From NCBI RefSeq assembly GCF_003287455.1, contig NZ_PRLC01000001.1, forward strand, positions 1-64,000: a stretch of 64,000 nucleotides of DNA, written 5' to 3'. The notes below the pieces were generated by a model that made no database searches, was not told where the DNA came from, and saw nothing but the letters and a program-made list of their open reading frames with translations. Of this stretch, positions 1 through 64,000 are shown piece by piece (position 1 is the stretch's first letter; each line of letters opens with the position of its first letter). The position numbers and the translations under genes are program-made. The stretch comes from Faecalibacterium hattorii (GTDB taxonomy: Bacteria; Bacillota; Clostridia; Oscillospirales; Ruminococcaceae).

Positions 1-240
1 GTTGTCCCTTTGGCATACAAAAACACCCCATTTCCTAAACAGTATACCATACTGTCTAACAAATAGGGTGCAGTTCATTATGCCGTCGGGTCTTTTGTCA
101 TTTCAGGATGAAAGTGTATCAAAAAGCTTTTGAATACGCTGCTCGAAACCTTATCTTGATGAAGAAGCCGCGATAGGATGGCTGCAAAAAGTTGAATCAT
201 TCGAAGAAAACCGCTCAATCGAGGAACGATATGGGCACAG

Positions 241-459
241 ATGAAAGCTCTTTGCAAAAGGGCTGGCGTAAATCCAAGCAAGGTTTTTCCTCACAATCTG
301 CGCAAACTGTTCGCGAGAACATTTTATGATATCGAAAAAGATATTGCTAAATTGGCAGATATTTTGGGACACAGCAATATTAACACAACCAGAATTTATA
401 CTATGACTACCGGGGTCGAGCACCGTCGAAAAATAGAAAGCCTTGGGCTGGTGTGTTAG
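241..459 (+). pseudogene. Tyrosine recombinase C-terminal remnant
   Basis: The 72 residues carry the end of a tyrosine integrase catalytic domain: an HNLRK box (the H-x-x-R motif), then LGHSNINTT and the nucleophile tyrosine in RIYT. The first catalytic arginine and the N-terminal DNA-binding domains are missing. Upstream, 1-240 contains only stop-riddled coding traces and a short palindrome at 41-55, so this is the leftover of a decayed integrated element, not a working gene. Next to a polysaccharide locus it hints that the locus arrived on, or was hit by, a mobile element. The family call is firm; the origin of the element cannot be told. Confidence 0.75.
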
Positions 460-775
460 ATTGGATAATATCTGCGCTATTTCTCTATGATATTTCAAAA
501 CATCATCAACATTATGTCGCAAATGAAAAAAAGGATGGCAGTTGCCATCCCAAATGAGTATAGAAACCAAGCCCTTCTGCGCTTCAAATCATCGCGGAAA
601 GGCTGATTTGTAATGTAATAATACAGAAAGAATCAAGTATGACTTCTGATTTTTATTGGCATTGCAGTTGTGTTTTATGGTTCAATGTGGTAAAATACCA
701 GATGATGTTCTAACAATCGGCAGAGAATGACATAATGTTGATTATGTCGCAAATGAAAAAGGGAGAGCTCTGACT
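460..775. other. Gene-free stretch with a 20-bp direct repeat
   Basis: No convincing gene lies here. A 20-bp direct repeat, attatgtcgcaaatgaaaaa, occurs at 511-530 and 741-760. A perfect 8-bp stem at 533-550 (ggatggca / tgccatcc) has a T-run on its minus-strand side and could end leftward transcription. A promoter-like sequence sits at 668-696. Confidence 0.6.
668..696 (+). promoter_or_regulatory. Putative promoter of the polysaccharide operon
   Basis: TTGTGT at 668-673 is followed after 17 bp by TAAAAT at 691-696, preceded by TGTGG as an extended -10. The same TGTGG-type extension precedes other promoters in this window (phoH, radA, ligA), which supports it. It lies 80 bp before the helicase start. 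Confidence 0.5.
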
Positions 776-2857
776 GTGGAGTTATATGAGCATAACCAAA
801 TAGCATATCAAGAGGCTGATAAAATGCTGAAGACCTATGGCTGCGCTGCGGTCATTCACCCTACCGGCACAGGGAAAAGCTTTATCGCGTTCAAGCTGAT
901 TGAGGAGCATCCCGATGCGCAATTCTTGTGGTTGTCCCCGAATGATTATATCTTTGAAAGCCAGCGGCGGAATGTCAGCGGCAATTTCAACAATGTCGTT
1001 CATATGACCTATACCCGGCTGATTCGGATGAACGAAGAAGAGCTGAATCTGCTCCGCTCGGAATATATCATTCTGGACGAATTCCATCGGTGTGGGGCGT
1101 ACTGCTGGGGAACTGGTGTAGAACGGCTGCTGAAAAACTGCCCCCGCGCAAAAGTTCTGGGACTGTCCGCAACGCCGATTCGGTATCTGGATAACCGCCG
1201 AAACATGGCAGAAGAACTTTTTACCGTCAAGAGAAAGCTTTGTGTTGCCAGTGAAATGACCTTGGGAGAAGCAATTGTCCGCGGAATCCTGCCAGCACCG
1301 CAATATGTGACAACAATGTTTCAGTACCAGCAGGAGCTGCACCGTTACCAGAAGCGGATCAATTGGCAGGTGCCTAATGGCGCGAAAGATATCAGTCAGC
1401 GTCAATTGAATGCACTGCGCAGGGCTCTTGGGCAAGTGGATGGACTGGAGAAAATTTTTTCACGCTATCTGAAAAGGAACGGGAAATACATCTTGTTCTG
1501 CACGGATTGGGCACAGATGCAAAAAATCAAAGCACAGCTTCCGCACTGGCTGCGTGGCATTGATGATAGCCCGCAGATCTATTGCCTCTACGCAGGTGAA
1601 CGGGAAACGGAAGCGGAGTACGAAGAATTCCTGAAAGACCAAAGGAATCATTTGAGACTTTTGCTGTGCATCAACCGGTTGAACGAGGGCGTTCATGTGG
1701 CTGATATTGACGGCGTGATCTTGTTTCGCGTGACTTCTTCGCCGATTCTCTACAAACAGCAGATCGGCAGAGCGTTGACCACCGGCAATGGAAAACAGCC
1801 GCTTATCTTAGATATTGTCAACAATTTTGACGGCTTGTCCAGTGTTGGCACGATTCGAGCGGAAATGGCTGCTGCCGTTCAGAAATTGCGCAGTGCGGGC
1901 AAAGAAAATCTGGTCCGCGTAGACAAATTTCCGATTGAGGAACAGGTGGAGGATAGCATCCGGCTGGTCCGAGAACTGGAAAACACCTTGAATAATACAT
2001 GGGATACGTGGTATGCGGAAGCGTGTGCCTATTTTTCTTCTTATGGAAATCTGGCGGTTCCAAGACGGTATGTTACGGAAAGCGGAATGCAGCTTGGTGT
2101 TTGGATACAGACTCAGCGGGCTGTTTTCAACGGAAAAGCCAGAGGAAACCTTACCGATGAACAAGTGAATGCGTTGAATGCCATTGGAATGGAATGGGGC
2201 AGTGTTCTGGACAGGGCATGGAGCGAGACTTGGAAATTGGCAAAGGAATATTACGAGGCCAATGGGAATCTGCTTGTGCCGGATAGCTTTCAAATCGGTG
2301 GTATAGATCTAGGAAAGTGGACCGCATACCAGCGCAGCCGAAAGAAGAATGGCCGACTTTCTGCGGAACGCGTTGCAAAACTGAATGAAATTGGCATGGT
2401 GTGGGACGCAGTTAATTCCAGATGGGAGCAGCGATATGCACAAGCGAAGCGGTATTTTGAAAAAAAAGGAAATCTGGATATCCCAAGTTCCTACCGCTGT
2501 GAAGACGGCTTCCTGTTGGGGATGTGGGTTGCAAGTCAGAGAAAAGCCAAAACGGGCGCAAATAAATCCAAAAGGTTGACTGCCGAACAAATCGACCGAC
2601 TTACTGCAATTGGGATGGACTGGGGCGGCACTCAGGAGGCTCAGTGGCAAAATGCCTATCGACGGGCAGAAGAATACTACCAACAGAACGGAAATCTGAA
2701 CATTCCGTATGCTTATTGCACGGTGGATGGCTATCGGCTTGGTCGGTGGCTGGCCCGGCAGAAAAATGCGGGAAGGAAAAGCGGCAATTGTGTCATGACT
2801 CCGGAGAGAGTTGCAAAATTAGAGAAGATAGGAATTGTGTGGGATGTTGCAAAATAA
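776..2857 (+). CDS. SF2 helicase with four helicase-associated repeats
   Basis: A superfamily 2 ATPase/helicase core fills about residues 1-390: Walker A PTGTGKS (29-35), motif II DEFH (101-104), SATP (131-134), motif V around RLNEGVHV and motif VI QQIGRAL. The remainder (about 405-693) is four tandem helicase-associated (HA) repeats of about 70 residues, each with a YF-x-GNL-x-P pattern, a conserved LG-x-W and an ending like IGMEW. A GTG start at 776 is chosen because GGGAGAG precedes it at good spacing. It is the first gene of the polysaccharide operon and its end overlaps the next gene. HA repeats are thought to bind nucleic acid; the substrate and the link to glycan synthesis are unknown. 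Confidence 0.85.
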   Translation: MELYEHNQIAYQEADKMLKTYGCAAVIHPTGTGKSFIAFKLIEEHPDAQFLWLSPNDYIFESQRRNVSGNFNNVVHMTYTRLIRMNEEELNLLRSEYIILDEFHRCGAYCWGTGVERLLKNCPRAKVLGLSATPIRYLDNRRNMAEELFTVKRKLCVASEMTLGEAIVRGILPAPQYVTTMFQYQQELHRYQKRINWQVPNGAKDISQRQLNALRRALGQVDGLEKIFSRYLKRNGKYILFCTDWAQMQKIKAQLPHWLRGIDDSPQIYCLYAGERETEAEYEEFLKDQRNHLRLLLCINRLNEGVHVADIDGVILFRVTSSPILYKQQIGRALTTGNGKQPLILDIVNNFDGLSSVGTIRAEMAAAVQKLRSAGKENLVRVDKFPIEEQVEDSIRLVRELENTLNNTWDTWYAEACAYFSSYGNLAVPRRYVTESGMQLGVWIQTQRAVFNGKARGNLTDEQVNALNAIGMEWGSVLDRAWSETWKLAKEYYEANGNLLVPDSFQIGGIDLGKWTAYQRSRKKNGRLSAERVAKLNEIGMVWDAVNSRWEQRYAQAKRYFEKKGNLDIPSSYRCEDGFLLGMWVASQRKAKTGANKSKRLTAEQIDRLTAIGMDWGGTQEAQWQNAYRRAEEYYQQNGNLNIPYAYCTVDGYRLGRWLARQKNAGRKSGNCVMTPERVAKLEKIGIVWDVAK

Positions 2858-3785
2858 CCTAAAAAATCGTGTCGCGGTAGTGGTTGTTACTTACAACCGG
2901 CTGGAATTCCTAAAGAGGTGTGTGGATTCACTGCACAAACAGACCGTACCGTGCGATATTTTAGTCGTGGATAATGCCAGTACCGATGAAACGGCCCAGT
3001 GGCTTGAATCGCAGACAGATATTTTTTTTCATAATACGGGGAGCAACCTTGGCGGTGCCGGCGGATTCCATTATGGTATGCGCTGGGCGATAGAGGCAAA
3101 TTATGACTATCTGTGGGTCATGGATGACGATTGCTTTCCCAAAACGGATGCCTTGGAGAAGCTTTTGAGTGCAGACTCTCTTTTGAAGGGAGTGTATGGG
3201 TGGATGAGCAGTGTTGCCCTATGGACGGATGGCCGTGAATGCCGAATGAATCGTCCGAAGGTGAAAAAAAGCTTTTACGAACACATCGAATTACTGCGCG
3301 AGGGAGTTCTGCAAGCGGAACAGGCAACATTTGTCTCGCTGTTCCTAAAAAGTGAAACGGTTCGTGAAGTTGGTCTACCAATTGCCGAATATTTCATCTG
3401 GGGAGATGACATCGAGTACACCCGGCGAATCGCTGTACGAAGAAATTATCCTTGTTATATCGTTGGGCAAAGCCAAGTGATTCATGCCATGAAAAACAAT
3501 AACGGTAGCAATCTGGCATTGGATGATATTGAGCGTATCAACCGATATTGGTACGCATACCGGAATGAAAACTATACCTACCGACAGGAAGGCATAAAAG
3601 GCATCTGCTATTATCTGGCACGTTGCGGAAAGCACGGAACGCAGATTTTGCTTTCCGCAAAAGACCATCGATTGAAACGCCTCGGTGTGTTGTTCCAAGG
3701 GATGATAAACGGGGTTGGCTTTGCCCCAAAGGTGGAATATGTTGCGGGAACACGAAATGATGCGGAATCAACTATAAGAGAGTGA
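2844..3785 (+). CDS. GT2 glycosyltransferase, galactofuranosyltransferase-like
   Basis: A GT-A fold family 2 glycosyltransferase of 313 residues. The N-terminus shows VVVVTYNR, DNASTD and NLGGAGG; the metal-binding DXD-type site is MDDDC and a second acidic cluster is WGDDIEYT. This pattern resembles GlfT-type galactofuranosyltransferases, which fits glf seven kilobases downstream. ATG 2844 is preferred over TTG 2835 because AGGA at 2830-2833 is well spaced. The start lies inside the helicase gene (14-nt overlap), suggesting coupled translation. The exact acceptor cannot be read from sequence. Confidence 0.8.
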   Translation: MLQNNLKNRVAVVVVTYNRLEFLKRCVDSLHKQTVPCDILVVDNASTDETAQWLESQTDIFFHNTGSNLGGAGGFHYGMRWAIEANYDYLWVMDDDCFPKTDALEKLLSADSLLKGVYGWMSSVALWTDGRECRMNRPKVKKSFYEHIELLREGVLQAEQATFVSLFLKSETVREVGLPIAEYFIWGDDIEYTRRIAVRRNYPCYIVGQSQVIHAMKNNNGSNLALDDIERINRYWYAYRNENYTYRQEGIKGICYYLARCGKHGTQILLSAKDHRLKRLGVLFQGMINGVGFAPKVEYVAGTRNDAESTIRE

Positions 3786-3797
3786 GAGAACAAATTC

Positions 3798-5273
3798 ATG
3801 CAAAACAGAGAATATATAAAGACGAAGAAATTGAAAGAGATGCAAGAAAATCCCCGATTTTTGAAGCGTGTGCTGATCGGGATCTTTGCGTTTTACTGTG
3901 CATTCGTTGTGCTGTTTTACTTTCTGACAGGTGATCAACTGATTTATCGGGAGTCGCGAGGAGAGCAGGAAATGCCAGCAGCGACTGCGGGAACGGTGGA
4001 GCTGTATCAGGGCAGCGATGTGACGCAGTACTTTATGACTGGCGTACAGCGTCTGGATTCCGTTTCCGTGCTGTGGGGAACTTATTACCGCGCCAATGCG
4101 GGCACTGTTACCGTAGAGCTTCTACGAACCGATACTGGAGAAGTTCTTATGAGCGGCCAATTCGCTGCGGTGGATATCCCGGAGGGTGGCACAACAACCA
4201 TTTATGCGCAGCAGCCTATAGAGGGCTTGCCGGGTGTTGAGCTGGCACTTCATATTACAGCAGATTCCGCTCCCGGTGAGGCGGTCTCCCCTCTGATGGA
4301 TGCAGAAAATCCTTCAACCGGCGGTCTTTGGCTGAACGGAGAGCAAACGACCGGTCTCTTGTGTTTCAGCACGGCGGGTACCGATTATATCCGCGCGGGA
4401 CTGCATTATTGGCAGTTGGTGAGTATTGTTGGCGCGGTATTGCTGGCAGTGCTGGTATTTGCATGGAATCGCTACCAGCGCGGCAGACAGGATATTCTGG
4501 CCGAAGCAATACTCGCAGTGAAGAAATATCGCTTTCTCATTAAACAACTTGTCTCCCGCGATTTCAAAACCAAATATAAGCGCTCTGTACTGGGTGTGTT
4601 CTGGAGCTTTTTAAACCCGCTTTTGACGATGATAGTGCAGTATTTCATCTTTTCGACCATCTTCAAGTCGGACATTGAATACTACCCGGCTTACCTGCTC
4701 GTTGGTATCGTTTCGTTCAACTTCTTCAACGAAGCCTGTGGCATGGGCCTGATGTCGATCATTGGCAACTCCGGCCTGATTACCAAAGTCTATATGCCGA
4801 AGTATATCTATCCGCTTACGCGCGTGATGTCCTCGGTGGTCAACTTGGCGATCTCTCTGATCCCGCTGATCATTGTTTCAATGTTTACGGGCGTTCATTT
4901 CCGTAAATCGGCGTTACTGGCACTCTATTTTTTGGTCTGTCTGATCCTTTTCACGCTGGGTGTGGTTTTGCTACTCTCGGCGGCGATGGTCTTCTTCCGG
5001 GATGTGCAATTCCTTTGGAATGTCATCAGCATGATCTGGATGTACGCAACACCGCTGTTTTACCCGGAGACGATTCTTCCGGATCAGTTCAAGTTCGTTC
5101 TGCAGATCAACCCGCTGTACCACATCATCAAAGCGGAGCGCACCTGTATTTTGGGCGGTGTTTCGCCGGACCCGGTGGTCTATGTGCAGTGTCTACTGAT
5201 GGCACTGGCCGCGCTGCTGATAGGTGCGCTGGTATTCAAAAAAACCCAGAACAAGTTTGTGCTGTATTTGTAA
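3798..5273 (+). CDS. ABC-2 polysaccharide export permease with extra N-terminal ectodomain
   Basis: Residues about 250-491 are a Wzm/TagG-type ABC-2 membrane domain with the usual amphipathic lead-in (LVSRDFKTKYKRSVLG) and six hydrophobic segments. Ahead of it sits an unusual module: a membrane helix at about 24-43, some 155 residues of polar, probably extracytoplasmic beta-rich sequence, and a second helix at about 204-224. Typical family members are about 260 residues, so this is nearly double. With the downstream ATPase it forms a two-component exporter for an undecaprenyl-linked glycan or teichoic-acid-like polymer. The added domain may bind polymer or wall; that is inference. Confidence 0.85.
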   Translation: MQNREYIKTKKLKEMQENPRFLKRVLIGIFAFYCAFVVLFYFLTGDQLIYRESRGEQEMPAATAGTVELYQGSDVTQYFMTGVQRLDSVSVLWGTYYRANAGTVTVELLRTDTGEVLMSGQFAAVDIPEGGTTTIYAQQPIEGLPGVELALHITADSAPGEAVSPLMDAENPSTGGLWLNGEQTTGLLCFSTAGTDYIRAGLHYWQLVSIVGAVLLAVLVFAWNRYQRGRQDILAEAILAVKKYRFLIKQLVSRDFKTKYKRSVLGVFWSFLNPLLTMIVQYFIFSTIFKSDIEYYPAYLLVGIVSFNFFNEACGMGLMSIIGNSGLITKVYMPKYIYPLTRVMSSVVNLAISLIPLIIVSMFTGVHFRKSALLALYFLVCLILFTLGVVLLLSAAMVFFRDVQFLWNVISMIWMYATPLFYPETILPDQFKFVLQINPLYHIIKAERTCILGGVSPDPVVYVQCLLMALAALLIGALVFKKTQNKFVLYL

Positions 5274-5288
5274 AGGAGGTGGAAAATT

Positions 5289-6020
5289 ATGAGCAAAACG
5301 ATGATCGAAGTAAATGACGTAACGATGCGCTTCCATATGAATACAGACCGCATCCTGTCATTGAAGGAATTTGTGACCACCGCCCTTCGCGGTAAGCTGG
5401 CATTTCAGGACTTCACCGCGTTGAACCATGTTTCCTTTACTGTGAAAAAAGGCGAGACTGTTGGCCTTATCGGCCACAACGGCGCGGGCAAAAGTACCAT
5501 GCTGAAGGTGATCTCCGGCATTCTGGAGCCGACAAAAGGTAAGGTCACGACCCACGGCAATATCGTCCCCATGCTGGAGCTTGGTTCCGGCTTCGATTTT
5601 GACCTCACCGGCCGGGAAAACATCTATCTGAACGGTGCGATCCTAGGCTACAGTGAGGAATTCCTGAAAGCAAAGTACGATGAGATTGTAGAGTTCTCCG
5701 AACTGGGCGACTTCATCGAAATGCCCATCCGAAATTATTCGTCCGGTATGTTGGCCCGTCTGGCTTTCTCCGTTGCGGCAGAGGTACAGCCGGAAATTCT
5801 GATCGTAGACGAGATCCTTTCGGTGGGCGACGCAAACTTTCAGGAGAAGAGCCGCAAGCGGATGATGGAACTCATGAGCGGCGGCACGACCGTGCTGTTC
5901 GTCTCGCACAATCTGGAACAGATCCGCGAGATGTGCTCGAAGGTCGTCTGGCTGGAGCACGGTACCGTGCAAATGGTGGGGGATACCAAAGAAGTCTGCG
6001 ACGCGTATGAGAAATCATAA
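5289..6020 (+). CDS. Polysaccharide ABC exporter ATPase (Wzt/TagH-type)
   Basis: A 243-residue nucleotide-binding subunit with Walker A GHNGAGKST (62-70), signature YSSGM, Walker B EILIVDE and an H-loop in FVSHN. The region before Walker A has the long ALRGK insertion seen in polysaccharide-exporter ATPases. It ends after the ATPase domain, so it lacks the C-terminal glycan-recognition domain of long Wzt proteins; substrate choice may instead come from the permease ectodomain. A strong AAAGGAGGTGG site precedes the ATG, 15 bp after the permease gene. Confidence 0.9.
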   Translation: MSKTMIEVNDVTMRFHMNTDRILSLKEFVTTALRGKLAFQDFTALNHVSFTVKKGETVGLIGHNGAGKSTMLKVISGILEPTKGKVTTHGNIVPMLELGSGFDFDLTGRENIYLNGAILGYSEEFLKAKYDEIVEFSELGDFIEMPIRNYSSGMLARLAFSVAAEVQPEILIVDEILSVGDANFQEKSRKRMMELMSGGTTVLFVSHNLEQIREMCSKVVWLEHGTVQMVGDTKEVCDAYEKS

Positions 6021-6048
6021 ATCAAAGTAAGTGAGAGAGGAAAGCACA

Positions 6049-7950
6049 ATGAGCAACATTAAAATCTTTACGTCGTACCACAAAAAATGCGAGCTGTTAA
6101 AAAACAAGTATATCTATCCCATTCAGGTTGGAACGGATGTAAACGGCATTATTTATGAAGATACGCTGCACGATAATACGGGAGATAATATCTCTGGTAA
6201 AAATGGAATGTACTGTGAGCTGACGGCGCAGTATTGGGCGTGGAAAAACACGGATGCAGATTACTATGGCTTTATGCATTATCGCCGCTATTTTAGCTTT
6301 AACCCGTCGCAGTTGGAAGAGGATACTTTTGGCAATGTGCTTTATGAACGGCTTGATGCACAGGCAGTCGAAGATTTGAGACTGAATGAAAAGACGATTG
6401 AGTCCTTCGTAAACAACTATGATGTCATTTGCACGGAAGGGCAAAATATCGCCGGACTTGGGCAGGGCAAAACCGTTTGGGAACACTATAAAAATTCGCC
6501 GCATCATCGGTTGGACGATATGCAGAAAATTCTGGATATCATTAGCGAGCAGTACCCGGATTATCTGGATGCTGCGCAGGAATATATGAAATCCAGAACA
6601 GCATATTTCTGCAATATGTACATCCTGCGGAAAGATATCTTCAACGAATATTCTGAGTGGCTGTTTGGTATTCTGAAGGAGCATGAAAAGCGCTCTGATT
6701 TCTCGGATTACGATGTAGACGAATATCGTGTCAGCGGTTTTCTTGCTGAAAGGCTGTGGGGCATTTATTATACTTGGCTGAAAAAGAATCACGGGGAACT
6801 TCGTTTTAAGGAAGTGCAGCGCTCCTTCTTCACAGAAACGGATGAGCAGGCCGAAATCACTCCCGTGTTTACTGGAAAAACAGTTCCTATTGTTCTTGCG
6901 GCAGATAATAAATACGTTCCATATGTGACAGTGACTATACAGTCCATTATTGAAAATTCAAATACAGATTATAAGTACGATATTATTATTTTAGATTCAA
7001 ATATTAGTACCGAAAATCAAAAGAAGGTTTCCAAAGAATTTTCCTCGGGTAGGATTTCGATTAGATTTTATAATGTGAAAAGTTATTTGGAAAATCGGAA
7101 CTTATTTGTTCATCGACACTTTACAGTAGAAATCTATTATAGACTCCTTATGCAAGATATTATGAAAGGATACGACAAAGTAGTATACCTTGATTCGGAC
7201 TTGGTCGTGTTGGATGATGTTGCCAAATTATACGAGACTGATATTGGAGAAAACTATATCGCCGCAGTTGTAGATGCTGATTTTGCAGGTTGTTATAAAG
7301 GCGTTGACCCTGATCGTAAAGAATATTATGAGAAAGTATTAAGAATGGCCAATCCATATCATTACTTTAACTCTGGCGTACTGGTTATGAACCTTACACA
7401 ATTCCGAAAAAATATTACAGTCAAAGATATCTTTGATTTAGCGGAATCAAAAAAATGGCTTTTCCCGGACCAAGATGTTCTAAACGTCATATGTGAGGGC
7501 CATGTTTACTATCTCGATGCGGCTTGGAATGTTATGATGAACTGGAAAGATGCAAATTCCAGTCGTTTGGCAACGCTCCGACTGGCGCCGCACCAAATGT
7601 ATCAGGATTATCTGGATTCCAGAAAGCACATCAAAATTGCACACTTTGCAGGATTCCAAAAGCCGTGGAATGTGCCGGATTGTGATTTCGCAGAATACTT
7701 TTGGAAATATGCACGGAATACTTCGGTCTATGAGCAATTGTTGGCTGGCTGCGGCGGCAAAAAGAAACTTGCTGGTTCTGTAGTCGAGGCGGACAGTGCA
7801 TATCAACTTCAGATTCCGGGCATGGAAGAAACGATTTATATTGACGGTATGTATATCCGCTTGATTAACAAATTGAACAAATGGTTCCCGAAAGGGAGCA
7901 GGCGGCGTGAACGCGTGAAAAAGCTGGCGAAAATTTTTGTAGGGAAATAA
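6049..7950 (+). CDS. DUF4422-GT8 two-domain glycosyltransferase
   Basis: A 633-residue fusion. Residues 1 to about 260 match the DUF4422 type found in capsule loci (early KIFTSYHK, then HYRRYF). Residues about 275-545 are a GT8 domain: PIVLAADNKYV, the DXD site YLDSDLVV, YFNSGVLV and DQDVLN, ending with HFAGFQKPW. GT8 enzymes are retaining and typically use UDP-glucose or UDP-galactose. ATG 6049 is preferred over GTG 6031 because GAGAGAGG sits just before it. The stretch near 6,900-7,500 is visibly richer in A and T than its neighbours, suggesting the GT8 half was acquired separately. Confidence 0.85.
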   Translation: MSNIKIFTSYHKKCELLKNKYIYPIQVGTDVNGIIYEDTLHDNTGDNISGKNGMYCELTAQYWAWKNTDADYYGFMHYRRYFSFNPSQLEEDTFGNVLYERLDAQAVEDLRLNEKTIESFVNNYDVICTEGQNIAGLGQGKTVWEHYKNSPHHRLDDMQKILDIISEQYPDYLDAAQEYMKSRTAYFCNMYILRKDIFNEYSEWLFGILKEHEKRSDFSDYDVDEYRVSGFLAERLWGIYYTWLKKNHGELRFKEVQRSFFTETDEQAEITPVFTGKTVPIVLAADNKYVPYVTVTIQSIIENSNTDYKYDIIILDSNISTENQKKVSKEFSSGRISIRFYNVKSYLENRNLFVHRHFTVEIYYRLLMQDIMKGYDKVVYLDSDLVVLDDVAKLYETDIGENYIAAVVDADFAGCYKGVDPDRKEYYEKVLRMANPYHYFNSGVLVMNLTQFRKNITVKDIFDLAESKKWLFPDQDVLNVICEGHVYYLDAAWNVMMNWKDANSSRLATLRLAPHQMYQDYLDSRKHIKIAHFAGFQKPWNVPDCDFAEYFWKYARNTSVYEQLLAGCGGKKKLAGSVVEADSAYQLQIPGMEETIYIDGMYIRLINKLNKWFPKGSRRRERVKKLAKIFVGK

Positions 7951-7951
7951 G

Positions 7952-9012
7952 ATGGACATGATAGAACAAAAAGCAAATGTGGCGCAGTATAATCCAACAA
8001 TTGACGTAATGAATATCGCTGCCTGCATTGCCGTTGTGGCTCTTCATGTGAATGGCGGCATATGGGGCTTTACGCGTAATCTAAACTGGGCGATAATGCT
8101 GATTACGGAGTGCGTATGCTATTGGGCAGTTCCTGTATTTTTTATGATTACAGGGGCAACACTTTTGGATTACCGTTTGCGCTACTCTACAAAAGTCTTT
8201 TTTCAAAAGCGCTTTACCAAAACAGGTATACCGTTCGTCTTTTGGAGTATCGTGTCAATCTTTTGGGCAGTGTACATATCGCATTATTTGCCGCCAGATG
8301 TGTTAAGCAATCTTGGAGTTTTTTTGGACGCTATTGTAAACACTAAGGGAATGAGCATTTATTGGTTTTTCCCGCCTTTGTTTGCACTGTATCTTGTGAT
8401 TCCAGTTTTTTCTCAAATTTCCGAAGATAAACGGAAAAATACATTTTTATACGGAAGTGCAATTGCGTTCATCATTTGCTCGTGCTTGCCGCTATTACTT
8501 TCTTTTCTGAAAGTTTCCTTCAACATGCCAGTAATAGGGGGGGGGGATACTGCGGATATCTTTTCCTCGGCTATTACATAACTCATTATAACATCCCAAA
8601 GAAAATACGGACACGTATGATATATCCACTTGGTGCTTTTGGTTTGTTGCTGCGATATGTAGGAACTCTTGTGGAATCTTTTCATATTGAAGCCGTCGGA
8701 AGAACTTTCAGCGGATACGAACGCTTTCCCTGCGTTGTATTTTCAGTCGCCGTTTTTGTATGGTTCTGGTACCACGACTGGTCATTCTTAAACAGCGGAA
8801 AGAAAAAGCATTTCCTGAGAGTGGTGTCCGGCGCAAGCTTTGGTGTTTATCTAACGCATTTTTACATTTTGCGATATTTTGTGGATACACTTCAACTTGA
8901 TATGCAGTCTTGGCAATGGCGTGTTTGGGGAGTTCCAGCAGTGTACTTATCCTCGCTCATTATCACACTAGCACTTAAGAGAGTACCAGGAATCAATAAA
9001 CTTGTACCATAA
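7952..9012 (+). pseudogene. Acyltransferase-3 family membrane protein, split at a 10-G tract
   Basis: An integral-membrane acyltransferase 3 (O-acyltransferase) gene in two frames. Frame one opens at 7952 with a short polar N-terminus and several membrane helices and stops at 8581. The remaining helices, from GYLFLGYYI to the end at 9012, lie in another frame. The switch falls exactly on a run of ten G at 8537-8546. A tract of 8 or 11 G would restore one protein of about 352 residues. As read it is off. Homopolymer-tract phase variation of a glycan O-acetyltransferase is the natural reading; a sequencing error or a fixed mutation are the alternatives. It overlaps nothing and sits 14 bp before glf. 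Confidence 0.8.
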
Positions 9013-9026
9013 CAAAAGGAGTACCC

Positions 9027-10139
9027 ATGTACGATTACTTAATTGTCGGTTCCGGCTTATACGGAGCCATCTTTGCCCACGAGGCAAAAGCCCACGGTAA
9101 GTCTGTTTTGGTGGTGGACAAGCGCCCCAACATTGCGGGCAACGTCTACACGGAAAACATCGAGGGCATCAATGTGCACAAGTATGGCGCCCACATTTTC
9201 CACACCAACAACAAAAAAGTGTGGCAGTATATCACGCAGTTTGCGGAGTTCAACCGTTTCACCAACAGCCCGGTGGCAAATTATAAGGGTGAGCTGTACT
9301 CCCTGCCGTTCAATATGTACACCTTCAATAAGATGTGGGGTGTGGTGACGCCGGAAGAAGCGGCTGCCAAAATCGAGGAGCAACGCAAAGAAATCACCGG
9401 CGAACCGCAGAATCTGGAAGAACAGGCCATCTCGCTGGTGGGCCGGGATATCTACGAAAAGCTCATCAAGGGCTATACGGAAAAGCAGTGGGGCCGCGAT
9501 TGCAAGGAGCTGCCTACGTTTATCATCAAGCGCCTGCCTGTGCGCCTGACCTTTGATAACAACTACTTCAACGCGCTGTATCAGGGCATCCCGGTGGGCG
9601 GCTACACCAAAATGGTGGCCAACCTGCTGGACGGCATTGAGGTGCGGCTCAACACAGACTATTTGGAACGCAAGACAGAACTGGATGCACTGGCTGAAAA
9701 GGTTGTGTATACCGGACCTATCGACGCTTATTTTGACTACAAGTTGGGTACGCTGGAATATCGTTCTGTTCGCTTTGAGAACGAACTGCTGGACAAGCCG
9801 AACTTTCAAGGAAACGCAGCGGTCAATTATACCGACCGCGAAACACCGTGGACCCGCATTATTGAGCATAAGTGGTTTGAGTTTGGCAAAGATGAAAATG
9901 GGAACGATTTGCCAAAAACGATCATTAGCCGCGAGTATTCTTCTGAATGGAAGCCCGGTGACGAGCCCTACTATCCAGTGAATGATGAGAAGAACGGTGC
10001 GCTCTATGCGGAGTACAAAAAGCTGGCCGACGCAGAGCCGAATGTGATTTTTGGCGGCCGTCTGGGCGAGTATAAATATTACGATATGGATGCTGTCATC
10101 GCATCGGCGCTTGAAATGACTGAGAAGCATTTTGACTAA
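9027..10139 (+). CDS. glf: UDP-galactopyranose mutase
   Basis: A 370-residue flavoenzyme converting UDP-galactopyranose to UDP-galactofuranose. The FAD-binding GSGLYGA opens the protein, followed by VVDKRPNIAGN and the family-typical HKYGAHIFHT. Further on are GYTEKQWG and FNNYF-type substrate-site segments, and IISREYS near the C-terminus. Length is normal. AAAAGGAG precedes the ATG. As the last gene of the operon it supplies the sugar donor for the GT2 enzyme at 2844 and implies a galactofuranose-containing surface polymer. Confidence 0.95.
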   Translation: MYDYLIVGSGLYGAIFAHEAKAHGKSVLVVDKRPNIAGNVYTENIEGINVHKYGAHIFHTNNKKVWQYITQFAEFNRFTNSPVANYKGELYSLPFNMYTFNKMWGVVTPEEAAAKIEEQRKEITGEPQNLEEQAISLVGRDIYEKLIKGYTEKQWGRDCKELPTFIIKRLPVRLTFDNNYFNALYQGIPVGGYTKMVANLLDGIEVRLNTDYLERKTELDALAEKVVYTGPIDAYFDYKLGTLEYRSVRFENELLDKPNFQGNAAVNYTDRETPWTRIIEHKWFEFGKDENGNDLPKTIISREYSSEWKPGDEPYYPVNDEKNGALYAEYKKLADAEPNVIFGGRLGEYKYYDMDAVIASALEMTEKHFD

Positions 10140-10163
10140 CTCTCTCTGCCGTCGAAAAACCGG

Positions 10164-10192
10164 TTGCAATCCGCCGACATATCTGTTAAAAT
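10164..10192 (+). promoter_or_regulatory. Promoter-like sequence upstream of tgt
   Basis: TTGCAA at 10164-10169 and TAAAAT at 10187-10192 are separated by 17 bp, a good sigma-A match. Transcription from it would run into the terminator hairpin at 10217-10242 before reaching tgt. Confidence 0.5.
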
Positions 10193-10216
10193 AAATATGC
10201 GGCGCACTACCGAACA

Positions 10217-10243
10217 AAAGAGCCCCCACATGGGGCTCTTTTG
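10217..10243 (+). terminator. Intrinsic terminator after glf
   Basis: Arms AAAAGAGCCCC and GGGGCTCTTTT form an 11-bp stem ending in T residues; the A-rich left arm lets it work on both strands. It closes the polysaccharide operon or acts in the tgt leader. Confidence 0.75.
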
Positions 10244-10273
10244 CTTGCCAACAATTCATTCTGTTGTTGATAA

Positions 10274-11485
<1,212 letters not shown>

Positions 11486-11504
11486 GGGTTTTCACACTTT
11501 AGCC

Positions 11505-11533
11505 TTGCAACAGGCCGAAGATGGGATTATAAT
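11505..11533 (+). promoter_or_regulatory. Promoter of yajC
   Basis: TTGCAA at 11505-11510, 17-bp spacer, TATAAT at 11528-11533: a near-consensus sigma-A promoter with a short leader to the yajC ribosome site GAGAGGAGA. Confidence 0.75.
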
Positions 11534-11568
11534 AGACTTATCTGAATTTTGAGAGGAGATTTTGCCCC

Positions 11569-11883
11569 ATGCAATTTCTGACGACTACGACCGAAAGCTA
11601 TATCAGCCTGTTCTTTACGCTGGCTCTGATGCTGGTTCTGCTCTACTTTATGATCTATCGTCCCCAGAAGAAGCAGGAGAAGAAGGACGCTGCGATGCGT
11701 GCTGCTCTGGAGATCGGCGATCAGGTCACCACCATCGGCGGTGTGATCGGCCGTGTGGTTGCCATCAAGGACGACACCTTCGTTCTGGAGACCGGCTCCG
11801 ACCGTGTGAAGATCCGCTTCACCAAGAGTGCCATCAGCTCTGTGGAAAAGCTGAACATGGACAACGCTCCTGCTAAAAAGTAA
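11569..11883 (+). CDS. yajC: Sec translocon accessory protein YajC
   Basis: A 104-residue protein with one N-terminal membrane helix (about 13-29) followed by YRPQKKQEKK, the family signature, and a small beta-rich cytoplasmic domain (GDQVTTIGGVIG). YajC associates with SecDF-YidC in protein export. Its own promoter and a strong terminator make it a single-gene unit after tgt. Confidence 0.95.
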   Translation: MQFLTTTTESYISLFFTLALMLVLLYFMIYRPQKKQEKKDAAMRAALEIGDQVTTIGGVIGRVVAIKDDTFVLETGSDRVKIRFTKSAISSVEKLNMDNAPAKK

Positions 11884-11906
11884 TTTCCGCTTCCGGTACT
11901 TTTTCA

Positions 11907-11947
11907 CGCGCCTTCCTGCATACAGTAGTGCAGGGAGGCGCGTTTTT
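11907..11947 (+). terminator. Strong terminator whose 3' arm holds a ribosome site
   Basis: A 14-bp stem (cgcgccttcctgca / tgcagggaggcgcg, one G-U pair) with an 8-nt loop is followed by TTTTT and immediately by the ATG at 11948. The AGGGAGG inside the 3' arm is the only ribosome site for the next gene, so folding both ends yajC transcription and hides that site. Confidence 0.85.
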
Positions 11948-12334
11948 ATGTCTGAACAAAAGAAGTTTTCCGTAGGCCCGGCGCTGCTTGCGTTCGGCAT
12001 CGGCGGCGCGTTTGCCGGTGGCTGCATGGCGGGGCTGGCGTATCTGATGGCGCGGCAGGGGCTCTCGCAAGCCGCCGCGTGGCCCATGGCAAGCGCTGCA
12101 GTCTGTGCGGGCAGTCTGCTCAGCGGATGGCTGGCGGCATTTTTCCAGCGCAGCAGGGGATTGCTCTGCGGCGCAATACAAGGCATCCTGTTCGTCCTGC
12201 TGCTGACCATTTTTGGCCTTTGGGCCGGTTTTTCGCCCACCGAAATGCAGCTTCTGCGGTTTGCCCTTGTGTTTCTGTTTGGCTGTATGGGTGGTATCTT
12301 CGGGATACTGCGCACTGAGCGGCGGCATCATTAA
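11948..12334 (+). CDS. TIGR04086/YrzE-like small membrane protein
   Basis: A 128-residue protein with four predicted membrane helices, rich in glycine and alanine, ending in a basic tail (RTERRHH). Size, topology and position after yajC match the TIGR04086 family of Firmicutes, whose function is not known. The gene starts directly on the T-run of the terminator, so expression must depend on read-through or melting of that hairpin. The family call is by pattern only. Confidence 0.6.
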   Translation: MSEQKKFSVGPALLAFGIGGAFAGGCMAGLAYLMARQGLSQAAAWPMASAAVCAGSLLSGWLAAFFQRSRGLLCGAIQGILFVLLLTIFGLWAGFSPTEMQLLRFALVFLFGCMGGIFGILRTERRHH

Positions 12335-12370
12335 AACGATTTGCATCAAAAAAGCAGGAGGAATCCAAAC

Positions 12371-13132
12371 ATGTGGGTCTATCAGGAACAGCAAAACCTT
12401 CCCGCACTGTCTGCCGGGGCAGATGCCCCGGAACCAGTGGAACCGGGGCTTGTGCCAGAGCGCTCTGCCCCTGTGGCGGAAACGCCCCCGGCGGAACCGA
12501 TCATTGAAGAGGCCGAAGCGAAGGAGAGGCTTCCAAAACGCACTCTGCCCCATGCCAGCCGGGACTGCATCCTGCTGGCGGGAGCCTATCTGTTCGGAAC
12601 CTTTCTTGCCGGGGCGCTGTCCGCTCTGTGCAGCGCCGGAGAGCTGGAAACGCTGGGGTATTACCTCGACTGTTGGCGCGCTTCCTTTGCGGCGAATACC
12701 GCCGCCGAGGTCGTCGGCCTGTTCCGCACCGAATTCCTAACTACATCCGGCGCACTGGTCGTCCTGCTTTTGCTGGGACTCTCCGCCATCGGTTCGCTGC
12801 CCATCTTTTTCTTTGTGATGCTCTACGGGACCGGGGCCGGGATGCTTTCCTTTCAACTGCTTGCGGATCTGAACTGGAAAGCGCTGGCCGCTTATTGCAT
12901 CGCTTCCGGTGTCCCGACAGCATTGGCCGCCGGGTGCCTGTGCCTGTTCGGGGCGTCGGCGCTGCAGGTCAGCGGGAAGATCCAGCGCTGTTCCTTCGGG
13001 AAGGCGTTTCACTCCACCGGCGCATGGGGGCTCGTGGGGCAGTTTGCCCAAACCCTGTTTCTGCTGCTGCCCATCTGCGGCGCTGCGACCGGAATGCTCT
13101 ACCTGTGCGGCCAGATGAAGCTTTCGTTTTAA
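12371..13132 (+). CDS. Membrane protein, possibly SpoIIM-like
   Basis: About 70 acidic, proline-rich residues precede five or six hydrophobic helices (roughly 70-250). The layout recalls the stage II sporulation M (DUF95) fold, with a polar loop before helix two and a late small-residue helix, but no diagnostic motif is certain. ATG 12371 is chosen for its AGGAGG at 12356-12361. It follows the YrzE-like gene by 36 bp and probably shares its transcript. Nearby spoIIIA genes make a sporulation link plausible, not proven. Confidence 0.5.
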   Translation: MWVYQEQQNLPALSAGADAPEPVEPGLVPERSAPVAETPPAEPIIEEAEAKERLPKRTLPHASRDCILLAGAYLFGTFLAGALSALCSAGELETLGYYLDCWRASFAANTAAEVVGLFRTEFLTTSGALVVLLLLGLSAIGSLPIFFFVMLYGTGAGMLSFQLLADLNWKALAAYCIASGVPTALAAGCLCLFGASALQVSGKIQRCSFGKAFHSTGAWGLVGQFAQTLFLLLPICGAATGMLYLCGQMKLSF

Positions 13133-13171
13133 CGATCTTCGTGCAATCCTTGTGCAGGTACTAAAAAATCC

Positions 13172-13200
13172 TTGACAGTTTCCTCCATTTATGATAAAAT
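13172..13200 (+). promoter_or_regulatory. tRNA promoter
   Basis: TTGACA at 13172-13177, a 17-bp spacer and TAAAAT at 13195-13200, 28 bp ahead of the tRNA. Confidence 0.8.
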
Positions 13201-13228
13201 ACATGACGTTGCAGGAATGTAACGTCAT

Positions 13229-13304
13229 GCTACTGTGGCTCAGCCGGTAGAGCAGCTCACTCGTAATGAGCAGGTCGTCCGTTCGAATCGGATCAGTAGC
13301 TCCA
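13229..13304 (+). tRNA. tRNA-Thr (anticodon CGT)
   Basis: A complete cloverleaf: acceptor gctactg/cagtagc, D stem gctc/gagc, anticodon stem gctca/tgagc with loop ctcgtaa (anticodon CGT, reading ACG), T stem gtccg/cggat with TTCGAAT, discriminator T and an encoded CCA. It is flanked by its own promoter and terminator. Confidence 0.95.
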
Positions 13305-13311
13305 AGTATAG

Positions 13312-13353
13312 ACTCCCTGAGAATCAGTTTAAACTGATTTTCGGGGAGTTTTT
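13312..13353 (+). terminator. tRNA terminator
   Basis: A nearly perfect 19-bp inverted repeat (13312-13330 with 13331-13349, two non-Watson-Crick positions) followed by TTTTT. Confidence 0.85.
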
Positions 13354-13463
13354 CGTTTATAGATTCCACCGGCAAAATTTTGTGCAATTTTCACAGTTTT
13401 CTAATTGGTATTTTGGTGGTACAATAAAGGTGGAATTCTATTGAAGTTTTCGGGAGGAGCCGT

Positions 13464-14426
13464 ATGGCTGAAAAAAGCATCGAACTGGATAGTGTGGAGA
13501 TCGCGGCGGCAGTGTTTGGAAACTGCGACCGGAATATCCGCCTGTTGGAGAAAGAGTTTTCCGTCACGGCCGTATGCCGCGGTACACAGCTTCGCATTTC
13601 CGGCGAAGCCGCCAACGTTGCCGCAGCGACACGGGCCATTGAGGGAATGCTCCTTCTGATCGAAAATCACACGCCGCTGGAGGAGCAGACCGTGCGCTAT
13701 TGCCTGAGCCTTGCCCACGACGGTGAGGAGAAGCGGGTCAAGGAGCTGACAGAAGATTTTGTCACCGTAACGGTCAAGGGCCGCCCCATCCGCCCCAAAA
13801 CGCTGGGGCAGAAGGAGTACCTGAATGCCATCCGCAAAAACGCCGTTACCTTCGGCGTCGGCCCGGCGGGCACGGGCAAGACCTATCTGGCTGTTGCCAT
13901 GGCCGTAAAGGCTTTTAAAGCAAAAGATGTGTCCCGCATCGTGCTGACCCGCCCGGCTGTGGAAGCGGGAGAGAAGCTCGGTTTCCTGCCCGGAGACTTG
14001 CAGCAGAAGGTAGACCCTTACCTCCGCCCGCTCTACGATGGCCTGTTTGATATGCTGGGCGCTGAAACGTATGAGCGTTTGGTGGAAAAGCAGATCATCG
14101 AAGTGGCACCCTTGGCTTATATGCGCGGCCGGACGCTGGACGATTCATTCATCATTCTGGATGAGGCGCAGAATACAACCCCCGAACAAATGAAGATGTT
14201 CCTGACCCGCATGGGCGTGGGTTCCAAAGTCGTTGTCACCGGCGATGTTACGCAGATCGATCTGCCCGACCGTACCCGCAGCGGCCTTGTGGACGCGCTG
14301 CAGGTTCTGAAAAATGTGGACGGCATCGCACAATGCTACTTTACCGAAAAGGACGTTGTGCGTCACCGTCTGGTTCAAGAGATCATTAAAGCCTACGAAG
14401 CGGCCGCACACCCGGCCAAGCGTTGA
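13464..14426 (+). CDS. phoH: PhoH-like ATPase
   Basis: A 320-residue protein with a KH-like N-terminal part (about 1-110) and a PhoH P-loop domain: Walker A GPAGTGKT, Walker B FIILDEAQN, then TGDVTQIDLP. The order phoH-ybeY-era is conserved in Firmicutes and ties it to RNA metabolism, probably with YbeY. An extended -10 (TGGTACAAT, around 13417-13425) precedes it, and GGGAGGAG is its ribosome site. Confidence 0.93.
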   Translation: MAEKSIELDSVEIAAAVFGNCDRNIRLLEKEFSVTAVCRGTQLRISGEAANVAAATRAIEGMLLLIENHTPLEEQTVRYCLSLAHDGEEKRVKELTEDFVTVTVKGRPIRPKTLGQKEYLNAIRKNAVTFGVGPAGTGKTYLAVAMAVKAFKAKDVSRIVLTRPAVEAGEKLGFLPGDLQQKVDPYLRPLYDGLFDMLGAETYERLVEKQIIEVAPLAYMRGRTLDDSFIILDEAQNTTPEQMKMFLTRMGVGSKVVVTGDVTQIDLPDRTRSGLVDALQVLKNVDGIAQCYFTEKDVVRHRLVQEIIKAYEAAAHPAKR

Positions 14427-14456
14427 GGCAGCATAAAAAGAAGGGAGAGGACAAGT

Positions 14457-14948
14457 ATGTCCAATAAAGTTTTGATCACCAATTCCCAGAAGGCCGTGAA
14501 GGTTCCGTCCGGCCTCCGTATCCTGATCCGCCGCGCCTGCAATGCTGTGCTGGAATATGAGCATTTCACGGCACCCGCCGAGATCAGCGTCACCTTTGTG
14601 GACAATGCCGCCATTGCAGAGCTGAACAACCAGTACCGCAACAAGCCCATGCCCACCGATGTGCTGAGCTTTCCTCTGGGCGAGAACGGCGTTTACGATA
14701 CCGACGAGAACAACGGCTGCAAGATGCTGGGCGATATCGTCATCAGCATGGAGCGTGCACAGGAACAGGCCACCCTTTACGGCCATCCGCTGCAGCGCGA
14801 GGTCGCGTTCCTAACCGTTCACTCCATGCTGCATCTGCTGGGCTATGACCACGAGAACGGCGGTCTGGAAGCCATGCGGATGCGCGAAAAGGAAGAGGCC
14901 GTTCTGCTCCAGCTCGGTCTGCCCCGCACGGTCAGCTATACGGAATAA
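14457..14948 (+). CDS. ybeY: Endoribonuclease YbeY
   Basis: A 163-residue single-strand endoribonuclease for 16S rRNA 3' processing and ribosome quality control. The zinc site is the HSMLHLLGYDH motif (H-x3-H-x5-H). The N-terminus matches the family through NQYRNKPMPTDVLSF. It lies 30 bp after phoH and just before era, the usual order. Confidence 0.95.
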   Translation: MSNKVLITNSQKAVKVPSGLRILIRRACNAVLEYEHFTAPAEISVTFVDNAAIAELNNQYRNKPMPTDVLSFPLGENGVYDTDENNGCKMLGDIVISMERAQEQATLYGHPLQREVAFLTVHSMLHLLGYDHENGGLEAMRMREKEEAVLLQLGLPRTVSYTE

Positions 14949-14980
14949 TACAAACCCTTGGAATGGATAGGAGTTCAATT

Positions 14981-15919
14981 TTGAAAAACGCAGCACCAAT
15001 GCAGCAGCATTACGACACCTCTTCGGTCTTTGTAGCCGTGATCGGCCGACCGAACGTCGGCAAATCCAGTCTGACCAACCGTCTGGTCGGCGAGAAGGTG
15101 GCTATCGTCACTTCCAAGCCTCAGACCACCCGCACCCGCATCACCGGCGTGGTCACCCGCGGCCCGCTGCAGTATGTTCTGCTGGACACGCCGGGCGTCC
15201 ATAAGGCCCACAACAAGCTGGGGAAGCGGATGGACAAGACGGCCAGCGATTCCATTGCAGATGTGGATGTTTCCATGATGCTGTTCGAGCCTTACGGTGC
15301 GCTCAACGAGCCGGAAATGGTTCTGGTGGATGCGCTGCGCCAGAGCGGCGGCCCCGCCATTGCAGTCATCAACAAGACCGACCTCGTCAAGGAACCGGCG
15401 GACCTCGAAGCCCGCAAGGCAGAGCTGAAGGCGCTCGGCGTGTTCGACGCCATTTACACCGTCAGCGTCCGCGCCGATGACCATTGCGAGGAGCTGTTTG
15501 ATGCGCTGAGTCAGTATGCTGTCGAGGGTCCGCATTACTTCGATGACGACGCTTATACCGATATGCCGGAAAAGGAGCTGGTCGCCGAGGTCATCCGCGA
15601 AAAGGCGCTGCTCTTCATGCGGGACGAGATCCCGCACGGCATCGCTGTCGTGGTGGAACGCTTCAAGGAGCGCCCCGGCACTGATCTGGTGGACATCGAC
15701 GTGAACATTTACTGTGAGCGAGAAAGCCACAAGGGCATGGTCATCGGCAAGGGCGGCGCAATGCTGAAGAAGATCGCCAGCGCAGCCCGCGCGGACTGTG
15801 AGGAGTTCCTCGGCTGCCGGGTCAACCTGCAGTGCTGGGTCAAGGTCAAGGCGGACTGGCGCGACAACGAGTTTTTGCTGAACAATTTCGGCTTCAAGCA
15901 GAACCCGAACAACCGCTGA
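14981..15919 (+). CDS. era: GTPase Era
   Basis: A ribosome-assembly GTPase with G1 GRPNVGKS, a G2 region around TTRTRITG, G3 DTPG, G4 NKTD and a C-terminal KH domain (VIGKGG) that binds 16S rRNA. The TTG at 14981 is preferred because AGGAG at 14969-14973 is seven bases ahead of it, whereas the upstream ATG at 14963 would place that site inside the gene. The product is then 312 residues. Confidence 0.95.
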   Translation: MKNAAPMQQHYDTSSVFVAVIGRPNVGKSSLTNRLVGEKVAIVTSKPQTTRTRITGVVTRGPLQYVLLDTPGVHKAHNKLGKRMDKTASDSIADVDVSMMLFEPYGALNEPEMVLVDALRQSGGPAIAVINKTDLVKEPADLEARKAELKALGVFDAIYTVSVRADDHCEELFDALSQYAVEGPHYFDDDAYTDMPEKELVAEVIREKALLFMRDEIPHGIAVVVERFKERPGTDLVDIDVNIYCERESHKGMVIGKGGAMLKKIASAARADCEEFLGCRVNLQCWVKVKADWRDNEFLLNNFGFKQNPNNR

Positions 15920-16019
15920 ATCCGCGCCGCGATTCGGACAGATTTTCCTTGGGTAGTGCGCTAGGATAAAGGCAACACTATCACGGGCGGTACTCTGCCG
16001 CGCGGAAAGGGGAACCTTT

Positions 16020-16193
16020 ATGAACACCGACACAAGCTGGCAAGCCTTTGCACAGACAGGGAACATCCTTCGCTATCTGGACTACAAACAGCAGCGCCCG
16101 GAGCAGACCACAGCTTCGGCAGGAGACAAGACAGATGGATACGATCGTAACACCGGGGCTCGTCCTGAAGGAGACACGGTACAAGGAATCTGA
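16020..16193 (+). CDS. YqzL-like small protein
   Basis: A 57-residue ORF between era and recO. Its first half, with SWQAFAQTGNILRYLDYK, fits the YqzL family (W-x2-F-x2-TG-x-I-x3-L-x-YK), which occupies this same spot in Bacillus. A clear GGAAAGGGG lies just before the ATG. The last part overlaps the start of recO by 59 bp, suggesting coupling. The function of YqzL is not known. Confidence 0.75.
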   Translation: MNTDTSWQAFAQTGNILRYLDYKQQRPEQTTASAGDKTDGYDRNTGARPEGDTVQGI

Positions 16194-16881
16194 CCGGATA
16201 CTCACCATTCTGACGCCGGAGCTGGGGGTGATCTCGGCTTCGGCACAGAGCAGCCTACGGCTAAAGAACAAATTATTCAGCGCCTGTGGGCTGTTTTGTT
16301 ATTCGGAATTTGTGCTGCTTCCGGGCCGGAATATGTACACTGTAAGGGAAGCTTCCGTGAAAAATGTCTTCCACGGAATTTCTTCCTCCATCGAGGGGAT
16401 GAGCCTTGCGATGTATCTGGCCGAAATGGCTGCCTCGCTTTCGCCGACGGGCGAAGAAGCAGGGAAGGAGCTGCGCTTGCTGCTCAACTGCCTTTATATG
16501 ATCAGCGAGCACAAGGCCGATCTGCGCGTGGTCAAGGCTGTGTTCGAGCTGCGCACCATGAGCGAATGCGGATTTCTGCCGCAGCTCATCTATTGTAAGG
16601 TGTGCAATCAATACGATGATGAATCGTTCTATCTCGACCCACAGGAGGGGTATCTGCTCTGTTCCGACTGTGCGCAGAAAGCAGGGAAGCGCTGCAACCT
16701 CGACACCGGTGCTCTGTATGCGCTGCGGCACATCTGCCTTGTGGAAGATAAGAAGATTTTCGCATTCAAGATCTCGGTCGGCAGCCTTGCAAAGCTTGCG
16801 GCTGTGGCGGAGCAGTACGCTCTGACCCACCTCGACAAGCCGCTGAAAAGCTACGAATTTCTCAAATCCGTTCTGCCGTGA
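16135..16881 (+). CDS. recO: DNA repair protein RecO
   Basis: A 248-residue recombination mediator that helps load RecA with RecF/RecR. An N-terminal OB fold starts TPGLVLKETRYKESDRILT, and a zinc-type cluster (CKVC and CSDC) lies in the helical C-terminal domain. ATG 16135 is picked because AGGAG precedes it by nine bases; an in-frame start upstream has no family sequence. It sits in the usual era-recO order. Confidence 0.93.
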   Translation: MDTIVTPGLVLKETRYKESDRILTILTPELGVISASAQSSLRLKNKLFSACGLFCYSEFVLLPGRNMYTVREASVKNVFHGISSSIEGMSLAMYLAEMAASLSPTGEEAGKELRLLLNCLYMISEHKADLRVVKAVFELRTMSECGFLPQLIYCKVCNQYDDESFYLDPQEGYLLCSDCAQKAGKRCNLDTGALYALRHICLVEDKKIFAFKISVGSLAKLAAVAEQYALTHLDKPLKSYEFLKSVLP

Positions 16882-16909
16882 CCGAACAAATTCTAAAGGA
16901 ATCATTGCT

Positions 16910-19321
16910 ATGGAAACAAGCTACTTAAAAACACTTGAGCTTGATAAGATCATTGCGCGTGCCGCCGAGGGCTGCGTCTGTCAGGAAGCAAAAGCGCAGA
17001 TGCTTGCGCTGGAACCTCAGTGCGACCCGGACGAAGTGCGCTATGCGCTGGAGCAGACCGACGCCATCAATAGTCTGCTGATCAAAAACGGCTCGCCCCG
17101 CTTTGGCGGCGTGGAGGGCGTCAGCCAGCTCGTGACCCGCGCGGTCAAGGGCGGCGTGCTCTCCATGGGCGAGTTGCTGATGGTGGCCGGTGCACTGCGC
17201 AACTTTCAGAATCTGAGCAGCTGGTACGGCTCCTCCGACCACGATGCCCTGCCGACGGACGACCTGTTTTATGCTCTGGCACCACAGCCCGGTCTGGAGC
17301 AGCAGATCTCCAGTGCCATTCTGGCCCCAGACGCCATGGCGGATACAGCTTCCCATACCCTGAACGAGCTGCGCAAAAAGATCCGCGTCACCGAGAACAG
17401 CATCCGCGACCGGTTGGAGAGCATGGTCCGCAACATGGACACCTCCAAATATTTGCAGGAGAGCGTCGTTTCCATGCGAAATGGGCGCTATGTTGTCCCG
17501 GTTAAGAGCGAGTACCGCGGCGAAGTCAGCGGCATCATCCACGATGTTTCGTCTACGGGTGCTACCGTCTTCGTCGAGCCTCAGGCCGTTGTGGAAGCCA
17601 ACGCCCGCATTTTGCAGTACCGCGCGCAGGAAGCGCAGGAGATCGAGCGCATCCTCGTGGCTTTTACCGCGCAGGTGGCCGCGATCGAGCCGCAGTTCCA
17701 GTACAGCTACAAAGCCATGCTGGAGATCGACGTCCTGTTGGCAAAGGCGCGGCTGGCGCTGGATCTGAAGGCTTTCAAGCCCGCTGTCCGGACGGATTCG
17801 TCCTTCTCCCTCATCCGGGCGCGTCATCCGCTCATCGACCCTAAAAAGTGTGTTCCGGTGGATATTGCATTGGGCCGGGAGTACGATTCGCTCATCATCA
17901 CCGGCCCGAACACCGGCGGTAAGACTGTTACACTGAAAACAGCCGGTCTGCTTTGCGCCATGGCGCAGTGCGGCTTTTTGATCCCCGCCGACGAGCGCAG
18001 TGAGATCTGCGTGTTTGACGAGTTCCTCGTGGACATCGGCGACGAACAGAGCATCGAACAGAGCCTGTCCACCTTCTCCGGCCACATGAAGAAGATCACC
18101 GGCATTCTGGAACTGGCTATGCCGCACACCCTCGTTCTTCTGGACGAGTTGGGTGCCGGTACCGACCCTGCTGAGGGTGCGGCGCTGGCCGTGGCCATCA
18201 TCGAGGAACTCCGCCGCCGCGGCGTGCTGCTGATGGCTACCACCCACTATGCCGAACTGAAGGTCTTTGCGCTGGAAACCAAGGGCGTTATCAACGCCAG
18301 CTGCGAGTTCGACCTTGAGACCCTGCGCCCGACCTACAAGCTCAGCGTCGGCGTGCCGGGCAAATCGAACGCGTTCCTCATCAGCGAAAAGCTGGGCATC
18401 CCGGAGCGAGTCATTGAGGCCGCACAACAGCACCTTTCCGCCGAGGATAAACGTCTGGATGCCGTTTTGGGCCAGCTCGACGATTTGAAGCTGCAGTTGA
18501 AGGAAAGCCAGAACGAAGTTGAAGAGCTGCGCAACGAGGCCGCACATCAGTTGGATGCCGCCCGCAAAAAGCGGGACGAGCTCATTCAGCAGGGCGAAAA
18601 CGAGCTGGAAGCAGCCCGTGCCAAGGCCCGTGCACTGGCACAGCAGGTGGAAAGCAAGGCCTATGCCTTGACCGATGAACTGCGCCAGATTCAAAAGGAC
18701 GAGCGGATGAGCACCCAGCAAAAGGCGCAGCGCGCCCGCGAGATCGCCAAAAAGGAATCGGAAAAACTTTTCGTCGGCACCGAAGTCGTGCACAACCCCG
18801 TTAAGGAGTTCGTGCCGCTGAAGGAAGTCAGAGTAGGGCAGGAGGTCTGTATTGCAGAGCTGAATCAGCTTGCGACCGTGCTCGCCCTGCCGGACAAAAA
18901 CGGCGACGTGCTGGTTCGTGCTGGCATCATCAAGACAAAAGTCCCCCTCAAGGGTCTGAAACAGCCGGAAAAGCTGGTCAGGGAACCGCAGCCCAAAACC
19001 AAGGCGCAGCAGCGTTATTCCCGCCTGACCGGCGACGCCAACCGTCCGAATGGCCGAGTCGAGCGCGTCCAGCGTTCCGCGAAGATGGAGTGCAACCTGT
19101 TGGGTCTGACCGTAGACGAGGCACTGCCGGAGGTAGATTCCTTCATTGACCGCGCCATCCTGAACGGGCAGACAGTGGTGTATCTGATCCACGGCAACGG
19201 CACCGGTGCGCTGCGCACAGCCATCCACAAGCACCTGCGCGGAAACCGAATGGTTAAGAGCTTCCGCTTGGGCCGCTACGGCGAAGGTGAAAGCGGCGTG
19301 ACCGTCGTAGAATTGAAATAA
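16910..19321 (+). CDS. mutS2: Endonuclease MutS2
   Basis: An 803-residue MutS2: MutS-like core and clamp, ATPase with Walker A GPNTGGKTVT and Walker B LVLLDELGAGTDP, a long charged coiled coil (about 515-635) and a C-terminal Smr nuclease domain ending with LIHGNGTGALR. MutS2 lacks the mismatch-recognition domain and in Firmicutes acts in recombination control or rescue of collided ribosomes. CTAAAGGAA precedes the ATG. Confidence 0.95.
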   Translation: METSYLKTLELDKIIARAAEGCVCQEAKAQMLALEPQCDPDEVRYALEQTDAINSLLIKNGSPRFGGVEGVSQLVTRAVKGGVLSMGELLMVAGALRNFQNLSSWYGSSDHDALPTDDLFYALAPQPGLEQQISSAILAPDAMADTASHTLNELRKKIRVTENSIRDRLESMVRNMDTSKYLQESVVSMRNGRYVVPVKSEYRGEVSGIIHDVSSTGATVFVEPQAVVEANARILQYRAQEAQEIERILVAFTAQVAAIEPQFQYSYKAMLEIDVLLAKARLALDLKAFKPAVRTDSSFSLIRARHPLIDPKKCVPVDIALGREYDSLIITGPNTGGKTVTLKTAGLLCAMAQCGFLIPADERSEICVFDEFLVDIGDEQSIEQSLSTFSGHMKKITGILELAMPHTLVLLDELGAGTDPAEGAALAVAIIEELRRRGVLLMATTHYAELKVFALETKGVINASCEFDLETLRPTYKLSVGVPGKSNAFLISEKLGIPERVIEAAQQHLSAEDKRLDAVLGQLDDLKLQLKESQNEVEELRNEAAHQLDAARKKRDELIQQGENELEAARAKARALAQQVESKAYALTDELRQIQKDERMSTQQKAQRAREIAKKESEKLFVGTEVVHNPVKEFVPLKEVRVGQEVCIAELNQLATVLALPDKNGDVLVRAGIIKTKVPLKGLKQPEKLVREPQPKTKAQQRYSRLTGDANRPNGRVERVQRSAKMECNLLGLTVDEALPEVDSFIDRAILNGQTVVYLIHGNGTGALRTAIHKHLRGNRMVKSFRLGRYGEGESGVTVVELK

Positions 19322-19331
19322 TTTGTCGTGT

Positions 19332-19374
19332 CAAAGCCTGTCCCTGAGCAGCTTCTGCGGACAGGCTTTGTTGT
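19332..19374 (+). terminator. Hairpin after mutS2
   Basis: A perfect 12-bp stem, caaagcctgtcc (19332-19343) with ggacaggctttg (19359-19370), followed by a weak T-run (ttgt). It probably ends the mutS2 transcript, though some read-through into the amidase is likely. Confidence 0.65.
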
Positions 19375-19395
19375 ATCAAAAGCAGGGAAGTGCCT

Positions 19396-20226
19396 ATGGC
19401 AAAACATGCAGTCCATCGTAAAAAGAAGAGAAGCCACAGCGCTTTCTCGTTCCGTCACGCACTGGTATTATGCCTTTGCGTCATCGCCGTTTGTTTCGGC
19501 CTTTATTTGTGCCATGAAGCCTTTACCATCGGGCAGAGGAATCCCTCCACTGAATCGGAAGATGACTTCCGCCCCACGATCGGTGAGCCGCCGTATCGCA
19601 TCGCGGTAGACGCCGGGCACGGCGGCAGTGATCCGGGTGCAAGGGGAGTCGTAGAGGAAAAAGAGATGACCGCCGCCACTGCAGAAGCGCTTTTGGCATG
19701 GCTGGAGCAGGACCCGAACTTCATCCCGCTCCGGACCCGCGAAAATTATGACATAACCGCCAAACCCTCCGAGCGAGCCGCCGCCGCCAACGCGCTTTCG
19801 CCAGATCTGCTGCTTTCCATCCATGGCAATTCCGCGCCGGAGGGCTCGACGGCCTCCGGGTTTGAATGCTATCCGACCGTTCCGGGCAGGACGTGGCACC
19901 GGGAGAGTTATTACTTTGCCAAACAACTGGCCAGCGCCATGCGGTCCGCAGGGGCCAGTCTGCGGGGGCGCGGGGGAATCCGGTACATATATTATATCGG
20001 GGAGACCAAGCAATTGGTCGAAAGCAGCCACACCGAAGTGCGCGAAGAGCGAAGCTTTACGATTCTGGAAGATGTGAATTGTCCCGCCGTTCTGGCAGAA
20101 CAGTGCTTCGTGACCAGCGAAGCCGACGTTGCACAGTTTGGCAGCGAGGACGGCTGCCAGCGGACAGCCCGCGCGTACTACGAAGCGATCTGTGCATATT
20201 TTGAGACAACACCGCTGCCGGAATAG
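19396..20226 (+). CDS. N-acetylmuramoyl-L-alanine amidase (Amidase_3)
   Basis: A 276-residue membrane-anchored or secreted peptidoglycan amidase. A very basic N-terminus and one helix (about 19-38) are followed by a zinc amidase domain: AVDAGHGGSD, the glutamate in VVEEKE, SIHGNS and the catalytic glutamate near LAEQCF. It has no SPOR or cell-wall-binding repeats. ATG 19396 has AGGGA eight bases ahead; GTG 19390 would be too close. CwlD-like roles in spore cortex are possible given spoIIIA nearby, but general wall turnover is equally likely. Confidence 0.85.
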   Translation: MAKHAVHRKKKRSHSAFSFRHALVLCLCVIAVCFGLYLCHEAFTIGQRNPSTESEDDFRPTIGEPPYRIAVDAGHGGSDPGARGVVEEKEMTAATAEALLAWLEQDPNFIPLRTRENYDITAKPSERAAAANALSPDLLLSIHGNSAPEGSTASGFECYPTVPGRTWHRESYYFAKQLASAMRSAGASLRGRGGIRYIYYIGETKQLVESSHTEVREERSFTILEDVNCPAVLAEQCFVTSEADVAQFGSEDGCQRTARAYYEAICAYFETTPLPE

Positions 20227-20258
20227 CACGTCACCGAACCCTCTGGAAAAGAGTCAAT

Positions 20259-20317
20259 GACCCTCCGAATTTTTTCTGACCGCTGCAGCGGGGAGAGAGT
20301 GGAGGGTCTGATTTTTT
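20259..20317 (+). terminator. Terminator after the amidase gene
   Basis: gaccctcc (20259-20266) pairs with ggagggtc (20301-20308); the enclosed cgctgcagcg is itself a palindrome, and TTTTTT follows at 20312-20317. Confidence 0.6.
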
Positions 20318-20650
20318 GATTGCATAAGTTTCGTATAATGCGCGTTATGTGAAATATAGGGGAGTGAAAAAGCCCTCTTTTCCGGATTTTCGCTCCGTTT
20401 CGGCCATCCGGCTCACATCCAGCCGTCTTGGGCTCATTTTGAGCCTTTTTGGCATGGTGTTCTTTGGATGTGTTTTTACACTGTTTTTTTGTTATCTGTT
20501 TTCAGGTTTCTGTTTCAATGTCTTCGTCGTGATTCGTTTGTATTTTGTTCTGCGCCGTTGCTGAATTTCCATTTTGCAACTCCATTCCCATAGTTTTGCT
20601 TCTGATTTATTTCTGGTTCACATTGTGGTACATTCTGTTGGCTCACAAAA
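20318..20650. other. T-rich convergent intergenic region, no gene seen
   Basis: Between two convergent operons. Only short hydrophobic reading frames without ribosome sites occur. A TATAAT at 20334-20339 has no matching -35. Confidence 0.6.
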
Positions 20651-20697
20651 CAAAAACCGCCTGTGACGGGTCCATAAATCTCGTCATCGGCGGTTTT
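20651..20697 (-). terminator. Terminator of the radA-xer operon
   Basis: aaaaaccgcc with tgtgacg pairs with cgtcatcggcggtttt around a short loop; read leftward it ends in a T-run. It lies 44 bp past the recombinase stop. Confidence 0.8.
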
Positions 20698-20740
20698 GCT
20701 TGATTCCGTAGAATTCACACCACTGGGTGTATTTTCTATC

Positions 20741-21955
20741 TCATTCCTGCACGGGTTCTTCCGGTTCCTTCATTGCAGAAACATCTGCACGGAATCCATC
20801 GTTGGCAGCTCCTTCAAAGGCTTCCATCGGCCCGGACGGAGCAGCCTCTTCAGATTTACTCGCAGAATCGTTTATTTTAGCGGAAGGGGCAGCATTTTCC
20901 CCGCTTATCTCCCCTGCCTCCCGTTCCGTTGTATCCAAGCTTGCTTTCTTCACTTCGCCAAGCGGATTCTGCTCGATGGCCGCACGCACCTGAAATTCCT
21001 GCAAATGTGTATAGATCTGAGTTGTTCCGACGCTGCTGTGACCCAAAAGCTGTTTGAGCGTCAGGATATCCACATTGCCGGTCTGGTACATCAGGGTCGC
21101 GGCGGTATGGCGCAGCTTATGGGTCGAAAAGCCTTTCAGCCCGGCCGCTTTCATTGCGCTGGTCACCAATTGCTCTACCCGCCGGTTCGAGATGCGATCC
21201 TTCCGGCGGCGGGTCACAAAAACGGCCTTTTCCTTGGGGTCGAGGCCCTCCATCGTATTGCGCTTTTTCAGGTAGAGCTGCAGCGCCTCAATACAGGCAT
21301 CGTTCAGGTAGACCATCCGTTCCTTGTGGCCCTTGCCGAACAGCCGGATCTGCCGCTGTTCCAGATCAATGTCACCAAGATCCATCCCCACCAGCTCGGA
21401 AAGGCGCATTCCGCAGTTCAAAAACAGCACCACCATGCAGTAATCCCGTTCCGGGAAATCGCTCTGGTACTGGGTGCTTTCCAGAAGCTCTCTGGACTGT
21501 TCTGCCGTCAGATACTTGGGCAGGACTTTATCCTGTTTCGGTGGTTTGATGGAAGCTGTCGGGTCCTGCGAGAGCCGGTTGACCTGATTGACCAGATAAT
21601 CGTAGAACCCGTGCAGACTGGCCAGCCGCCGGGCGGTGGAGGATTTTTTGTTGCCGCATTCTCGGTTCAAAAAGTACAGATATTCGTAGATGTCTTCCTT
21701 TGTAACGCTGCCCCAGAAGGCCGTATCCAGCCCTTTGGGGTCGATCTCCTTCATCTCGGCATCTTCCGGCACAAGCCCCTTGCGGCGCTTCATAAAGCGG
21801 GAAAAGCCGCGCAGGTCGCAGTAATAGCTGAACGCCGTGTTCGCGCTTTTGCCCGCAATCACTTCCAGATACCGCACATACTCCACGATATCCGGCGAGG
21901 CATCATCAAACGGTTTGTGTTTGCTGGGATTCTTTTCATCAAGATAGATGGACAT
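20741..21955 (-). CDS. Xer-like tyrosine recombinase with acidic C-terminal tail
   Basis: Residues about 20-125 form a SAM-like core-binding domain and about 150-325 the catalytic domain. Catalytic residues are visible as RLSEL, a lysine in the beta-hairpin, HKLRH, LGHSS and the tyrosine of IYTH. This is XerC/XerD-like and probably the chromosome dimer resolvase or a relative. Unusually, about 75 residues of acidic, alanine-rich, low-complexity sequence follow the catalytic tyrosine. It lies 16 bp after radA on the same transcript, so it is a resident gene, not a phage integrase. Confidence 0.85.
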   Translation of the reverse strand: MSIYLDEKNPSKHKPFDDASPDIVEYVRYLEVIAGKSANTAFSYYCDLRGFSRFMKRRKGLVPEDAEMKEIDPKGLDTAFWGSVTKEDIYEYLYFLNRECGNKKSSTARRLASLHGFYDYLVNQVNRLSQDPTASIKPPKQDKVLPKYLTAEQSRELLESTQYQSDFPERDYCMVVLFLNCGMRLSELVGMDLGDIDLEQRQIRLFGKGHKERMVYLNDACIEALQLYLKKRNTMEGLDPKEKAVFVTRRRKDRISNRRVEQLVTSAMKAAGLKGFSTHKLRHTAATLMYQTGNVDILTLKQLLGHSSVGTTQIYTHLQEFQVRAAIEQNPLGEVKKASLDTTEREAGEISGENAAPSAKINDSASKSEEAAPSGPMEAFEGAANDGFRADVSAMKEPEEPVQE

Positions 21956-21971
21956 ATCGTTTCCTTATCTC

Positions 21972-23381
21972 TTATAAGCGGTCATTTTTCAGCGCATGGA
22001 TGGCGTCGGCGATATAGGCGGCGCCCACGAGCTTCATGCCGGGATAATCCGCCGGGTTCAGGTGCGCAAGGCTGTGCTTCGGCACAACGGCACGTTCAAA
22101 GCCGATGCGCTCTGCCTCCCGCAAACGCTGTTCCAGATTGGGCACACTGCGCACCTCGCCGCCAAGGCCGACTTCGCCGATGGCGATCAGCTTATCGCTG
22201 ACCGGCTGATCCAACAGCGACGACACCATGCTCAGGCAGACGGCCAGATCGCAGGCGGTATCCCGCAGCGCGATGCCGCCGACGATGTTGATATACACAT
22301 CCAGATTGCCGAAGAAATAGCCCGCCCGCTTTTCCAGCACCGCGATGAGAAGGTTCATGCGGTTGTAATCGTAGCCACTGCACGCACGGCGCGGTGCCGG
22401 GAAATTCGTCTTGGTGGCGAGGGCTTGGATCTCGCTCAGGATGGGGCGGCTGCCCTCCATCGTACAGGCGACGCAGTTGCCAGAAACCCCCAGTGGGCGG
22501 CCTTCCAGCAGCATCTGGGACGGGTTTTCGATTTCTTCCAGCCCCTGCCCTGTCATATCGAACATGCCGAGTTCATTCGTCGAGCCATAGCGGTTTTTGG
22601 CTGCGCGCAGGATGCGGTACGGGAGCATTTTGTCACCCTCAAAGTAAAGCACTGTATCCACGATGTGCTCCATGACTTTGGGGCCAGCAATGGCACCATC
22701 CTTGTTGACATGGCCGACGATGAACATGGGGATCTCCTGCCTTTTGGCCACGGCAAGCAGCCGGGCCGCGCTCTCCTTGACCTGACTGACCGTGCCGGAC
22801 GAGGACGAGATATCCATGCAGCGCATCGTCTGGATGGAATCGATGACGACAAGGTCCGGCTTTTCCTTTTCGATGAGGCCGCAGATCTCGTCCACGTCGT
22901 TTTCGGCGGCCAGATAGATGTTCTCCTGCTGGATCTTCAGCCGGGCCGCGCGGAGTTTCACCTGCCGCACCGACTCCTCGCCGGTGATATACAACACCGT
23001 GTGCTGGTTCGAGATGGCCCCGCAAAGCTGGAGCAGCATCGTGGATTTGCCTACGCCCGGCTCGCCGCTGAGCAGCACCACTCCGCCCAGCACGATGCCG
23101 CCGCCCAGCACCCGGTCCAGTTCCGAGATGCCGGTCAGGATGCGGCTCTTTTCTTCGGTCGTACTGATATCGGCCAGACGCTTTGCCGTCAACGAGGTGA
23201 CGCCCTCCTGCCGGGCCGGTGCCGCCTTGCTGCCCGAAAGGCCCGCTTTGGGTGCTTCCGCCACCACATCCTCGTTCATCGTGTTCCAGCTTCCGCAGCT
23301 GGGGCAGCGTCCCATCCAGCGCGGGCTTGTTTCCCCGCAGTTGGAGCAAACATAAACGGTTTTTAATTTCGGTTCTTTCAT
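21972..23381 (-). CDS. radA: DNA repair protein RadA
   Basis: A 469-residue branch-migration ATPase: N-terminal zinc finger (CSNCG and CPSCG), RecA-like ATPase with GEPGVGKST, the RadA-specific KNRYG (usually KNRFG) and a C-terminal Lon-protease-like domain. It processes recombination intermediates alongside RecA. AGGAG precedes the ATG; the recombinase gene follows in the same operon. Confidence 0.96.
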   Translation of the reverse strand: MKEPKLKTVYVCSNCGETSPRWMGRCPSCGSWNTMNEDVVAEAPKAGLSGSKAAPARQEGVTSLTAKRLADISTTEEKSRILTGISELDRVLGGGIVLGGVVLLSGEPGVGKSTMLLQLCGAISNQHTVLYITGEESVRQVKLRAARLKIQQENIYLAAENDVDEICGLIEKEKPDLVVIDSIQTMRCMDISSSSGTVSQVKESAARLLAVAKRQEIPMFIVGHVNKDGAIAGPKVMEHIVDTVLYFEGDKMLPYRILRAAKNRYGSTNELGMFDMTGQGLEEIENPSQMLLEGRPLGVSGNCVACTMEGSRPILSEIQALATKTNFPAPRRACSGYDYNRMNLLIAVLEKRAGYFFGNLDVYINIVGGIALRDTACDLAVCLSMVSSLLDQPVSDKLIAIGEVGLGGEVRSVPNLEQRLREAERIGFERAVVPKHSLAHLNPADYPGMKLVGAAYIADAIHALKNDRL

Positions 23382-23435
23382 ATACGCTCCTGTCAGGCCC
23401 GCCGGGCAGCGAGCCTGTTTTTGTTGTTCGTTCTT

Positions 23436-23464
23436 ATATTACCACATCCGGCGGACCCCCGCAA
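23436..23464 (-). promoter_or_regulatory. radA promoter
   Basis: On the minus strand TTGCGG (23464-23459), 17-bp spacer, TAATAT (23441-23436) with TGTGG before the -10, placing the start about 50 bp ahead of radA. Confidence 0.6.
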
Positions 23465-23473
23465 GGAAAGCGC

Positions 23474-24094
23474 TTATTTTACCTCTACGATGGTAACGTT
23501 CTGGGCCGTGACATTGCTCTTGCTGAGCACGATGTCCCGGATCTGCGCCACCTGTGCCGCAGTCAGTGCATCGCCGGAGGTCATCACAGTCAGGTCGGCC
23601 CGGCCGGACTGTAAAAAGCAGAGACAATCTGCAAAGCCTTTGGCCCTGACCAAGGTTTCGATCTCATTTTCCGCGTTGAGGTCTTCGAGGCTGCCGGTCA
23701 ATTGCTGGGTATAGCTCTTCTTTTCCTCGGCGGAGAGCGAAGCGGATTTCAGTGCCTTCTGCACAGCGTCCATGGCTTCGTCGTGGGCCTTGGTCCGCTT
23801 GAGCCGGGCTTCCTCAAAAAACTTGGAGCCGCTGTTGTTGGCCACGCTGACGAGCTGCGCCTCCCCGTAATTCTTGTTCGCACTGGAAACTGCTTCCGCC
23901 TCAGTCATCAGCCCGTCCATGATCGGGGCCGAGACGGCTTCCTCTGTTTCCACCGTAGCCGCTACATTGACGACATCCTCTTCCAGCGTCACGCCCGTCC
24001 GCGCATACTGCCAATTGAGGTAAACCGCCACAACAAGCGCCGCCGCAAGTGTGATGGCAGTCGCTTTTCGGGTATTTTTCGAAATGGCTCTCAT
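23474..24094 (-). CDS. spoIIIAH: Stage III sporulation protein AH
   Basis: A 206-residue SpoIIIAH-like protein: a short cytoplasmic start, one membrane helix (about 12-28) and an extracytoplasmic YscJ/FliF-like ring domain (about 100-200). In sporulating bacteria the mother-cell SpoIIIAH faces forespore SpoIIQ across the intermembrane space and forms the feeding-tube channel. The ATG at 24094 has GGAGGAGC ahead. It is the last gene of the operon, 38 bp after spoIIIAG. Confidence 0.9.
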   Translation of the reverse strand: MRAISKNTRKATAITLAAALVVAVYLNWQYARTGVTLEEDVVNVAATVETEEAVSAPIMDGLMTEAEAVSSANKNYGEAQLVSVANNSGSKFFEEARLKRTKAHDEAMDAVQKALKSASLSAEEKKSYTQQLTGSLEDLNAENEIETLVRAKGFADCLCFLQSGRADLTVMTSGDALTAAQVAQIRDIVLSKSNVTAQNVTIVEVK

Positions 24095-24132
24095 GAAAAT
24101 GCTCCTCCTTCTCTCAGCATCGCAAAGGCCGG

Positions 24133-24645
24133 TCAGCTCCGGCGCTGTGCTACAACGATCCGGTTTGCGGAAAGGTCCAGCAGCGCCCGCACAAGCTCTG
24201 TGATCTGTGCAGCCACCCGGATATCGCCACCGCCGTCGCAGACGACCGCAGCGCCGCAGACCTGCGGCAGATAGATCGTCTGTGCCAGCGCTGTGCCGTC
24301 CTCCAGCAGAACGTGTGTCTCCTGACTCTGGGTCTGTCCCGACTGCGTGTCCGTCGCATATACCGTTTCCTCCCCGCTTTCCAGTGTGATCATTACCGTC
24401 GTTGTTCCCGCCCCGTCGATCTGCTCGATCAATTCCTGAAGCTGTTTTTCCAACTGTTCCCGGTAAGCCGTTTCGTCTGCCGTAGCCAAGACGGGTGCCT
24501 TCACCGCGTTTGTGGGCAGCAGCTCGGAAAGCAGCAGCAGGATCATCGCCGCTGCCCCAAGCACCACCGCAAGTTTTGTGCGGTTCTGCTTTTCCAGCAG
24601 CGAGCGAAGTGTAAAGACCCCGGTCTTCTCCTGTCCTTCTTTCAT
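24133..24645 (-). CDS. spoIIIAG: Stage III sporulation protein AG
   Basis: A 170-residue protein with one membrane helix (about 25-45) and an extracytoplasmic ring-building domain holding TTTVMITLESGEE and the late GGGDIRV segment typical of SpoIIIAG. The ATG shares an ATGA overlap with the end of spoIIIAF, so translation is coupled; this fixes the start. Confidence 0.9.
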   Translation of the reverse strand: MKEGQEKTGVFTLRSLLEKQNRTKLAVVLGAAAMILLLLSELLPTNAVKAPVLATADETAYREQLEKQLQELIEQIDGAGTTTVMITLESGEETVYATDTQSGQTQSQETHVLLEDGTALAQTIYLPQVCGAAVVCDGGGDIRVAAQITELVRALLDLSANRIVVAQRRS

Positions 24646-25127
24646 GGCTGTATCTCCCCGCCGGGGGCATTCCATTCCGGTCTGACCCCCAGCGCTTCTT
24701 CCACGATCTTCTCCACCGCTTGCTGCTGCTCCGGGGTGCAGTCTGCTGCGGGCGTTACCGTAACGGAATCGACCGTAACGCTATCCGATGCGGAACGCAG
24801 GTCAAGCGTGACCCCGGCAGAGACGCCAGCCTCCCGCCGGAAGCGCTCTTCCAAGTCCTGCTCCAACTGCGTTTGTGTCTGAGCCAATGCAGCCTGTTCC
24901 AACGTTCCAAGCTCGACCGAAGAGACTGTGGGGACCGAAAACACGTTGCCTTCTGCCTTGAGCTGCGGAAGCACATGAAGCGCCGCTGCTAAAATATATA
25001 GCCCTGCCACCACTTTTATACCCCGCCGGGCCCAGCCGCTCTCTGTAATTTGTGCCACCAGTTCCGCGCAGATACACGCCGTGCAGAAAACCGCCATCGC
25101 CACCTTGAGTCCCTGCACCTCATCCAC
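24642..25127 (-). CDS. spoIIIAF: Stage III sporulation protein AF
   Basis: A 161-residue protein with two N-terminal membrane helices (about 8-25 and 33-52) and a soluble C-terminal domain, as in SpoIIIAF. It overlaps the end of spoIIIAE by 8 bp and the start of spoIIIAG by 4 bp. Part of the mother-cell secretion-like complex. Confidence 0.85.
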   Translation of the reverse strand: MDEVQGLKVAMAVFCTACICAELVAQITESGWARRGIKVVAGLYILAAALHVLPQLKAEGNVFSVPTVSSVELGTLEQAALAQTQTQLEQDLEERFRREAGVSAGVTLDLRSASDSVTVDSVTVTPAADCTPEQQQAVEKIVEEALGVRPEWNAPGGEIQP

Positions 25128-26124
25128 CTCCTACCACAAACAGCAAAGCCGTCCCGACCACGGCCAGCCCCGCAAACAGAGCCGTGACCGCCATCATGCA
25201 GCGCACCGCTTCGGCAAAGCAGCCAAGCAGCTCCTGCCCCCGTGCATTTCCGGTCAGGGAGCAGAGGACCCCGCAGCCGGAGAGCAGCCCAAGCTGCACC
25301 AGCATTCCCAGATAGACCGGAACAAATTCCGCCGCGATCGTCAGGAGCGCCGCCAGCCCCAGCCCGCTTTTCAAAAGCTGGACACTGGCCAGCACCGCCT
25401 CCGAAGCGTCGCTCAGCGTTTCGCCCACGATGGGGATGGTTCCCGTCAGGAGCTGGCCTGTGCGCAGGGCTGCGCGGTCAAGCTGCCACGCCGAAAACCG
25501 TTGCAGCCCCAAGAGCGCTGCCAGAAGTTTGCCCGCCCAGCTAAGGAGCTTCTGCAAAAAGCCGCCCAAGGCTCTGCAAAATCCAGAAAGACCCGCTTCG
25601 GTGCTGACACAGCACGCCATGCTCAGCGCGAGGTAACATTGCAGCAGCGGCGGGACCACGGCCGCCAACCCCTGCGCCAGAAAACAGAGCAGCGTCAGAA
25701 AAAAGCCGCTGGCCGATGCTCCGGCCGCGCTCTCGCCGCCCAACGTCAGAACCCCCGCATATACGGGCAGGAACCCCAGAAGAAAGCGGTTCCAGCTTTC
25801 GATCTGCACACAGAACTCGTCCGACAGCGCGACAAGCTTTTCCCACAGCAGCACCCCGCAGCCGCCCGCACAGACAAGATCCAGCAGGGTCCCATCCGCG
25901 CGTTCCCCCAGCAGCAGGGCGATCACCGCGCTCAGGATCAGAAACAGCAGCACCTGCGCATAGCCGCCGACCGCCTCCCGCAGCACGTCCCCCAGCTCCG
26001 CCGGGAAAAAACCGCGCAAGGTCTTGAGCGGATGATCCACCAGCTCGGTGGGCGATACCGGGCTTTGCTCCAGATACGGCCCCCAGAGGTCGCCCCCCGG
26101 AAGCAGAGTATAGAGTTCCTTCAT
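25120..26124 (-). CDS. spoIIIAE: Stage III sporulation protein AE
   Basis: A 334-residue polytopic membrane protein with many helices from about residue 55 on; TGTIPIVGETLSDAS is the recognisable family segment. The start is set by the ATGA overlap with spoIIIAD. SpoIIIAE is the large export-apparatus-like membrane component of the SpoIIIA complex. Confidence 0.9.
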   Translation of the reverse strand: MKELYTLLPGGDLWGPYLEQSPVSPTELVDHPLKTLRGFFPAELGDVLREAVGGYAQVLLFLILSAVIALLLGERADGTLLDLVCAGGCGVLLWEKLVALSDEFCVQIESWNRFLLGFLPVYAGVLTLGGESAAGASASGFFLTLLCFLAQGLAAVVPPLLQCYLALSMACCVSTEAGLSGFCRALGGFLQKLLSWAGKLLAALLGLQRFSAWQLDRAALRTGQLLTGTIPIVGETLSDASEAVLASVQLLKSGLGLAALLTIAAEFVPVYLGMLVQLGLLSGCGVLCSLTGNARGQELLGCFAEAVRCMMAVTALFAGLAVVGTALLFVVGGG

Positions 26125-26504
26125 CCTGTCATGCTCCCGATCCGCTGTAATATTTCCTCCAGCAGAGGCCATGCCGCCGCCAGTACCAGACACCGCCCCG
26201 CAAGCCACACGCACCACGCCAGAGAATCCGCCCCCGCTTCCTCGCAGAGGGTGCGGGTGTAATCCGTGAGCAGAAAAATGACCGCGCTCCGGACAAGGCA
26301 GGAAAAGGCCGCGCCTCCCGCCTGTTCCCCCAAACGCGCTACGCCAAGCAGGACGGACCGGAACGCCGCTCCCACCCGCACCAGAATCACCAGCGCTGCC
26401 GCCAGCGAAAGGAACAGCGCGTAGGACGGGACACTGCGCTTCAGCGCCGTATAGAGCAGCGCCGCCAGCAGCGCGATGCCGAAGACCGCCGTGAGCGTGT
26501 TCAT
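26121..26504 (-). CDS. spoIIIAD: Stage III sporulation protein AD
   Basis: A 127-residue protein with three or four membrane helices; it overlaps its neighbours on both sides by 4 bp. Size, topology and position match SpoIIIAD. Confidence 0.88.
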   Translation of the reverse strand: MNTLTAVFGIALLAALLYTALKRSVPSYALFLSLAAALVILVRVGAAFRSVLLGVARLGEQAGGAAFSCLVRSAVIFLLTDYTRTLCEEAGADSLAWCVWLAGRCLVLAAAWPLLEEILQRIGSMTG

Positions 26505-26695
26505 AAGGAAAACAGCGATTTGATGGTCACAAACAGGACGCTGATCTGTTTGACCAGAATCGATAGTACGACCACAAGCCCCGCAAGGGTGGTCATCATC
26601 GCCTGATCCTCCCGCCCGGAACGGATCAGAAGCTGGTTCAGCACCGCCACGATGATGCCGATGGCCGCAATCTTGAAGATCAGATCGATTTCCAT
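26501..26695 (-). CDS. spoIIIAC: Stage III sporulation protein AC
   Basis: A 64-residue two-helix protein beginning MEIDLIFKIAAIGI, the standard SpoIIIAC opening. The second ATG (26695) is chosen because AAAGG lies nine bases upstream; the ATG three codons earlier abuts that site. Confidence 0.9.
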   Translation of the reverse strand: MEIDLIFKIAAIGIIVAVLNQLLIRSGREDQAMMTTLAGLVVVLSILVKQISVLFVTIKSLFSL

Positions 26696-26708
26696 CTCCG
26701 TCATCCTT

Positions 26709-27173
26709 TCAAAGCAGTAGAATGGCCGCCGCCAGCCCCACAGAAAGGCCCATTTTATGCGCCAGCTCCATTGTAACGTTCAGGCGCGGCGTAAGGTCAT
26801 CCCGGAACGCTTCGAACTGCGTGATGTACAGCGCAAGCCGCTGGCATTCCTGCTGCGCTTCCGCACGGCCAAGGCCCGCCATACAGTTTCGGAACGCGGC
26901 CTTTTCCCGCCGGGACAACTGCGGGAACGGTTCCAGCTCCTGCAGAGACCCGGCAGCTTGTCCGACCAGACCTTCCCGCTGCAAGCGAACAAATAAAGAA
27001 GCCAGATCTGCCCGGCGGAACTCGATCTCCCGGCGGATGCGGTCAAGTAATTCGATGGTTCTTTGAAGCGCCCGCTGATGCTCGGATGTCCGCACGCAGA
27101 TGCTGTCCCCGACACACCAGCCGCAGAGCACAAGGCAGAGCGCCCCAAATCCGCGCAGACTGCTTCCGCTCAT
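26709..27173 (-). CDS. spoIIIAB: Stage III sporulation protein AB
   Basis: A 154-residue protein with N- and C-terminal membrane helices and a soluble helical middle, resembling GspF-type assembly proteins. The start is fixed by the ATGA overlap with spoIIIAA. The C-terminal helix GLSVGLAAAILLL is as in the family. Confidence 0.9.
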   Translation of the reverse strand: MSGSSLRGFGALCLVLCGWCVGDSICVRTSEHQRALQRTIELLDRIRREIEFRRADLASLFVRLQREGLVGQAAGSLQELEPFPQLSRREKAAFRNCMAGLGRAEAQQECQRLALYITQFEAFRDDLTPRLNVTMELAHKMGLSVGLAAAILLL

Positions 27174-28072
27174 AAAAACCGGACCTCCCGGATCTGGCCC
27201 GGCGCCGTCCGGCCTTGGAGCCAGACCAGAACCTTCACCGCGCCGCGGGCTTGCAAAGCCTGTACCTGCGGTCGGCCGACCGCTTCTTCCGGGGTCCCAG
27301 CGTGAAGGGTCGCAACGAAATCCACGCCGCTGAACATGCCTTGTTCCAGCGCGGAAACCTCTTCCATGCCGCCCAGCTCGTCCAACAGCAAAACCTGCGG
27401 CGATAGGGTCCGCAGCGCCATCTGCACAGCCTGTCCCTTCGGGATGCCGGAAATGACGTCCAGCGCCTCGCCGGGGAAAGTCCGCCGGGGCATTCCGGCA
27501 AACAGCTCCCGCCGTTCGTCGATGACGGAGACGAGCTTTTTCTGCCGGGCAAGCTCCTGCGCCATGCTCCGCAGCACCGTCGTCTTGCCGCTGCCCGGTT
27601 CGCCGACAAGAAGCATCCCGATGAAATGTTCCTGCAATGCGGCACGCAGCTCTTCGGGAAGGTCGATCGTTTTTTCCCGCGCGATGCGGAGGTTCACTGA
27701 GGTCAGCTCCTGCAGCACGATGCCCTGTTCCGCCGTCTGCAAAAACTGCCCGCCTAGACCGGCCCGGCACCCGGACGCAAGGGTGACATACCCCTGCGCG
27801 ATCTCCGTCTGGTGGGTGTGGACCGAACCGCCGCAAAGGGTGAAAAGGATCTCTTCCATCTGCGGCGGGGTCAGGCGAAGCGTTTGCAGCGCTTTTCCTT
27901 CCCGTCCCAGTTCCTGCGGGGCATATACCGCACCGCGCACCGTAAACATCGGCGTACACCCCACCCGCAGCCGCACTTCCTGTACCTGCGGCGCAAGCGT
28001 GCTTGGCAGCTCCAGCAGCGGACGCGCCAGCCAGCTCGGCAGAGCTTGGATCACCTGATCATACTCGTCCAT
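27170..28072 (-). CDS. spoIIIAA: Stage III sporulation protein AA (ATPase)
   Basis: A 300-residue AAA/secretion-type ATPase and first gene of the operon. Walker A is GEPGSGKTTVL and Walker B is VLLLDELGG; the N-terminal part carries EVRLRVG and GGSVHTHQTEI-type segments seen in SpoIIIAA. It powers the SpoIIIA channel. AAGGAG lies ten bases ahead of the ATG. Confidence 0.93.
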   Translation of the reverse strand: MDEYDQVIQALPSWLARPLLELPSTLAPQVQEVRLRVGCTPMFTVRGAVYAPQELGREGKALQTLRLTPPQMEEILFTLCGGSVHTHQTEIAQGYVTLASGCRAGLGGQFLQTAEQGIVLQELTSVNLRIAREKTIDLPEELRAALQEHFIGMLLVGEPGSGKTTVLRSMAQELARQKKLVSVIDERRELFAGMPRRTFPGEALDVISGIPKGQAVQMALRTLSPQVLLLDELGGMEEVSALEQGMFSGVDFVATLHAGTPEEAVGRPQVQALQARGAVKVLVWLQGRTAPGQIREVRFL

Positions 28073-28136
28073 CTTCCGTTTCTCCTTCCGCGTCTCTTGC
28101 CATCACTTTATGCGGCAGGGCGGAAAGTAGAACCAC

Positions 28137-28174
28137 GCAAAAAGCCCGCACAGCGGCAGTTGCTGTACGGGCTT
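28137..28174 (-). terminator. ligA terminator
   Basis: aagcccgcacagc and gctgtacgggctt form a 13-bp stem with one mismatch; read leftward a T-run follows. It separates ligA from spoIIIAA. Confidence 0.8.
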
Positions 28175-28195
28175 ATAAAATCGGACTCTATGGAA

Positions 28196-30214
<2,019 letters not shown>

Positions 30215-30225
30215 TTATCCTCTTT

Positions 30226-30231
30226 ATTATA
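30226..30231 (-). promoter_or_regulatory. Extended -10 of the ligA promoter
   Basis: Minus-strand TGTGGTATAAT just ahead of ligA; the -35 is weak, so the extended TGG appears to carry recognition. Confidence 0.5.
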
Positions 30232-30440
30232 CCACACCACGACCCTTCCTTCGAGGGATTTTTTAAACCGCTGCATCGCGATGTTTGACGCATTTCCGCT
30301 GTATACAAATTGTATTTTTGCCGTTTCCGCAGATTGTTGAGCTTCCTAAACTCAGTCCAGTTTCAGTTTCCTTTCGATTTACTCCTTGTTTTATTTTTAA
30401 AGTTTCAATCGTTGTGCTGTTCTTTTCCGAACATAGGATT

Positions 30441-30980
30441 TTACAAACTGCTTTGCAGGATTTTCTGGATCTCCGGCAGATCTTTTGCAAAACAGATGCC
30501 CTCCTGCCGTTCCTTAGAGGACAGGCCCAGCTCGATCATATGATCCAGCAGCATCCGCAGCCCGGTATAGTAGCCGTCCAGATCGTACAGGATACAGGGG
30601 GCTTCCAAGTGCTTGAGCGACACCTTGGACATCACCTCCGCGATCTCTTCCAGTGTCCCGGTGCCGCCGGGGAACGCAATGAAAGCATCCCCCAGCTCGA
30701 TCATCTTCGTCTTGCGCTCCGTCATGTCCTTCGTGACGATCAAATCGGTCAGGCCGTCGTGCTGCAGCTCCCCCTTCACGAAGAACTCCGGCTCCACGCC
30801 GGTCACCTCGCCGCCCGCTGCGAGGACGCTGTCGGCCAGCACCCCCATCAGGCCGCAGCGGGAGCCGCCATAGATCAGCGCGTTTCCGCTCTCCCCGATC
30901 CATTTGCCCAGTTCCTGCACCGCCGTTTTCAGTGCCGGGTCCGTTCCCTCGTTTGCTCCAAGATAAACCGTAATGTTCAT
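30441..30980 (-). CDS. LOG family protein
   Basis: A 179-residue Rossmann-fold protein of the LOG (cytokinin riboside 5'-monophosphate phosphoribohydrolase/TIGR00730) family. GGSRCGLMG and the catalytic FPGGTGTLEEI (PGGxGTxxE) are both present. Bacterial members hydrolyse nucleotide monophosphates to base and ribose phosphate; the physiological role here is unknown. AAAGGA precedes the ATG. It is the last clearly chromosomal gene before the prophage. Confidence 0.9.
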   Translation of the reverse strand: MNITVYLGANEGTDPALKTAVQELGKWIGESGNALIYGGSRCGLMGVLADSVLAAGGEVTGVEPEFFVKGELQHDGLTDLIVTKDMTERKTKMIELGDAFIAFPGGTGTLEEIAEVMSKVSLKHLEAPCILYDLDGYYTGLRMLLDHMIELGLSSKERQEGICFAKDLPEIQKILQSSL

Positions 30981-31010
30981 CGTTTTTCCTTTCTTCGCAT
31001 GGAGTCCTAC

Positions 31011-31046
31011 AAAAAAGGAGCCATCCTCTTAAAAGGACAGCTCCTT
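31011..31046 (-). terminator. Terminator in front of the LOG gene
   Basis: aaggagc (31015-31021) pairs with gctcctt (31040-31046), with a short inner atcc/ggac helix; read leftward the stem is followed by TTTTTT. It lies only about 35 nt before the LOG start, so it may be an attenuator or a barrier to prophage read-through. Confidence 0.65.
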
Positions 31047-31324
31047 CAGAAGCTTATGAAACAATCAGATGCTGATCGTATTGGCAAGACATCCTTTCAT
31101 CAGAAACTCATCGTACCATCGTAAAAATACGTTCGTTTTGCACGCTCAATATCAGTCCGTTTTTTGTCTCGTCAAGTCCATCTGCTGCTCGGTTGCGTTC
31201 CCTAAATTTTTCTGCAACGTAGGATGTTGCCCCTATTCATTTATCAAGTCCCATTCATCCGGCATCCAGTCATGCACTCTTGTTGCATTTCTGCCCGAAC
31301 GCCCTAAATTATACCACACTCGCT

Positions 31325-31405
31325 CAAAAAAGAAAACACCCTGTCAAAACTGCGTTTCTTTCCGAACTGTTCATCGGAAATATCAGTCTGACAGGGTGTT
31401 TTCTT
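31325..31405 (-). terminator. Terminator of the phage late/lysis transcript
   Basis: A perfect 17-bp inverted repeat (31330-31346 and 31389-31405, aagaaaacaccctgtca) with a T-run on the minus strand directly past the last holin gene. Confidence 0.85.
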
Positions 31406-31418
31406 CCATTTTGAAATT

Positions 31419-31670
31419 TTACTTGCTGCTCTTCCCCTGCATCTGGTCAAGCAGTTCGTCTGCTCGGATGGCTTCCGGCGTGAACGAGTTGTTCTCCCAC
31501 CAGTTCACGAGGGCCACAACCACCGTGATGATCGTCGTCACGAGCTGATTGACCGTTTCATTGTCGATGGGGATCACGCTGTGGCCTCCCGCGCTGAGCA
31601 GCTGATTGATAAGCGCCAGAGCCAGACAGATGGTTCGCACGATGGTCGCCGTCGATACTTTCTTGTCCAT
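31419..31670 (-). CDS. Phage holin (SPP1-type)
   Basis: An 83-residue protein with two hydrophobic segments (about 10-27 and 42-58) around a polar turn, then NWWENNSFTPEA, the typical ending of SPP1/phi29-type phage holins. GGAGG and the TCAAAATGG motif overlap its start codon. It would form membrane pores that release the lysozyme encoded two genes upstream. It is the last late gene. Confidence 0.85.
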   Translation of the reverse strand: MDKKVSTATIVRTICLALALINQLLSAGGHSVIPIDNETVNQLVTTIITVVVALVNWWENNSFTPEAIRADELLDQMQGKSSK

Positions 31671-31684
31671 TTTGAAATCCTCCG

Positions 31685-31972
31685 TTATGCGTTGTGAATG
31701 GGTAACGCCTTGGCGCGGTTGTACAATTCTGTTCCGGTGCCGTTTCCGCCCATCACATGATAGGTCTTGTACAGGTAGCCAAGATTCCGCAGTCCGTCCT
31801 GTGTGACGTATCCCAATTCGATGAATCGGTAACATTCGCTGTAGATGCGGTCGTGCAGCAGTGCCAATACCGCGTTCCAGAGGGCCTTGATCTTCGGCAG
31901 CGCCGCGAGAATGCCTGCGCCGATCAGGGTGCAGACCCATTGGGCCCAGTATTCTACGAGAATATGCCACAT
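31685..31972 (-). CDS. Holin-like small membrane protein
   Basis: A 95-residue protein with one N-terminal membrane helix (about 10-26) and a soluble C-terminal half ending YHVMGGNGTGTELYNRAKALP, a pattern common to lysis-module proteins of clostridial siphophages. Placed between the lysozyme and the SPP1-type holin, it is probably a second holin or a holin regulator. GGAGG lies ten bases ahead of the ATG. Confidence 0.65.
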   Translation of the reverse strand: MWHILVEYWAQWVCTLIGAGILAALPKIKALWNAVLALLHDRIYSECYRFIELGYVTQDGLRNLGYLYKTYHVMGGNGTGTELYNRAKALPIHNA

Positions 31973-31977
31973 CGGGG

Positions 31978-32610
31978 TCACACCTCCTTCATCCGGCTCA
32001 GACCCGCCCGCTGGATGATGGCCGGGTAGTCCTTGTAGGCATGGCTCAGGTCCACAGGGCCGCTCACACCGGGAATCTTGCCCTTGTTGGTGTACTGCCA
32101 CATGCCGTGCTTGCGGGAGGGCCGCTTCGAGCGGTAGTCGGCGATCCACAGGTCAAAGTCGGTCAGCTCGTGCATTGCAAGGGCGGTGTCGGCGAAGTTC
32201 GTGTAGGTGTACACCATAGCGTACAGCCCCCACTTTTCGATCTGCTTTGCCTCCATTTTGATGAGCTGGGCAAGGCTTTCGGGACTCAGCGCTTTCAGGA
32301 AGGGGTCTTCTACGTCCACCGCGATGGGCAGAGTGAAGGTCTTCCCTTCCAGCGCGACTTTCAGCTTCGCCAGCTCTTTTGTAGCATAGTCGATGGTGGT
32401 TCCCTTCGTGTAATAGTACGCCCCTACCGGCAGCCCGGCTTCCACGCAGCCCCAGTAGTTTTTCTCGAAGGTTGGATCGATGTAGATGCCGCCGTATGCT
32501 GTGCTGGTCGAAACTGTCCGCAGCATCACGCCGTCGATTTTACCGCTGGCCTTGACTTTCTTCCAGTCGATGTTTCCCTGCCAACGGGAAACGTCCATGA
32601 TTTCAGGCAT
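31978..32610 (-). CDS. Endolysin, GH25 lysozyme
   Basis: A 210-residue GH25 muramidase: MDVSRWQGNIDW at the N-terminus, PIAVDVED (catalytic acids), DLWIADY and the late GMWQYTN are all family landmarks. The catalytic domain fills the protein; no wall-binding domain or signal peptide is present, so release depends on holin. AAGGAGG precedes ATG 32610. Confidence 0.93.
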   Translation of the reverse strand: MPEIMDVSRWQGNIDWKKVKASGKIDGVMLRTVSTSTAYGGIYIDPTFEKNYWGCVEAGLPVGAYYYTKGTTIDYATKELAKLKVALEGKTFTLPIAVDVEDPFLKALSPESLAQLIKMEAKQIEKWGLYAMVYTYTNFADTALAMHELTDFDLWIADYRSKRPSRKHGMWQYTNKGKIPGVSGPVDLSHAYKDYPAIIQRAGLSRMKEV

Positions 32611-32621
32611 GGTCTGCCTCC

Positions 32622-32756
32622 TTACTTTTCTTTCTTGCACTGCATGATCTCGTTCCGCTTCTCCTCAGTGATGACGCCCTTGCGCACGTAAATTTTCAGC
32701 ATGGCCTCCGAGATACGGCCCTGTACCCAGCGTTCTTTCAGTGTTTCAATGTTCAT
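32622..32756 (-). CDS. XkdX-like small protein
   Basis: A 44-residue protein (MNIETLKERW..., KGVITEE) matching the XkdX pattern: a conserved WV-x-G, then KGVIT-type helix. Such proteins sit between fibre and lysis genes in many Firmicutes phages; function unknown. GGGAGG lies eight bases ahead of the ATG and the stop is 12 bp before the lysozyme start. Confidence 0.7.
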   Translation of the reverse strand: MNIETLKERWVQGRISEAMLKIYVRKGVITEEKRNEIMQCKKEK

Positions 32757-32770
32757 ATCAGTTTCCTCCC

Positions 32771-33118
32771 TTAATTTTCATCCGGCATATTCATCACCAC
32801 GAGGTCTTCCAGTGCGTCCGCGATGCGGGTTTGGTCGTCCACGGTGTTGGAGACGGGCGGGTTGTCCTCGAAGTCCTCGATGGCGGCCAGATATTCTTCG
32901 TCGGTGGTGCAATTGCTGAAATCGCAGCCCGCCTTCCGCATCATGTCCACATAATCGTCAAAGACAAGGGCGACGCTGCCGTTGATGACGCCGCCGCCCA
33001 CGATCATCTTGGCCATGCGGGCCCAAGGGTAGCGGTTGAGCCACTGCTCTGCGGTCAGGGTCTCACCCACCGGGGTGATGACGTCAGATTTGTTGTCGTA
33101 AATTTTGTAACGTGCCAT
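32771..33118 (-). CDS. Phage protein downstream of tail fibre genes
   Basis: A 115-residue acidic protein starting MARYKIYDNKSDVITPVGE; no enzyme motif is visible. Similar small proteins stand next to fibre genes in clostridial phages, so a structural or assembly role is likely. AGGAGG precedes it and the TCAAAATGG motif includes its ATG. Confidence 0.6.
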   Translation of the reverse strand: MARYKIYDNKSDVITPVGETLTAEQWLNRYPWARMAKMIVGGGVINGSVALVFDDYVDMMRKAGCDFSNCTTDEEYLAAIEDFEDNPPVSNTVDDQTRIADALEDLVVMNMPDEN

Positions 33119-33137
33119 TTTGATTTTTCCTCCTGCG

Positions 33138-34286
33138 TCAGTCAATGGTGTAGACGTCTACAATATCTTTGTCGGAAGTACCTCCGGATGAAGAAGAGAT
33201 TCCACCTGCAAAGAGTACATAGTTTCCAATAACAGCAGCGGCCCCATCGGATCTTTCATCGCTTAGTGGTGCCATCATAAAGCATGTCAGTGAGTCGTTG
33301 TAGGCTACTACATAATACTTGTCAGCAAAGATAGCGTAATTTTCAGACGAGGCTGCGGCCATTTCATATGAGTCTCGGTTAGGAACTGTAACGCTTCTCT
33401 TTGTAAGGGACGCGTCATAAGCGTTGATCGTAAATGGCGGAAGAGCAGCGACACCAACCCGAAATAGCACATACGACGATCCGATAGATGCGCTGCACCG
33501 CACTGAATCAATACCACTATCTATTGCTGTAACGGATATCCGCGTCAAAGAGGCATTATACGCATCAACATCGGCACAATAACTAGGGTTTAATAGAGTG
33601 CCCGCAACACCTCCGGCAAAGAGCGCATAGTTGCCGACTTTGCCGCCACAAACAGCACGCTTTGCCTTGGATAGTGTAATGCTGCTCAGAGTTAAGGAAC
33701 TATTGATCGTGTTTATTGTACTAACTGGCTTTTTTGCACCAAACCGCGGAATCAAGCTTCCTCCGGCAAAGAGCGCATAGTTGCCAACGTTGGCAACTCC
33801 TTTGCCAGTACGGGCTTCTACAGTCGTGCCAATGTTGTTACTTATTTTTGTCAGGGAGTTATTATAAATGACATAACTATCCGCGACATAATCAAGAACT
33901 GAATTGCTGAGATCATTTGTAGCGATGATTGCATACTGTCCTACGGATGTGGCGATGTGCACTCCATACTTTTCGAGACCAGCGGGTTTTGTTCGCGTAA
34001 GGCTTCGATTGTATGCGTCTACAACATTACTGTAATTGCCATTATTCCCTCCTGCAAAAAGCGCATAACCTCCGATTGCAGTGGCGGTAAGCTCGCGTCT
34101 TGCCTCACTCAGCGCCGTTGCCCTTCCGTAGTACCTCAGCTCGCCGCCGCTCCAGAAGGCTCTTGCTTTGCCGTCTACGCCGACGTAGGCCTTTTTGATC
34201 TTCCGCGCCTTGTCATTGACGCTGACGTAGCCTTTCTTTGCTTTCCGGGTCTTGCCGCCGACTTCGGCGTATAGTTTCTTTGCCAT
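33138..34286 (-). CDS. Propeller-like tail protein with seven repeats
   Basis: A 382-residue protein. Residues 1-45 hold three short K-YV-V-x-KAR units typical of phage tail-tip proteins. From about 55 to the end are seven repeats of 40-50 residues, each with a core like GNYALFAGG followed by a VDAYN-x-SLT strand. The pattern recalls kelch/galactose-oxidase blades, so a seven-bladed propeller is likely. The gene is clearly more A+T-rich than its neighbours, a sign of separate acquisition. In this position the likely role is receptor binding; no signal or chaperone domain is seen. Confidence 0.75.
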   Translation of the reverse strand: MAKKLYAEVGGKTRKAKKGYVSVNDKARKIKKAYVGVDGKARAFWSGGELRYYGRATALSEARRELTATAIGGYALFAGGNNGNYSNVVDAYNRSLTRTKPAGLEKYGVHIATSVGQYAIIATNDLSNSVLDYVADSYVIYNNSLTKISNNIGTTVEARTGKGVANVGNYALFAGGSLIPRFGAKKPVSTINTINSSLTLSSITLSKAKRAVCGGKVGNYALFAGGVAGTLLNPSYCADVDAYNASLTRISVTAIDSGIDSVRCSASIGSSYVLFRVGVAALPPFTINAYDASLTKRSVTVPNRDSYEMAAASSENYAIFADKYYVVAYNDSLTCFMMAPLSDERSDGAAAVIGNYVLFAGGISSSSGGTSDKDIVDVYTID

Positions 34287-34296
34287 AGCAGCCCCC

Positions 34297-34608
34297 TCAC
34301 TCGTACACGATCAGAATTTTCCCGGTGGCGAGAGGGCTTCCCGCGCCGGGGTCGCTGGTCTGGAGGATGTACTTGCTGACCTGCGCATCCAGATTGGTTT
34401 TGTCTTCGGCGCTCATCAGCCCCGCCTTGCTGGTCGTTGCGTTGCCGTAGGTCGTGTCCTGTTGGGGCGGAGTGTAACCGAGCGCGTTGATGACCTGCTG
34501 CTTCGTCGGGTCCGGGACCTTCGTCAGGAATTTCTTGTTTGCTTCTTCTTTTGTGTAGTAACTCGCCGGGTCCATGCCGGAGCCGACGACCATGGGGCCT
34601 AATGCCAT
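34297..34608 (-). CDS. Small tail-fibre-type protein
   Basis: A 103-residue protein with features of fibre tails: SYYTKEEANKKFLTKVP, NALGYTPPQ and ATTSKAGLMSAEDK, all frequent in phage collar/fibre proteins. Too short for a full fibre; probably a module that joins the propeller protein to the baseplate. GGAGG precedes the ATG. Confidence 0.65.
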   Translation of the reverse strand: MALGPMVVGSGMDPASYYTKEEANKKFLTKVPDPTKQQVINALGYTPPQQDTTYGNATTSKAGLMSAEDKTNLDAQVSKYILQTSDPGAGSPLATGKILIVYE

Positions 34609-34620
34609 CGTTCCTTCCTC

Positions 34621-35010
34621 CTATCGTACGATGTAATACGTTGCCGTGATAGCAGCGGTGGGCACATATTGTGCGCGGATGCGCAATTTTCCTGCGAGCG
34701 ACTCGCTGACCGTGCAGATACCCGCTGCCTTGGCCGCTGCGCTGGGCGGAACAATGACACAGACCACATCATTTGCCGTCAGTCCGGAAATGGCGATGTC
34801 CACATACTTCGGAAATGTCGAATTGTCTGACATCCACCCGCTTGCCGGAATCGTCAGGCTCTGCACGGCCACCTTGTCGGCTTTCTTTCCCGACAGCTCC
34901 GTGACAGTCTTGCTGACGGAATCTGACAGTTCCGAGATCTTCACCATGCACTTAGCGTGCAGTTGTTTGAGCTGTGCAAGCGAGGGCACCGGCTTTTTCG
35001 TGTCAGCCAT
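34621..35010 (-). CDS. Small tail-associated structural protein
   Basis: A 129-residue protein: helical N-terminal third (LAQLKQLHAKCMVKI) and a beta-rich remainder beginning near SLTIPASGW, a segment seen in many phage fibre heads. GGGAG precedes ATG 35010, which lies in a TCAAAATGG motif. It probably forms a small accessory fibre. Confidence 0.55.
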   Translation of the reverse strand: MADTKKPVPSLAQLKQLHAKCMVKISELSDSVSKTVTELSGKKADKVAVQSLTIPASGWMSDNSTFPKYVDIAISGLTANDVVCVIVPPSAAAKAAGICTVSESLAGKLRIRAQYVPTAAITATYYIVR

Positions 35011-35029
35011 TTTGAAATCTCCCTTCTGC

Positions 35030-36034
35030 TCAGCCGCCGTAGACTTCCTTGATGAGGGCCGCCACCTCTTCGTCGGTGGCCATCCGCACGTTGGCAAGGT
35101 CGATGCTGTCCAGCTTGGCCTTGTCTGCCTTGCTCATCCGGCCGTCCTGCGTGGAAGACGCCAGCGGGTAGGTGGTATCCTGCGCCGGGATGCCCAGCGC
35201 GGTGATGTCCGCCTTCGTGACCGCCACCGCGTTGCTCACATGGCCGCTGGCATCCACGGTGATCTTATACAGTCCGCTGGCCCGCACAGTATAGGTGGGA
35301 TGAACATACTTGTTCGCGCCCTCAGCGATGCCGTCCAGCTTGGTCTTGTAAGTATTCGTGAAATCGTGGGTGCTCAGACCTTTGCCGGTCTCCTTGTCCA
35401 CCTTGCCGGAAATATCTACAAAGCCCGCCAGCACGTCCCACTTGTAGGTGTTCTCCATTTTGATGCAGACAACATTGGTGCCCTTCGGGTAGTTGCTGCC
35501 TGCACCCTCCACGAAGCTCGTGTTGGTCGTGAAAGCGTCCGTCACATTGTAGACATTGCCGAGGATGCTTTCGCCCAGTACCGGGAGGTTTGCAAAGATC
35601 AGGGAACCGGCGGGTTTATACACCGCGCTGATCTTCGCGTTGACCTCTTCCTTGGTGTAGGCGTCCCCGATGCCGTAGCCGCTCAGGGTCGTTGATTTCA
35701 CGGCCTTTTCGTTCAGGATGGCGATCAGGGCCTGATCGAGGTCGCCTTGGGACACCTGTGCCCGGTAGGCCATCTGGGCCAGTCCTTTGACCGAGACATC
35801 CACTCCGTTCACTTGTATGGTGCCGTCTGCCGACCCGGTGGTCACAAGAATGTCCACCATCTTCTGTACGATGGCCAGCGCCTTGCCGTTGACCTTCACA
35901 CCTTCCAGCACGTTTGCCTGCGGGCCGACCTTCTCGATGGTTTCCAGCCGTCCGGTAAGGTTGTCTGAGATCTCTTTGTTCTTTGCGGCGATCTCCTGCA
36001 ATTGCTTGAGCGACGCCAATACGGTTTCTGCCAT
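35030..36034 (-). CDS. Tail fibre protein
   Basis: A 334-residue fibre-like protein. An N-terminal coiled coil (to about 40) is followed by KVGPQANVLEGVKVNG, an attachment segment common in siphophage fibres, then repeats such as GIGDAYTKEEVNAKI and TYPLASSTQDGRMSKADKAK. The C-terminus (ATDEEVAALIKEVYGG) resembles that of the upstream fibre. A TCAAAATGG motif lies inside at 35455-35463, read as I-K-M-E. Confidence 0.75.
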   Translation of the reverse strand: MAETVLASLKQLQEIAAKNKEISDNLTGRLETIEKVGPQANVLEGVKVNGKALAIVQKMVDILVTTGSADGTIQVNGVDVSVKGLAQMAYRAQVSQGDLDQALIAILNEKAVKSTTLSGYGIGDAYTKEEVNAKISAVYKPAGSLIFANLPVLGESILGNVYNVTDAFTTNTSFVEGAGSNYPKGTNVVCIKMENTYKWDVLAGFVDISGKVDKETGKGLSTHDFTNTYKTKLDGIAEGANKYVHPTYTVRASGLYKITVDASGHVSNAVAVTKADITALGIPAQDTTYPLASSTQDGRMSKADKAKLDSIDLANVRMATDEEVAALIKEVYGG

Positions 36035-36049
36035 AATTCTTCCTCCTCA

Positions 36050-37111
36050 TCAAGAGCCGTAGATTTGCTTCATCATGGCATCAAATTCTTTGTCCGATGC
36101 CACTCTGGAGGTCACGCTGCCAGCGCTGGAAACGTCCAGACCGTCGCCGATCATCACAAGGCCCAGCTCCGTTCTCGTGGCCGGAGTGTTCACCGGTTCC
36201 TCCTTCTTCAGGAGCGAAACGTTCACATCGATGTTTTTCTGCGGCGCGGTGTACGCAAAGAACCGCAGACAGCCGGTCTTCGTCTCCATCACGGTGGCAA
36301 GGCCCGCTTTCTCCGCTTCCTCGAACTCCGAAAGGCTCGTCAGGCCCATGGGGATCAGGGCCGGGGTGCATTCCTCTACCGGGATATCACAGTAGTACGG
36401 GTAGACCCCAAAAGCGCTCTCCCCCTTCACCCAGCTTCCGGTGGGCAGGGTCAGCTCGTAATTCAGGGTGCCTACACCGTAGAGCGTCAGCAAAAGCTGT
36501 ACATCGCCCGTCGGAATCAGGATAGAAAACAGCCGCACGCAGCCGTTCCGGGTCTCAATGCCCGCCGCGACGCCCGCCGTTACTGCCTCCACATGGGTCT
36601 CCAGACTCGTAGTGCAGAAGGGGGTGTACCGATCCGTCAGCTCTGCCACTTCAATGTCGCAGTAATACCGGTACGGTCCGATCGCTTCTTCCAGCGGCTT
36701 CCATGCGGTTTGCAGGGCCGTCAGGTTGTAGGTCTTGTAGTAGCCTCCGCTGTAGTCGTTCCGGGCATCGTTGATCGCGTCTTTCGCCTTTTCGGAGTAG
36801 CTCTTGGCACTTTCCTCGCTGCCCTTCGCAGCCTGCGCACTTTTTTCAGCAGCTTCTGCACTGCCCTTTGCCGCAGCCGCCGAGTCCGCGGACTTTCCGG
36901 CGCTTTTTTCCGCCGCCTCTTTGCTGGCTTTCGCGTTCTGTTCGCTCTTCTTTGCTGCCTCTTCGGATGCCTTGGCTCCGCTCGCCGCGTCGATGGCCTG
37001 TTTGGTCAATTTCACGCAGGTCTCGCCTAACAGTGCCAGCCATTCTCGTACTTCGCGCCCGTATAAGGCATTCCGGATGCCGGACGCGATCTGCTCCATA
37101 GTAAATGCCAT
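36050..37111 (-). CDS. Tail fibre with coiled-coil stalk and duplicated head domain
   Basis: A 353-residue protein: baseplate-type start, an alanine/lysine/serine-rich coiled-coil stalk (about 35-115), then two similar beta-rich units of about 60 residues, one around YRYYCDIEVAEL and one around YPYYCDIPVEEC, both followed by LETHVEAVTAG/LSEFEEAEKAG-like helices and a GCVRLF/GCLRFF strand. The C-terminus matches the next fibre. The internal duplication suggests a two-lobed receptor-binding head. Confidence 0.75.
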   Translation of the reverse strand: MAFTMEQIASGIRNALYGREVREWLALLGETCVKLTKQAIDAASGAKASEEAAKKSEQNAKASKEAAEKSAGKSADSAAAAKGSAEAAEKSAQAAKGSEESAKSYSEKAKDAINDARNDYSGGYYKTYNLTALQTAWKPLEEAIGPYRYYCDIEVAELTDRYTPFCTTSLETHVEAVTAGVAAGIETRNGCVRLFSILIPTGDVQLLLTLYGVGTLNYELTLPTGSWVKGESAFGVYPYYCDIPVEECTPALIPMGLTSLSEFEEAEKAGLATVMETKTGCLRFFAYTAPQKNIDVNVSLLKKEEPVNTPATRTELGLVMIGDGLDVSSAGSVTSRVASDKEFDAMMKQIYGS

Positions 37112-37127
37112 TTTGAAAAATCTCCTA

Positions 37128-38462
37128 TCACCCGTTCAGATGTGCCAGCACGCCCCGCAGACTCAGCTTTCCTTCCTTCGCCTTCTTTTCCGTGGCCTTC
37201 TGCTGGTCGCTCAGCTTCTTGGGTGTGAACCCGAAATGGAATTCCTTCCGGTCCGGCTGGTCGATGGTATTCACTACCTTCGTGCAGACATACCACCCGT
37301 CAATGCCGTGGGGTTCCGAGATGACATGGGTCTTGCCCAGCAACTCTAGCCGCCCGACTCGATATCCTCCTACGTCCGCCAGATCGATAGCCTCCACGTC
37401 CAGTTCCGGTTCCACGTCGTGCGGATACTTGTTCAGTTCCTCTTGGCAGAGCTTGTTCAACTCCGCCTCGGTGTTGCCCTCGTCTGTCACGAGCCATTTG
37501 GTGTGATAGCCGAATTTCTGGACCGAGGCGCTGTCTTCCGCGGCTCCGCCAACAAAATCCGTGGTCACCTGCTTGAAGATCCACCAGCCTTTCGAACTGC
37601 TCACGAGCTTGTCGGTTCGGACGCAGTTCACAAGGTTCGTCGGCAGGGTCTGCGTCAGGGTCAGATTCAGCATGTTCAGCCCATATCGCACTTCCTGATT
37701 GTTCGTGCTTGGCGGCTCCAGCAGATAATCGATGACGAAGAACAGAACAGCTTCACCGTTGGTCTCATAGCGCAGCTGAAGATATCCGTCGTATTCGTCT
37801 GTCAGGTAGGTCTGGATGATATTCCAGCGCGTTCCGATCACGGTGCCGCTGTCTGAAAGATCGACTTTCTTGCCAAGCAGCATGGTCACCTTGCCGTAAT
37901 TGAAGGTCGGCACGCCCAAGGCGGAATCTCCGCTCGGTGATTCAATGTTGCTGATGGCCGTGTAAAGGATCGGCGCGCCGTTTGCAATGATGTCATCCGT
38001 CATATCGGTCAGGTAATGGCTCTTGGGGCGTAAGGTCACTTCGCTCTCTTCCAGCAGTCCGAGGATGGACTTCGCCATGATGGTCTTGCTCCCGTCGAAG
38101 TTCAGTGCGATCTCGCTTACATACCCGAAGAACAGCGTATCATTGACGTCCGTGACGCCGATCTTGGTCCGCTTGATGGCGAACTTGCCATAGTACGGGT
38201 TGTCCTTTGTGACGGTGAAGGTCAGTGTCGCGATCTCATTTTTCTCCTCGGTCAGGGTGATGTCATAGGCGTAAGGACGCTTGCTGAGATTCTTGTCCAC
38301 ATAATGCTCGTCGAAATAATCTCTGCCGTCTCCGTCATAATGGTAGATCAGCTCATGCGTCACCCACTGGAGGCCGTCGTAAATATCACGGCCCGTATAG
38401 GCGTCGTGCATGGCCGAGTCTTTCACGACTTTGCATTCTCCTGCAAAGATCTGATTGAACAT
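37128..38462 (-). CDS. Tail hub / endopeptidase-like baseplate protein
   Basis: A 444-residue protein after the Dit-like gene. KRPYAYDITLTEEKNEIATLTFTV-type sequence and the later WNIIQTYLTDEYDGY resemble Tal/gp37-like tail-hub proteins of siphophages. It should cap the tail tube and bear fibres. A short lysine-rich C-terminal tail (KKLSDQQKATEKKAKEGK) is unusual. No peptidase triad can be assigned. Confidence 0.7.
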   Translation of the reverse strand: MFNQIFAGECKVVKDSAMHDAYTGRDIYDGLQWVTHELIYHYDGDGRDYFDEHYVDKNLSKRPYAYDITLTEEKNEIATLTFTVTKDNPYYGKFAIKRTKIGVTDVNDTLFFGYVSEIALNFDGSKTIMAKSILGLLEESEVTLRPKSHYLTDMTDDIIANGAPILYTAISNIESPSGDSALGVPTFNYGKVTMLLGKKVDLSDSGTVIGTRWNIIQTYLTDEYDGYLQLRYETNGEAVLFFVIDYLLEPPSTNNQEVRYGLNMLNLTLTQTLPTNLVNCVRTDKLVSSSKGWWIFKQVTTDFVGGAAEDSASVQKFGYHTKWLVTDEGNTEAELNKLCQEELNKYPHDVEPELDVEAIDLADVGGYRVGRLELLGKTHVISEPHGIDGWYVCTKVVNTIDQPDRKEFHFGFTPKKLSDQQKATEKKAKEGKLSLRGVLAHLNG

Positions 38463-38471
38463 CCTCTCACC

Positions 38472-39317
38472 TCACAAATACTTTGGTTGATACTGGATCG
38501 AAAAAACGGCTTTTTCGGTCGTCGATTTATTTTGAAGCCGGATTTCATAATTGTCGTAAAACGGGTCGTTCGACACGCTGAGCAATGTATAGTTCGCAGA
38601 ACTGACATTGTTCCATGGCAGATCGTAACTCCACTCTTCCTTGTTCGTCGCATCTGTCTCGTAGTCTTTCCCTAAGCACATTCGGGTGTCCACATGGGCT
38701 TTTCCTTCCAGCAGTGTGATAAGGACTTCGCTGTAGTCACGGTCGCATGGTGGAAGCTGTACCCGCCGCACTTCTCCCGGTGCCAGTTCCAGCCGCCCGA
38801 ATGGCTGCGGAGCCAGATCGCACTCGAAGTTCAGCTCGTCCCACAGCCAGTCCTCTTCCAAGGGCTTCGCCAGCTCCTTGTAGGGGTACAGCTTGTATTT
38901 CAGGGTGATCTTCGAGTAGTTCTGTGCCGCCGCGTAGTCATTCACCATCCAGACGCGCCCTTTGTAGATGAATGCGGGGTCATCATCCAGATGCACCGTC
39001 ACGGCGTTCGGCCCGGTGTTCTGGGCTCCCAGCAGCGCGCCGATCTTGTGGTAGGCCGCATAAAGTCCCGGTGTGCCCCAACTGCTCCGCCAGCCGTCCG
39101 TGTCAATGTAAAAGTTCCAGCTTCCCTCCCGGTTATCGTACCGCCTTGTACCTGTCACGGTCCGATATAAGTCGAACCTACCGCTCCGGCCGGGTACGTC
39201 AACGGTGATGCGCCGCGGCTGGGGCGGAGCCACCAGAAGCTTTGTCGCCGGGATCAGGTGCAGGTCGTTTGCGGTGTGGTAGGCACCGATTTGCGCGTCG
39301 TGGCTCATGGGTGTCAT
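38472..39317 (-). CDS. Distal tail protein (Dit-like)
   Basis: A 281-residue protein in the Dit position, between tape measure and hub. The N-terminal half contains ITVDVPGRSGRFDLY and RRYDNREGSWNFYI, typical of Dit belt domains; the C-terminal half is beta-rich. AGGAGG lies nine bases ahead of ATG 39317. Confidence 0.75.
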   Translation of the reverse strand: MTPMSHDAQIGAYHTANDLHLIPATKLLVAPPQPRRITVDVPGRSGRFDLYRTVTGTRRYDNREGSWNFYIDTDGWRSSWGTPGLYAAYHKIGALLGAQNTGPNAVTVHLDDDPAFIYKGRVWMVNDYAAAQNYSKITLKYKLYPYKELAKPLEEDWLWDELNFECDLAPQPFGRLELAPGEVRRVQLPPCDRDYSEVLITLLEGKAHVDTRMCLGKDYETDATNKEEWSYDLPWNNVSSANYTLLSVSNDPFYDNYEIRLQNKSTTEKAVFSIQYQPKYL

Positions 39318-39335
39318 CTCGCACCGCCTCCTTTC

Positions 39336-39962
39336 TTACATGCCCCAGCCTTCCGGTGGGTCAATGTCATATCCGATGGTCACCGTTGTCTCCCCGCTTG
39401 CCGTGGCATTGAGGCTTTTCACAACGAACCGTCCGGTATAGTTCTGTGTGGTCGTTACATCGTCGATATTGATCTTACATTGGAGCTCATCCTTTCCTTG
39501 GAGGAACCGGTACAGCCGGGCAAGGTCATTTGCCATCGTCCAGTTGTGCCCGTGCCATCCGGGGTATAATGCTTTGCTCTCTTCATTCGGCACATCCATT
39601 CCGCCGCCGATGCTGTGATGGACGGCATGCCCGTGGAGCGAGTTGAACCCGTCCCACGGGGAATGTACGTACCCGTCCAACTGATAGCGGAACGTCCATG
39701 TGCCGGTAGCGTTCTTATAAACCCGGTCGCCCATCCGGGGCGGTTCCACCGTGCCGTTGTAGGTCGCAATGGAAAGCTCTGCGTAGGTTTCTTCGAACAC
39801 AGGCGGGTGGATCGGCTCCGTCGGGATCAGGTTTATCTCTCGCATCGAGATCGTCTGCTCCGGCACATAGAAGCCGATGAGGTTGCTGGTGCGTTCGGGC
39901 TGGATGAAGATAAGGTCCGAGAATTTCTTCCCATTTTCCGTCAGGAATTGTTCTGCGCTCAT
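39336..39962 (-). CDS. Phage tail protein, unknown function
   Basis: A 208-residue protein starting MSAEQFLTENGKKF. A histidine-rich middle (around SLHGHAVHHSIGGG) and WHGHNW are striking and could bind metal or mark a hydrolase, though no known family is certain. Its start overlaps the tape-measure stop as ATGA, so it is translated with it. Placed between tape measure and Dit-like gene it is probably a tail-tip component. Confidence 0.55.
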   Translation of the reverse strand: MSAEQFLTENGKKFSDLIFIQPERTSNLIGFYVPEQTISMREINLIPTEPIHPPVFEETYAELSIATYNGTVEPPRMGDRVYKNATGTWTFRYQLDGYVHSPWDGFNSLHGHAVHHSIGGGMDVPNEESKALYPGWHGHNWTMANDLARLYRFLQGKDELQCKINIDDVTTTQNYTGRFVVKSLNATASGETTVTIGYDIDPPEGWGM

Positions 39963-42900
39963 CTTCTCACCCGCTTCCCCATCTGCACATCCACCTCGTC
40001 GATGATCCCGCCAACGAGCTGTCGTCCGTTCAGGCTGAGCTTCATGTTCCGCACCGCTTCCGCGATGCCGTCCACGTGTTCGCCCAGCGCCTGTACGCTC
40101 TCCACGATGTCCCGGTTGGACATCACGTTCGGGTCGGGGGTGTCCGCTTCCAGCGCGGCGCTGCGGTTCTGAGCCGCTTTCCGTGCCACACTTCCGGCAA
40201 GTCCCGCGCTCCTCTCGGCACTCAGTGCAAAGCTTTGGTCTTCGCCGAGGTTTGTGTTGATCCAGTCGGCTCCATTTTGAACATCGCTCAGGTCCACCAC
40301 GGGCCGGATGAGGGGTTCGTCCGCGTCGTCGGTGCTCAGCGCGCCCAGCAGACTGTTGGCAGCCATCAGGGCCACGCCCTCGGCTCCGCTCATCACGTCT
40401 TCCATGCTGCGGTTCACACCGTCGCTGCTGTCGGTGATGCCCTTGGCAAAGCCCGCGCAGATGTATCCGCCCATCTCGGCCATCAGGGTCGAGGGCGAGT
40501 GGATGCCCCAGAAGTTCTTCACTGCGTTCGCCACGTTGGAGCAGACAGTCTTCACTCCGTTTACCACGCCGGTCGCCGCGTTCTTGATGCCCTCGCCAAG
40601 GCCCTTCACGAAGTTCTTGCCGGTGTCGATGGCCCCGGAGACGAATTTTTTGGTTCCTTCCCAAGCCTTGCTCAGGAAGTTCCCGATTCCTTCGAAACCC
40701 TTCTTGATGCCGTTCCAGATGTTCGAGAACAGGTTCGAGACCCATTTGCCGAAGTTCTGGAAGAACTCCACCACCTTGTCCCAGTTCTTGATGATAAGTC
40801 CGGCGCAGACGGCCACGCCCGCCACGATGGCGGCAATGATCCACCCTTCCGGCCCAAGGTTGGCCGCGAACTGAACGACGGTCGAGATGATCTTGCTCAG
40901 TACGCCGCCCTCGCCGATAAGCCCGCCGAGGCTCAGCCCCAGCGAACCCACGCCTTTTCCGGCTACGGTCACAGCCTTTCCCATGATGGTCAGGGTCTTG
41001 CCGCCCGCCGCCAGTTCACCGAACACTTTCGGCAGACCCATCAGCAGGGGTGCGAGGTTTGCGATGATCTTCTGCCCGAAGTCGCTCCCCGCGAAGTCGA
41101 GGATGGCCGTAATGCCGCTGGTCAGTGCCTGTCCCCAGTCACCGCTGACTGCTGCCGTGATGACGCCGAAAATGTCGGTCACGACGTTCGTGAATCCTTC
41201 GCCGGTCGCCACGCCGAAGGCCTTCGCCATCTTGTCGGCAAGCTGTGGGAAGCTCCGCTGGACCTTTGCCATCACGGTCTTGAATCCATTTTGAATTGGC
41301 TTCCAGTTCCGGGAGATGGCGTAGCCCAGCTGCATCATCATGTGCTTGCCGCTGTCGTCCATCTCGAAGGCGTCGGCCAAGTTCTCCGCAAATCCCACGA
41401 AGTTGTACTGTTCGCTCTGCAAGTCTGCATAGGCGTCCAGTGCTTCATCGCTGTCCTTGCCGAATTTGGCGACGGCTTCGGTGTACTTCGTTTGCCGGTT
41501 CGTTACCTTCTTCAGGCTGTAGCTCATGCTGTCCAGCGCCGTGCCCACGCCGATGATGGCAGTCATGGTGCCCTGCGTTGCCGCTTTCCGGGCCTCCTTG
41601 CTGTTCTCGCCGTATTTCTCGACCGCTGCCTTGTAGGCTTCCTCCCGCTGGGAGAGGTCGCCGTCGCCGTAGATTTTGGCCAGCATGTTCTGGCGGTTGG
41701 TCACCAGCTTCTCGTGCTTTTCAAGTACGGCCAGCGCGTCGTCAAAGGCGTCGAGCTGGGCCTTGTTCATCTCGTTGATGAGATTCTGCTGGGTCGTCTG
41801 CTCTTCCAGCCACTGCCGGTAAGCTTCCTGCGTCTTGGCGCTCTTCTCACCGAACTCCGCTTTCAGGGCGGTATACTCGTCCTCCGCCGCAGTCACGACC
41901 TTCGCCTGTGCCGCCAGCTTCCGGTCGATGTTCGCGATCTTCTTGTTGGATTTTTCCTCCACGCTGGCCGTGTCTTCGTACAGTGCGCTCCACAGCTCGT
42001 ATTCATCGGTGGCCGTGTCGGCTTCATTGCCGTACCGGTCCTTGATGGCCTTGAACAAGGTCTCCTGTTTTTCATGCTGGAGGTCTGCAAGCGTGGTCTG
42101 CTCATCCAGTAAGGTAGCGTAGGCGTCGCTCTTCTGGGTGTCGGTGCTGCTGGCCTCGGCCACAATCTTGTCGTACTGCTCTTTCGCAATGGCGACCCTG
42201 TCGGTCTGGTTCGCGATCTCGGTGGTCAGGCTCTCGGTCTTCTTGGCCAGCAGTTCTTCCGCTGTGGCGGTGTCCCCGCTCGTCGCCTCCCAGAGCTTGT
42301 ACTCCTTGTCCGCCGCGTCCATCTTGGCCTTGTTTTCCTTCAGCTTCTTGGAGTATTCGGTCACAAGGTTGTCCGCCGCGGTCTTCGTGCTCTTCGAAGT
42401 GCCGGAATGGCCTTTGCTGGTGGAGCCGGTTACATCAGCCACCGTGTCAGATGTTTTCTGATACAGCGAGTCGATCGTCTCGTCGATATAGCTCTGGACC
42501 GGCTGTGTCAGCGTCGCAACACCATTTTGGACGGTTTCTTGGATCTGCTCCAACGTGGAAGGCGTCTTGCTGCTGTTTCCCGCTTTCGTGATGCCGTTCT
42601 TTCCGGGGATCAGGACATTGTTGTTCTGAGCATCGGTCAGTTCCTTTGCTGCGTCCTTGATTCCATTTTGATAAGCGGCATTACCCTTCAGTGGGTTGCC
42701 CGCCTTGAAGGCCTGATACAGCCCCTGCATCTTTGTTTGTACGGTTGCTGTTGCCTCATCCAGCGCCTGACCGACACCCTTGTTCACTTCGCTGGCTGCA
42801 TTGTAGCTTTCCTGTCGCAGCCGTTCACGGGCATTTTCGTCTGCCATGCCAAGGATAGCACCTTCAAGGATGTTCTCTGCATCGGTGGCTGCAAGGTCGC

Positions 42901-45900
42901 TGGGCGAATGGATGCCCCAGAAGGTCGTAAACACATTCCGGATGGCGGTTGCCACACTGTGCATAGCGTTCTTGACCTTTGCCAGTGCGCCTTCATCCTG
43001 TAAGCCTTCCTGCAAACCTGCCAGAACATATCGGCCATTTTCGGCCATCACCTTGGAAGGCGACGCAATACCAAAGAACGATTGGAACGCTTCAACGATC
43101 TTTCCGCCCAGCGATTTGATGCCGTTGACCGCCATGCCAACCGGCCGGTCGTCCTCAAAGATCTCGCCGAACCAGTCAAATATACCCAGCGCCGCATCCT
43201 TCATGGCATTTCCGATGCCGCTGAACAGTTCACCCCATGTTTCTGGAACACCAAGGAAACTCAAACCGTCTTTCGCCAGCTGCCAGCACTCCGGGATCAC
43301 GGCACGGACCAGCGCGCCAAATGCCTCGACAATAGGCCCGGCGCAGTTCTTGATCACCTCGCAGAGCATCGTCACCACGGTGGTCAATGCTTCCTGAATG
43401 TCCGGTGCAGCGTTGATGATGGCGGTGCAGATGGGGCCTGCAAACATAGAAAGAACGCCCATCGCCGCAGTTGCCAGCGCGATCACACCCAGCGACTTTG
43501 CAAAGTTCCAGAATGCTGTTGCCAGCAGTTCCAATCCAACTGCCAGCTGGGGCATTGCTGCAAGGAGCGCACCGCCAAGCATAGCAATAAGCATTCCGTC
43601 CAGAAACACCTGCAATGCCTGTCCGACAGATTCCGGGTCAGCATCACCCAGCAGTTTGATGGCCGGAGCCATGATCAGCAGCGCCGCGCTCATTTTGATC
43701 ATTGCGGAACCCAGACCGTCCAGTGCGGAAGCAATGCCGAATTTTGTGAATACGACTAACCCGCCAACCAGACCTCCCAGTCCGAGCAATGCAGAAATCC
43801 CGCCACGTAAAAGCTCACCAATGCCCAATGCCGCAAACTTTTCTACCGCCGCAGCCAGAACATATAATGCACTTGCAGTCAACAGAATGCCCGCGCCGGA
43901 ACTCGCACCACCGGTGGACATGCTGGATGCGATCGTCAGCGCCGTCAATCCCGCTGCAACTTTGATCAGCCCATCGATTGCCCCATCGCCCATTACGGCA
44001 AACAGTTCAACAGCTCCTGCCAGAACGATCAAGGACGACGACATCATGAAGATAGCCGCGCCGGAAGTAAACTTTGTCTTGGCGGACAGTGCCGACATCG
44101 TGGTCATCAGGAGCATCAGGGTCTTGATGCTCGTCATAGCCGCGTCAAGGTTGACCAGTTTGATATTTGCAATGCTGGATACTGCCCGTGCCGCGATCCA
44201 GATGCCGCTTGCCATTGCTGCGATTGCAGCTCCATTTTGAAATCCAGTGGGGCCGATCAGCTTCTGTACCGCAGCCACAACGGTCGCCATACTCGTCAGC
44301 AGTCCGCCAAGCGAAACCACAGCCAGTCCTGCTTTCGCAAGGCTTGTGAACTTGATCTGGCTCAGCGGTTCCAACGCCGTGGAAACGATCTTGATGGCAG
44401 CTCCCAAGGCGATCATCTCTGCCGCCGTGGAAAGCAGCACCTTGTGGTTGATGACCTTTTCGCCGATCATCAACGCCTTACTCAGTTCGCCCATGGCCAG
44501 CATCAACGCGACCACAGCGGTGGCAGCAATTGCCAATGCCGCCGCATTCGCCGCGATATCGCCTTCGTTCAGTGCCGCCACAAGGTTCGATAAGCCTTTT
44601 GTAATAGAGCCTACCGCCACCCCCAGCCCGATCAGCGCCGCCGCAGTTCCCCACAGGATCGCCGCGTTCAGTACATTCGATTTCAGGCTGTCAAATGCCT
44701 TGTTGAACTTCTTCGCCGTCGGTTCCAGCAGTTTTGCCGCACTTGCCAGCAGAACGATACTCGTCATTGTAACGACGGAAACTGTATAGAATCGGTCGGG
44801 GTCGATCCTGCTCATCACGTACATTGCTCCGGCCAAGATCAGTACGGCGCTTGCCATGCTCACCAAGGTCTTGCTGGCGTTGTTCTTCTGCCATGTCTTG
44901 ATGGCGCTCGTCAACTGCTTGAAGGTGCCGGAGATCGAATCCAGCATTCCGGTCAGCGGCGTTTGCAGCATCTTTTTCAGGCTGTTCATCGCCTTTGCCA
45001 CCTGATTGATGGCCACGGCCAGCAACCCCACGTCGATCAGGGACATAAACCGGTACACGTCAGTTCCGGTAATGGAGTCGAAGCCTTCTTTCAGCGCCGT
45101 GAAGAACTGTTTCACCGGTGCAAAGGCGTCACCTACGCTTCCATTGATCTTGTCCATGCTGGATTTGAACCCGGAAGCGAACTCACTCATGGAGGCAGCC
45201 AGATTCTTCGGCATGCCGGTCAGGCTCTGCTGGAATTCTTCCATCGTTGGCATAGAAAGCCCGATAAAATCCGAGATGGTCTGCCCAAGGCTCCCCAGCT
45301 TTCCAATCAGCGTTCCTACGGCCATGCCAAACCCGCTCAGGATCCCCGTTCCGCCGCTGGCCACGCCCTGTACCAGAACACTCAGCATCCCGAAGACCCG
45401 CTTGCCCACGGAATAAAGTGTTCCCAGCACACCGGTGGCGTTTTCGCCTTGTTCGATGAACTGGCCGATGTACTGGGCGATCTTTGTGCTTTTCATCATC
45501 CCGCCAAGGTCGCTCAGCGGGTTCAACAGTTTGCCGAGCGCCGTCTTTACGCCACCCAGCTTTTCCTTCAGAGTGCCGCTTCCGGTCACCGTCTGCATTA
45601 CAGTCTCAAGGAACTCCCCGAACCCGGCGCTTACATTCAGCAGTACCTTGCCCACCGGCTTCAGCGCGTTCAGTGCCAGCCCAAAGGCCTCTTTTGCCAC
45701 GGCTCCCATTTTCGAAAGGGCCGTTGTGAACACCTTCAGCACGCTGAAAACGCCTTTGAAGGTCTTCTTGATCTTCGCTGCCGTCTCGTCGCTGATGATG
45801 AGCTTCTGGGTCATCAGGTCGAGCCGCTCCGCAAAGCTGTAGATGCGGTCGCCGTCTGCGGGCGGGAACAGCTCGTGGAAGGCCTCCGTGATGGGCTGCA

Positions 45901-47455
45901 CTACTTTCCCAATGGCATCCATGATGTTCCACAGGCTCTGCATCAGGTGCTGCCGTCCGGATACTTGGCTCATGCCCTTGGCGTAATCGATCAGGTTGAC
46001 CGTGCCCTTCTGCACTTCCTCGTTCAGCTTGGTCAGTGCATCGTAGTCCTTCCGGATGGCGTCCTTGTCGAGGTTCCGTGCATTCAGCTCCTTGTCGCTC
46101 AGTCCAAGGTAATTGCGCAGGGTCACAAGGGTGGAATCCAATCCATTTTGAAGCAGCTCCGCGTTCACGCCGCCTTCTTCCAGCGCCTTTGCAAAGCTGC
46201 CCGCCTCCTCGATGGATTCTTCCGTCACCGCGCCGCTGGCAAGGGCTACCTTCTGCAATACGGTGTCGTAGACCTCTGCTTGGTCGCCCAGCTTGCTGTT
46301 CAGCTGCTGCCACCCGCTGTCCAGCCCCTTCGAAAGCCGCTCGTTCAGTGCGTCGATGGGCGGCACAAAGATGTCATACAGCCGGTTCGCCAGTTCCGTC
46401 CACGTGTCCGTGGCCTCTTCCTTATTGCCGAAGATCAGCTCAAAGCTCCTCATCCACTTGGAGCTCACCGCGTCCTTCGTGGAGTCAATGGCTTCGGAAA
46501 AGCTCTTTGCCTGTTGAGCCGCCAGCGCGCTTCGTTCCGCCAGCTCGCCATACTGCCCGCTCAGCTTTTCCAGCGCTTCCGAGCTGGTCATGCCGGGGTT
46601 TTTCTGGGTCATCTCGTAGGCTGCTTCCATCATGGAGGCGTACTTTTCGAAGGTCTTTTCCATGACCTTCGTATTGGCCCACTTCTTCGAAAGGCTGGAT
46701 TCAAAGCTGCCGATGGTCACCTCGCCCTCTTTCAGGGTGCCCAGCTCCACGGCCGTGTCGATCAGTTCCTGTTTCAGGGCTTTCGTTGCCGTGCCCATCA
46801 GGTTCAGGCTCTTCCAGTCCTGAAGCTGTAAGTGTCCCGCGCTGTAACTCTGGGTCAGATTCCGGATGGTGCTCTGGAACGCAAAGCCGCTTTTGCCTGC
46901 GTCTGCCGTTGCGTTCGCAATGCCCATGATCATGGGGATCATCTTCTTGATGTCGCCGCCCGATGCCGTCATCTGTGAAAGTGCGCTGGTCATCTCGTTA
47001 AAGCTGAAACTGGTCTCATCCGAATACCACATCAGCTTGTTCAGGTAACCGTTGACCGTATCGATGCTGTCGCCGGTAGCATTCATGATGGTCTGGATGT
47101 TGCCGGTCTTCTCCACGTACTTGTTCCAGCCGCTCATCACCTGATCGAAGGACAGGCTCTTCACCATTTTTTCGCCCGCATCCACAAACTTGTTGGTGAT
47201 GTTCATCAGGGCGGTGGTGGCCACGATGTTCAGGGTCGAGAACTTGGACTCCAGCGTGTCCAGACTGCGCTGCATCGTGGAAAAATCCACATCTTCGGCG
47301 GCAGCGTCCAGCTTCTCGAAGCCCTTTTCCGCTCCCTTGAACTGAAGCTTTTCCATCAGCTTGTCGATGGTGCCGATGGTCTGTTTTGTGTTTTTCTCAA
47401 AGTTTTCGTTGTTGAACTGCATCTCAACAACGCGGCTGTCTACTTCTCTGCTCAT
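39959..47455 (-). CDS. Tail tape measure protein
   Basis: A 2,498-residue protein, the longest gene here. The N-terminal 350 residues show the tape-measure family segment (YSDETSFSFNEMTSAL, GHLQLQDWKSLNLMG), then coiled coils, several hydrophobic stretches (about 870-1,500), further coiled coils and a C-terminal helix-glycine region (GWIIAAIVAGVAVCAGLII). Its length implies a tail near 370 nm at the usual 0.15 nm per residue. ATG 47455 is set by the ATGA overlap with the upstream gene. The gene contains five exact TCAAAATGG motifs and one variant, each encoding Q-N-G. Confidence 0.93.
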   Translation of the reverse strand: MSREVDSRVVEMQFNNENFEKNTKQTIGTIDKLMEKLQFKGAEKGFEKLDAAAEDVDFSTMQRSLDTLESKFSTLNIVATTALMNITNKFVDAGEKMVKSLSFDQVMSGWNKYVEKTGNIQTIMNATGDSIDTVNGYLNKLMWYSDETSFSFNEMTSALSQMTASGGDIKKMIPMIMGIANATADAGKSGFAFQSTIRNLTQSYSAGHLQLQDWKSLNLMGTATKALKQELIDTAVELGTLKEGEVTIGSFESSLSKKWANTKVMEKTFEKYASMMEAAYEMTQKNPGMTSSEALEKLSGQYGELAERSALAAQQAKSFSEAIDSTKDAVSSKWMRSFELIFGNKEEATDTWTELANRLYDIFVPPIDALNERLSKGLDSGWQQLNSKLGDQAEVYDTVLQKVALASGAVTEESIEEAGSFAKALEEGGVNAELLQNGLDSTLVTLRNYLGLSDKELNARNLDKDAIRKDYDALTKLNEEVQKGTVNLIDYAKGMSQVSGRQHLMQSLWNIMDAIGKVVQPITEAFHELFPPADGDRIYSFAERLDLMTQKLIISDETAAKIKKTFKGVFSVLKVFTTALSKMGAVAKEAFGLALNALKPVGKVLLNVSAGFGEFLETVMQTVTGSGTLKEKLGGVKTALGKLLNPLSDLGGMMKSTKIAQYIGQFIEQGENATGVLGTLYSVGKRVFGMLSVLVQGVASGGTGILSGFGMAVGTLIGKLGSLGQTISDFIGLSMPTMEEFQQSLTGMPKNLAASMSEFASGFKSSMDKINGSVGDAFAPVKQFFTALKEGFDSITGTDVYRFMSLIDVGLLAVAINQVAKAMNSLKKMLQTPLTGMLDSISGTFKQLTSAIKTWQKNNASKTLVSMASAVLILAGAMYVMSRIDPDRFYTVSVVTMTSIVLLASAAKLLEPTAKKFNKAFDSLKSNVLNAAILWGTAAALIGLGVAVGSITKGLSNLVAALNEGDIAANAAALAIAATAVVALMLAMGELSKALMIGEKVINHKVLLSTAAEMIALGAAIKIVSTALEPLSQIKFTSLAKAGLAVVSLGGLLTSMATVVAAVQKLIGPTGFQNGAAIAAMASGIWIAARAVSSIANIKLVNLDAAMTSIKTLMLLMTTMSALSAKTKFTSGAAIFMMSSSLIVLAGAVELFAVMGDGAIDGLIKVAAGLTALTIASSMSTGGASSGAGILLTASALYVLAAAVEKFAALGIGELLRGGISALLGLGGLVGGLVVFTKFGIASALDGLGSAMIKMSAALLIMAPAIKLLGDADPESVGQALQVFLDGMLIAMLGGALLAAMPQLAVGLELLATAFWNFAKSLGVIALATAAMGVLSMFAGPICTAIINAAPDIQEALTTVVTMLCEVIKNCAGPIVEAFGALVRAVIPECWQLAKDGLSFLGVPETWGELFSGIGNAMKDAALGIFDWFGEIFEDDRPVGMAVNGIKSLGGKIVEAFQSFFGIASPSKVMAENGRYVLAGLQEGLQDEGALAKVKNAMHSVATAIRNVFTTFWGIHSPSDLAATDAENILEGAILGMADENARERLRQESYNAASEVNKGVGQALDEATATVQTKMQGLYQAFKAGNPLKGNAAYQNGIKDAAKELTDAQNNNVLIPGKNGITKAGNSSKTPSTLEQIQETVQNGVATLTQPVQSYIDETIDSLYQKTSDTVADVTGSTSKGHSGTSKSTKTAADNLVTEYSKKLKENKAKMDAADKEYKLWEATSGDTATAEELLAKKTESLTTEIANQTDRVAIAKEQYDKIVAEASSTDTQKSDAYATLLDEQTTLADLQHEKQETLFKAIKDRYGNEADTATDEYELWSALYEDTASVEEKSNKKIANIDRKLAAQAKVVTAAEDEYTALKAEFGEKSAKTQEAYRQWLEEQTTQQNLINEMNKAQLDAFDDALAVLEKHEKLVTNRQNMLAKIYGDGDLSQREEAYKAAVEKYGENSKEARKAATQGTMTAIIGVGTALDSMSYSLKKVTNRQTKYTEAVAKFGKDSDEALDAYADLQSEQYNFVGFAENLADAFEMDDSGKHMMMQLGYAISRNWKPIQNGFKTVMAKVQRSFPQLADKMAKAFGVATGEGFTNVVTDIFGVITAAVSGDWGQALTSGITAILDFAGSDFGQKIIANLAPLLMGLPKVFGELAAGGKTLTIMGKAVTVAGKGVGSLGLSLGGLIGEGGVLSKIISTVVQFAANLGPEGWIIAAIVAGVAVCAGLIIKNWDKVVEFFQNFGKWVSNLFSNIWNGIKKGFEGIGNFLSKAWEGTKKFVSGAIDTGKNFVKGLGEGIKNAATGVVNGVKTVCSNVANAVKNFWGIHSPSTLMAEMGGYICAGFAKGITDSSDGVNRSMEDVMSGAEGVALMAANSLLGALSTDDADEPLIRPVVDLSDVQNGADWINTNLGEDQSFALSAERSAGLAGSVARKAAQNRSAALEADTPDPNVMSNRDIVESVQALGEHVDGIAEAVRNMKLSLNGRQLVGGIIDEVDVQMGKRVRR

Positions 47456-47838
47456 TCCGTCCTCACCTCGCCCCACGCCCGTGCCGCGATCCGCTCAAAA
47501 ATGGGCCGCATGGCCGGGTTGATGTAATCCACGCCTTCTACATATCCGCCGTTCCGTGTCGCGTGTCCGTATTGCAGGATCACCGCGATGGGCACGCCGT
47601 CTACGATGTTCGCATTCCGCCATGTGATCGTGATCCGGTCTTTCCCCTTGGTTACGCCGTAACTCCAGCTGGCCGCCGTCTTGCCCGTGGCCTTCGGGGT
47701 CGCCTTGGCCAGTGCCTCCACGCCTTCCCGACCGTATTGGTCGAGGATGGCGTCAAGGTCCAGCTCCGAGCACCGCTTCAGAAACTTACGGCTCTTTTTC
47801 CAGTCGCCCTTTTGCTTGAAGATGATTACTTTCGCCAT
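47452..47838 (-). CDS. HK97 gp10-like / tail-completion protein
   Basis: A 128-residue basic protein: AKATPKATGKTAASW and the later NPAMRPIFE fit the HK97-gp10-like family, which joins tail to head. In most siphophages this gene lies with the head-tail joining genes; here it directly precedes the tape measure and overlaps its start by 4 bp. Confidence 0.7.
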   Translation of the reverse strand: MAKVIIFKQKGDWKKSRKFLKRCSELDLDAILDQYGREGVEALAKATPKATGKTAASWSYGVTKGKDRITITWRNANIVDGVPIAVILQYGHATRNGGYVEGVDYINPAMRPIFERIAARAWGEVRTE

Positions 47839-47879
47839 TGTGCTGTTCACCCTCTGTCATAGGGCCTCCATTTTGAAAA

Positions 47880-47998
47880 ATGCGCCCCATCTGGGAGCTG
47901 TCAGCTTTGCTGACTGAGGGGTTCCTCTAAGCAGAGCTCGCCCTTTGGGAGAGCTGCAAGCAACTGCGCCAACGGCGCATTGCGCGCTGAGAGGGCAA
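47880..47998. repeat. Stem-loop repeat, copy A
   Basis: Dispersed repeat in the gap between the gp10-like and chaperone genes. It contains gctgtcagctttgctgact, an inverted repeat around TTT, then a gagctc/gagagct helix and ends in gagagggcaag. The longest copy, with an extra gcgcc/ggcgc arm. Confidence 0.7.
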
Positions 47999-48014
47999 GC
48001 CCGCTGAAAGGACA

Positions 48015-48602
48015 TCATCCCCTCGTGTGCATCTTGGCTTTCCGCTGTGCGTTCAGCGCCCTCTGCTGGCTCATCCGCTCACCGGGTGTCATCTTCTTCT
48101 GCGGTGCATTCATCTCCTGTCCCACCCGGATCAGGGTCAAAAGCCGGTTCAGGTGCCACTTTTCGCACTCTTTCGGGATGCCCAGCGCGAACATCTGGGC
48201 GTATAGCACCTCGGCTGTGGTGGTCCCTCCGCGGGGAGGGCGGCGCTTGGGGCGGGCGGTTCGCTTGTCTTTTGGTTCGTTCGGTTTGGGTTCCCCGGCA
48301 AACCATGTGGCGGTCATCGGGTCGTCCATATATTCGTTAATGGCTGTCAGCTGTTCCCGTGTCAGTTTCCGGTATACGGCGGGGTCAGTCCCCTGCGTCA
48401 CGGTCATGCAGCGGATGTAATCGAGCTGCTGCTCCCGTGTCATACTTCCGGAACTGGTCAGGAATGGCACATGCCACTTGCTTTCCCATTTAGCCAAGGA
48501 GAGCAGGGAGTGCTCCAGCCGTAATTCCACCGGCTTTGTGTACTCGAACTCCTCTGTCCGGGGATTCCAGCTCTGTTCACCGGCAACGGTCAGTTTCAAC
48601 AT
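48015..48602 (-). CDS. Phage protein in the tail-assembly-chaperone position
   Basis: A 195-residue protein between the tail chaperone and gp10-like genes. It starts MLKLTVAGEQSWNPRTEEFEYT, and includes a lysine/arginine-rich linker (KDKRTARPKRRPP). In related phages such a gene follows the first chaperone (G/T-like pair), but here it has its own start, ribosome site and a spacer repeat instead of a frameshift. Function inferred from position. Confidence 0.6.
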   Translation of the reverse strand: MLKLTVAGEQSWNPRTEEFEYTKPVELRLEHSLLSLAKWESKWHVPFLTSSGSMTREQQLDYIRCMTVTQGTDPAVYRKLTREQLTAINEYMDDPMTATWFAGEPKPNEPKDKRTARPKRRPPRGGTTTAEVLYAQMFALGIPKECEKWHLNRLLTLIRVGQEMNAPQKKMTPGERMSQQRALNAQRKAKMHTRG

Positions 48603-48659
48603 CTTCTGCCTCTCCTTGGGGTGTCTAAATGAAGCGAGCCGCTCTCATGGGGCTCACAA

Positions 48660-48759
48660 AAAAATGCTCCCCATCGGGGAGCTGTCAGCTTTGCTGACTA
48701 AGGGGTTCTTCTAAGCAGGGCTCACCCCTTTGGGGGAGCTCCGCACTGAGAGGGCGATC
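48660..48759. repeat. Stem-loop repeat, copy B
   Basis: Copy of the same element in the gap after the tail chaperone: ctccccatcggggag, gctgtcagctttgctgact, ctcacccctttgggggag and gagagggcgatctt, each forming or closing a helix. Confidence 0.75.
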
Positions 48760-49194
48760 TTACTGCTCCACGGCAGAACCCTCGATCATGGTAAGGCCCG
48801 GCTGCGCGGGGGCGGCGGGCTTCTTCTCGTTCTTCATGCCTTCGGGCAAAATGCCTTCGAAGAATGCGGCGGCCTTGCTGTCATCGCCAACCAGCTCCAT
48901 GTACAGGTCACTGAAGGCCTGCGTGGCCATGAAGTCGTCCAGCACGGCCTGATTCTTGATGAACTTGCGGCCGTCGGGGCTCAGCACACCGTAGCTCTTG
49001 CAGATGATCTTCTTGAACATCTCGGCCAGTTCCAGCTGGCTCTTGGCGTCCACGATCCGGTGGATCATCTCCACGAAACCGCCCTCCGTGCCCAGCTGCA
49101 TCTCCATGATCTCAGCCTTCGTCAGGTTGAAATAGTAGGTTTCCGTGCGCTCGGTGCCGCCAAAATCGACGGTCTGCATCGTTTTCTTCAGCAT
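48760..49194 (-). CDS. Tail assembly chaperone-like protein
   Basis: A 144-residue protein directly after the major tail protein: MLKKTMQTVDFGG, YYFNLTKAEIMEMQ and a helical middle match the gpG-like chaperone family that binds the tape measure during tail assembly. A proline/alanine-rich tail ends it. AGGAG lies ten bases before the ATG. Confidence 0.75.
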   Translation of the reverse strand: MLKKTMQTVDFGGTERTETYYFNLTKAEIMEMQLGTEGGFVEMIHRIVDAKSQLELAEMFKKIICKSYGVLSPDGRKFIKNQAVLDDFMATQAFSDLYMELVGDDSKAAAFFEGILPEGMKNEKKPAAPAQPGLTMIEGSAVEQ

Positions 49195-49222
49195 GTTTGT
49201 TCTTCTCCTTTATTTTTATATG

Positions 49223-49296
49223 GAAGCAGGGCTCACCCCTTTGGGGGAGCTCCGCGACGCGCCGCCCTTGGCGGACGGAGCAGTGAGAGGGCGATC
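49223..49296. repeat. Stem-loop repeat, copy C (partial)
   Basis: The second half of the element only (ctcacccctttgggggag, then gagagggcgatctt) with a different internal arm (gccgcccttggcgg). It fills the gap after the major tail protein gene. Confidence 0.7.
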
Positions 49297-49962
49297 TTAC
49301 ACCGCAGCCTCGCTGGTGGTCACGAGGGTGATGATCTCCTCCGGAGTGGGCAGCGTTGCCTCTGCGTTCTCGGTGCCCCAGAGCTTGTCCTCGATGGCCT
49401 TCACGGTGGCAGCCTTCAGCTTCGAGCAGTCGATCTCCATGTGGGAAGTCGGGCGGAAACCGCTGACGTTGACCGGCGAAGTCGAGCACTCCCAGCTGAA
49501 GGTGATGGCGTCGGGGCTGTCATTGATAGAGGCATAGCTCTTCTCGGAGGGAGAGGCGGTGGAGTTCCATGCGATGTGGATCTTCTTGCCCACTTCATCG
49601 GAAACATCGTTGCCCACGGTGGTCACCCAGCTGAAGCCGAAGCCCTTGCGCTTCTGCTGGCCGATGGTCACGCCGGTCGCCACCTGTGCGGAGCCGTCGC
49701 AGGGCTCCCACTCCGGCGGGTAAGTGTAAGCCTCGATGGTGTAGGCGTACTCTTCGGCGCTGCGCAGGGATGCGTACTTGATGTCGTCGGCGTAGAGCTT
49801 GGTCTCCTCTGCGCCGGAGGGCGACTCGGTCACGGCGGTCAGGCCGTTCCAAGCTACGCCGTTTTCGTAGCTGCCGTCTTCCTTCATGGGGTACAGGGCA
49901 CCCATCTTGGTGCCCATTTCGTAGAACTTTTCGCCAATGGCGTCCCAAATCAGTCTGGACAT
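49297..49962 (-). CDS. Major tail protein
   Basis: A 221-residue tail-tube protein: MSRLIWDAIGEKFYEMG, GVAWNGLTAVTESPSGAEE and a beta-rich core with HIAWN and FSWECSTSPV are typical of siphophage tube subunits of the gp17/TP901 type. Position between joining genes and chaperone agrees. AGGAGG precedes the ATG by six bases. Confidence 0.85.
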   Translation of the reverse strand: MSRLIWDAIGEKFYEMGTKMGALYPMKEDGSYENGVAWNGLTAVTESPSGAEETKLYADDIKYASLRSAEEYAYTIEAYTYPPEWEPCDGSAQVATGVTIGQQKRKGFGFSWVTTVGNDVSDEVGKKIHIAWNSTASPSEKSYASINDSPDAITFSWECSTSPVNVSGFRPTSHMEIDCSKLKAATVKAIEDKLWGTENAEATLPTPEEIITLVTTSEAAV

Positions 49963-49975
49963 AGGTTACCTCCTA

Positions 49976-50296
49976 TCAGGTATAAAGTGTAAAAACGGTA
50001 TGGTATAAATTGTCCGAAACAAATTGGCGGTCGTACGCGCACTTCGGGAGTACAGATACGGCCGCCTTGAGTTTCGAATCGGGGTCCGCGTCGATCACGG
50101 TCACCGTATAAAACGGGTGCTGGATGTAAACGCGGTCGTTTGCGTGCCAGTTCTGGATCCGGCCCTCGCTGTACACGATGCAGGGGTATTTCATCCGGAG
50201 TCCGGTGGGAGGTTGGTAATACAGGTTTGCGCAGCCCGTGGTTTTGTTCATTACATCGCGCAAAAGCGCGTCCACATTCAAACGAACATCACTCAT
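49976..50296 (-). CDS. Head-tail joining / tail terminator-like protein
   Basis: A 106-residue protein (MSDVRLNVDALLRDV, YPCIVYSEG, HPFYTVTVID) with the size and beta pattern of tail-terminator/minor capsid proteins. GGGAGG lies eight bases ahead of ATG 50296. It overlaps the end of the upstream gene by 8 bp and precedes the tube gene. Confidence 0.65.
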   Translation of the reverse strand: MSDVRLNVDALLRDVMNKTTGCANLYYQPPTGLRMKYPCIVYSEGRIQNWHANDRVYIQHPFYTVTVIDADPDSKLKAAVSVLPKCAYDRQFVSDNLYHTVFTLYT

Positions 50297-50600
50297 TCCA
50301 CACACCTCCCAGCGTCAGGATCAAGCGCGGGTATTGTACCTTCACGCTCTCCACCTTCCATTTCCGTCCCCCGAACGTCGCATATCGCATGGCGTAGAGA
50401 TTGCTCTGAGCGAACGGATCGCCGAGGACGCTGAGTTGATTCGAGAGGGTCACGTCCTCGTTGATCTTGTCGCTGCCCTGCATCTGCCGCCCAAATTCCA
50501 CCACGTCGCCGTAATAGCGCCGCTCCGTGATATGCTCCACGTATACGCTGGGGGCCTCTTCGCTGGTATCAGCGAACCCGATCACTCCGCTCCATCTCAT
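50289..50600 (-). CDS. Head-closure-type protein
   Basis: A 103-residue protein starting MRWSGVIGFADTSEE, with a beta-rich body (KWKVESVKVQYPRLIL) like head-closure (gp16/DUF7253-type) proteins. An ATG at 50618 is also in frame and lies in a TCAAAATGG motif; the ATG at 50600 fits the family start better. The choice is uncertain. Confidence 0.6.
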   Translation of the reverse strand: MRWSGVIGFADTSEEAPSVYVEHITERRYYGDVVEFGRQMQGSDKINEDVTLSNQLSVLGDPFAQSNLYAMRYATFGGRKWKVESVKVQYPRLILTLGGVWNE

Positions 50601-50655
50601 AGCAGTCTCACTCTCCATTTTGATTTGTCACAGCTAACCTTTGGGGCCTAAAAAA

Positions 50656-50922
50656 TCAGGCCTCGTCCGCAGCCATGGTGCAGGTGGTGGCGGTGGTGCC
50701 GTCGGTCACGACCACACCGGCAGCCATCAGGGCCACAGGCAGGTAGGTCTTATCGGCAGCAACCACGATCAGACGGCCCAGCTTAAAGGCCTTCTCCACG
50801 TCGGCCTTCTTGGCCTGAACCTTGTGAGCCTCGTCCTCGTACAGCTTTTTGTCGGTGTGCAGATAGGCAACGTAGTTTGCCACGTGCAGGTCATGACCGG
50901 TCTCGTAGATGGTGTTCAGCAT
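50656..50922 (-). CDS. Small head-associated protein, unknown
   Basis: An 88-residue protein right after the capsid gene: MLNTIYETGHDL, a charged helix (KADVEKAFKLG) and a C-terminus rich in small residues. The position suggests a decoration or connector protein; no family is recognised. ATG 50922 has AAAGG eight bases ahead. Confidence 0.55.
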   Translation of the reverse strand: MLNTIYETGHDLHVANYVAYLHTDKKLYEDEAHKVQAKKADVEKAFKLGRLIVVAADKTYLPVALMAAGVVVTDGTTATTCTMAADEA

Positions 50923-50939
50923 ATTCATATCCTTTCTCT

Positions 50940-52706
50940 TTAAGCAGCCCACTCAACAGCCATGGCGCTGAACGGGGTGGTCAGTGCACCGGAGCAGCGG
51001 GTCTCGATCAGGTACTTCTGGGCGTTGAAGTCGATGTCGAAGTCATCGAACATGGAAACAGCGCCTCCCTTGTCTGCGCCCACGGTGTAGTCGGCGAGGT
51101 TCACGATCAGACAGACCAGTTCACCGCCCTTGGCACCCTTGCGGCCCTCCATCTCGGGGATGGTCATGATCTTAGAAACACGCAACTTGCGGGCCAGCGC
51201 GGCCTCGTCAGCATACAGCGTACGGCCGACGCCGTCCTCCAGCAGGAGCATCTCGGTCAGTGCGTCCTCGGTAGTGAACAGGGTGGGAGTGCCGGAGCCA
51301 CGATATTCCTTGCGGGAACGCAGGATCTGCTTGATCAGGGCCTTGTACTTGTCCTCCACGGTGGTCAGGCCGGTGGTCTTGCACTGGACCTTGATGGTAA
51401 ACAGGTCTGCGTCGTTGAACACAGGACGGATGCAGTTCTCGTCGATCTTGTCCTCAGAGGCAGCCAGACGGCCGTCGCCCAGCAGGTATGCCAGAGCCAG
51501 CTCACGGTTCAGCTTCAGGCGCATCTCCTGCTTCAGCCATGCCACCACGTCAAAGCTGTTGATGTCGATCACGTCGTCACGGTCCAGCTTCTGCTTCTTG
51601 TACACGGTGGTGGGGCTGGTGGAGCGGCGCAGCAGGCCAAAGACCTCTTCCTTCTTGAAGTTGCCCTTGATGTAACCCTTAGCGCGGGCATCGTCCTCGG
51701 TCAGGTCAGCAAACATGCTCTTGAACCGGCTGAAAGGAATGTGGTGCACAGCGCCCATGACCACGCTCACCCAGTCGTCGGGCTTGTCGATGATCCGGGG
51801 CGTGGTGTCCAGCAGGTGATCCTCGGGGAACAGCCAGTTGATGTTGTCGATGCTGTGGGTCAGCTCGTCACTGTCCATACCGGCATCCTCAAAGGCAGCC
51901 TTCATGGTGCCGTGGCTCTTTGCGGTCTTGACCACATTGTCGATTTCTTCCATGCTGTGCTTCAGCACGGTTGCGGTGGTATCCTTGTCAAAAACATTCT
52001 GCTTCACGGTTTCATCCTCCTCACCGTTATCTTCGCCGCCGTCCGCTTTCTCAAGGGCCAAGCCCACGAATGCGTGGCAGCATTCCTTCTGCTCGTCGGT
52101 CATGCTGTTGTAGACCTCTTTGAGCGTCTTGCCTTCGTTCTGTTTTCCGTCCGCCATTTTGGCTTCCTCCTGTTTATGTTCGCCGTCATCCGCGCTGTGG
52201 GTCAGCTCTTCCAGCGGGTTGCCGTCCGGGTCCATCCCGTGCTCAAGGCTCAGCGCCGTGTCCGAGATGATGAACGCCTCCCCGCCCTCATAGTCCTCGT
52301 CGGCCGAGTGCTTGATGACTTCGTCGATGATCGCGCCGGGGTTGCAGCCCGCCAGTACGAGGCTCACCTCCTGAACGAAGCCGTGCTTCACGGTCTTCCC
52401 CACCTTCTGCAAGCCGTTGGCGTAGATGGAAAAAGCGTTCAGGTCACCGCTTTCCACGCACTTCCGCGCCGTGCGGCCGGTGTCCGTGTCGTTGAACTTG
52501 GCATAGCAGTACACGCCGCCGGGGCGGTTTTCCAGCAGACAGTGGCCGATCACGTTGCCGATGTCGCTGTGGTCGTGGTTGTACACCATGGGCACCACCT
52601 TGCCGTCGCACTCTTTGAATGCGTCCTGCGCAATGGTCAGCCCGTCGTAGCAGCGGGTGTTCGCTTTGGTCGCCCAGCCGCTGCAATCGTAGTCAAAATT
52701 AACCAT
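50940..52706 (-). CDS. Prohead protease-major capsid protein fusion
   Basis: A 588-residue fusion. Residues 1 to about 135 are an HK97-type (S78/U35) prohead protease with catalytic histidine in NHDHSD and serine in QEVSLVLAG. An acidic, low-complexity link (about 140-245) plays the delta/scaffold part. About 280-588 are the HK97-fold capsid (FSRFKSMFADL, GSGTPTLFTTEDAL, MFDDFDIDFNAQKY). An internal ATG at 52157 with AGGAGG eight bases ahead would give a scaffold-capsid product without protease. ATG 52706 lies in a TCAAAATGG motif. Confidence 0.85.
   Translation of the reverse strand: MVNFDYDCSGWATKANTRCYDGLTIAQDAFKECDGKVVPMVYNHDHSDIGNVIGHCLLENRPGGVYCYAKFNDTDTGRTARKCVESGDLNAFSIYANGLQKVGKTVKHGFVQEVSLVLAGCNPGAIIDEVIKHSADEDYEGGEAFIISDTALSLEHGMDPDGNPLEELTHSADDGEHKQEEAKMADGKQNEGKTLKEVYNSMTDEQKECCHAFVGLALEKADGGEDNGEEDETVKQNVFDKDTTATVLKHSMEEIDNVVKTAKSHGTMKAAFEDAGMDSDELTHSIDNINWLFPEDHLLDTTPRIIDKPDDWVSVVMGAVHHIPFSRFKSMFADLTEDDARAKGYIKGNFKKEEVFGLLRRSTSPTTVYKKQKLDRDDVIDINSFDVVAWLKQEMRLKLNRELALAYLLGDGRLAASEDKIDENCIRPVFNDADLFTIKVQCKTTGLTTVEDKYKALIKQILRSRKEYRGSGTPTLFTTEDALTEMLLLEDGVGRTLYADEAALARKLRVSKIMTIPEMEGRKGAKGGELVCLIVNLADYTVGADKGGAVSMFDDFDIDFNAQKYLIETRCSGALTTPFSAMAVEWAA
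52157..52170 (-). promoter_or_regulatory. Internal ribosome site and start for capsid
   Basis: Minus-strand AGGAGGAAGCCAAAATG (AGGAGG, eight-base spacer, ATG at 52157) inside the protease-capsid gene, in frame, at the start of the delta-like region (MADGKQNEG). Better than most true starts here. Confidence 0.6.
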
Positions 52707-53955
52707 TTTGATTTGCAATACTCCTTTCCACGGCTTCTTTTCCAGCCGTAATTGTTTTCTGCACCCCGTCTTCCTCGTTCGGCCGACTGATGTTGCTGTT
52801 CTCCAGTCGGTCGGCCTTCGGGTCCTTCGAGGGCTTCATGCCGATCACCTGTCGGAACTCGTTCGAGGTCATGATCTCATTGCGGGTGAACTTGTCTGCC
52901 ATCTCTGAAACCATGGAGACCGGTGCCAGCTTGAATGGGTCGCGGAAATACATCACGGATTCGCCTTTGGCCCGTGCTTCCTCGGTCAGGAACTTCCGCT
53001 TCAGCTCGTCTACAACAGCCGCCACAAGGGGTTCGATGGTCCGGTTCTCGTAGTTGGTCATCACAGTATCGTTGGCAGTGCCGTTCATGATGTCCGGTGT
53101 GATACCCAGCTGACTGTATGCCATGTTCGTCAGGTATTCCACGGTCTTCAGAAGGTTGTTTTCGAGGCTGCGATTCAACTGCGTGACATGCTCGGTGCCG
53201 TCGATGTAGGCGATGCCATATTTGGAGCCGGAAAGCTGGCGTTCCACCTCGGCGCGGCGCTCATCGGCCCGCTGTTTCTGCTGTTCGCTCCGCACCACGT
53301 AAGGCAGTTGGATGATCATGTCGAGCTTTCCGCTGCCCACTTGCTCGTCGATGACGTCCATCAGGTTCAGCTTCCGGATCAGCCGCTGGATGGTTCCATT
53401 CGGCTCATTCATCACGGCGTAGAACGGGTTTTCAACGATGGCCACCTGACTTTTCGGCAGGGTGATCTCCTCCCGCTGTCCGGTTCGGTCGTTGTACACT
53501 TCCAGCCGCACGTCGTCGGGGTACCATTCCTTGATCTTGCCTACCCGCATGGACTCGATCTTGGCTTCACCCATCTCCGGGTCTATGTCGATGTCCACCG
53601 GCACCAGCCCCACCACGCCCTCGTCGAGGACGGAAAGGAACAGGTCGTACCGCAAGGCGCGCCCAGTCTGGTCCTTGTTGCCGGATAAATTCAGGCAAGA
53701 ATTAAGGCCCGAATCAACGACCTCATCAAAGCGGTTGTTTTCATCGAGCCTTACGTGATTGATGGTGATGCTGGCCGCATCCATCGCAATGCGGGTGTAG
53801 ATGGCGGTCAGGATGGTCCGGTCATTTCCCCGGTTCAGCCGCACCCGGTCTGGCCGGTAGCTGTATCCTCCGTCATAGTAACTTCTTCCGGGAGGGTCCC
53901 GGTTCGTAAACGCATTCCACGCCCTCTTCAGGCGGGAACCGATACTCTGTGCCAT
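52699..53955 (-). CDS. Portal protein
   Basis: A 418-residue HK97-family portal: the early YYDGGYSYRPDRVRL, then AIYTRIAMDAASI, IVENPFYAVMN, and the long helix region with ITPDIMNGTANDTVM. It forms the dodecameric DNA gate. ATG 53955 has GGAGG seven bases ahead, and that GGAGG lies in a TCAAAATGG copy. Its 3' end overlaps the capsid start by 8 bp. Confidence 0.9.
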   Translation of the reverse strand: MAQSIGSRLKRAWNAFTNRDPPGRSYYDGGYSYRPDRVRLNRGNDRTILTAIYTRIAMDAASITINHVRLDENNRFDEVVDSGLNSCLNLSGNKDQTGRALRYDLFLSVLDEGVVGLVPVDIDIDPEMGEAKIESMRVGKIKEWYPDDVRLEVYNDRTGQREEITLPKSQVAIVENPFYAVMNEPNGTIQRLIRKLNLMDVIDEQVGSGKLDMIIQLPYVVRSEQQKQRADERRAEVERQLSGSKYGIAYIDGTEHVTQLNRSLENNLLKTVEYLTNMAYSQLGITPDIMNGTANDTVMTNYENRTIEPLVAAVVDELKRKFLTEEARAKGESVMYFRDPFKLAPVSMVSEMADKFTRNEIMTSNEFRQVIGMKPSKDPKADRLENSNISRPNEEDGVQKTITAGKEAVERSIANQNG

Positions 53956-53975
53956 TGGTCTTCCTCCATTTTGAA

Positions 53976-54033
53976 AAATGCTCCCCATCGGGGGAGCTGT
54001 CGGCTTTGCTGACTGAGGGGCTCTTCGAAGCAG
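53976..54033. repeat. Stem-loop repeat, copy D
   Basis: A shorter copy (ctccccatcgggggag, gctgtcggctttgctgact) lying between the DUF7211 and portal genes, joined on its left to a TCAAAATGG motif as in copy A. Confidence 0.7.
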
Positions 54034-54035
54034 GG

Positions 54036-54605
54036 CTAGTCCTTCTTGTCGTCGTCTTTCTTCTGCTGTTGCTGACCACCGGCGCTGCCGCTTACGATTG
54101 CGTTCGCAAGCTCCGGATTCTTCAGTTCCTTACTGATGAACTGCTTTGCGCTGTAACTCATCGCGCCGGAAACCGCCTTGGTCAGAAACTGCTTCGAGGC
54201 ATCTTGCATCACACTCTTTGCAAAGCTCTGCCCGCTGTATACGTCCTTCCGCAGCTGCTTCACGTCCTTTTGGAGCTGGAGCCGCTCTTTCTCGGCCTTC
54301 AGTTCCTTGTTCGGATCATCGGCGCGGATGTTCGTCTGCCCCTGAAGATCACGGTACTGCTTCTCCATCTGGAGCCGGTTGATGCGGCTTCGCAGCTCCT
54401 CGTCGGAGTAATCCTCTGCATTCCGGCCAGAGCGTTTCGGTGCATATTCCACCTTCGGTTCATCTTCTGAACCGGCGTTCCCATCTCCGGCATAGTGCTT
54501 TTTGCCTGCGGTCGTCAGGGTGCCGTCCTTGTTCTGGTACCGCCGCACGCCCCACTTCATGCCCTTGATGCCCCAATGGTATAGCTCGTCACTGTATACT
54601 CGCAT
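54036..54605 (-). CDS. DUF7211-type phage protein
   Basis: A 189-residue protein with the N-terminal signature LYHWGIKGMKWGVRRYQ, then a charged coiled coil and a C-terminal stretch rich in Q, K and D. The signature occurs in many Firmicutes phage proteins near portal and minor head genes. It may be a minor virion or ejected protein; function unproven. A spacer repeat separates it from portal. Confidence 0.7.
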   Translation of the reverse strand: MRVYSDELYHWGIKGMKWGVRRYQNKDGTLTTAGKKHYAGDGNAGSEDEPKVEYAPKRSGRNAEDYSDEELRSRINRLQMEKQYRDLQGQTNIRADDPNKELKAEKERLQLQKDVKQLRKDVYSGQSFAKSVMQDASKQFLTKAVSGAMSYSAKQFISKELKNPELANAIVSGSAGGQQQQKKDDDKKD

Positions 54606-54631
54606 ATTTACCTCATCGCCTCATTTCTTTT

Positions 54632-54769
54632 TCACAGCAGCTCTTGTATATCTGTCCGGAATGAACAAGCTCTTTTGCCATTTTGCTTTCTTATAGTTTT
54701 TCTTTCCAAGCTGTGTTTCCGGCTGCTGCCGAACCACCCGTGCTAAAGGTAGTCCCACCAATCGTTCAT
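54632..54769 (-). pseudogene. Short ORF with an in-frame TAG, related to the DUF7211 N-terminus
   Basis: From ATG 54769 (GGGG seven bases ahead) the frame reads MNDWWDYL, then TAG at 54743-54745, then 36 more sense codons starting HGWFGSSRKH. Replacing TAG by tyrosine gives DYLYHGWF, close to ELYHWGIKG of the next gene. It looks like a small virion-type gene killed by an amber codon, unless the stop is read through. Confidence 0.4.
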
Positions 54770-54789
54770 TTCATCGCCCCTTTCTTAGA

Positions 54790-54818
54790 TTTACAACGTT
54801 TATTTACCGTGATATACT
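54790..54818 (+). promoter_or_regulatory. Promoter of cargo gene 1
   Basis: TTTACA (54790-54795), 17 bp, TATACT (54813-54818), followed by cttctcaa. The second cargo gene has the same hexamers, spacing and similar downstream bases. Confidence 0.7.
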
Positions 54819-54857
54819 CTTCTCAATTAACCAACCTATTGAGAAAGAAGGTGCCTC

Positions 54858-55481
54858 ATGACTAAGCACGAGAAATTACTCCTGTGTATTCTCGCCAACA
54901 CGGATGAGCCTGTCGGAAAACCTTTTTATGATTCTCGTAGCTTTATTGTTAGCTACTGGATCATGTCAGGCATTCCAACAAAAACAGAATCCAGACCTCT
55001 ATCGACATCGTCAGGACAAAAGTACACTAAACCAATTATTGTAAAAACATGGAATACCGACGAGGAAAAACTGGATTTCCTTCAAAAATTCGGTGGTCAG
55101 ATGTCCAATTCAATTTTCCATGAATATAATCTGACTTCAATGGATGCGCTTGATAATAAACCTCATTTCACGGATACCGAACTGCGGCTTTTAGAAAGAC
55201 TGTCGGCTGGCGAATTCGATGGCCCAATAAATCACTATTGGGAAAAGACGGGCTTTTGTGAAATCCGTAATGGTGTTCCTATTCAGTTCTCGCAGGGAAA
55301 AAGCACTCGCGTCTTTGACGGAAAAGAAAATGAAACTGTTCCCGGTAGAATTCGTGTGTATCTTCGGTATGATACGGATGAGATGAAAATCAGGTTCTTT
55401 AGAACCTTTGGCCGTGAGATGACCGATGAAGAGGTTCAAAAGTATTATTGGGACAACTGGGAGAAGCGCTATCAGAAATAA
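54858..55481 (+). CDS. Plus-strand cargo (moron) gene, unknown function
   Basis: A 207-residue soluble acidic protein (MTKHEKLLLCILANTD) on the strand opposite to the phage late genes, between the DUF7211 region and terL, ending 3 bp before the terL stop. The A+T content is clearly higher than the surroundings. No motif is recognised. An own promoter and ribosome site (AAGAAGG) suggest expression from the silent prophage, as for lysogenic-conversion, exclusion or defence genes; this is inferred from layout only. Confidence 0.7.
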   Translation: MTKHEKLLLCILANTDEPVGKPFYDSRSFIVSYWIMSGIPTKTESRPLSTSSGQKYTKPIIVKTWNTDEEKLDFLQKFGGQMSNSIFHEYNLTSMDALDNKPHFTDTELRLLERLSAGEFDGPINHYWEKTGFCEIRNGVPIQFSQGKSTRVFDGKENETVPGRIRVYLRYDTDEMKIRFFRTFGREMTDEEVQKYYWDNWEKRYQK

Positions 55482-55484
55482 CCC

Positions 55485-57227
55485 TCACTCAAACGCATCC
55501 CGGTTCTGCTTCCATGCAATGTAGGCGTCCATCATGGCCGCCACGGCGTCGATCTTCTGATCCTGCCGCTGCTTATAGAGCTTCCGGTTGCCGTTGGTAT
55601 CCACCAGCGTGACACAGTTCCCCATGGCGAATTGCATCAGCTTCTCATCGAAGATCAGCTTCCGTTGTTCGCTCAGCTTTTTCAATTCACCCAGCGGCAC
55701 ACTTTCGGTCTTGGCACCCTGAATCACCTTCACGATGCCAAAACTGCTGTTTTCCATCGCCCACCGCTCCACGAACTCCTTCGCGTTGTAGGGGTCGTAG
55801 CCAAAGGCTCTCACGTCGTATTCGTTCTCTTGAATGAACTTGTCGAGATCTTCGTACACCTGCATCATGTCCAGCACGGTGCCGTCGAACACAAACAGCG
55901 TCCCCTCGTTCATGAACTCCTCGTACTGGTTCCGTCGGCTGATGGGCAGCTGGCTCAGGGTGTAGCTCGTGATGTAATCCCGCGTTTTCACGCCGAAATA
56001 TCCGTTCGACAGCGGGAACAGGAAGGTAAACGAGCAGAAGTCATCGCCCATGGAAAGGTCTGCTCCCATGGCACAGGGCATCTGCCAATAGTCCCGCTTG
56101 CGGTGGCACAGCGTCTCTTCGTATGGGAAGAAATAGGTGTAACCCTCCATGGGCAGGTTGAAACGCTTGGCCAGAATATCATTCCGTGCGCTGGGGGATT
56201 TCTCCGCGCGCTCCACATCGAGCTGATAGGTCTCGTAGCTCACCGTCTTGCCGAGGTTCGGGTTTGCTTTCAGCCACATTTCGGGCTGTCCCACCTCATC
56301 GATGGAGTCGAGCTTATAGTACCAAATGGAGACGTGGGGGTTGATGTACTCCCCCTTCAGGATCTCCATCAATTCCATTTTGATGTCGTCGCCGCAGCCG
56401 TTGCGCACGGTGCCTTCGGAGCTTGCCGCCACGATGAGATAGTTCTCATTCTTGGCCGCGCCCTGCTCGATAGCACCGATGGGATCTTCCCGGATATCAC
56501 AGGAGAGCCATTCATCCACCGTCGCCATGGTGTCACGGCGGCCCTGAAGCTTCTCGATGGTCATCGGGCGCACTTCCAGCAGACTGTTCGTCAGGAAGTT
56601 CTCGATGCCCTTCTTCGTGGGCGCCATCTTCACGCGGTCGGCCTTCGAGCCGGTGGTGTTCTGGAGGCTGCCTTCCGTCATAAACTTGAGCACCGGTCCC
56701 CTTGCCCGCGCCAGCGCCGTGCGGAACGGAGCCAGAACCTCTTCAGCCTGTTTCATGGTCGGTGCTGTGGTCAGTTGCTGGGTCGTCGTGGTGTACGCCG
56801 TCAGGAAGTAAGCTTGCAAAAACTCCAAGTACATGGTCTTTGCAGCCGAGCGGGTAATGATGAGGTACTGCTTCGTCACCAGACGTTTCTTTATCCGCCG
56901 GGCCTCATAGTGCCCGCCGCCGCGCTCATTGGGCACATAGACGCTCCGCTCCACGAAGTAGTACCACCCGAAGATTTCCTCGGCCCACAGCTTGAAACTG
57001 TCAAGCAGCTTCACGTCGGTGCCATCGGTCAGGGTCAGCTCGTCTTCGCAGAACGCAATGAAGCCGTTTACCGCCTTGTCGTCGTAGTAGATGCCGGGGT
57101 TTGCGATCAGATCGTCGATCCGGTTCATTTCCATGGAAATTTCCCGGCATACCGGAATTTCGCCACGCATCACGGCCTCCCGGAACCGGCCGTAGTAAAT
57201 GGGCGTGGCCGTATTCGAGAGTGCCAT
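55485..57227 (-). CDS. Terminase large subunit
   Basis: A 580-residue packaging motor of the Terminase_1 type. The ATPase shows a degenerate Walker A (TRSAAKT, residues 125-131) with alanine where glycine is usual, and Walker B ATVDEW. The nuclease follows: GADLSMGDD, FGYDPYNAKEF and QKIDAVAAM. ATG 57227 has AAGGAG 12 bases ahead; a TTG three codons earlier is the alternative. A TCAAAATGG motif lies within it at 56375-56383. Confidence 0.93.
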   Translation of the reverse strand: MALSNTATPIYYGRFREAVMRGEIPVCREISMEMNRIDDLIANPGIYYDDKAVNGFIAFCEDELTLTDGTDVKLLDSFKLWAEEIFGWYYFVERSVYVPNERGGGHYEARRIKKRLVTKQYLIITRSAAKTMYLEFLQAYFLTAYTTTTQQLTTAPTMKQAEEVLAPFRTALARARGPVLKFMTEGSLQNTTGSKADRVKMAPTKKGIENFLTNSLLEVRPMTIEKLQGRRDTMATVDEWLSCDIREDPIGAIEQGAAKNENYLIVAASSEGTVRNGCGDDIKMELMEILKGEYINPHVSIWYYKLDSIDEVGQPEMWLKANPNLGKTVSYETYQLDVERAEKSPSARNDILAKRFNLPMEGYTYFFPYEETLCHRKRDYWQMPCAMGADLSMGDDFCSFTFLFPLSNGYFGVKTRDYITSYTLSQLPISRRNQYEEFMNEGTLFVFDGTVLDMMQVYEDLDKFIQENEYDVRAFGYDPYNAKEFVERWAMENSSFGIVKVIQGAKTESVPLGELKKLSEQRKLIFDEKLMQFAMGNCVTLVDTNGNRKLYKQRQDQKIDAVAAMMDAYIAWKQNRDAFE

Positions 57228-57244
57228 CTTCTTCAAAAGCTCCT

Positions 57245-57772
57245 TTAGCTGTTCAGTTTTTCCAGAATGTTCCCCAGCTGCTCAGAGATGCCCTTTCCGG
57301 TCTTCTCCGTCGCCAGTACATCCGATACCGTCTCGCCGGTCACTTCGTCGGTGTGCTCCACCTGCATCCTGCCGTTCTCCACATGCAGCCCGATGGCATC
57401 CTTGATGTGGTCTGCCGCAGTCGCGCCGGTGCCCAGCGGCTCATCGAACTCTTCCCGCAGCCGCCACTCCATTTCCGCCACAGTGTTCTTCATGGCCTCC
57501 ATGGTGGAGCTGCTCTGTGGCGGGTCAAAGCCCAGCAGCCGCACCTTCACACCAAGGTATGCCTTGACCGCTTCGTTTTTCAGCTTGTCCGGGCTGAACT
57601 GCTCCCACGTCTCTTCGCTGCCGGTAATGGTGAACCCGCCCACCGGCCCCACGCCGATCTGGCTCAGCACAAATAGTGCGCTGTTCACGTACATCACCAC
57701 GTCCGCGTCAAAGTCCGTGCACTCCTCCGCGATCCCCAGCAGCTTCTTCACACTCGTCAGGATCGAATTCAT
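57245..57772 (-). CDS. Head-tail connector / gp6-like protein
   Basis: A 175-residue protein. The first 115 residues (VKKLLGIAEECTDFDADVVMYVN, EAVKAYLGVKVRLLGFDPP, MEWRLREEF) match the gp6-like head-tail connector / DNA-packaging family; about 60 further residues are an acidic tail. Placed just before terL. Its ATG shares ATGA with the preceding small gene and lies in a near-copy of the phage motif (TCAAAATGA). Confidence 0.7.
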   Translation of the reverse strand: MNSILTSVKKLLGIAEECTDFDADVVMYVNSALFVLSQIGVGPVGGFTITGSEETWEQFSPDKLKNEAVKAYLGVKVRLLGFDPPQSSSTMEAMKNTVAEMEWRLREEFDEPLGTGATAADHIKDAIGLHVENGRMQVEHTDEVTGETVSDVLATEKTGKGISEQLGNILEKLNS

Positions 57773-57903
57773 TTTGATTCCTCCTCGACATCGCTGTCGC
57801 CACCCATAATGTAGCTCATCATGGCGTAGTACCAGTCCAGCTTCCGCCGCGGCCCCATGGTGTAGTCCTGCTCTCGACGGTTAAATGCTTTTTTCTGGTA
57901 CAT
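57769..57903 (-). CDS. Small phage protein before the connector gene
   Basis: A 44-residue basic-then-acidic peptide (MYQKKAFNRREQDYTMG, KLDWYYAMMSYIM) with a GGAGG site eight bases ahead of the ATG at 57903 and an ATGA overlap with the connector gene. No family recognised. The coupling argues that it is real. Confidence 0.6.
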   Translation of the reverse strand: MYQKKAFNRREQDYTMGPRRKLDWYYAMMSYIMGGDSDVEEESK

Positions 57904-57937
57904 ACTCATTTCCTCCACTGGATATCAGACTTTCTTC

Positions 57938-57966
57938 TTTACATACAACATATGGATTGATATACT
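57938..57966 (+). promoter_or_regulatory. Promoter of cargo gene 2
   Basis: TTTACA (57938-57943), 17 bp, TATACT (57961-57966), followed by tatctcaa, the same design as cargo promoter 1. Confidence 0.7.
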
Positions 57967-58004
57967 TATCTCAAACGGTATTTCTTATACTTCGGAGGCA
58001 ATAT

Positions 58005-58349
58005 ATGCAGTCTTACACCTGTCCCAACTGCGGTGCTCCAGTAAAAATGGATGACCATGGTGCATTTCTTGAGTGTCCTTATTGCGGATCACAGTTCAAG
58101 CCCGATGATTCTTTATCTGATGAGCCAAGCAGTCGTCAAACGGATTCGGACGATGATAACGAAGAACTTCGCACCTATGCAGAAATAGTAAATCGCCATA
58201 TTCCAGAATTTACGGTCATCGAATTTATCGATAGAGTCAAGCATATTCTCGAAAGAACTCTTGATTTTCTCGGTGATCACGGAATGTACATTCAAGTCGG
58301 TGTCGTTTTGCTTTTTGTCGCCTTAGTCATTGTCAGTTTCTTCTTGTAA
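58005..58349 (+). CDS. Plus-strand cargo gene: zinc-ribbon membrane protein
   Basis: A 114-residue protein with an N-terminal zinc ribbon (CPNCG and CPYCG, residues 5-26), an acidic linker and a C-terminal membrane helix (about 95-113), so tail-anchored with the ribbon in the cytoplasm. GGAGG is seven bases ahead of the ATG. It sits between HNH and connector genes against the main reading direction and shares its promoter type with the other cargo gene. Function unknown; a membrane-level exclusion or stress role is a guess. Confidence 0.75.
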   Translation: MQSYTCPNCGAPVKMDDHGAFLECPYCGSQFKPDDSLSDEPSSRQTDSDDDNEELRTYAEIVNRHIPEFTVIEFIDRVKHILERTLDFLGDHGMYIQVGVVLLFVALVIVSFFL

Positions 58350-58354
58350 CTTAT

Positions 58355-58801
58355 TCATGTTTTTATCCATGGGCAGGTGTCGCCCGGTCTTCTTTCTCCG
58401 TCCGGCAGCTTCGAGCCCTTTCCCGTTCCGTAATGGATCACCTTGTGCGTTGCCGCCGAAACACAAATGGCGTTCTCCGGATCCAGCAGTTTTTCGCTGT
58501 GCCGGAGGACGTCTTCTTTTGTTATGGGGTTCAGGTGATGGATGCTGATCTTCGGCCGTACAGACACGCCGTTCCGCAGCACCCAGTCCGTGATCGGGTG
58601 ATCCACGCATCCAAGGTCGCATCCACCGTCCCGTGCAATGATTTTGTCCCGGAACTGCCGCCACTCCCGCGATTGGTAGAAGTCTTGGTTCAGCCACCGG
58701 TCAAACCCGAACGTGTCCTTCCCTACTTCCCCGTGCAGTTGTGAATACTCCAGCCTCTCCTTGTACGTCGGCAGTTGGCATAGTTCCGTGTAACTCTTCA
58801 T
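58355..58801 (-). CDS. HNH endonuclease
   Basis: A 148-residue HNH nuclease: FRDKIIARDGGCDL, ISIHHLNPIT (metal-binding histidines) and DPENAICVSAATHKVIHYG. HNH genes next to terL are typical of cos-type siphophages, where the nuclease aids terminase cleavage. Its start overlaps the upstream gene as ATGA. Confidence 0.85.
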   Translation of the reverse strand: MKSYTELCQLPTYKERLEYSQLHGEVGKDTFGFDRWLNQDFYQSREWRQFRDKIIARDGGCDLGCVDHPITDWVLRNGVSVRPKISIHHLNPITKEDVLRHSEKLLDPENAICVSAATHKVIHYGTGKGSKLPDGERRPGDTCPWIKT

Positions 58802-58995
58802 CTCAGCTCCCCCAAACCTGCCGTCATAAGGATCAGCACGATAAGCATGACCATCTCACAGAGTTTGGCGATCCAATGCCCGATGTTGTCCGCTGGGCTT
58901 GTATCATCGGTAAATGCGTTCACCGCCGTTAGAATATAGCACAAGAGCTCCATCACAATGATCAGATCGTTTACTCGTATCATGATTGCATTCAT
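58798..58995 (-). CDS. Small membrane protein
   Basis: A 65-residue protein with two hydrophobic helices (about 10-27 and 42-60). The ribosome site is weak (GACGAG) and translation probably continues from the gene upstream. No family recognised. Confidence 0.5.
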   Translation of the reverse strand: MNAIMIRVNDLIIVMELLCYILTAVNAFTDDTSPADNIGHWIAKLCEMVMLIVLILMTAGLGELR

Positions 58996-59004
58996 CTCGT
59001 CACA

Positions 59005-59175
59005 TCAGCCAGCCAGATGCTCGCCACGACGCAGCACCCAATACAAACCGGAAAGATCACCTGCCAGAAAAAAACGGGTGCTGTTATCCCTGTCACTGAC
59101 CAGCATGGCCAGAATAACGAGTGCCCCAACCACCGCAAAAGCTCCGGCCTGCGTAAGAAACTCAGTTGTCCACAT
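59005..59175 (-). CDS. Small membrane protein
   Basis: A 56-residue protein, MWTTEFLTQAGAFAVVG..., with one helix and a basic C-terminal end. GGAGG nine bases ahead of ATG 59175 lies inside the upstream gene, whose end it overlaps by 14 bp. Unknown function. Confidence 0.55.
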   Translation of the reverse strand: MWTTEFLTQAGAFAVVGALVILAMLVSDRDNSTRFFLAGDLSGLYWVLRRGEHLAG

Positions 59176-59509
59176 ACTCGTCATCCTCCCCAAGCCCGTT
59201 GTACTTTCGCATTGCCTTAATGGCATTTGCGTATAGCTCTTCCGAGTTCTTCGCGTTCTCCAGCGTCTCGGTCTTTGCCCGCAGCAGCTTGTTTTCCTCT
59301 TCCAGCTTCTTCTTTTCGAGGTCTGCCTTTGTTGTTGCCAGTTTCAGGAAATGGGTCGTCTCGGCGCTGGATGCTGTCCCCTCGCGCAGCCGCTTTTCTA
59401 CCAGCTTCATCGCGAGGTTGATCATGTAATTCTCTTGTGCCTCCGGAGATGTCGCTGGCCGGGCCGAAGCCGCAGCCGTTTCTCCGGGAGCGTTTCTCTT
59501 CGGTTTCAT
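59162..59509 (-). CDS. Coiled-coil protein, possible terminase small subunit
   Basis: A 115-residue, mostly helical charged protein: NYMINLAMKLVEKRLREG, then a coiled coil (LEKKKLEEENKLL) and an acidic end. Size, helix content and the place before HNH and terL suit a small terminase subunit or packaging helper, but no helix-turn-helix is evident. AGAGGA precedes the ATG. Confidence 0.5.
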   Translation of the reverse strand: MKPKRNAPGETAAASARPATSPEAQENYMINLAMKLVEKRLREGTASSAETTHFLKLATTKADLEKKKLEEENKLLRAKTETLENAKNSEELYANAIKAMRKYNGLGEDDEYVDN

Positions 59510-59620
59510 CCGCTATCCTCTTTTCGCACATTTGTAATAAGGTATAAGCTTTTGCAAGGGTTCATGGGAGCTGTCAAGGTACCAGCATGGCCAACCATTT
59601 GAAAGGAGAAAAAGAAACAA

Positions 59621-59725
59621 ATGTCTTCAGCCGCAGTGTATGAACTGAACAAACTCTATCATGAAAGTGTTAATTTTGGAGGTCAACATCATGAGGGTCA
59701 AAAGGAGGAAACTTTTCTCCCATGA
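59621..59725 (+). CDS. Possible small plus-strand ORF
   Basis: A 34-residue frame (MSSAAVYELNKLYHES) with AAAGGAG 12 bases ahead, ending in ATGA that opens a second 70-residue basic frame (59722-59934). A third frame, from ATG 59691 with GGAGG eight bases ahead, overlaps both. At most one or two are real. Confidence 0.25.
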   Translation: MSSAAVYELNKLYHESVNFGGQHHEGQKEETFLP

Positions 59726-59934
59726 GCCCTTGCAAAAACCGCCGAAGCCGCAGTCTACTCCCCACAGCCTCGGCGATACGAAAGAAAGCTGGCCAAGCGA
59801 CACCTCAAATATCACACGGTCAGCTTTTCGCATTCTTAAAGCCCAAATATCAATTTTCCCTCCGGGGAAATATCAAAGACCGGCGCGATTTGAGAGGGGG
59901 TGTCATTTTTGAGACCCCCTCCCTATGCTTTTAG
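59722..59934 (+). CDS. Possible basic plus-strand ORF coupled to the previous one
   Basis: A 70-residue arginine/lysine-rich frame (MSPCKNRRSRS) starting at the stop of the preceding short frame. AGGAGG lies 13 bases upstream. No family recognised; could be chance. Confidence 0.25.
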   Translation: MSPCKNRRSRSLLPTASAIRKKAGQATPQISHGQLFAFLKPKYQFSLRGNIKDRRDLRGGVIFETPSLCF

Positions 59935-59938
59935 CACT

Positions 59939-60199
59939 TTACGCCGCAGTGCTTTCGTCTTTGATATCGATCTTGAGCTTTTTGTAGATGTTCAACGGAT
60001 CATTTGCCACGATTTTATCGATTGCTCGCTCAATTTCATAGGCATTCTCATTGTCTGTGAACTGAGAGGACGTCTCTGCCAGCCGCATCAACAGACCAGA
60101 AGAGTTGTAGCCATGATCCGCATCATATTGATACCACTGTTCGAACTGCTCGCACGGATCGTACGGGTTATCGGTCGTGGTCAGAAAGCATCGAACCAT
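59939..60199 (-). CDS. Conserved small phage protein, unknown
   Basis: An 86-residue acidic protein: MVRCFLTTTDNPYDPCEQF, a tyrosine-rich WYQYDADHGYN and a helical end. The layout resembles small proteins found near packaging genes in Firmicutes phages. AGAGG is nine bases ahead of the ATG. Follows the DFDGD protein gene by 26 bp and probably shares its transcript. Confidence 0.6.
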   Translation of the reverse strand: MVRCFLTTTDNPYDPCEQFEQWYQYDADHGYNSSGLLMRLAETSSQFTDNENAYEIERAIDKIVANDPLNIYKKLKIDIKDESTAA

Positions 60200-60225
60200 A
60201 ATTCAAAGCCTCTTTCTTGCATGTT

Positions 60226-63000
60226 TTACTTGTTGAGTGCATCGTAAATCGTGGATTTAGGCACGCCGCATGCTTTTGCGATTTCTTCGTACGTGTAGCC
60301 GCCGCGAAGCATTGCTTTTGCTTTGTTCACTTTTGCAGAGGACAAAGCAGTTGTAGTTTTCGGCATTGCACGTTTTACGATTTCATCAGAATCAGACGAA
60401 TTCAGGAATTTCGTCAACATATTGTCCGAAATTGCGCCAGCTTGAACAGCTTCCCATTCACGATCCGTGAACGTGACCTTGGACTTACGCCCACTGGCAC
60501 CCACAGAGTCACGGGCACGCTGCATCTCGACAGAAGAGATTTTTTTAATTACCTTTTTATCTTCCGAAATATGGGGATCAAGCCCCTGTTCCTGAATCTT
60601 TGCCTTAATAACCGCATTTGCAATCAGCATCGCCTTGCGCTCCTTAGGTTTGTTGGCAATCATGTTATTGTACTTCTCTTTCAGAGAGGCAACCTCAGGC
60701 GCATAGGTCTTGGCGGCAGAAGGACTGTATTCAAGCCCCTTCATATTAACAGCCTCTTTGCGGGCCTGATTGGCCATCGCCTTCAACTTATTGGAGAAGT
60801 CCGCATACAGATTCTCCTGCACCGTACCAGACGACAGCGTGCGTGCATCCTTCGTCTCCGAGATCAAACTGACGGTATCCTCAGCGAGGCGCTCCTTCCC
60901 TGTCTTGGGGTCGGTGAAGGTGCGGCCGCTCTCCTTATAGATGAGCTCACCAGTATCCTTATCAACACGTACGCTGCCACGGCGCTCCGGTACACGAACG
61001 GTCTGCTTACGGCGAGACAACAGGGTGGATGCGCCACCATAGTGCGTGCCGCCCTCTTCGTCCACACGGATCTGCCACTTTTGTTTCAGTTCGGGGATGC
61101 CATTCTCACGCTCAGACCTCTTGTAGTCCAGCTTGTGCTTTTCGGCATCGATGACCACCATGGAGTGCTTGACAGCACGTGCAAGCTCATCTTCATCCGC
61201 GCCGCGAAGGGTCATGTCCGTGATGAGGTTCGAGATTACACCCATTTCGCGCTGCTTCTCTTCCTTCTTCATGAGACGCACATTGTTCGGATTGCCTTCC
61301 GGAACTGCATACGCAGTCTTCGGGTCGAAGCCTTCCAACGCTTTCAGCGCATGGGTGGACTTGATGTTGACCTTGTCAGAGACAGGAATCGCCATAACGG
61401 TGTCGCCGTCGAAGTCTGCACCAGACAGACGCTCAGCTACCTTAGCATTGATACCGATTGCATCCTGAATCGCACCGAGATTCCGCTTGCCACTCAAGTT
61501 CTTGTTGTTGACCGTGACCATGGGAATTTCAAAGGTGCCCGCATGCGGATAACGAATCAATGCAAGATGGGTTCCGTTCTCATAAGTCGGGCAGTAAGCT
61601 TCTGTTTCCTTGATATTGTTGAGAGGCAGGATAACCTTGGTGGACTGACCGGGAAACGCCGATGCTTTCAGGGTCATCGATGTACCTTCGCAGGTGTCTG
61701 CAAAATCGTTGAGTAGCTTCTTCTTGACTGTCGGATTATCATAGTGCATAATCTCGTCATACTGCGCCTGATAATCTGCAACGGTGAGCTTCAACTGATT
61801 CTCGATCAGCTTCTTCGGCTGCTTGGACAGGAACTGCGAAGAGACATTCTTCGACATCGTATCCCAGTCGCCTTCCTCTTTCAGTTTGTTGATAGGAGAA
61901 AGATGCTCTTTGCCGTCAGCACCGATGTAAGTGCTCTGACCGTTCGCCTTAATGGCTGCACCAAACGGGTTGTCCGGGTCTGCCTTGGCTTCCTTCAGAA
62001 CCTTCATCTTAGGTGTGCCGGAGTGCTTGTTCGTGTTGAACATGATGTCCACACCGTCCGGAAGATCATCCGAATATACAGCCATGCCCTTCAGGTAATG
62101 ATCACCATCTACAAGGATGCGAACCTGCGCATAATGGCTCTTACCAAGGTCGAGGTCAGGCACGCCGCGGCGAATCTCCATGACGCCGTCTTTGTCCAAA
62201 CCGCCTTCGTCACCATAGCGAATGGCAACGCGGCTGGAATCCAGACTTGTAGGGCGCTGGAGCTTCGTAAAGGTATCACCACCATCATCCGTGTGATAGT
62301 CGCCCAGTGAATCGATCTGTTCCTGATGTTGGTAGGCATACTTCTGATCGAACTCTGGTTTTGCAAGCACCATAATATTGGTCTGCTGACGATTGTTTGT
62401 CGGCTGCTTAATGCCTATGCCGTAACGTTTATAGCCGTATTCTGCCTCTAACGTATATACTGCATCCTGAAGTTCAGTATCAGTTACGCCCAACACAAAG
62501 TTTGCGCCCTCCGAAACATCAATCATTCCCTTTTTATCGACTTCTTTTTTCAGAGTTTCGGCGATGTTTTTTGCACGCTGCGCTTTTTTGTCTGCATTTC
62601 CGGCATATTTGGATCGAACGCTCGATTCGCTCATACCGAGTTGGTTCGCAATCTCCGTCCAACCGAGCCCTTTGTTGTCTTTCAGGTCCTTGATCTGCTC
62701 GTATTCAGACTGCTTCCGCAAACTGATTGCTTTACTTCTCGCAACTCGAAACTCAGTAGGGCTCAGCTGATACTCCTTGGGGAGCGTGTCGTTTATAGCA
62801 TTGATGATGTCCTTTTCGGACAGCCCTTTTTTCTTCAGCGTCTCAATACGAGACAGAAAGTCACCGGAATGCTGATACGGATTGTCGCCGGAACCCCAAG
62901 GATAACGGCCAGAGTGGCGCTTGGTACCGTAGTGCTCCAGAACACTATCGTTGGAAGGAATGCCCAGATAGGCGTGGATATCTTTCTCAATCGCGTTCAT
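60226..63000 (-). CDS. Putative phage single-polypeptide RNA polymerase (DFDGD protein)
   Basis: A 924-residue protein with the hallmark GADFDGDTVMAIP at 527-539. This is the metal-binding DxDGD loop of the double-psi beta-barrel in RNA polymerase beta-prime, YonO-like phage polymerases and QDE-1-like enzymes. Around it, a short RYP segment before GTFEI, then INAKVAERL leading into the motif, parallel the R-x-P ... HPLVC-x-x-FNADFDGD region of beta-prime. A helix-turn-helix lies at about 100-135 (GWTEIANQLGMSESSV) and a resolvase-type one at 895-922 (YTYEEIAKACGVPKSTIY). The N-terminus has a RYPWGSG segment. Its ATG overlaps the nuclease stop as ATGA. The polymerase call rests on one motif and its flanks. 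Confidence 0.7.
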   Translation of the reverse strand: MNAIEKDIHAYLGIPSNDSVLEHYGTKRHSGRYPWGSGDNPYQHSGDFLSRIETLKKKGLSEKDIINAINDTLPKEYQLSPTEFRVARSKAISLRKQSEYEQIKDLKDNKGLGWTEIANQLGMSESSVRSKYAGNADKKAQRAKNIAETLKKEVDKKGMIDVSEGANFVLGVTDTELQDAVYTLEAEYGYKRYGIGIKQPTNNRQQTNIMVLAKPEFDQKYAYQHQEQIDSLGDYHTDDGGDTFTKLQRPTSLDSSRVAIRYGDEGGLDKDGVMEIRRGVPDLDLGKSHYAQVRILVDGDHYLKGMAVYSDDLPDGVDIMFNTNKHSGTPKMKVLKEAKADPDNPFGAAIKANGQSTYIGADGKEHLSPINKLKEEGDWDTMSKNVSSQFLSKQPKKLIENQLKLTVADYQAQYDEIMHYDNPTVKKKLLNDFADTCEGTSMTLKASAFPGQSTKVILPLNNIKETEAYCPTYENGTHLALIRYPHAGTFEIPMVTVNNKNLSGKRNLGAIQDAIGINAKVAERLSGADFDGDTVMAIPVSDKVNIKSTHALKALEGFDPKTAYAVPEGNPNNVRLMKKEEKQREMGVISNLITDMTLRGADEDELARAVKHSMVVIDAEKHKLDYKRSERENGIPELKQKWQIRVDEEGGTHYGGASTLLSRRKQTVRVPERRGSVRVDKDTGELIYKESGRTFTDPKTGKERLAEDTVSLISETKDARTLSSGTVQENLYADFSNKLKAMANQARKEAVNMKGLEYSPSAAKTYAPEVASLKEKYNNMIANKPKERKAMLIANAVIKAKIQEQGLDPHISEDKKVIKKISSVEMQRARDSVGASGRKSKVTFTDREWEAVQAGAISDNMLTKFLNSSDSDEIVKRAMPKTTTALSSAKVNKAKAMLRGGYTYEEIAKACGVPKSTIYDALNK

Positions 63001-63563
63001 GCTACTGCTACTGCTCCTAACTTCAAATCTGCAATCACTTTGTCGAACTCACGAATCTTCTCGATGATGGGATCAATGTCCTCGCAGGTGGGATTCTCGA
63101 TCCAAATATCATCGTTCTGGTAGATTCGCGTCTCGAACTGAATATCTTTCGGATTGATGTGATACTCCATGCAGAACAGAGCAGCATAAATAAAGAGCTG
63201 CTCCATGTGTGCAGGAACAGCTCCGGTTTTAAGATCATGAATGCGAAGGAGATTATCGTTGAATGCAATTGCGTCTGCGGTGCCGAAGCAGTTCTCGCTA
63301 TAATAGAGAACCATCTCCGGGTCCATGCGGAAACCGATTGCATCGTTAACGTATGCGTTCAGAGTTTTCTTACTCTTGGGCAGCTTCTGCCGGAGAGTAA
63401 TACACTCTGCGGCAAAAGCATGAAGGCGCGTTCCCTTCTCTTTTGCCTGAAAGTTCATGTACGCATCGGCCAGACGCTGTGCGTCATAATTGAGCCAATG
63501 GTACTTGCTGGCTCCGAGGAAGGCATGCTGCCCCGTGAGCCTCGAATGATCGTTCCATTGCAT
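62997..63563 (-). CDS. PD-(D/E)XK exonuclease, RecB/Cas4-like
   Basis: A 188-residue nuclease: FGTADAIAFNDNLLRIHDLKTG contains the metal-binding aspartates and the lysine (GTADxI ... D-x-K), and QLFIYAALF with YHINP follows as in RecB-type nucleases. AAGGAGG is nine bases ahead of the ATG. It overlaps the preceding nuclease gene by 80 bp and the polymerase-like gene by 4 bp. Confidence 0.85.
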   Translation of the reverse strand: MQWNDHSRLTGQHAFLGASKYHWLNYDAQRLADAYMNFQAKEKGTRLHAFAAECITLRQKLPKSKKTLNAYVNDAIGFRMDPEMVLYYSENCFGTADAIAFNDNLLRIHDLKTGAVPAHMEQLFIYAALFCMEYHINPKDIQFETRIYQNDDIWIENPTCEDIDPIIEKIREFDKVIADLKLGAVAVA

Positions 63564-63825
63564 TTAGAACTTCCTCCTTATTTTCGGGATAGATGAAAGC
63601 TGCAAAGCTCATACTGTTGAAATCCTGAACATAATAGTCCTGATTCGGTCGATGAGGCGCATCCGCTGACCGTTTGCCTTCCAACGCGCCCCAAGTGTGG
63701 CCATACAAAACCAAGAGGTCAGGATGCCCCTGCACCTCGTTCGGATCCAGATGGACCACCTTGCAGCCGGGAAAGCGCTCTTTCAGTTCTTTCACCAATC
63801 TCGTTTTGAATTTGTTTTCAAGCAT
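63484..63825 (-). CDS. VRR-NUC-type endonuclease
   Basis: A 113-residue protein with a PD-(D/E)XK core: EVQGHPDLLVLYG and LEGKRS. This matches small phage VRR-NUC/Holliday-junction-resolvase-like nucleases. ATG 63825 has GGAGG seven bases ahead. Its C-terminal end overlaps the next nuclease start by 80 bp. Confidence 0.8.
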   Translation of the reverse strand: MLENKFKTRLVKELKERFPGCKVVHLDPNEVQGHPDLLVLYGHTWGALEGKRSADAPHRPNQDYYVQDFNSMSFAAFIYPENKEEVLNAMERSFEAHGAACLPRSQQVPLAQL

Positions 63826-63846
63826 GCTACAACCTCCAAAATGAAA

Positions 63847-63875
63847 GGAATAGTGCGTAAGACGCATTCTATTCC
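63847..63875. promoter_or_regulatory. Operator-like dyad upstream of the nuclease genes
   Basis: An imperfect 29-bp palindrome: ggaatagtgcgt and acgcattctattcc around a short centre. It lies directly ahead of the nuclease-polymerase operon and could be a repressor site or an mRNA hairpin. Confidence 0.35.
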
Positions 63876-63949
63876 CCCCATAAAAGGGGATGTTTTTATC
63901 GCGGGGGTTTTTGTGAGAAAGCGTGAATTTTTGTGAATTTTGGACAAAG

Positions 63950-63982
63950 AAAAAAGCCCCTGCGTTATTAGCGCAGAGGCTT
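63950..63982 (-). terminator. Terminator of the gene block to the right
   Basis: aagcccctgcg and cgcagaggctt form an 11-bp stem (one wobble) with a T-run on the minus strand. It ends a transcript from outside the window and isolates the nuclease-polymerase operon. Confidence 0.8.
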
Positions 63983-64000
63983 CTACAGTTAAGAGTATTA

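Follow-up and report, generated by a model that had tools for sequence, protein, structure and literature searches.

The prophage in the window examined here, a stretch of 64,000 nucleotides of Faecalibacterium hattorii DNA, encodes a predicted single-chain RNA polymerase which, in our moderately confident judgement, is loaded into the phage head, injected and used to start early transcription from phage-specific promoters. Taken together, a conserved N-terminal tag, a virion label on a homologue and a repeated promoter-like element favour a head-packaged, injected polymerase with promoters of its own; the tag and the element are the features that we think matter most. According to this model, a DNA-dependent single-chain polymerase would be loaded into the head and enter the cell together with the DNA, so that the phage may carry its own transcription enzyme. 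Loading would proceed via the tag, which in the same or a related form is common to small basic proteins mainly of the head block, and its LxH step would probably be cut by the capsid-fused protease, whose linker is full of LxH[SAG] sites. The injected enzyme would start at the element CGC[GA]..AAA..CA..n5..TATAAT/TTTATG before early genes and its own operon, probably recognizing it through helix-turn-helix (HTH) regions, and would then be remade from that operon and packaged again. Prophage induction has no injected enzyme, and hence the first synthesis of the polymerase would there need the host polymerase.

Polymerase gene, fold and relatives

The polymerase reading frame runs from an ATG at 63000 down to 60226 (Table 1), while the plus strand across this interval is interrupted by stops. 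This agrees with a preliminary description of the window, which had claimed a 924-residue protein with GADFDGDTVMAIP at residues 527-539. We compared two alignments, one of 13 sequences and one of 66. The latter combines the window polymerase with 65 IMG/VR relatives, taken from 84 with extracted ORFs after near-duplicates and ORFs that were truncated or extended had been set aside. Residues S526, G527, A528, D529, F530, D531, G532 and D533 are invariant in both, indicating that the motif is far from a chance occurrence, and so are R483, P485 and H486 upstream of the loop. K304 and K325, candidates for the two basic residues expected on the second barrel, are invariant in the 66 sequences.

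Table 1. Features of the polymerase region (positions in the window, except for the copies beyond it on contig C13).
Feature	Position	Strand	Basis or remark
Predicted single-chain two-barrel RNA polymerase gene	60226..63000	minus	924 aa, 102.7 kDa, pI 8.7
N-terminal tag at residues 21-43 (LEHYGTKRHSGRYPWGSGDNPYQ), possibly a signal for capsid cargo and a cleavage site of the maturation protease	62872..62940	minus	Alignments, model
N-terminal HTH region, about residues 98-132	62605..62709	minus	Pfam; helices in model
Predicted catalytic metal loop DFDGD, residues 529-533	61402..61416	minus	ORF and alignments
C-terminal HTH region, about residues 885-924	60229..60348	minus	Pfam; helices in model
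VRR-NUC-like endonuclease gene, which opens the polymerase operon	63484..63867	minus	Neighbour in 69/70 loci
Cas4/PDDEXK-type exonuclease	62997..63563	minus	Upstream neighbour of polymerase in 77/77 loci
Small acidic protein (86 aa, pI 4.4, PHROG 4303)	59939..60199	minus	After polymerase in 47/50 loci
DUF7211 protein (YHWGIKGMKWGVRRYQ), pI 9.3, between TerL and portal	54036..54605	minus	Pfam
Head-maturation protease fused to major capsid protein	50940..52718	minus	Pfam/PHROG; linker with repeated [LIV]xH[SAG], the final one immediately ahead of the capsid domain
Promoter-like element copy (CGCGATAAAAACATCCCCTTTTATG)	63879..63903	minus	Directly 5' of the VRR-exonuclease-polymerase genes
11 further element copies	C13:69604-88401, beyond the window	minus	Fixed-spacing search

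Pfam assigns mainly HTH-type domains to the protein, near residues 98-150 and 885-924, with the best stretches at 109-129 (HTH_IclR, E = 4.7e-5) and 898-922 (HTH_23, E = 1.8e-7); the HTH modules described earlier near both ends are thereby borne out. No Pfam polymerase domain was found on the 924-residue protein among the best 25 of 26 families listed. One IMG/VR relative (L089) has a 2H-phosphoesterase domain at the N-terminus of the polymerase itself.

The best structural matches of the polymerase model are QDE-1 and plant RDR2 (Foldseek on the model, E = 4.6e-8), and the phage polymerases P74 gp62 and 'P32 gp64' also match, with Z lower than for QDE-1 and RDR2. In VIA-align, the regions aligned with QDE-1, RDR2 and P74 gp62 cover model residues from about 251 to 756. 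Judged from these alignment ranges, the model would contain two barrels and a connecting region; the DxDGD loop is invariant, and by its predicted fold the protein is a single-chain two-barrel RNA polymerase, presumably a catalytically active one. The preliminary description had proposed structure prediction as a check, and the predicted fold does match two-barrel enzymes (QDE-1, RDR2, P74 gp62); its wider interpretation, a distant polymerase with built-in DNA-recognition domains, is supported in part.

The protein family is already recorded, and two-barrel virion polymerases are already known. The profile of PHROG 4291 ('RNA-dependent RNA polymerase') matches the polymerase over residues 17-923, i.e. 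its full length, at 1207 bits; RefSeq gives it the same name, and otherwise the family is filed as 'HTH protein'. Among 50,697 phage records, 251 match (249 across at least 80% of the length), including 95 of Arthrobacter, 55 of Gordonia, 54 of Streptomyces and 13 of Lactococcus phages; this count takes in GenBank and RefSeq copies alike, and the match of MT835616 is to the tag alone. At least 519 of at least 599 candidate IMG/VR stretches also encode a relative. The nearest named relative, 87% identical, is a protein of Faecalibacterium phage FP_oengus named 'putative RNA polymerase'. The polymerase phages are mostly about 43-77 kb, with Qui and Paella reaching 114 kb.

The names and the best structural matches (QDE-1, RDR2) would fit a true RNA-dependent RNA polymerase acting on RNA templates in the manner of QDE-1. 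We regard this as highly improbable: the relatives belong to tailed DNA phages, the protein has HTH regions and co-occurs with promoter-like DNA elements, and phage polymerases match the model as well, if with lower Z. The name has probably spread from fold matches.

Searches of PDB chains with the polymerase sequence and with its profile gave no convincing polymerase match; the profile search returned a weak match (E = 0.44) to 8h2n, a 'tape tail measure protein' which we take to be the P23-45 virion polymerase. The polymerase resembles YonO of SPbeta, an about 100 kDa, single-chain, two-barrel and prophage-encoded enzyme (PMC5467207). YonO differs in having no Pfam HTH, no tag and a barely detectable sequence kinship (hhalign Prob 5-9%, E = 0.004-0.008, confined to the DxDGD region). 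The YonO alignment used here took in YonO itself plus 33 of the 78 loci fetched; ORFs longer than 750 aa were trimmed to the first ATG, whereby some N-ends were lost.

Gene neighbourhood

On the minus strand the genes follow in the order VRR-like nuclease, exonuclease, polymerase, small ORF, HNH, TerL, portal and protease-capsid. This order up to TerL, portal and capsid confirms, as regards position, the 'pre-late' placing of the polymerase claimed before. Across loci, an HNH gene lies downstream in 22/23 and TerL in 16/19; these and the other synteny counts are limited to loci with enough flank. The small acidic protein after the polymerase is possibly its partner. The prophage extends along the contig (C13) as far as an integrase at about 89.3-90.5 kb, which indicates a temperate phage.

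A conserved N-terminal tag

The tag has the form [LI]xHYGxxRxSGRYPWGSG, and neither alignment shows any variation at its residues H23, G25, S30, G31, R32, Y33, G36 and G38. In the polymerase model, residues 17-31 and 33-45 have pLDDT below 50; the tag is thus mostly disordered yet highly conserved, and behaves as a linear signal. It is present in 82 of the 84 IMG/VR relatives, the two without it (L074 and L085) being ORFs at a contig edge, and the second residue before the tag histidine is L, I or F in all 82. The preliminary description is silent on this tag and on the repeated promoter-like element.

A motif HMM of the tag was built from 77 of the 82 tag sequences (those of the commonest length). 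The polymerase-type tag also begins non-polymerase proteins. L018 and L190 each have two of these, placed on either side of TerL; L192 has two that lie between HNH and TerL, and L064 has one directly before TerL. In L064 the tags of the polymerase and of the TerL neighbour share a rare insertion (HYGVGHLDGGHSGRY and HYGVGHKNGGHSGRY). The thirteen tag-bearing proteins tested have pI 8.9-10.5.

A related form, HYGxxGMKWG preceded by [LIVM]xH, defines DUF7211 (PF23847), a Pfam family of unknown function found on head-block proteins of polymerase phages; the polymerase differs in its SGRYPWGSG form. Of 15 whole phage records, 12 have DUF7211 matches over the cut-off, with a maximum of nine in Arthrobacter phage Qui; SPbeta, MT835616 and the fragment contig89 have none. 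In the nine records with head annotation examined (1706, FP_oengus, Camille, Qui, Petito, Rima, AddiRose, Circum and Rosa), all matches over the cut-off lie before the portal gene, around TerL, and in the IMG/VR loci most DUF7211-type proteins likewise flank TerL. DUF7211-type matches also occur within genes annotated 'RNA ligase' and acetyltransferase. Inside polymerase genes there are only weak matches, in two of the 15 records (E = 0.006 and 0.007), and the first 53 residues of the window polymerase have no Pfam match at E up to 5, the PF23847 cut-off not being reached. The polymerase tag is a variant of the DUF7211 tag and not a Pfam member. We propose that the DUF7211 protein of the window is a co-cargo with a related tag. 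Upstream of the polymerase, a DUF7211-type protein is found in L023, L027 and L053 and a tag-like protein in L047; the tag thus also occurs outside the head block.

A proposed capsid-protease site and a virion label

In the polymerase phages the head-maturation protease and the capsid protein are fused, and the linkers of nine such fusions contain repeated [LIV]xH[SAG] sites. The last site lies directly before the capsid start in six of the nine (e.g. 'ITNIDxLFPDAK') and a few residues earlier in the other three. Within these linkers, 57 of 72 histidines have L, I, V, M or F at position -2, against 15 expected from composition, whereas outside the linkers of the same nine proteins a hydrophobic -2 residue precedes 38 of 83 histidines. 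The count leaves out the protease-capsid of Qui, which is cut off, and the linker rows are homologous and the columns not independent, so that a binomial value overstates the case. From these patterns we infer that LxH is the site of the capsid-fused protease and that the polymerase would be cut there. Such processing has a precedent in the virion beta subunit of 201phi2-1, which is cut by the prohead protease, an N-terminal propeptide being removed at TFE-275 (PMC5694885).

The virion location of the polymerase derives from one GenBank label. In EU081845, the annotation 'structural protein' is given both to orf75, the polymerase homologue of Lactococcus phage 1706, and to orf7, which bears DUF7211. 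Structural-type labels stand on eleven of the 76 CDS in this record, one being 'major structural protein'. The label is also given to orf62 and orf71, both outside the head and tail block, which suggests virion proteomics behind the labels; they probably came from mass spectrometry. In RefSeq NC_010576 the label of orf75 was changed to 'RNA-dependent RNA polymerase'.

These observations could also be explained by a YonO-like polymerase that is not part of the virion and, being produced early, transcribes later genes, with another use for the tag and with the 1706 label as carry-over of an abundant enzyme in the virion preparation. YonO transcribes the late genes of SPbeta, and the part of the source at hand does not mention a virion role for it (PMC5467207). 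Moreover, the gene studied here lies just before the late block of a temperate phage, and a few loci have tag-type proteins outside the head block. We still consider this explanation unlikely, because the tag is highly conserved, recurs on head-block proteins and was not found in YonO or in the uncut longest ORF of 78 YonO-type loci (60 of these ORFs being 750 aa or more); the placing of the promoter-like element, described below, speaks against it as well.

A repeated promoter-like element

The intergenic regions of FP_oengus contain a repeated two-block element. At fixed spacing this phage has 11 copies, every one on the coding strand (a looser word gives 12), and the first 100 kb of C13 hold 12 copies, each on the minus strand. 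Across the whole 2.79 Mb host genome, CGCGAWAAN12TTATG matches only these same 12 copies, which lie within the prophage on its coding strand, and the reversed-pattern control has no match there. Repeated words found de novo in 1706, Circum and Petito align with this element as CGC[GA]...TTACA-N5-TATAAT or TATAGT, the CGC block not being evident in 1706. The best word has 12 copies for FP_oengus, 11 for 1706, 7 for Circum and 10 for Petito, the simulated maxima being 5, 7, 5 and 0 (three Markov runs per phage; 0 meaning no word of 5 or more); the count for Circum, taken alone, is modest. The best repeated words of Camille and Rosa, with 7 copies each, are close to what simulations gave (at most 6 and 5), and each of these phages has a single loose element match; the de novo word search found no comparable element in MT835495.

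The element also has a strand bias. Across 13 polymerase phages, TTACAN5TATART occurs 60 times forward and once in reverse, the matches coming from 8 of the 13; SPbeta has 0 forward and 1 reverse, and the reversed control gives 3 matches altogether. The match at 12030 of P078 perhaps falls in the tail block. Of 77 IMG/VR loci, 52 have a loose element match no more than 260 bases upstream of the VRR gene, compared with 8 of 77 on the other strand; 50 Markov simulations gave a mean of 8.5 and a maximum of 14, hence about 8 of the 52 may be chance matches, and those in L049, L050, L080 and L084 look so. Two stricter patterns, with the gap length off, match 9/77 and 7/77 forward and 0 in reverse, while CGCG[AT]AN12-14T[TA]T[AG][AT] has 48 forward and 5 reverse matches across all 89 loci. 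Most of the pre-VRR elements have the TTTTATG form, and some (such as L070, L075, L087, L091, L092 and L096) have a TATAATAGA form that joins the TTTTATG and TATAAT types. When contigs were picked by the element alone, 14 of 17 carried the polymerase and three did not; these were the contigs of at least 45 kb among the 120 matches listed that had not been fetched via the polymerase, and they may be mutually related.

The convincing copies in FP_oengus, 1706, Circum and Petito (the rows at Circum 45110 and Petito 47909 were judged not convincing) lie outside the head and tail block. Many sit between integrase or tail/lysis genes and replication genes, and in FP_oengus, Circum and Petito one copy is placed shortly upstream of the polymerase operon. 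This distribution, over an early-type region and the polymerase operon with none before late genes, argues against a YonO-like transcription of later genes; the genes are called 'early' by position alone. In the prophage and FP_oengus, the box of one copy abuts the 5' end of a tRNA-like gene, suggesting a start at the G of TATG; the tRNA-like gene is tentative, as ARAGORN assigns no identity to it.

A different possibility is that the early element is read by the host RNA polymerase, unaided or helped by an activator from the phage, and that the phage polymerase serves other promoters. The downstream box of 1706, Circum and Petito (TATAAT or TATAGT) resembles the sigma-70 -10 box, and TTGACC stands 20 bases upstream of the box in 3 of 9 Circum rows. 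Scans for sigma-70 promoters gave chance numbers (11 found against 9.9 expected, and 25 against 22.8). The aligned copies, however, show no outstanding -35 box at normal spacing. The Faecalibacterium form TTTATG is without A2 and T6 of the -10 box, the element has no exact match elsewhere in the host genome, the abutting tRNA-like gene, if real, leaves no room for sigma-70 spacing, and the polymerase recurs in contigs chosen by the element. We therefore find recognition by the host enzyme doubtful. That the TATAAT form may be readable by host sigma-70 does count against our model.

Implications for virion polymerases

Virion RNA polymerases are known from few groups, namely N4, phiKZ-like, crAss-like and P23-45 phages. 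In P23-45, gp96 is the virion and gp64 the non-virion RNAP (PMC10770324); the polymerase studied here differs in being a stand-alone protein that has HTH regions and bears a short tag common to head-block proteins. The gp66 protein of crAss-like phi14:2 (6VR4) is virion-packaged by its PDB title and matches our polymerase weakly (Foldseek E = 0.034), its solved chain having 2,166 residues. The phiKZ-like virion RNAPs are packaged in the head, as proposed here, and differ in being multi-subunit enzymes of jumbo phages with another cleavage motif (PMC5694885). In the open-access papers listed we found no description of a virion role for this polymerase clade, of the tag and its link to the protease, or of the promoter family; prior work elsewhere is possible.

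A broader reading, which we hold and doubt in equal measure, extends the model to a large group of tailed phages that infect Bacillota and Actinomycetota. In these, a general cargo tag ([LI]xHYG..SGRYPWGSG or HYGxxGMKWG), trimmed by the capsid protease and also borne by other basic or enzyme-bearing proteins, would bring the polymerase into the head, and the injected enzyme would read its own early promoters, making early transcription independent of the host. If this is true, a large and easily grown set of virion polymerases would be added from Lactococcus, Arthrobacter, Gordonia and Streptomyces phages, and a function would be suggested both for DUF7211 and for the polymerase filed as 'HTH protein' or 'RNA-dependent RNA polymerase'. 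Head cargo would then be marked by one short tag and trimmed at one protease motif, and one promoter family would define the target genes; each of these three points can be put to a direct test in laboratory strains. A compact single-chain polymerase that uses a short promoter would be indicated as well.

Further observations on the polymerase and its surroundings

The small acidic protein of PHROG 4303 (pI 4.1-4.6 in nine phages) is encoded 3' of the single-chain RNA polymerase in 47 of the 50 loci with enough flank to be counted, and may possibly be a partner of the enzyme.

Coordinates of features in the window, the prophage early region (L187, L188) and IMG/VR loci with polymerase relatives (L027, L047, L053, L089)
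Feature	Position	Strand	Remark
PHROG 4303 protein	window 59939-60199	(-)	directly after polymerase
DUF6353 paralogues (three)	L187:16835-17821; L187:18950-19732; L188:273-1145		early region
Hairpin terminators	L187:18481-18508; L187:19762-19789		near-identical pair
2H phosphoesterase (2_5_RNA_ligase2) domain	L089:2113-2800		fused N-terminal to the tag of the polymerase itself
Tag-like segment RRSGRYPWGTG	L047:1916-2908		precedes dATP/dGTP diphosphohydrolase N-terminal domain
DUF7211-type-tagged proteins	L027:2921; L053:9399		additional regions, possibly enzyme-like

The Lactococcus phage 1706 homologue, orf75, was deposited as a 'structural protein' (EU081845.1) and became an 'RNA-dependent RNA polymerase' after RefSeq re-annotation (NC_010576.1). 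In several SPbeta-like phages (MT601272, OL580764, ON107264), yonO, the gene of a single-chain RNA polymerase, is divided in two by an intron- or intein-like insertion, at which ON107264 carries a GIY-YIG nuclease gene.

The two proteins headed by the DUF7211 form, which is related to the polymerase's N-terminal tag (a candidate capsid-cargo signal), are possibly injected effectors.
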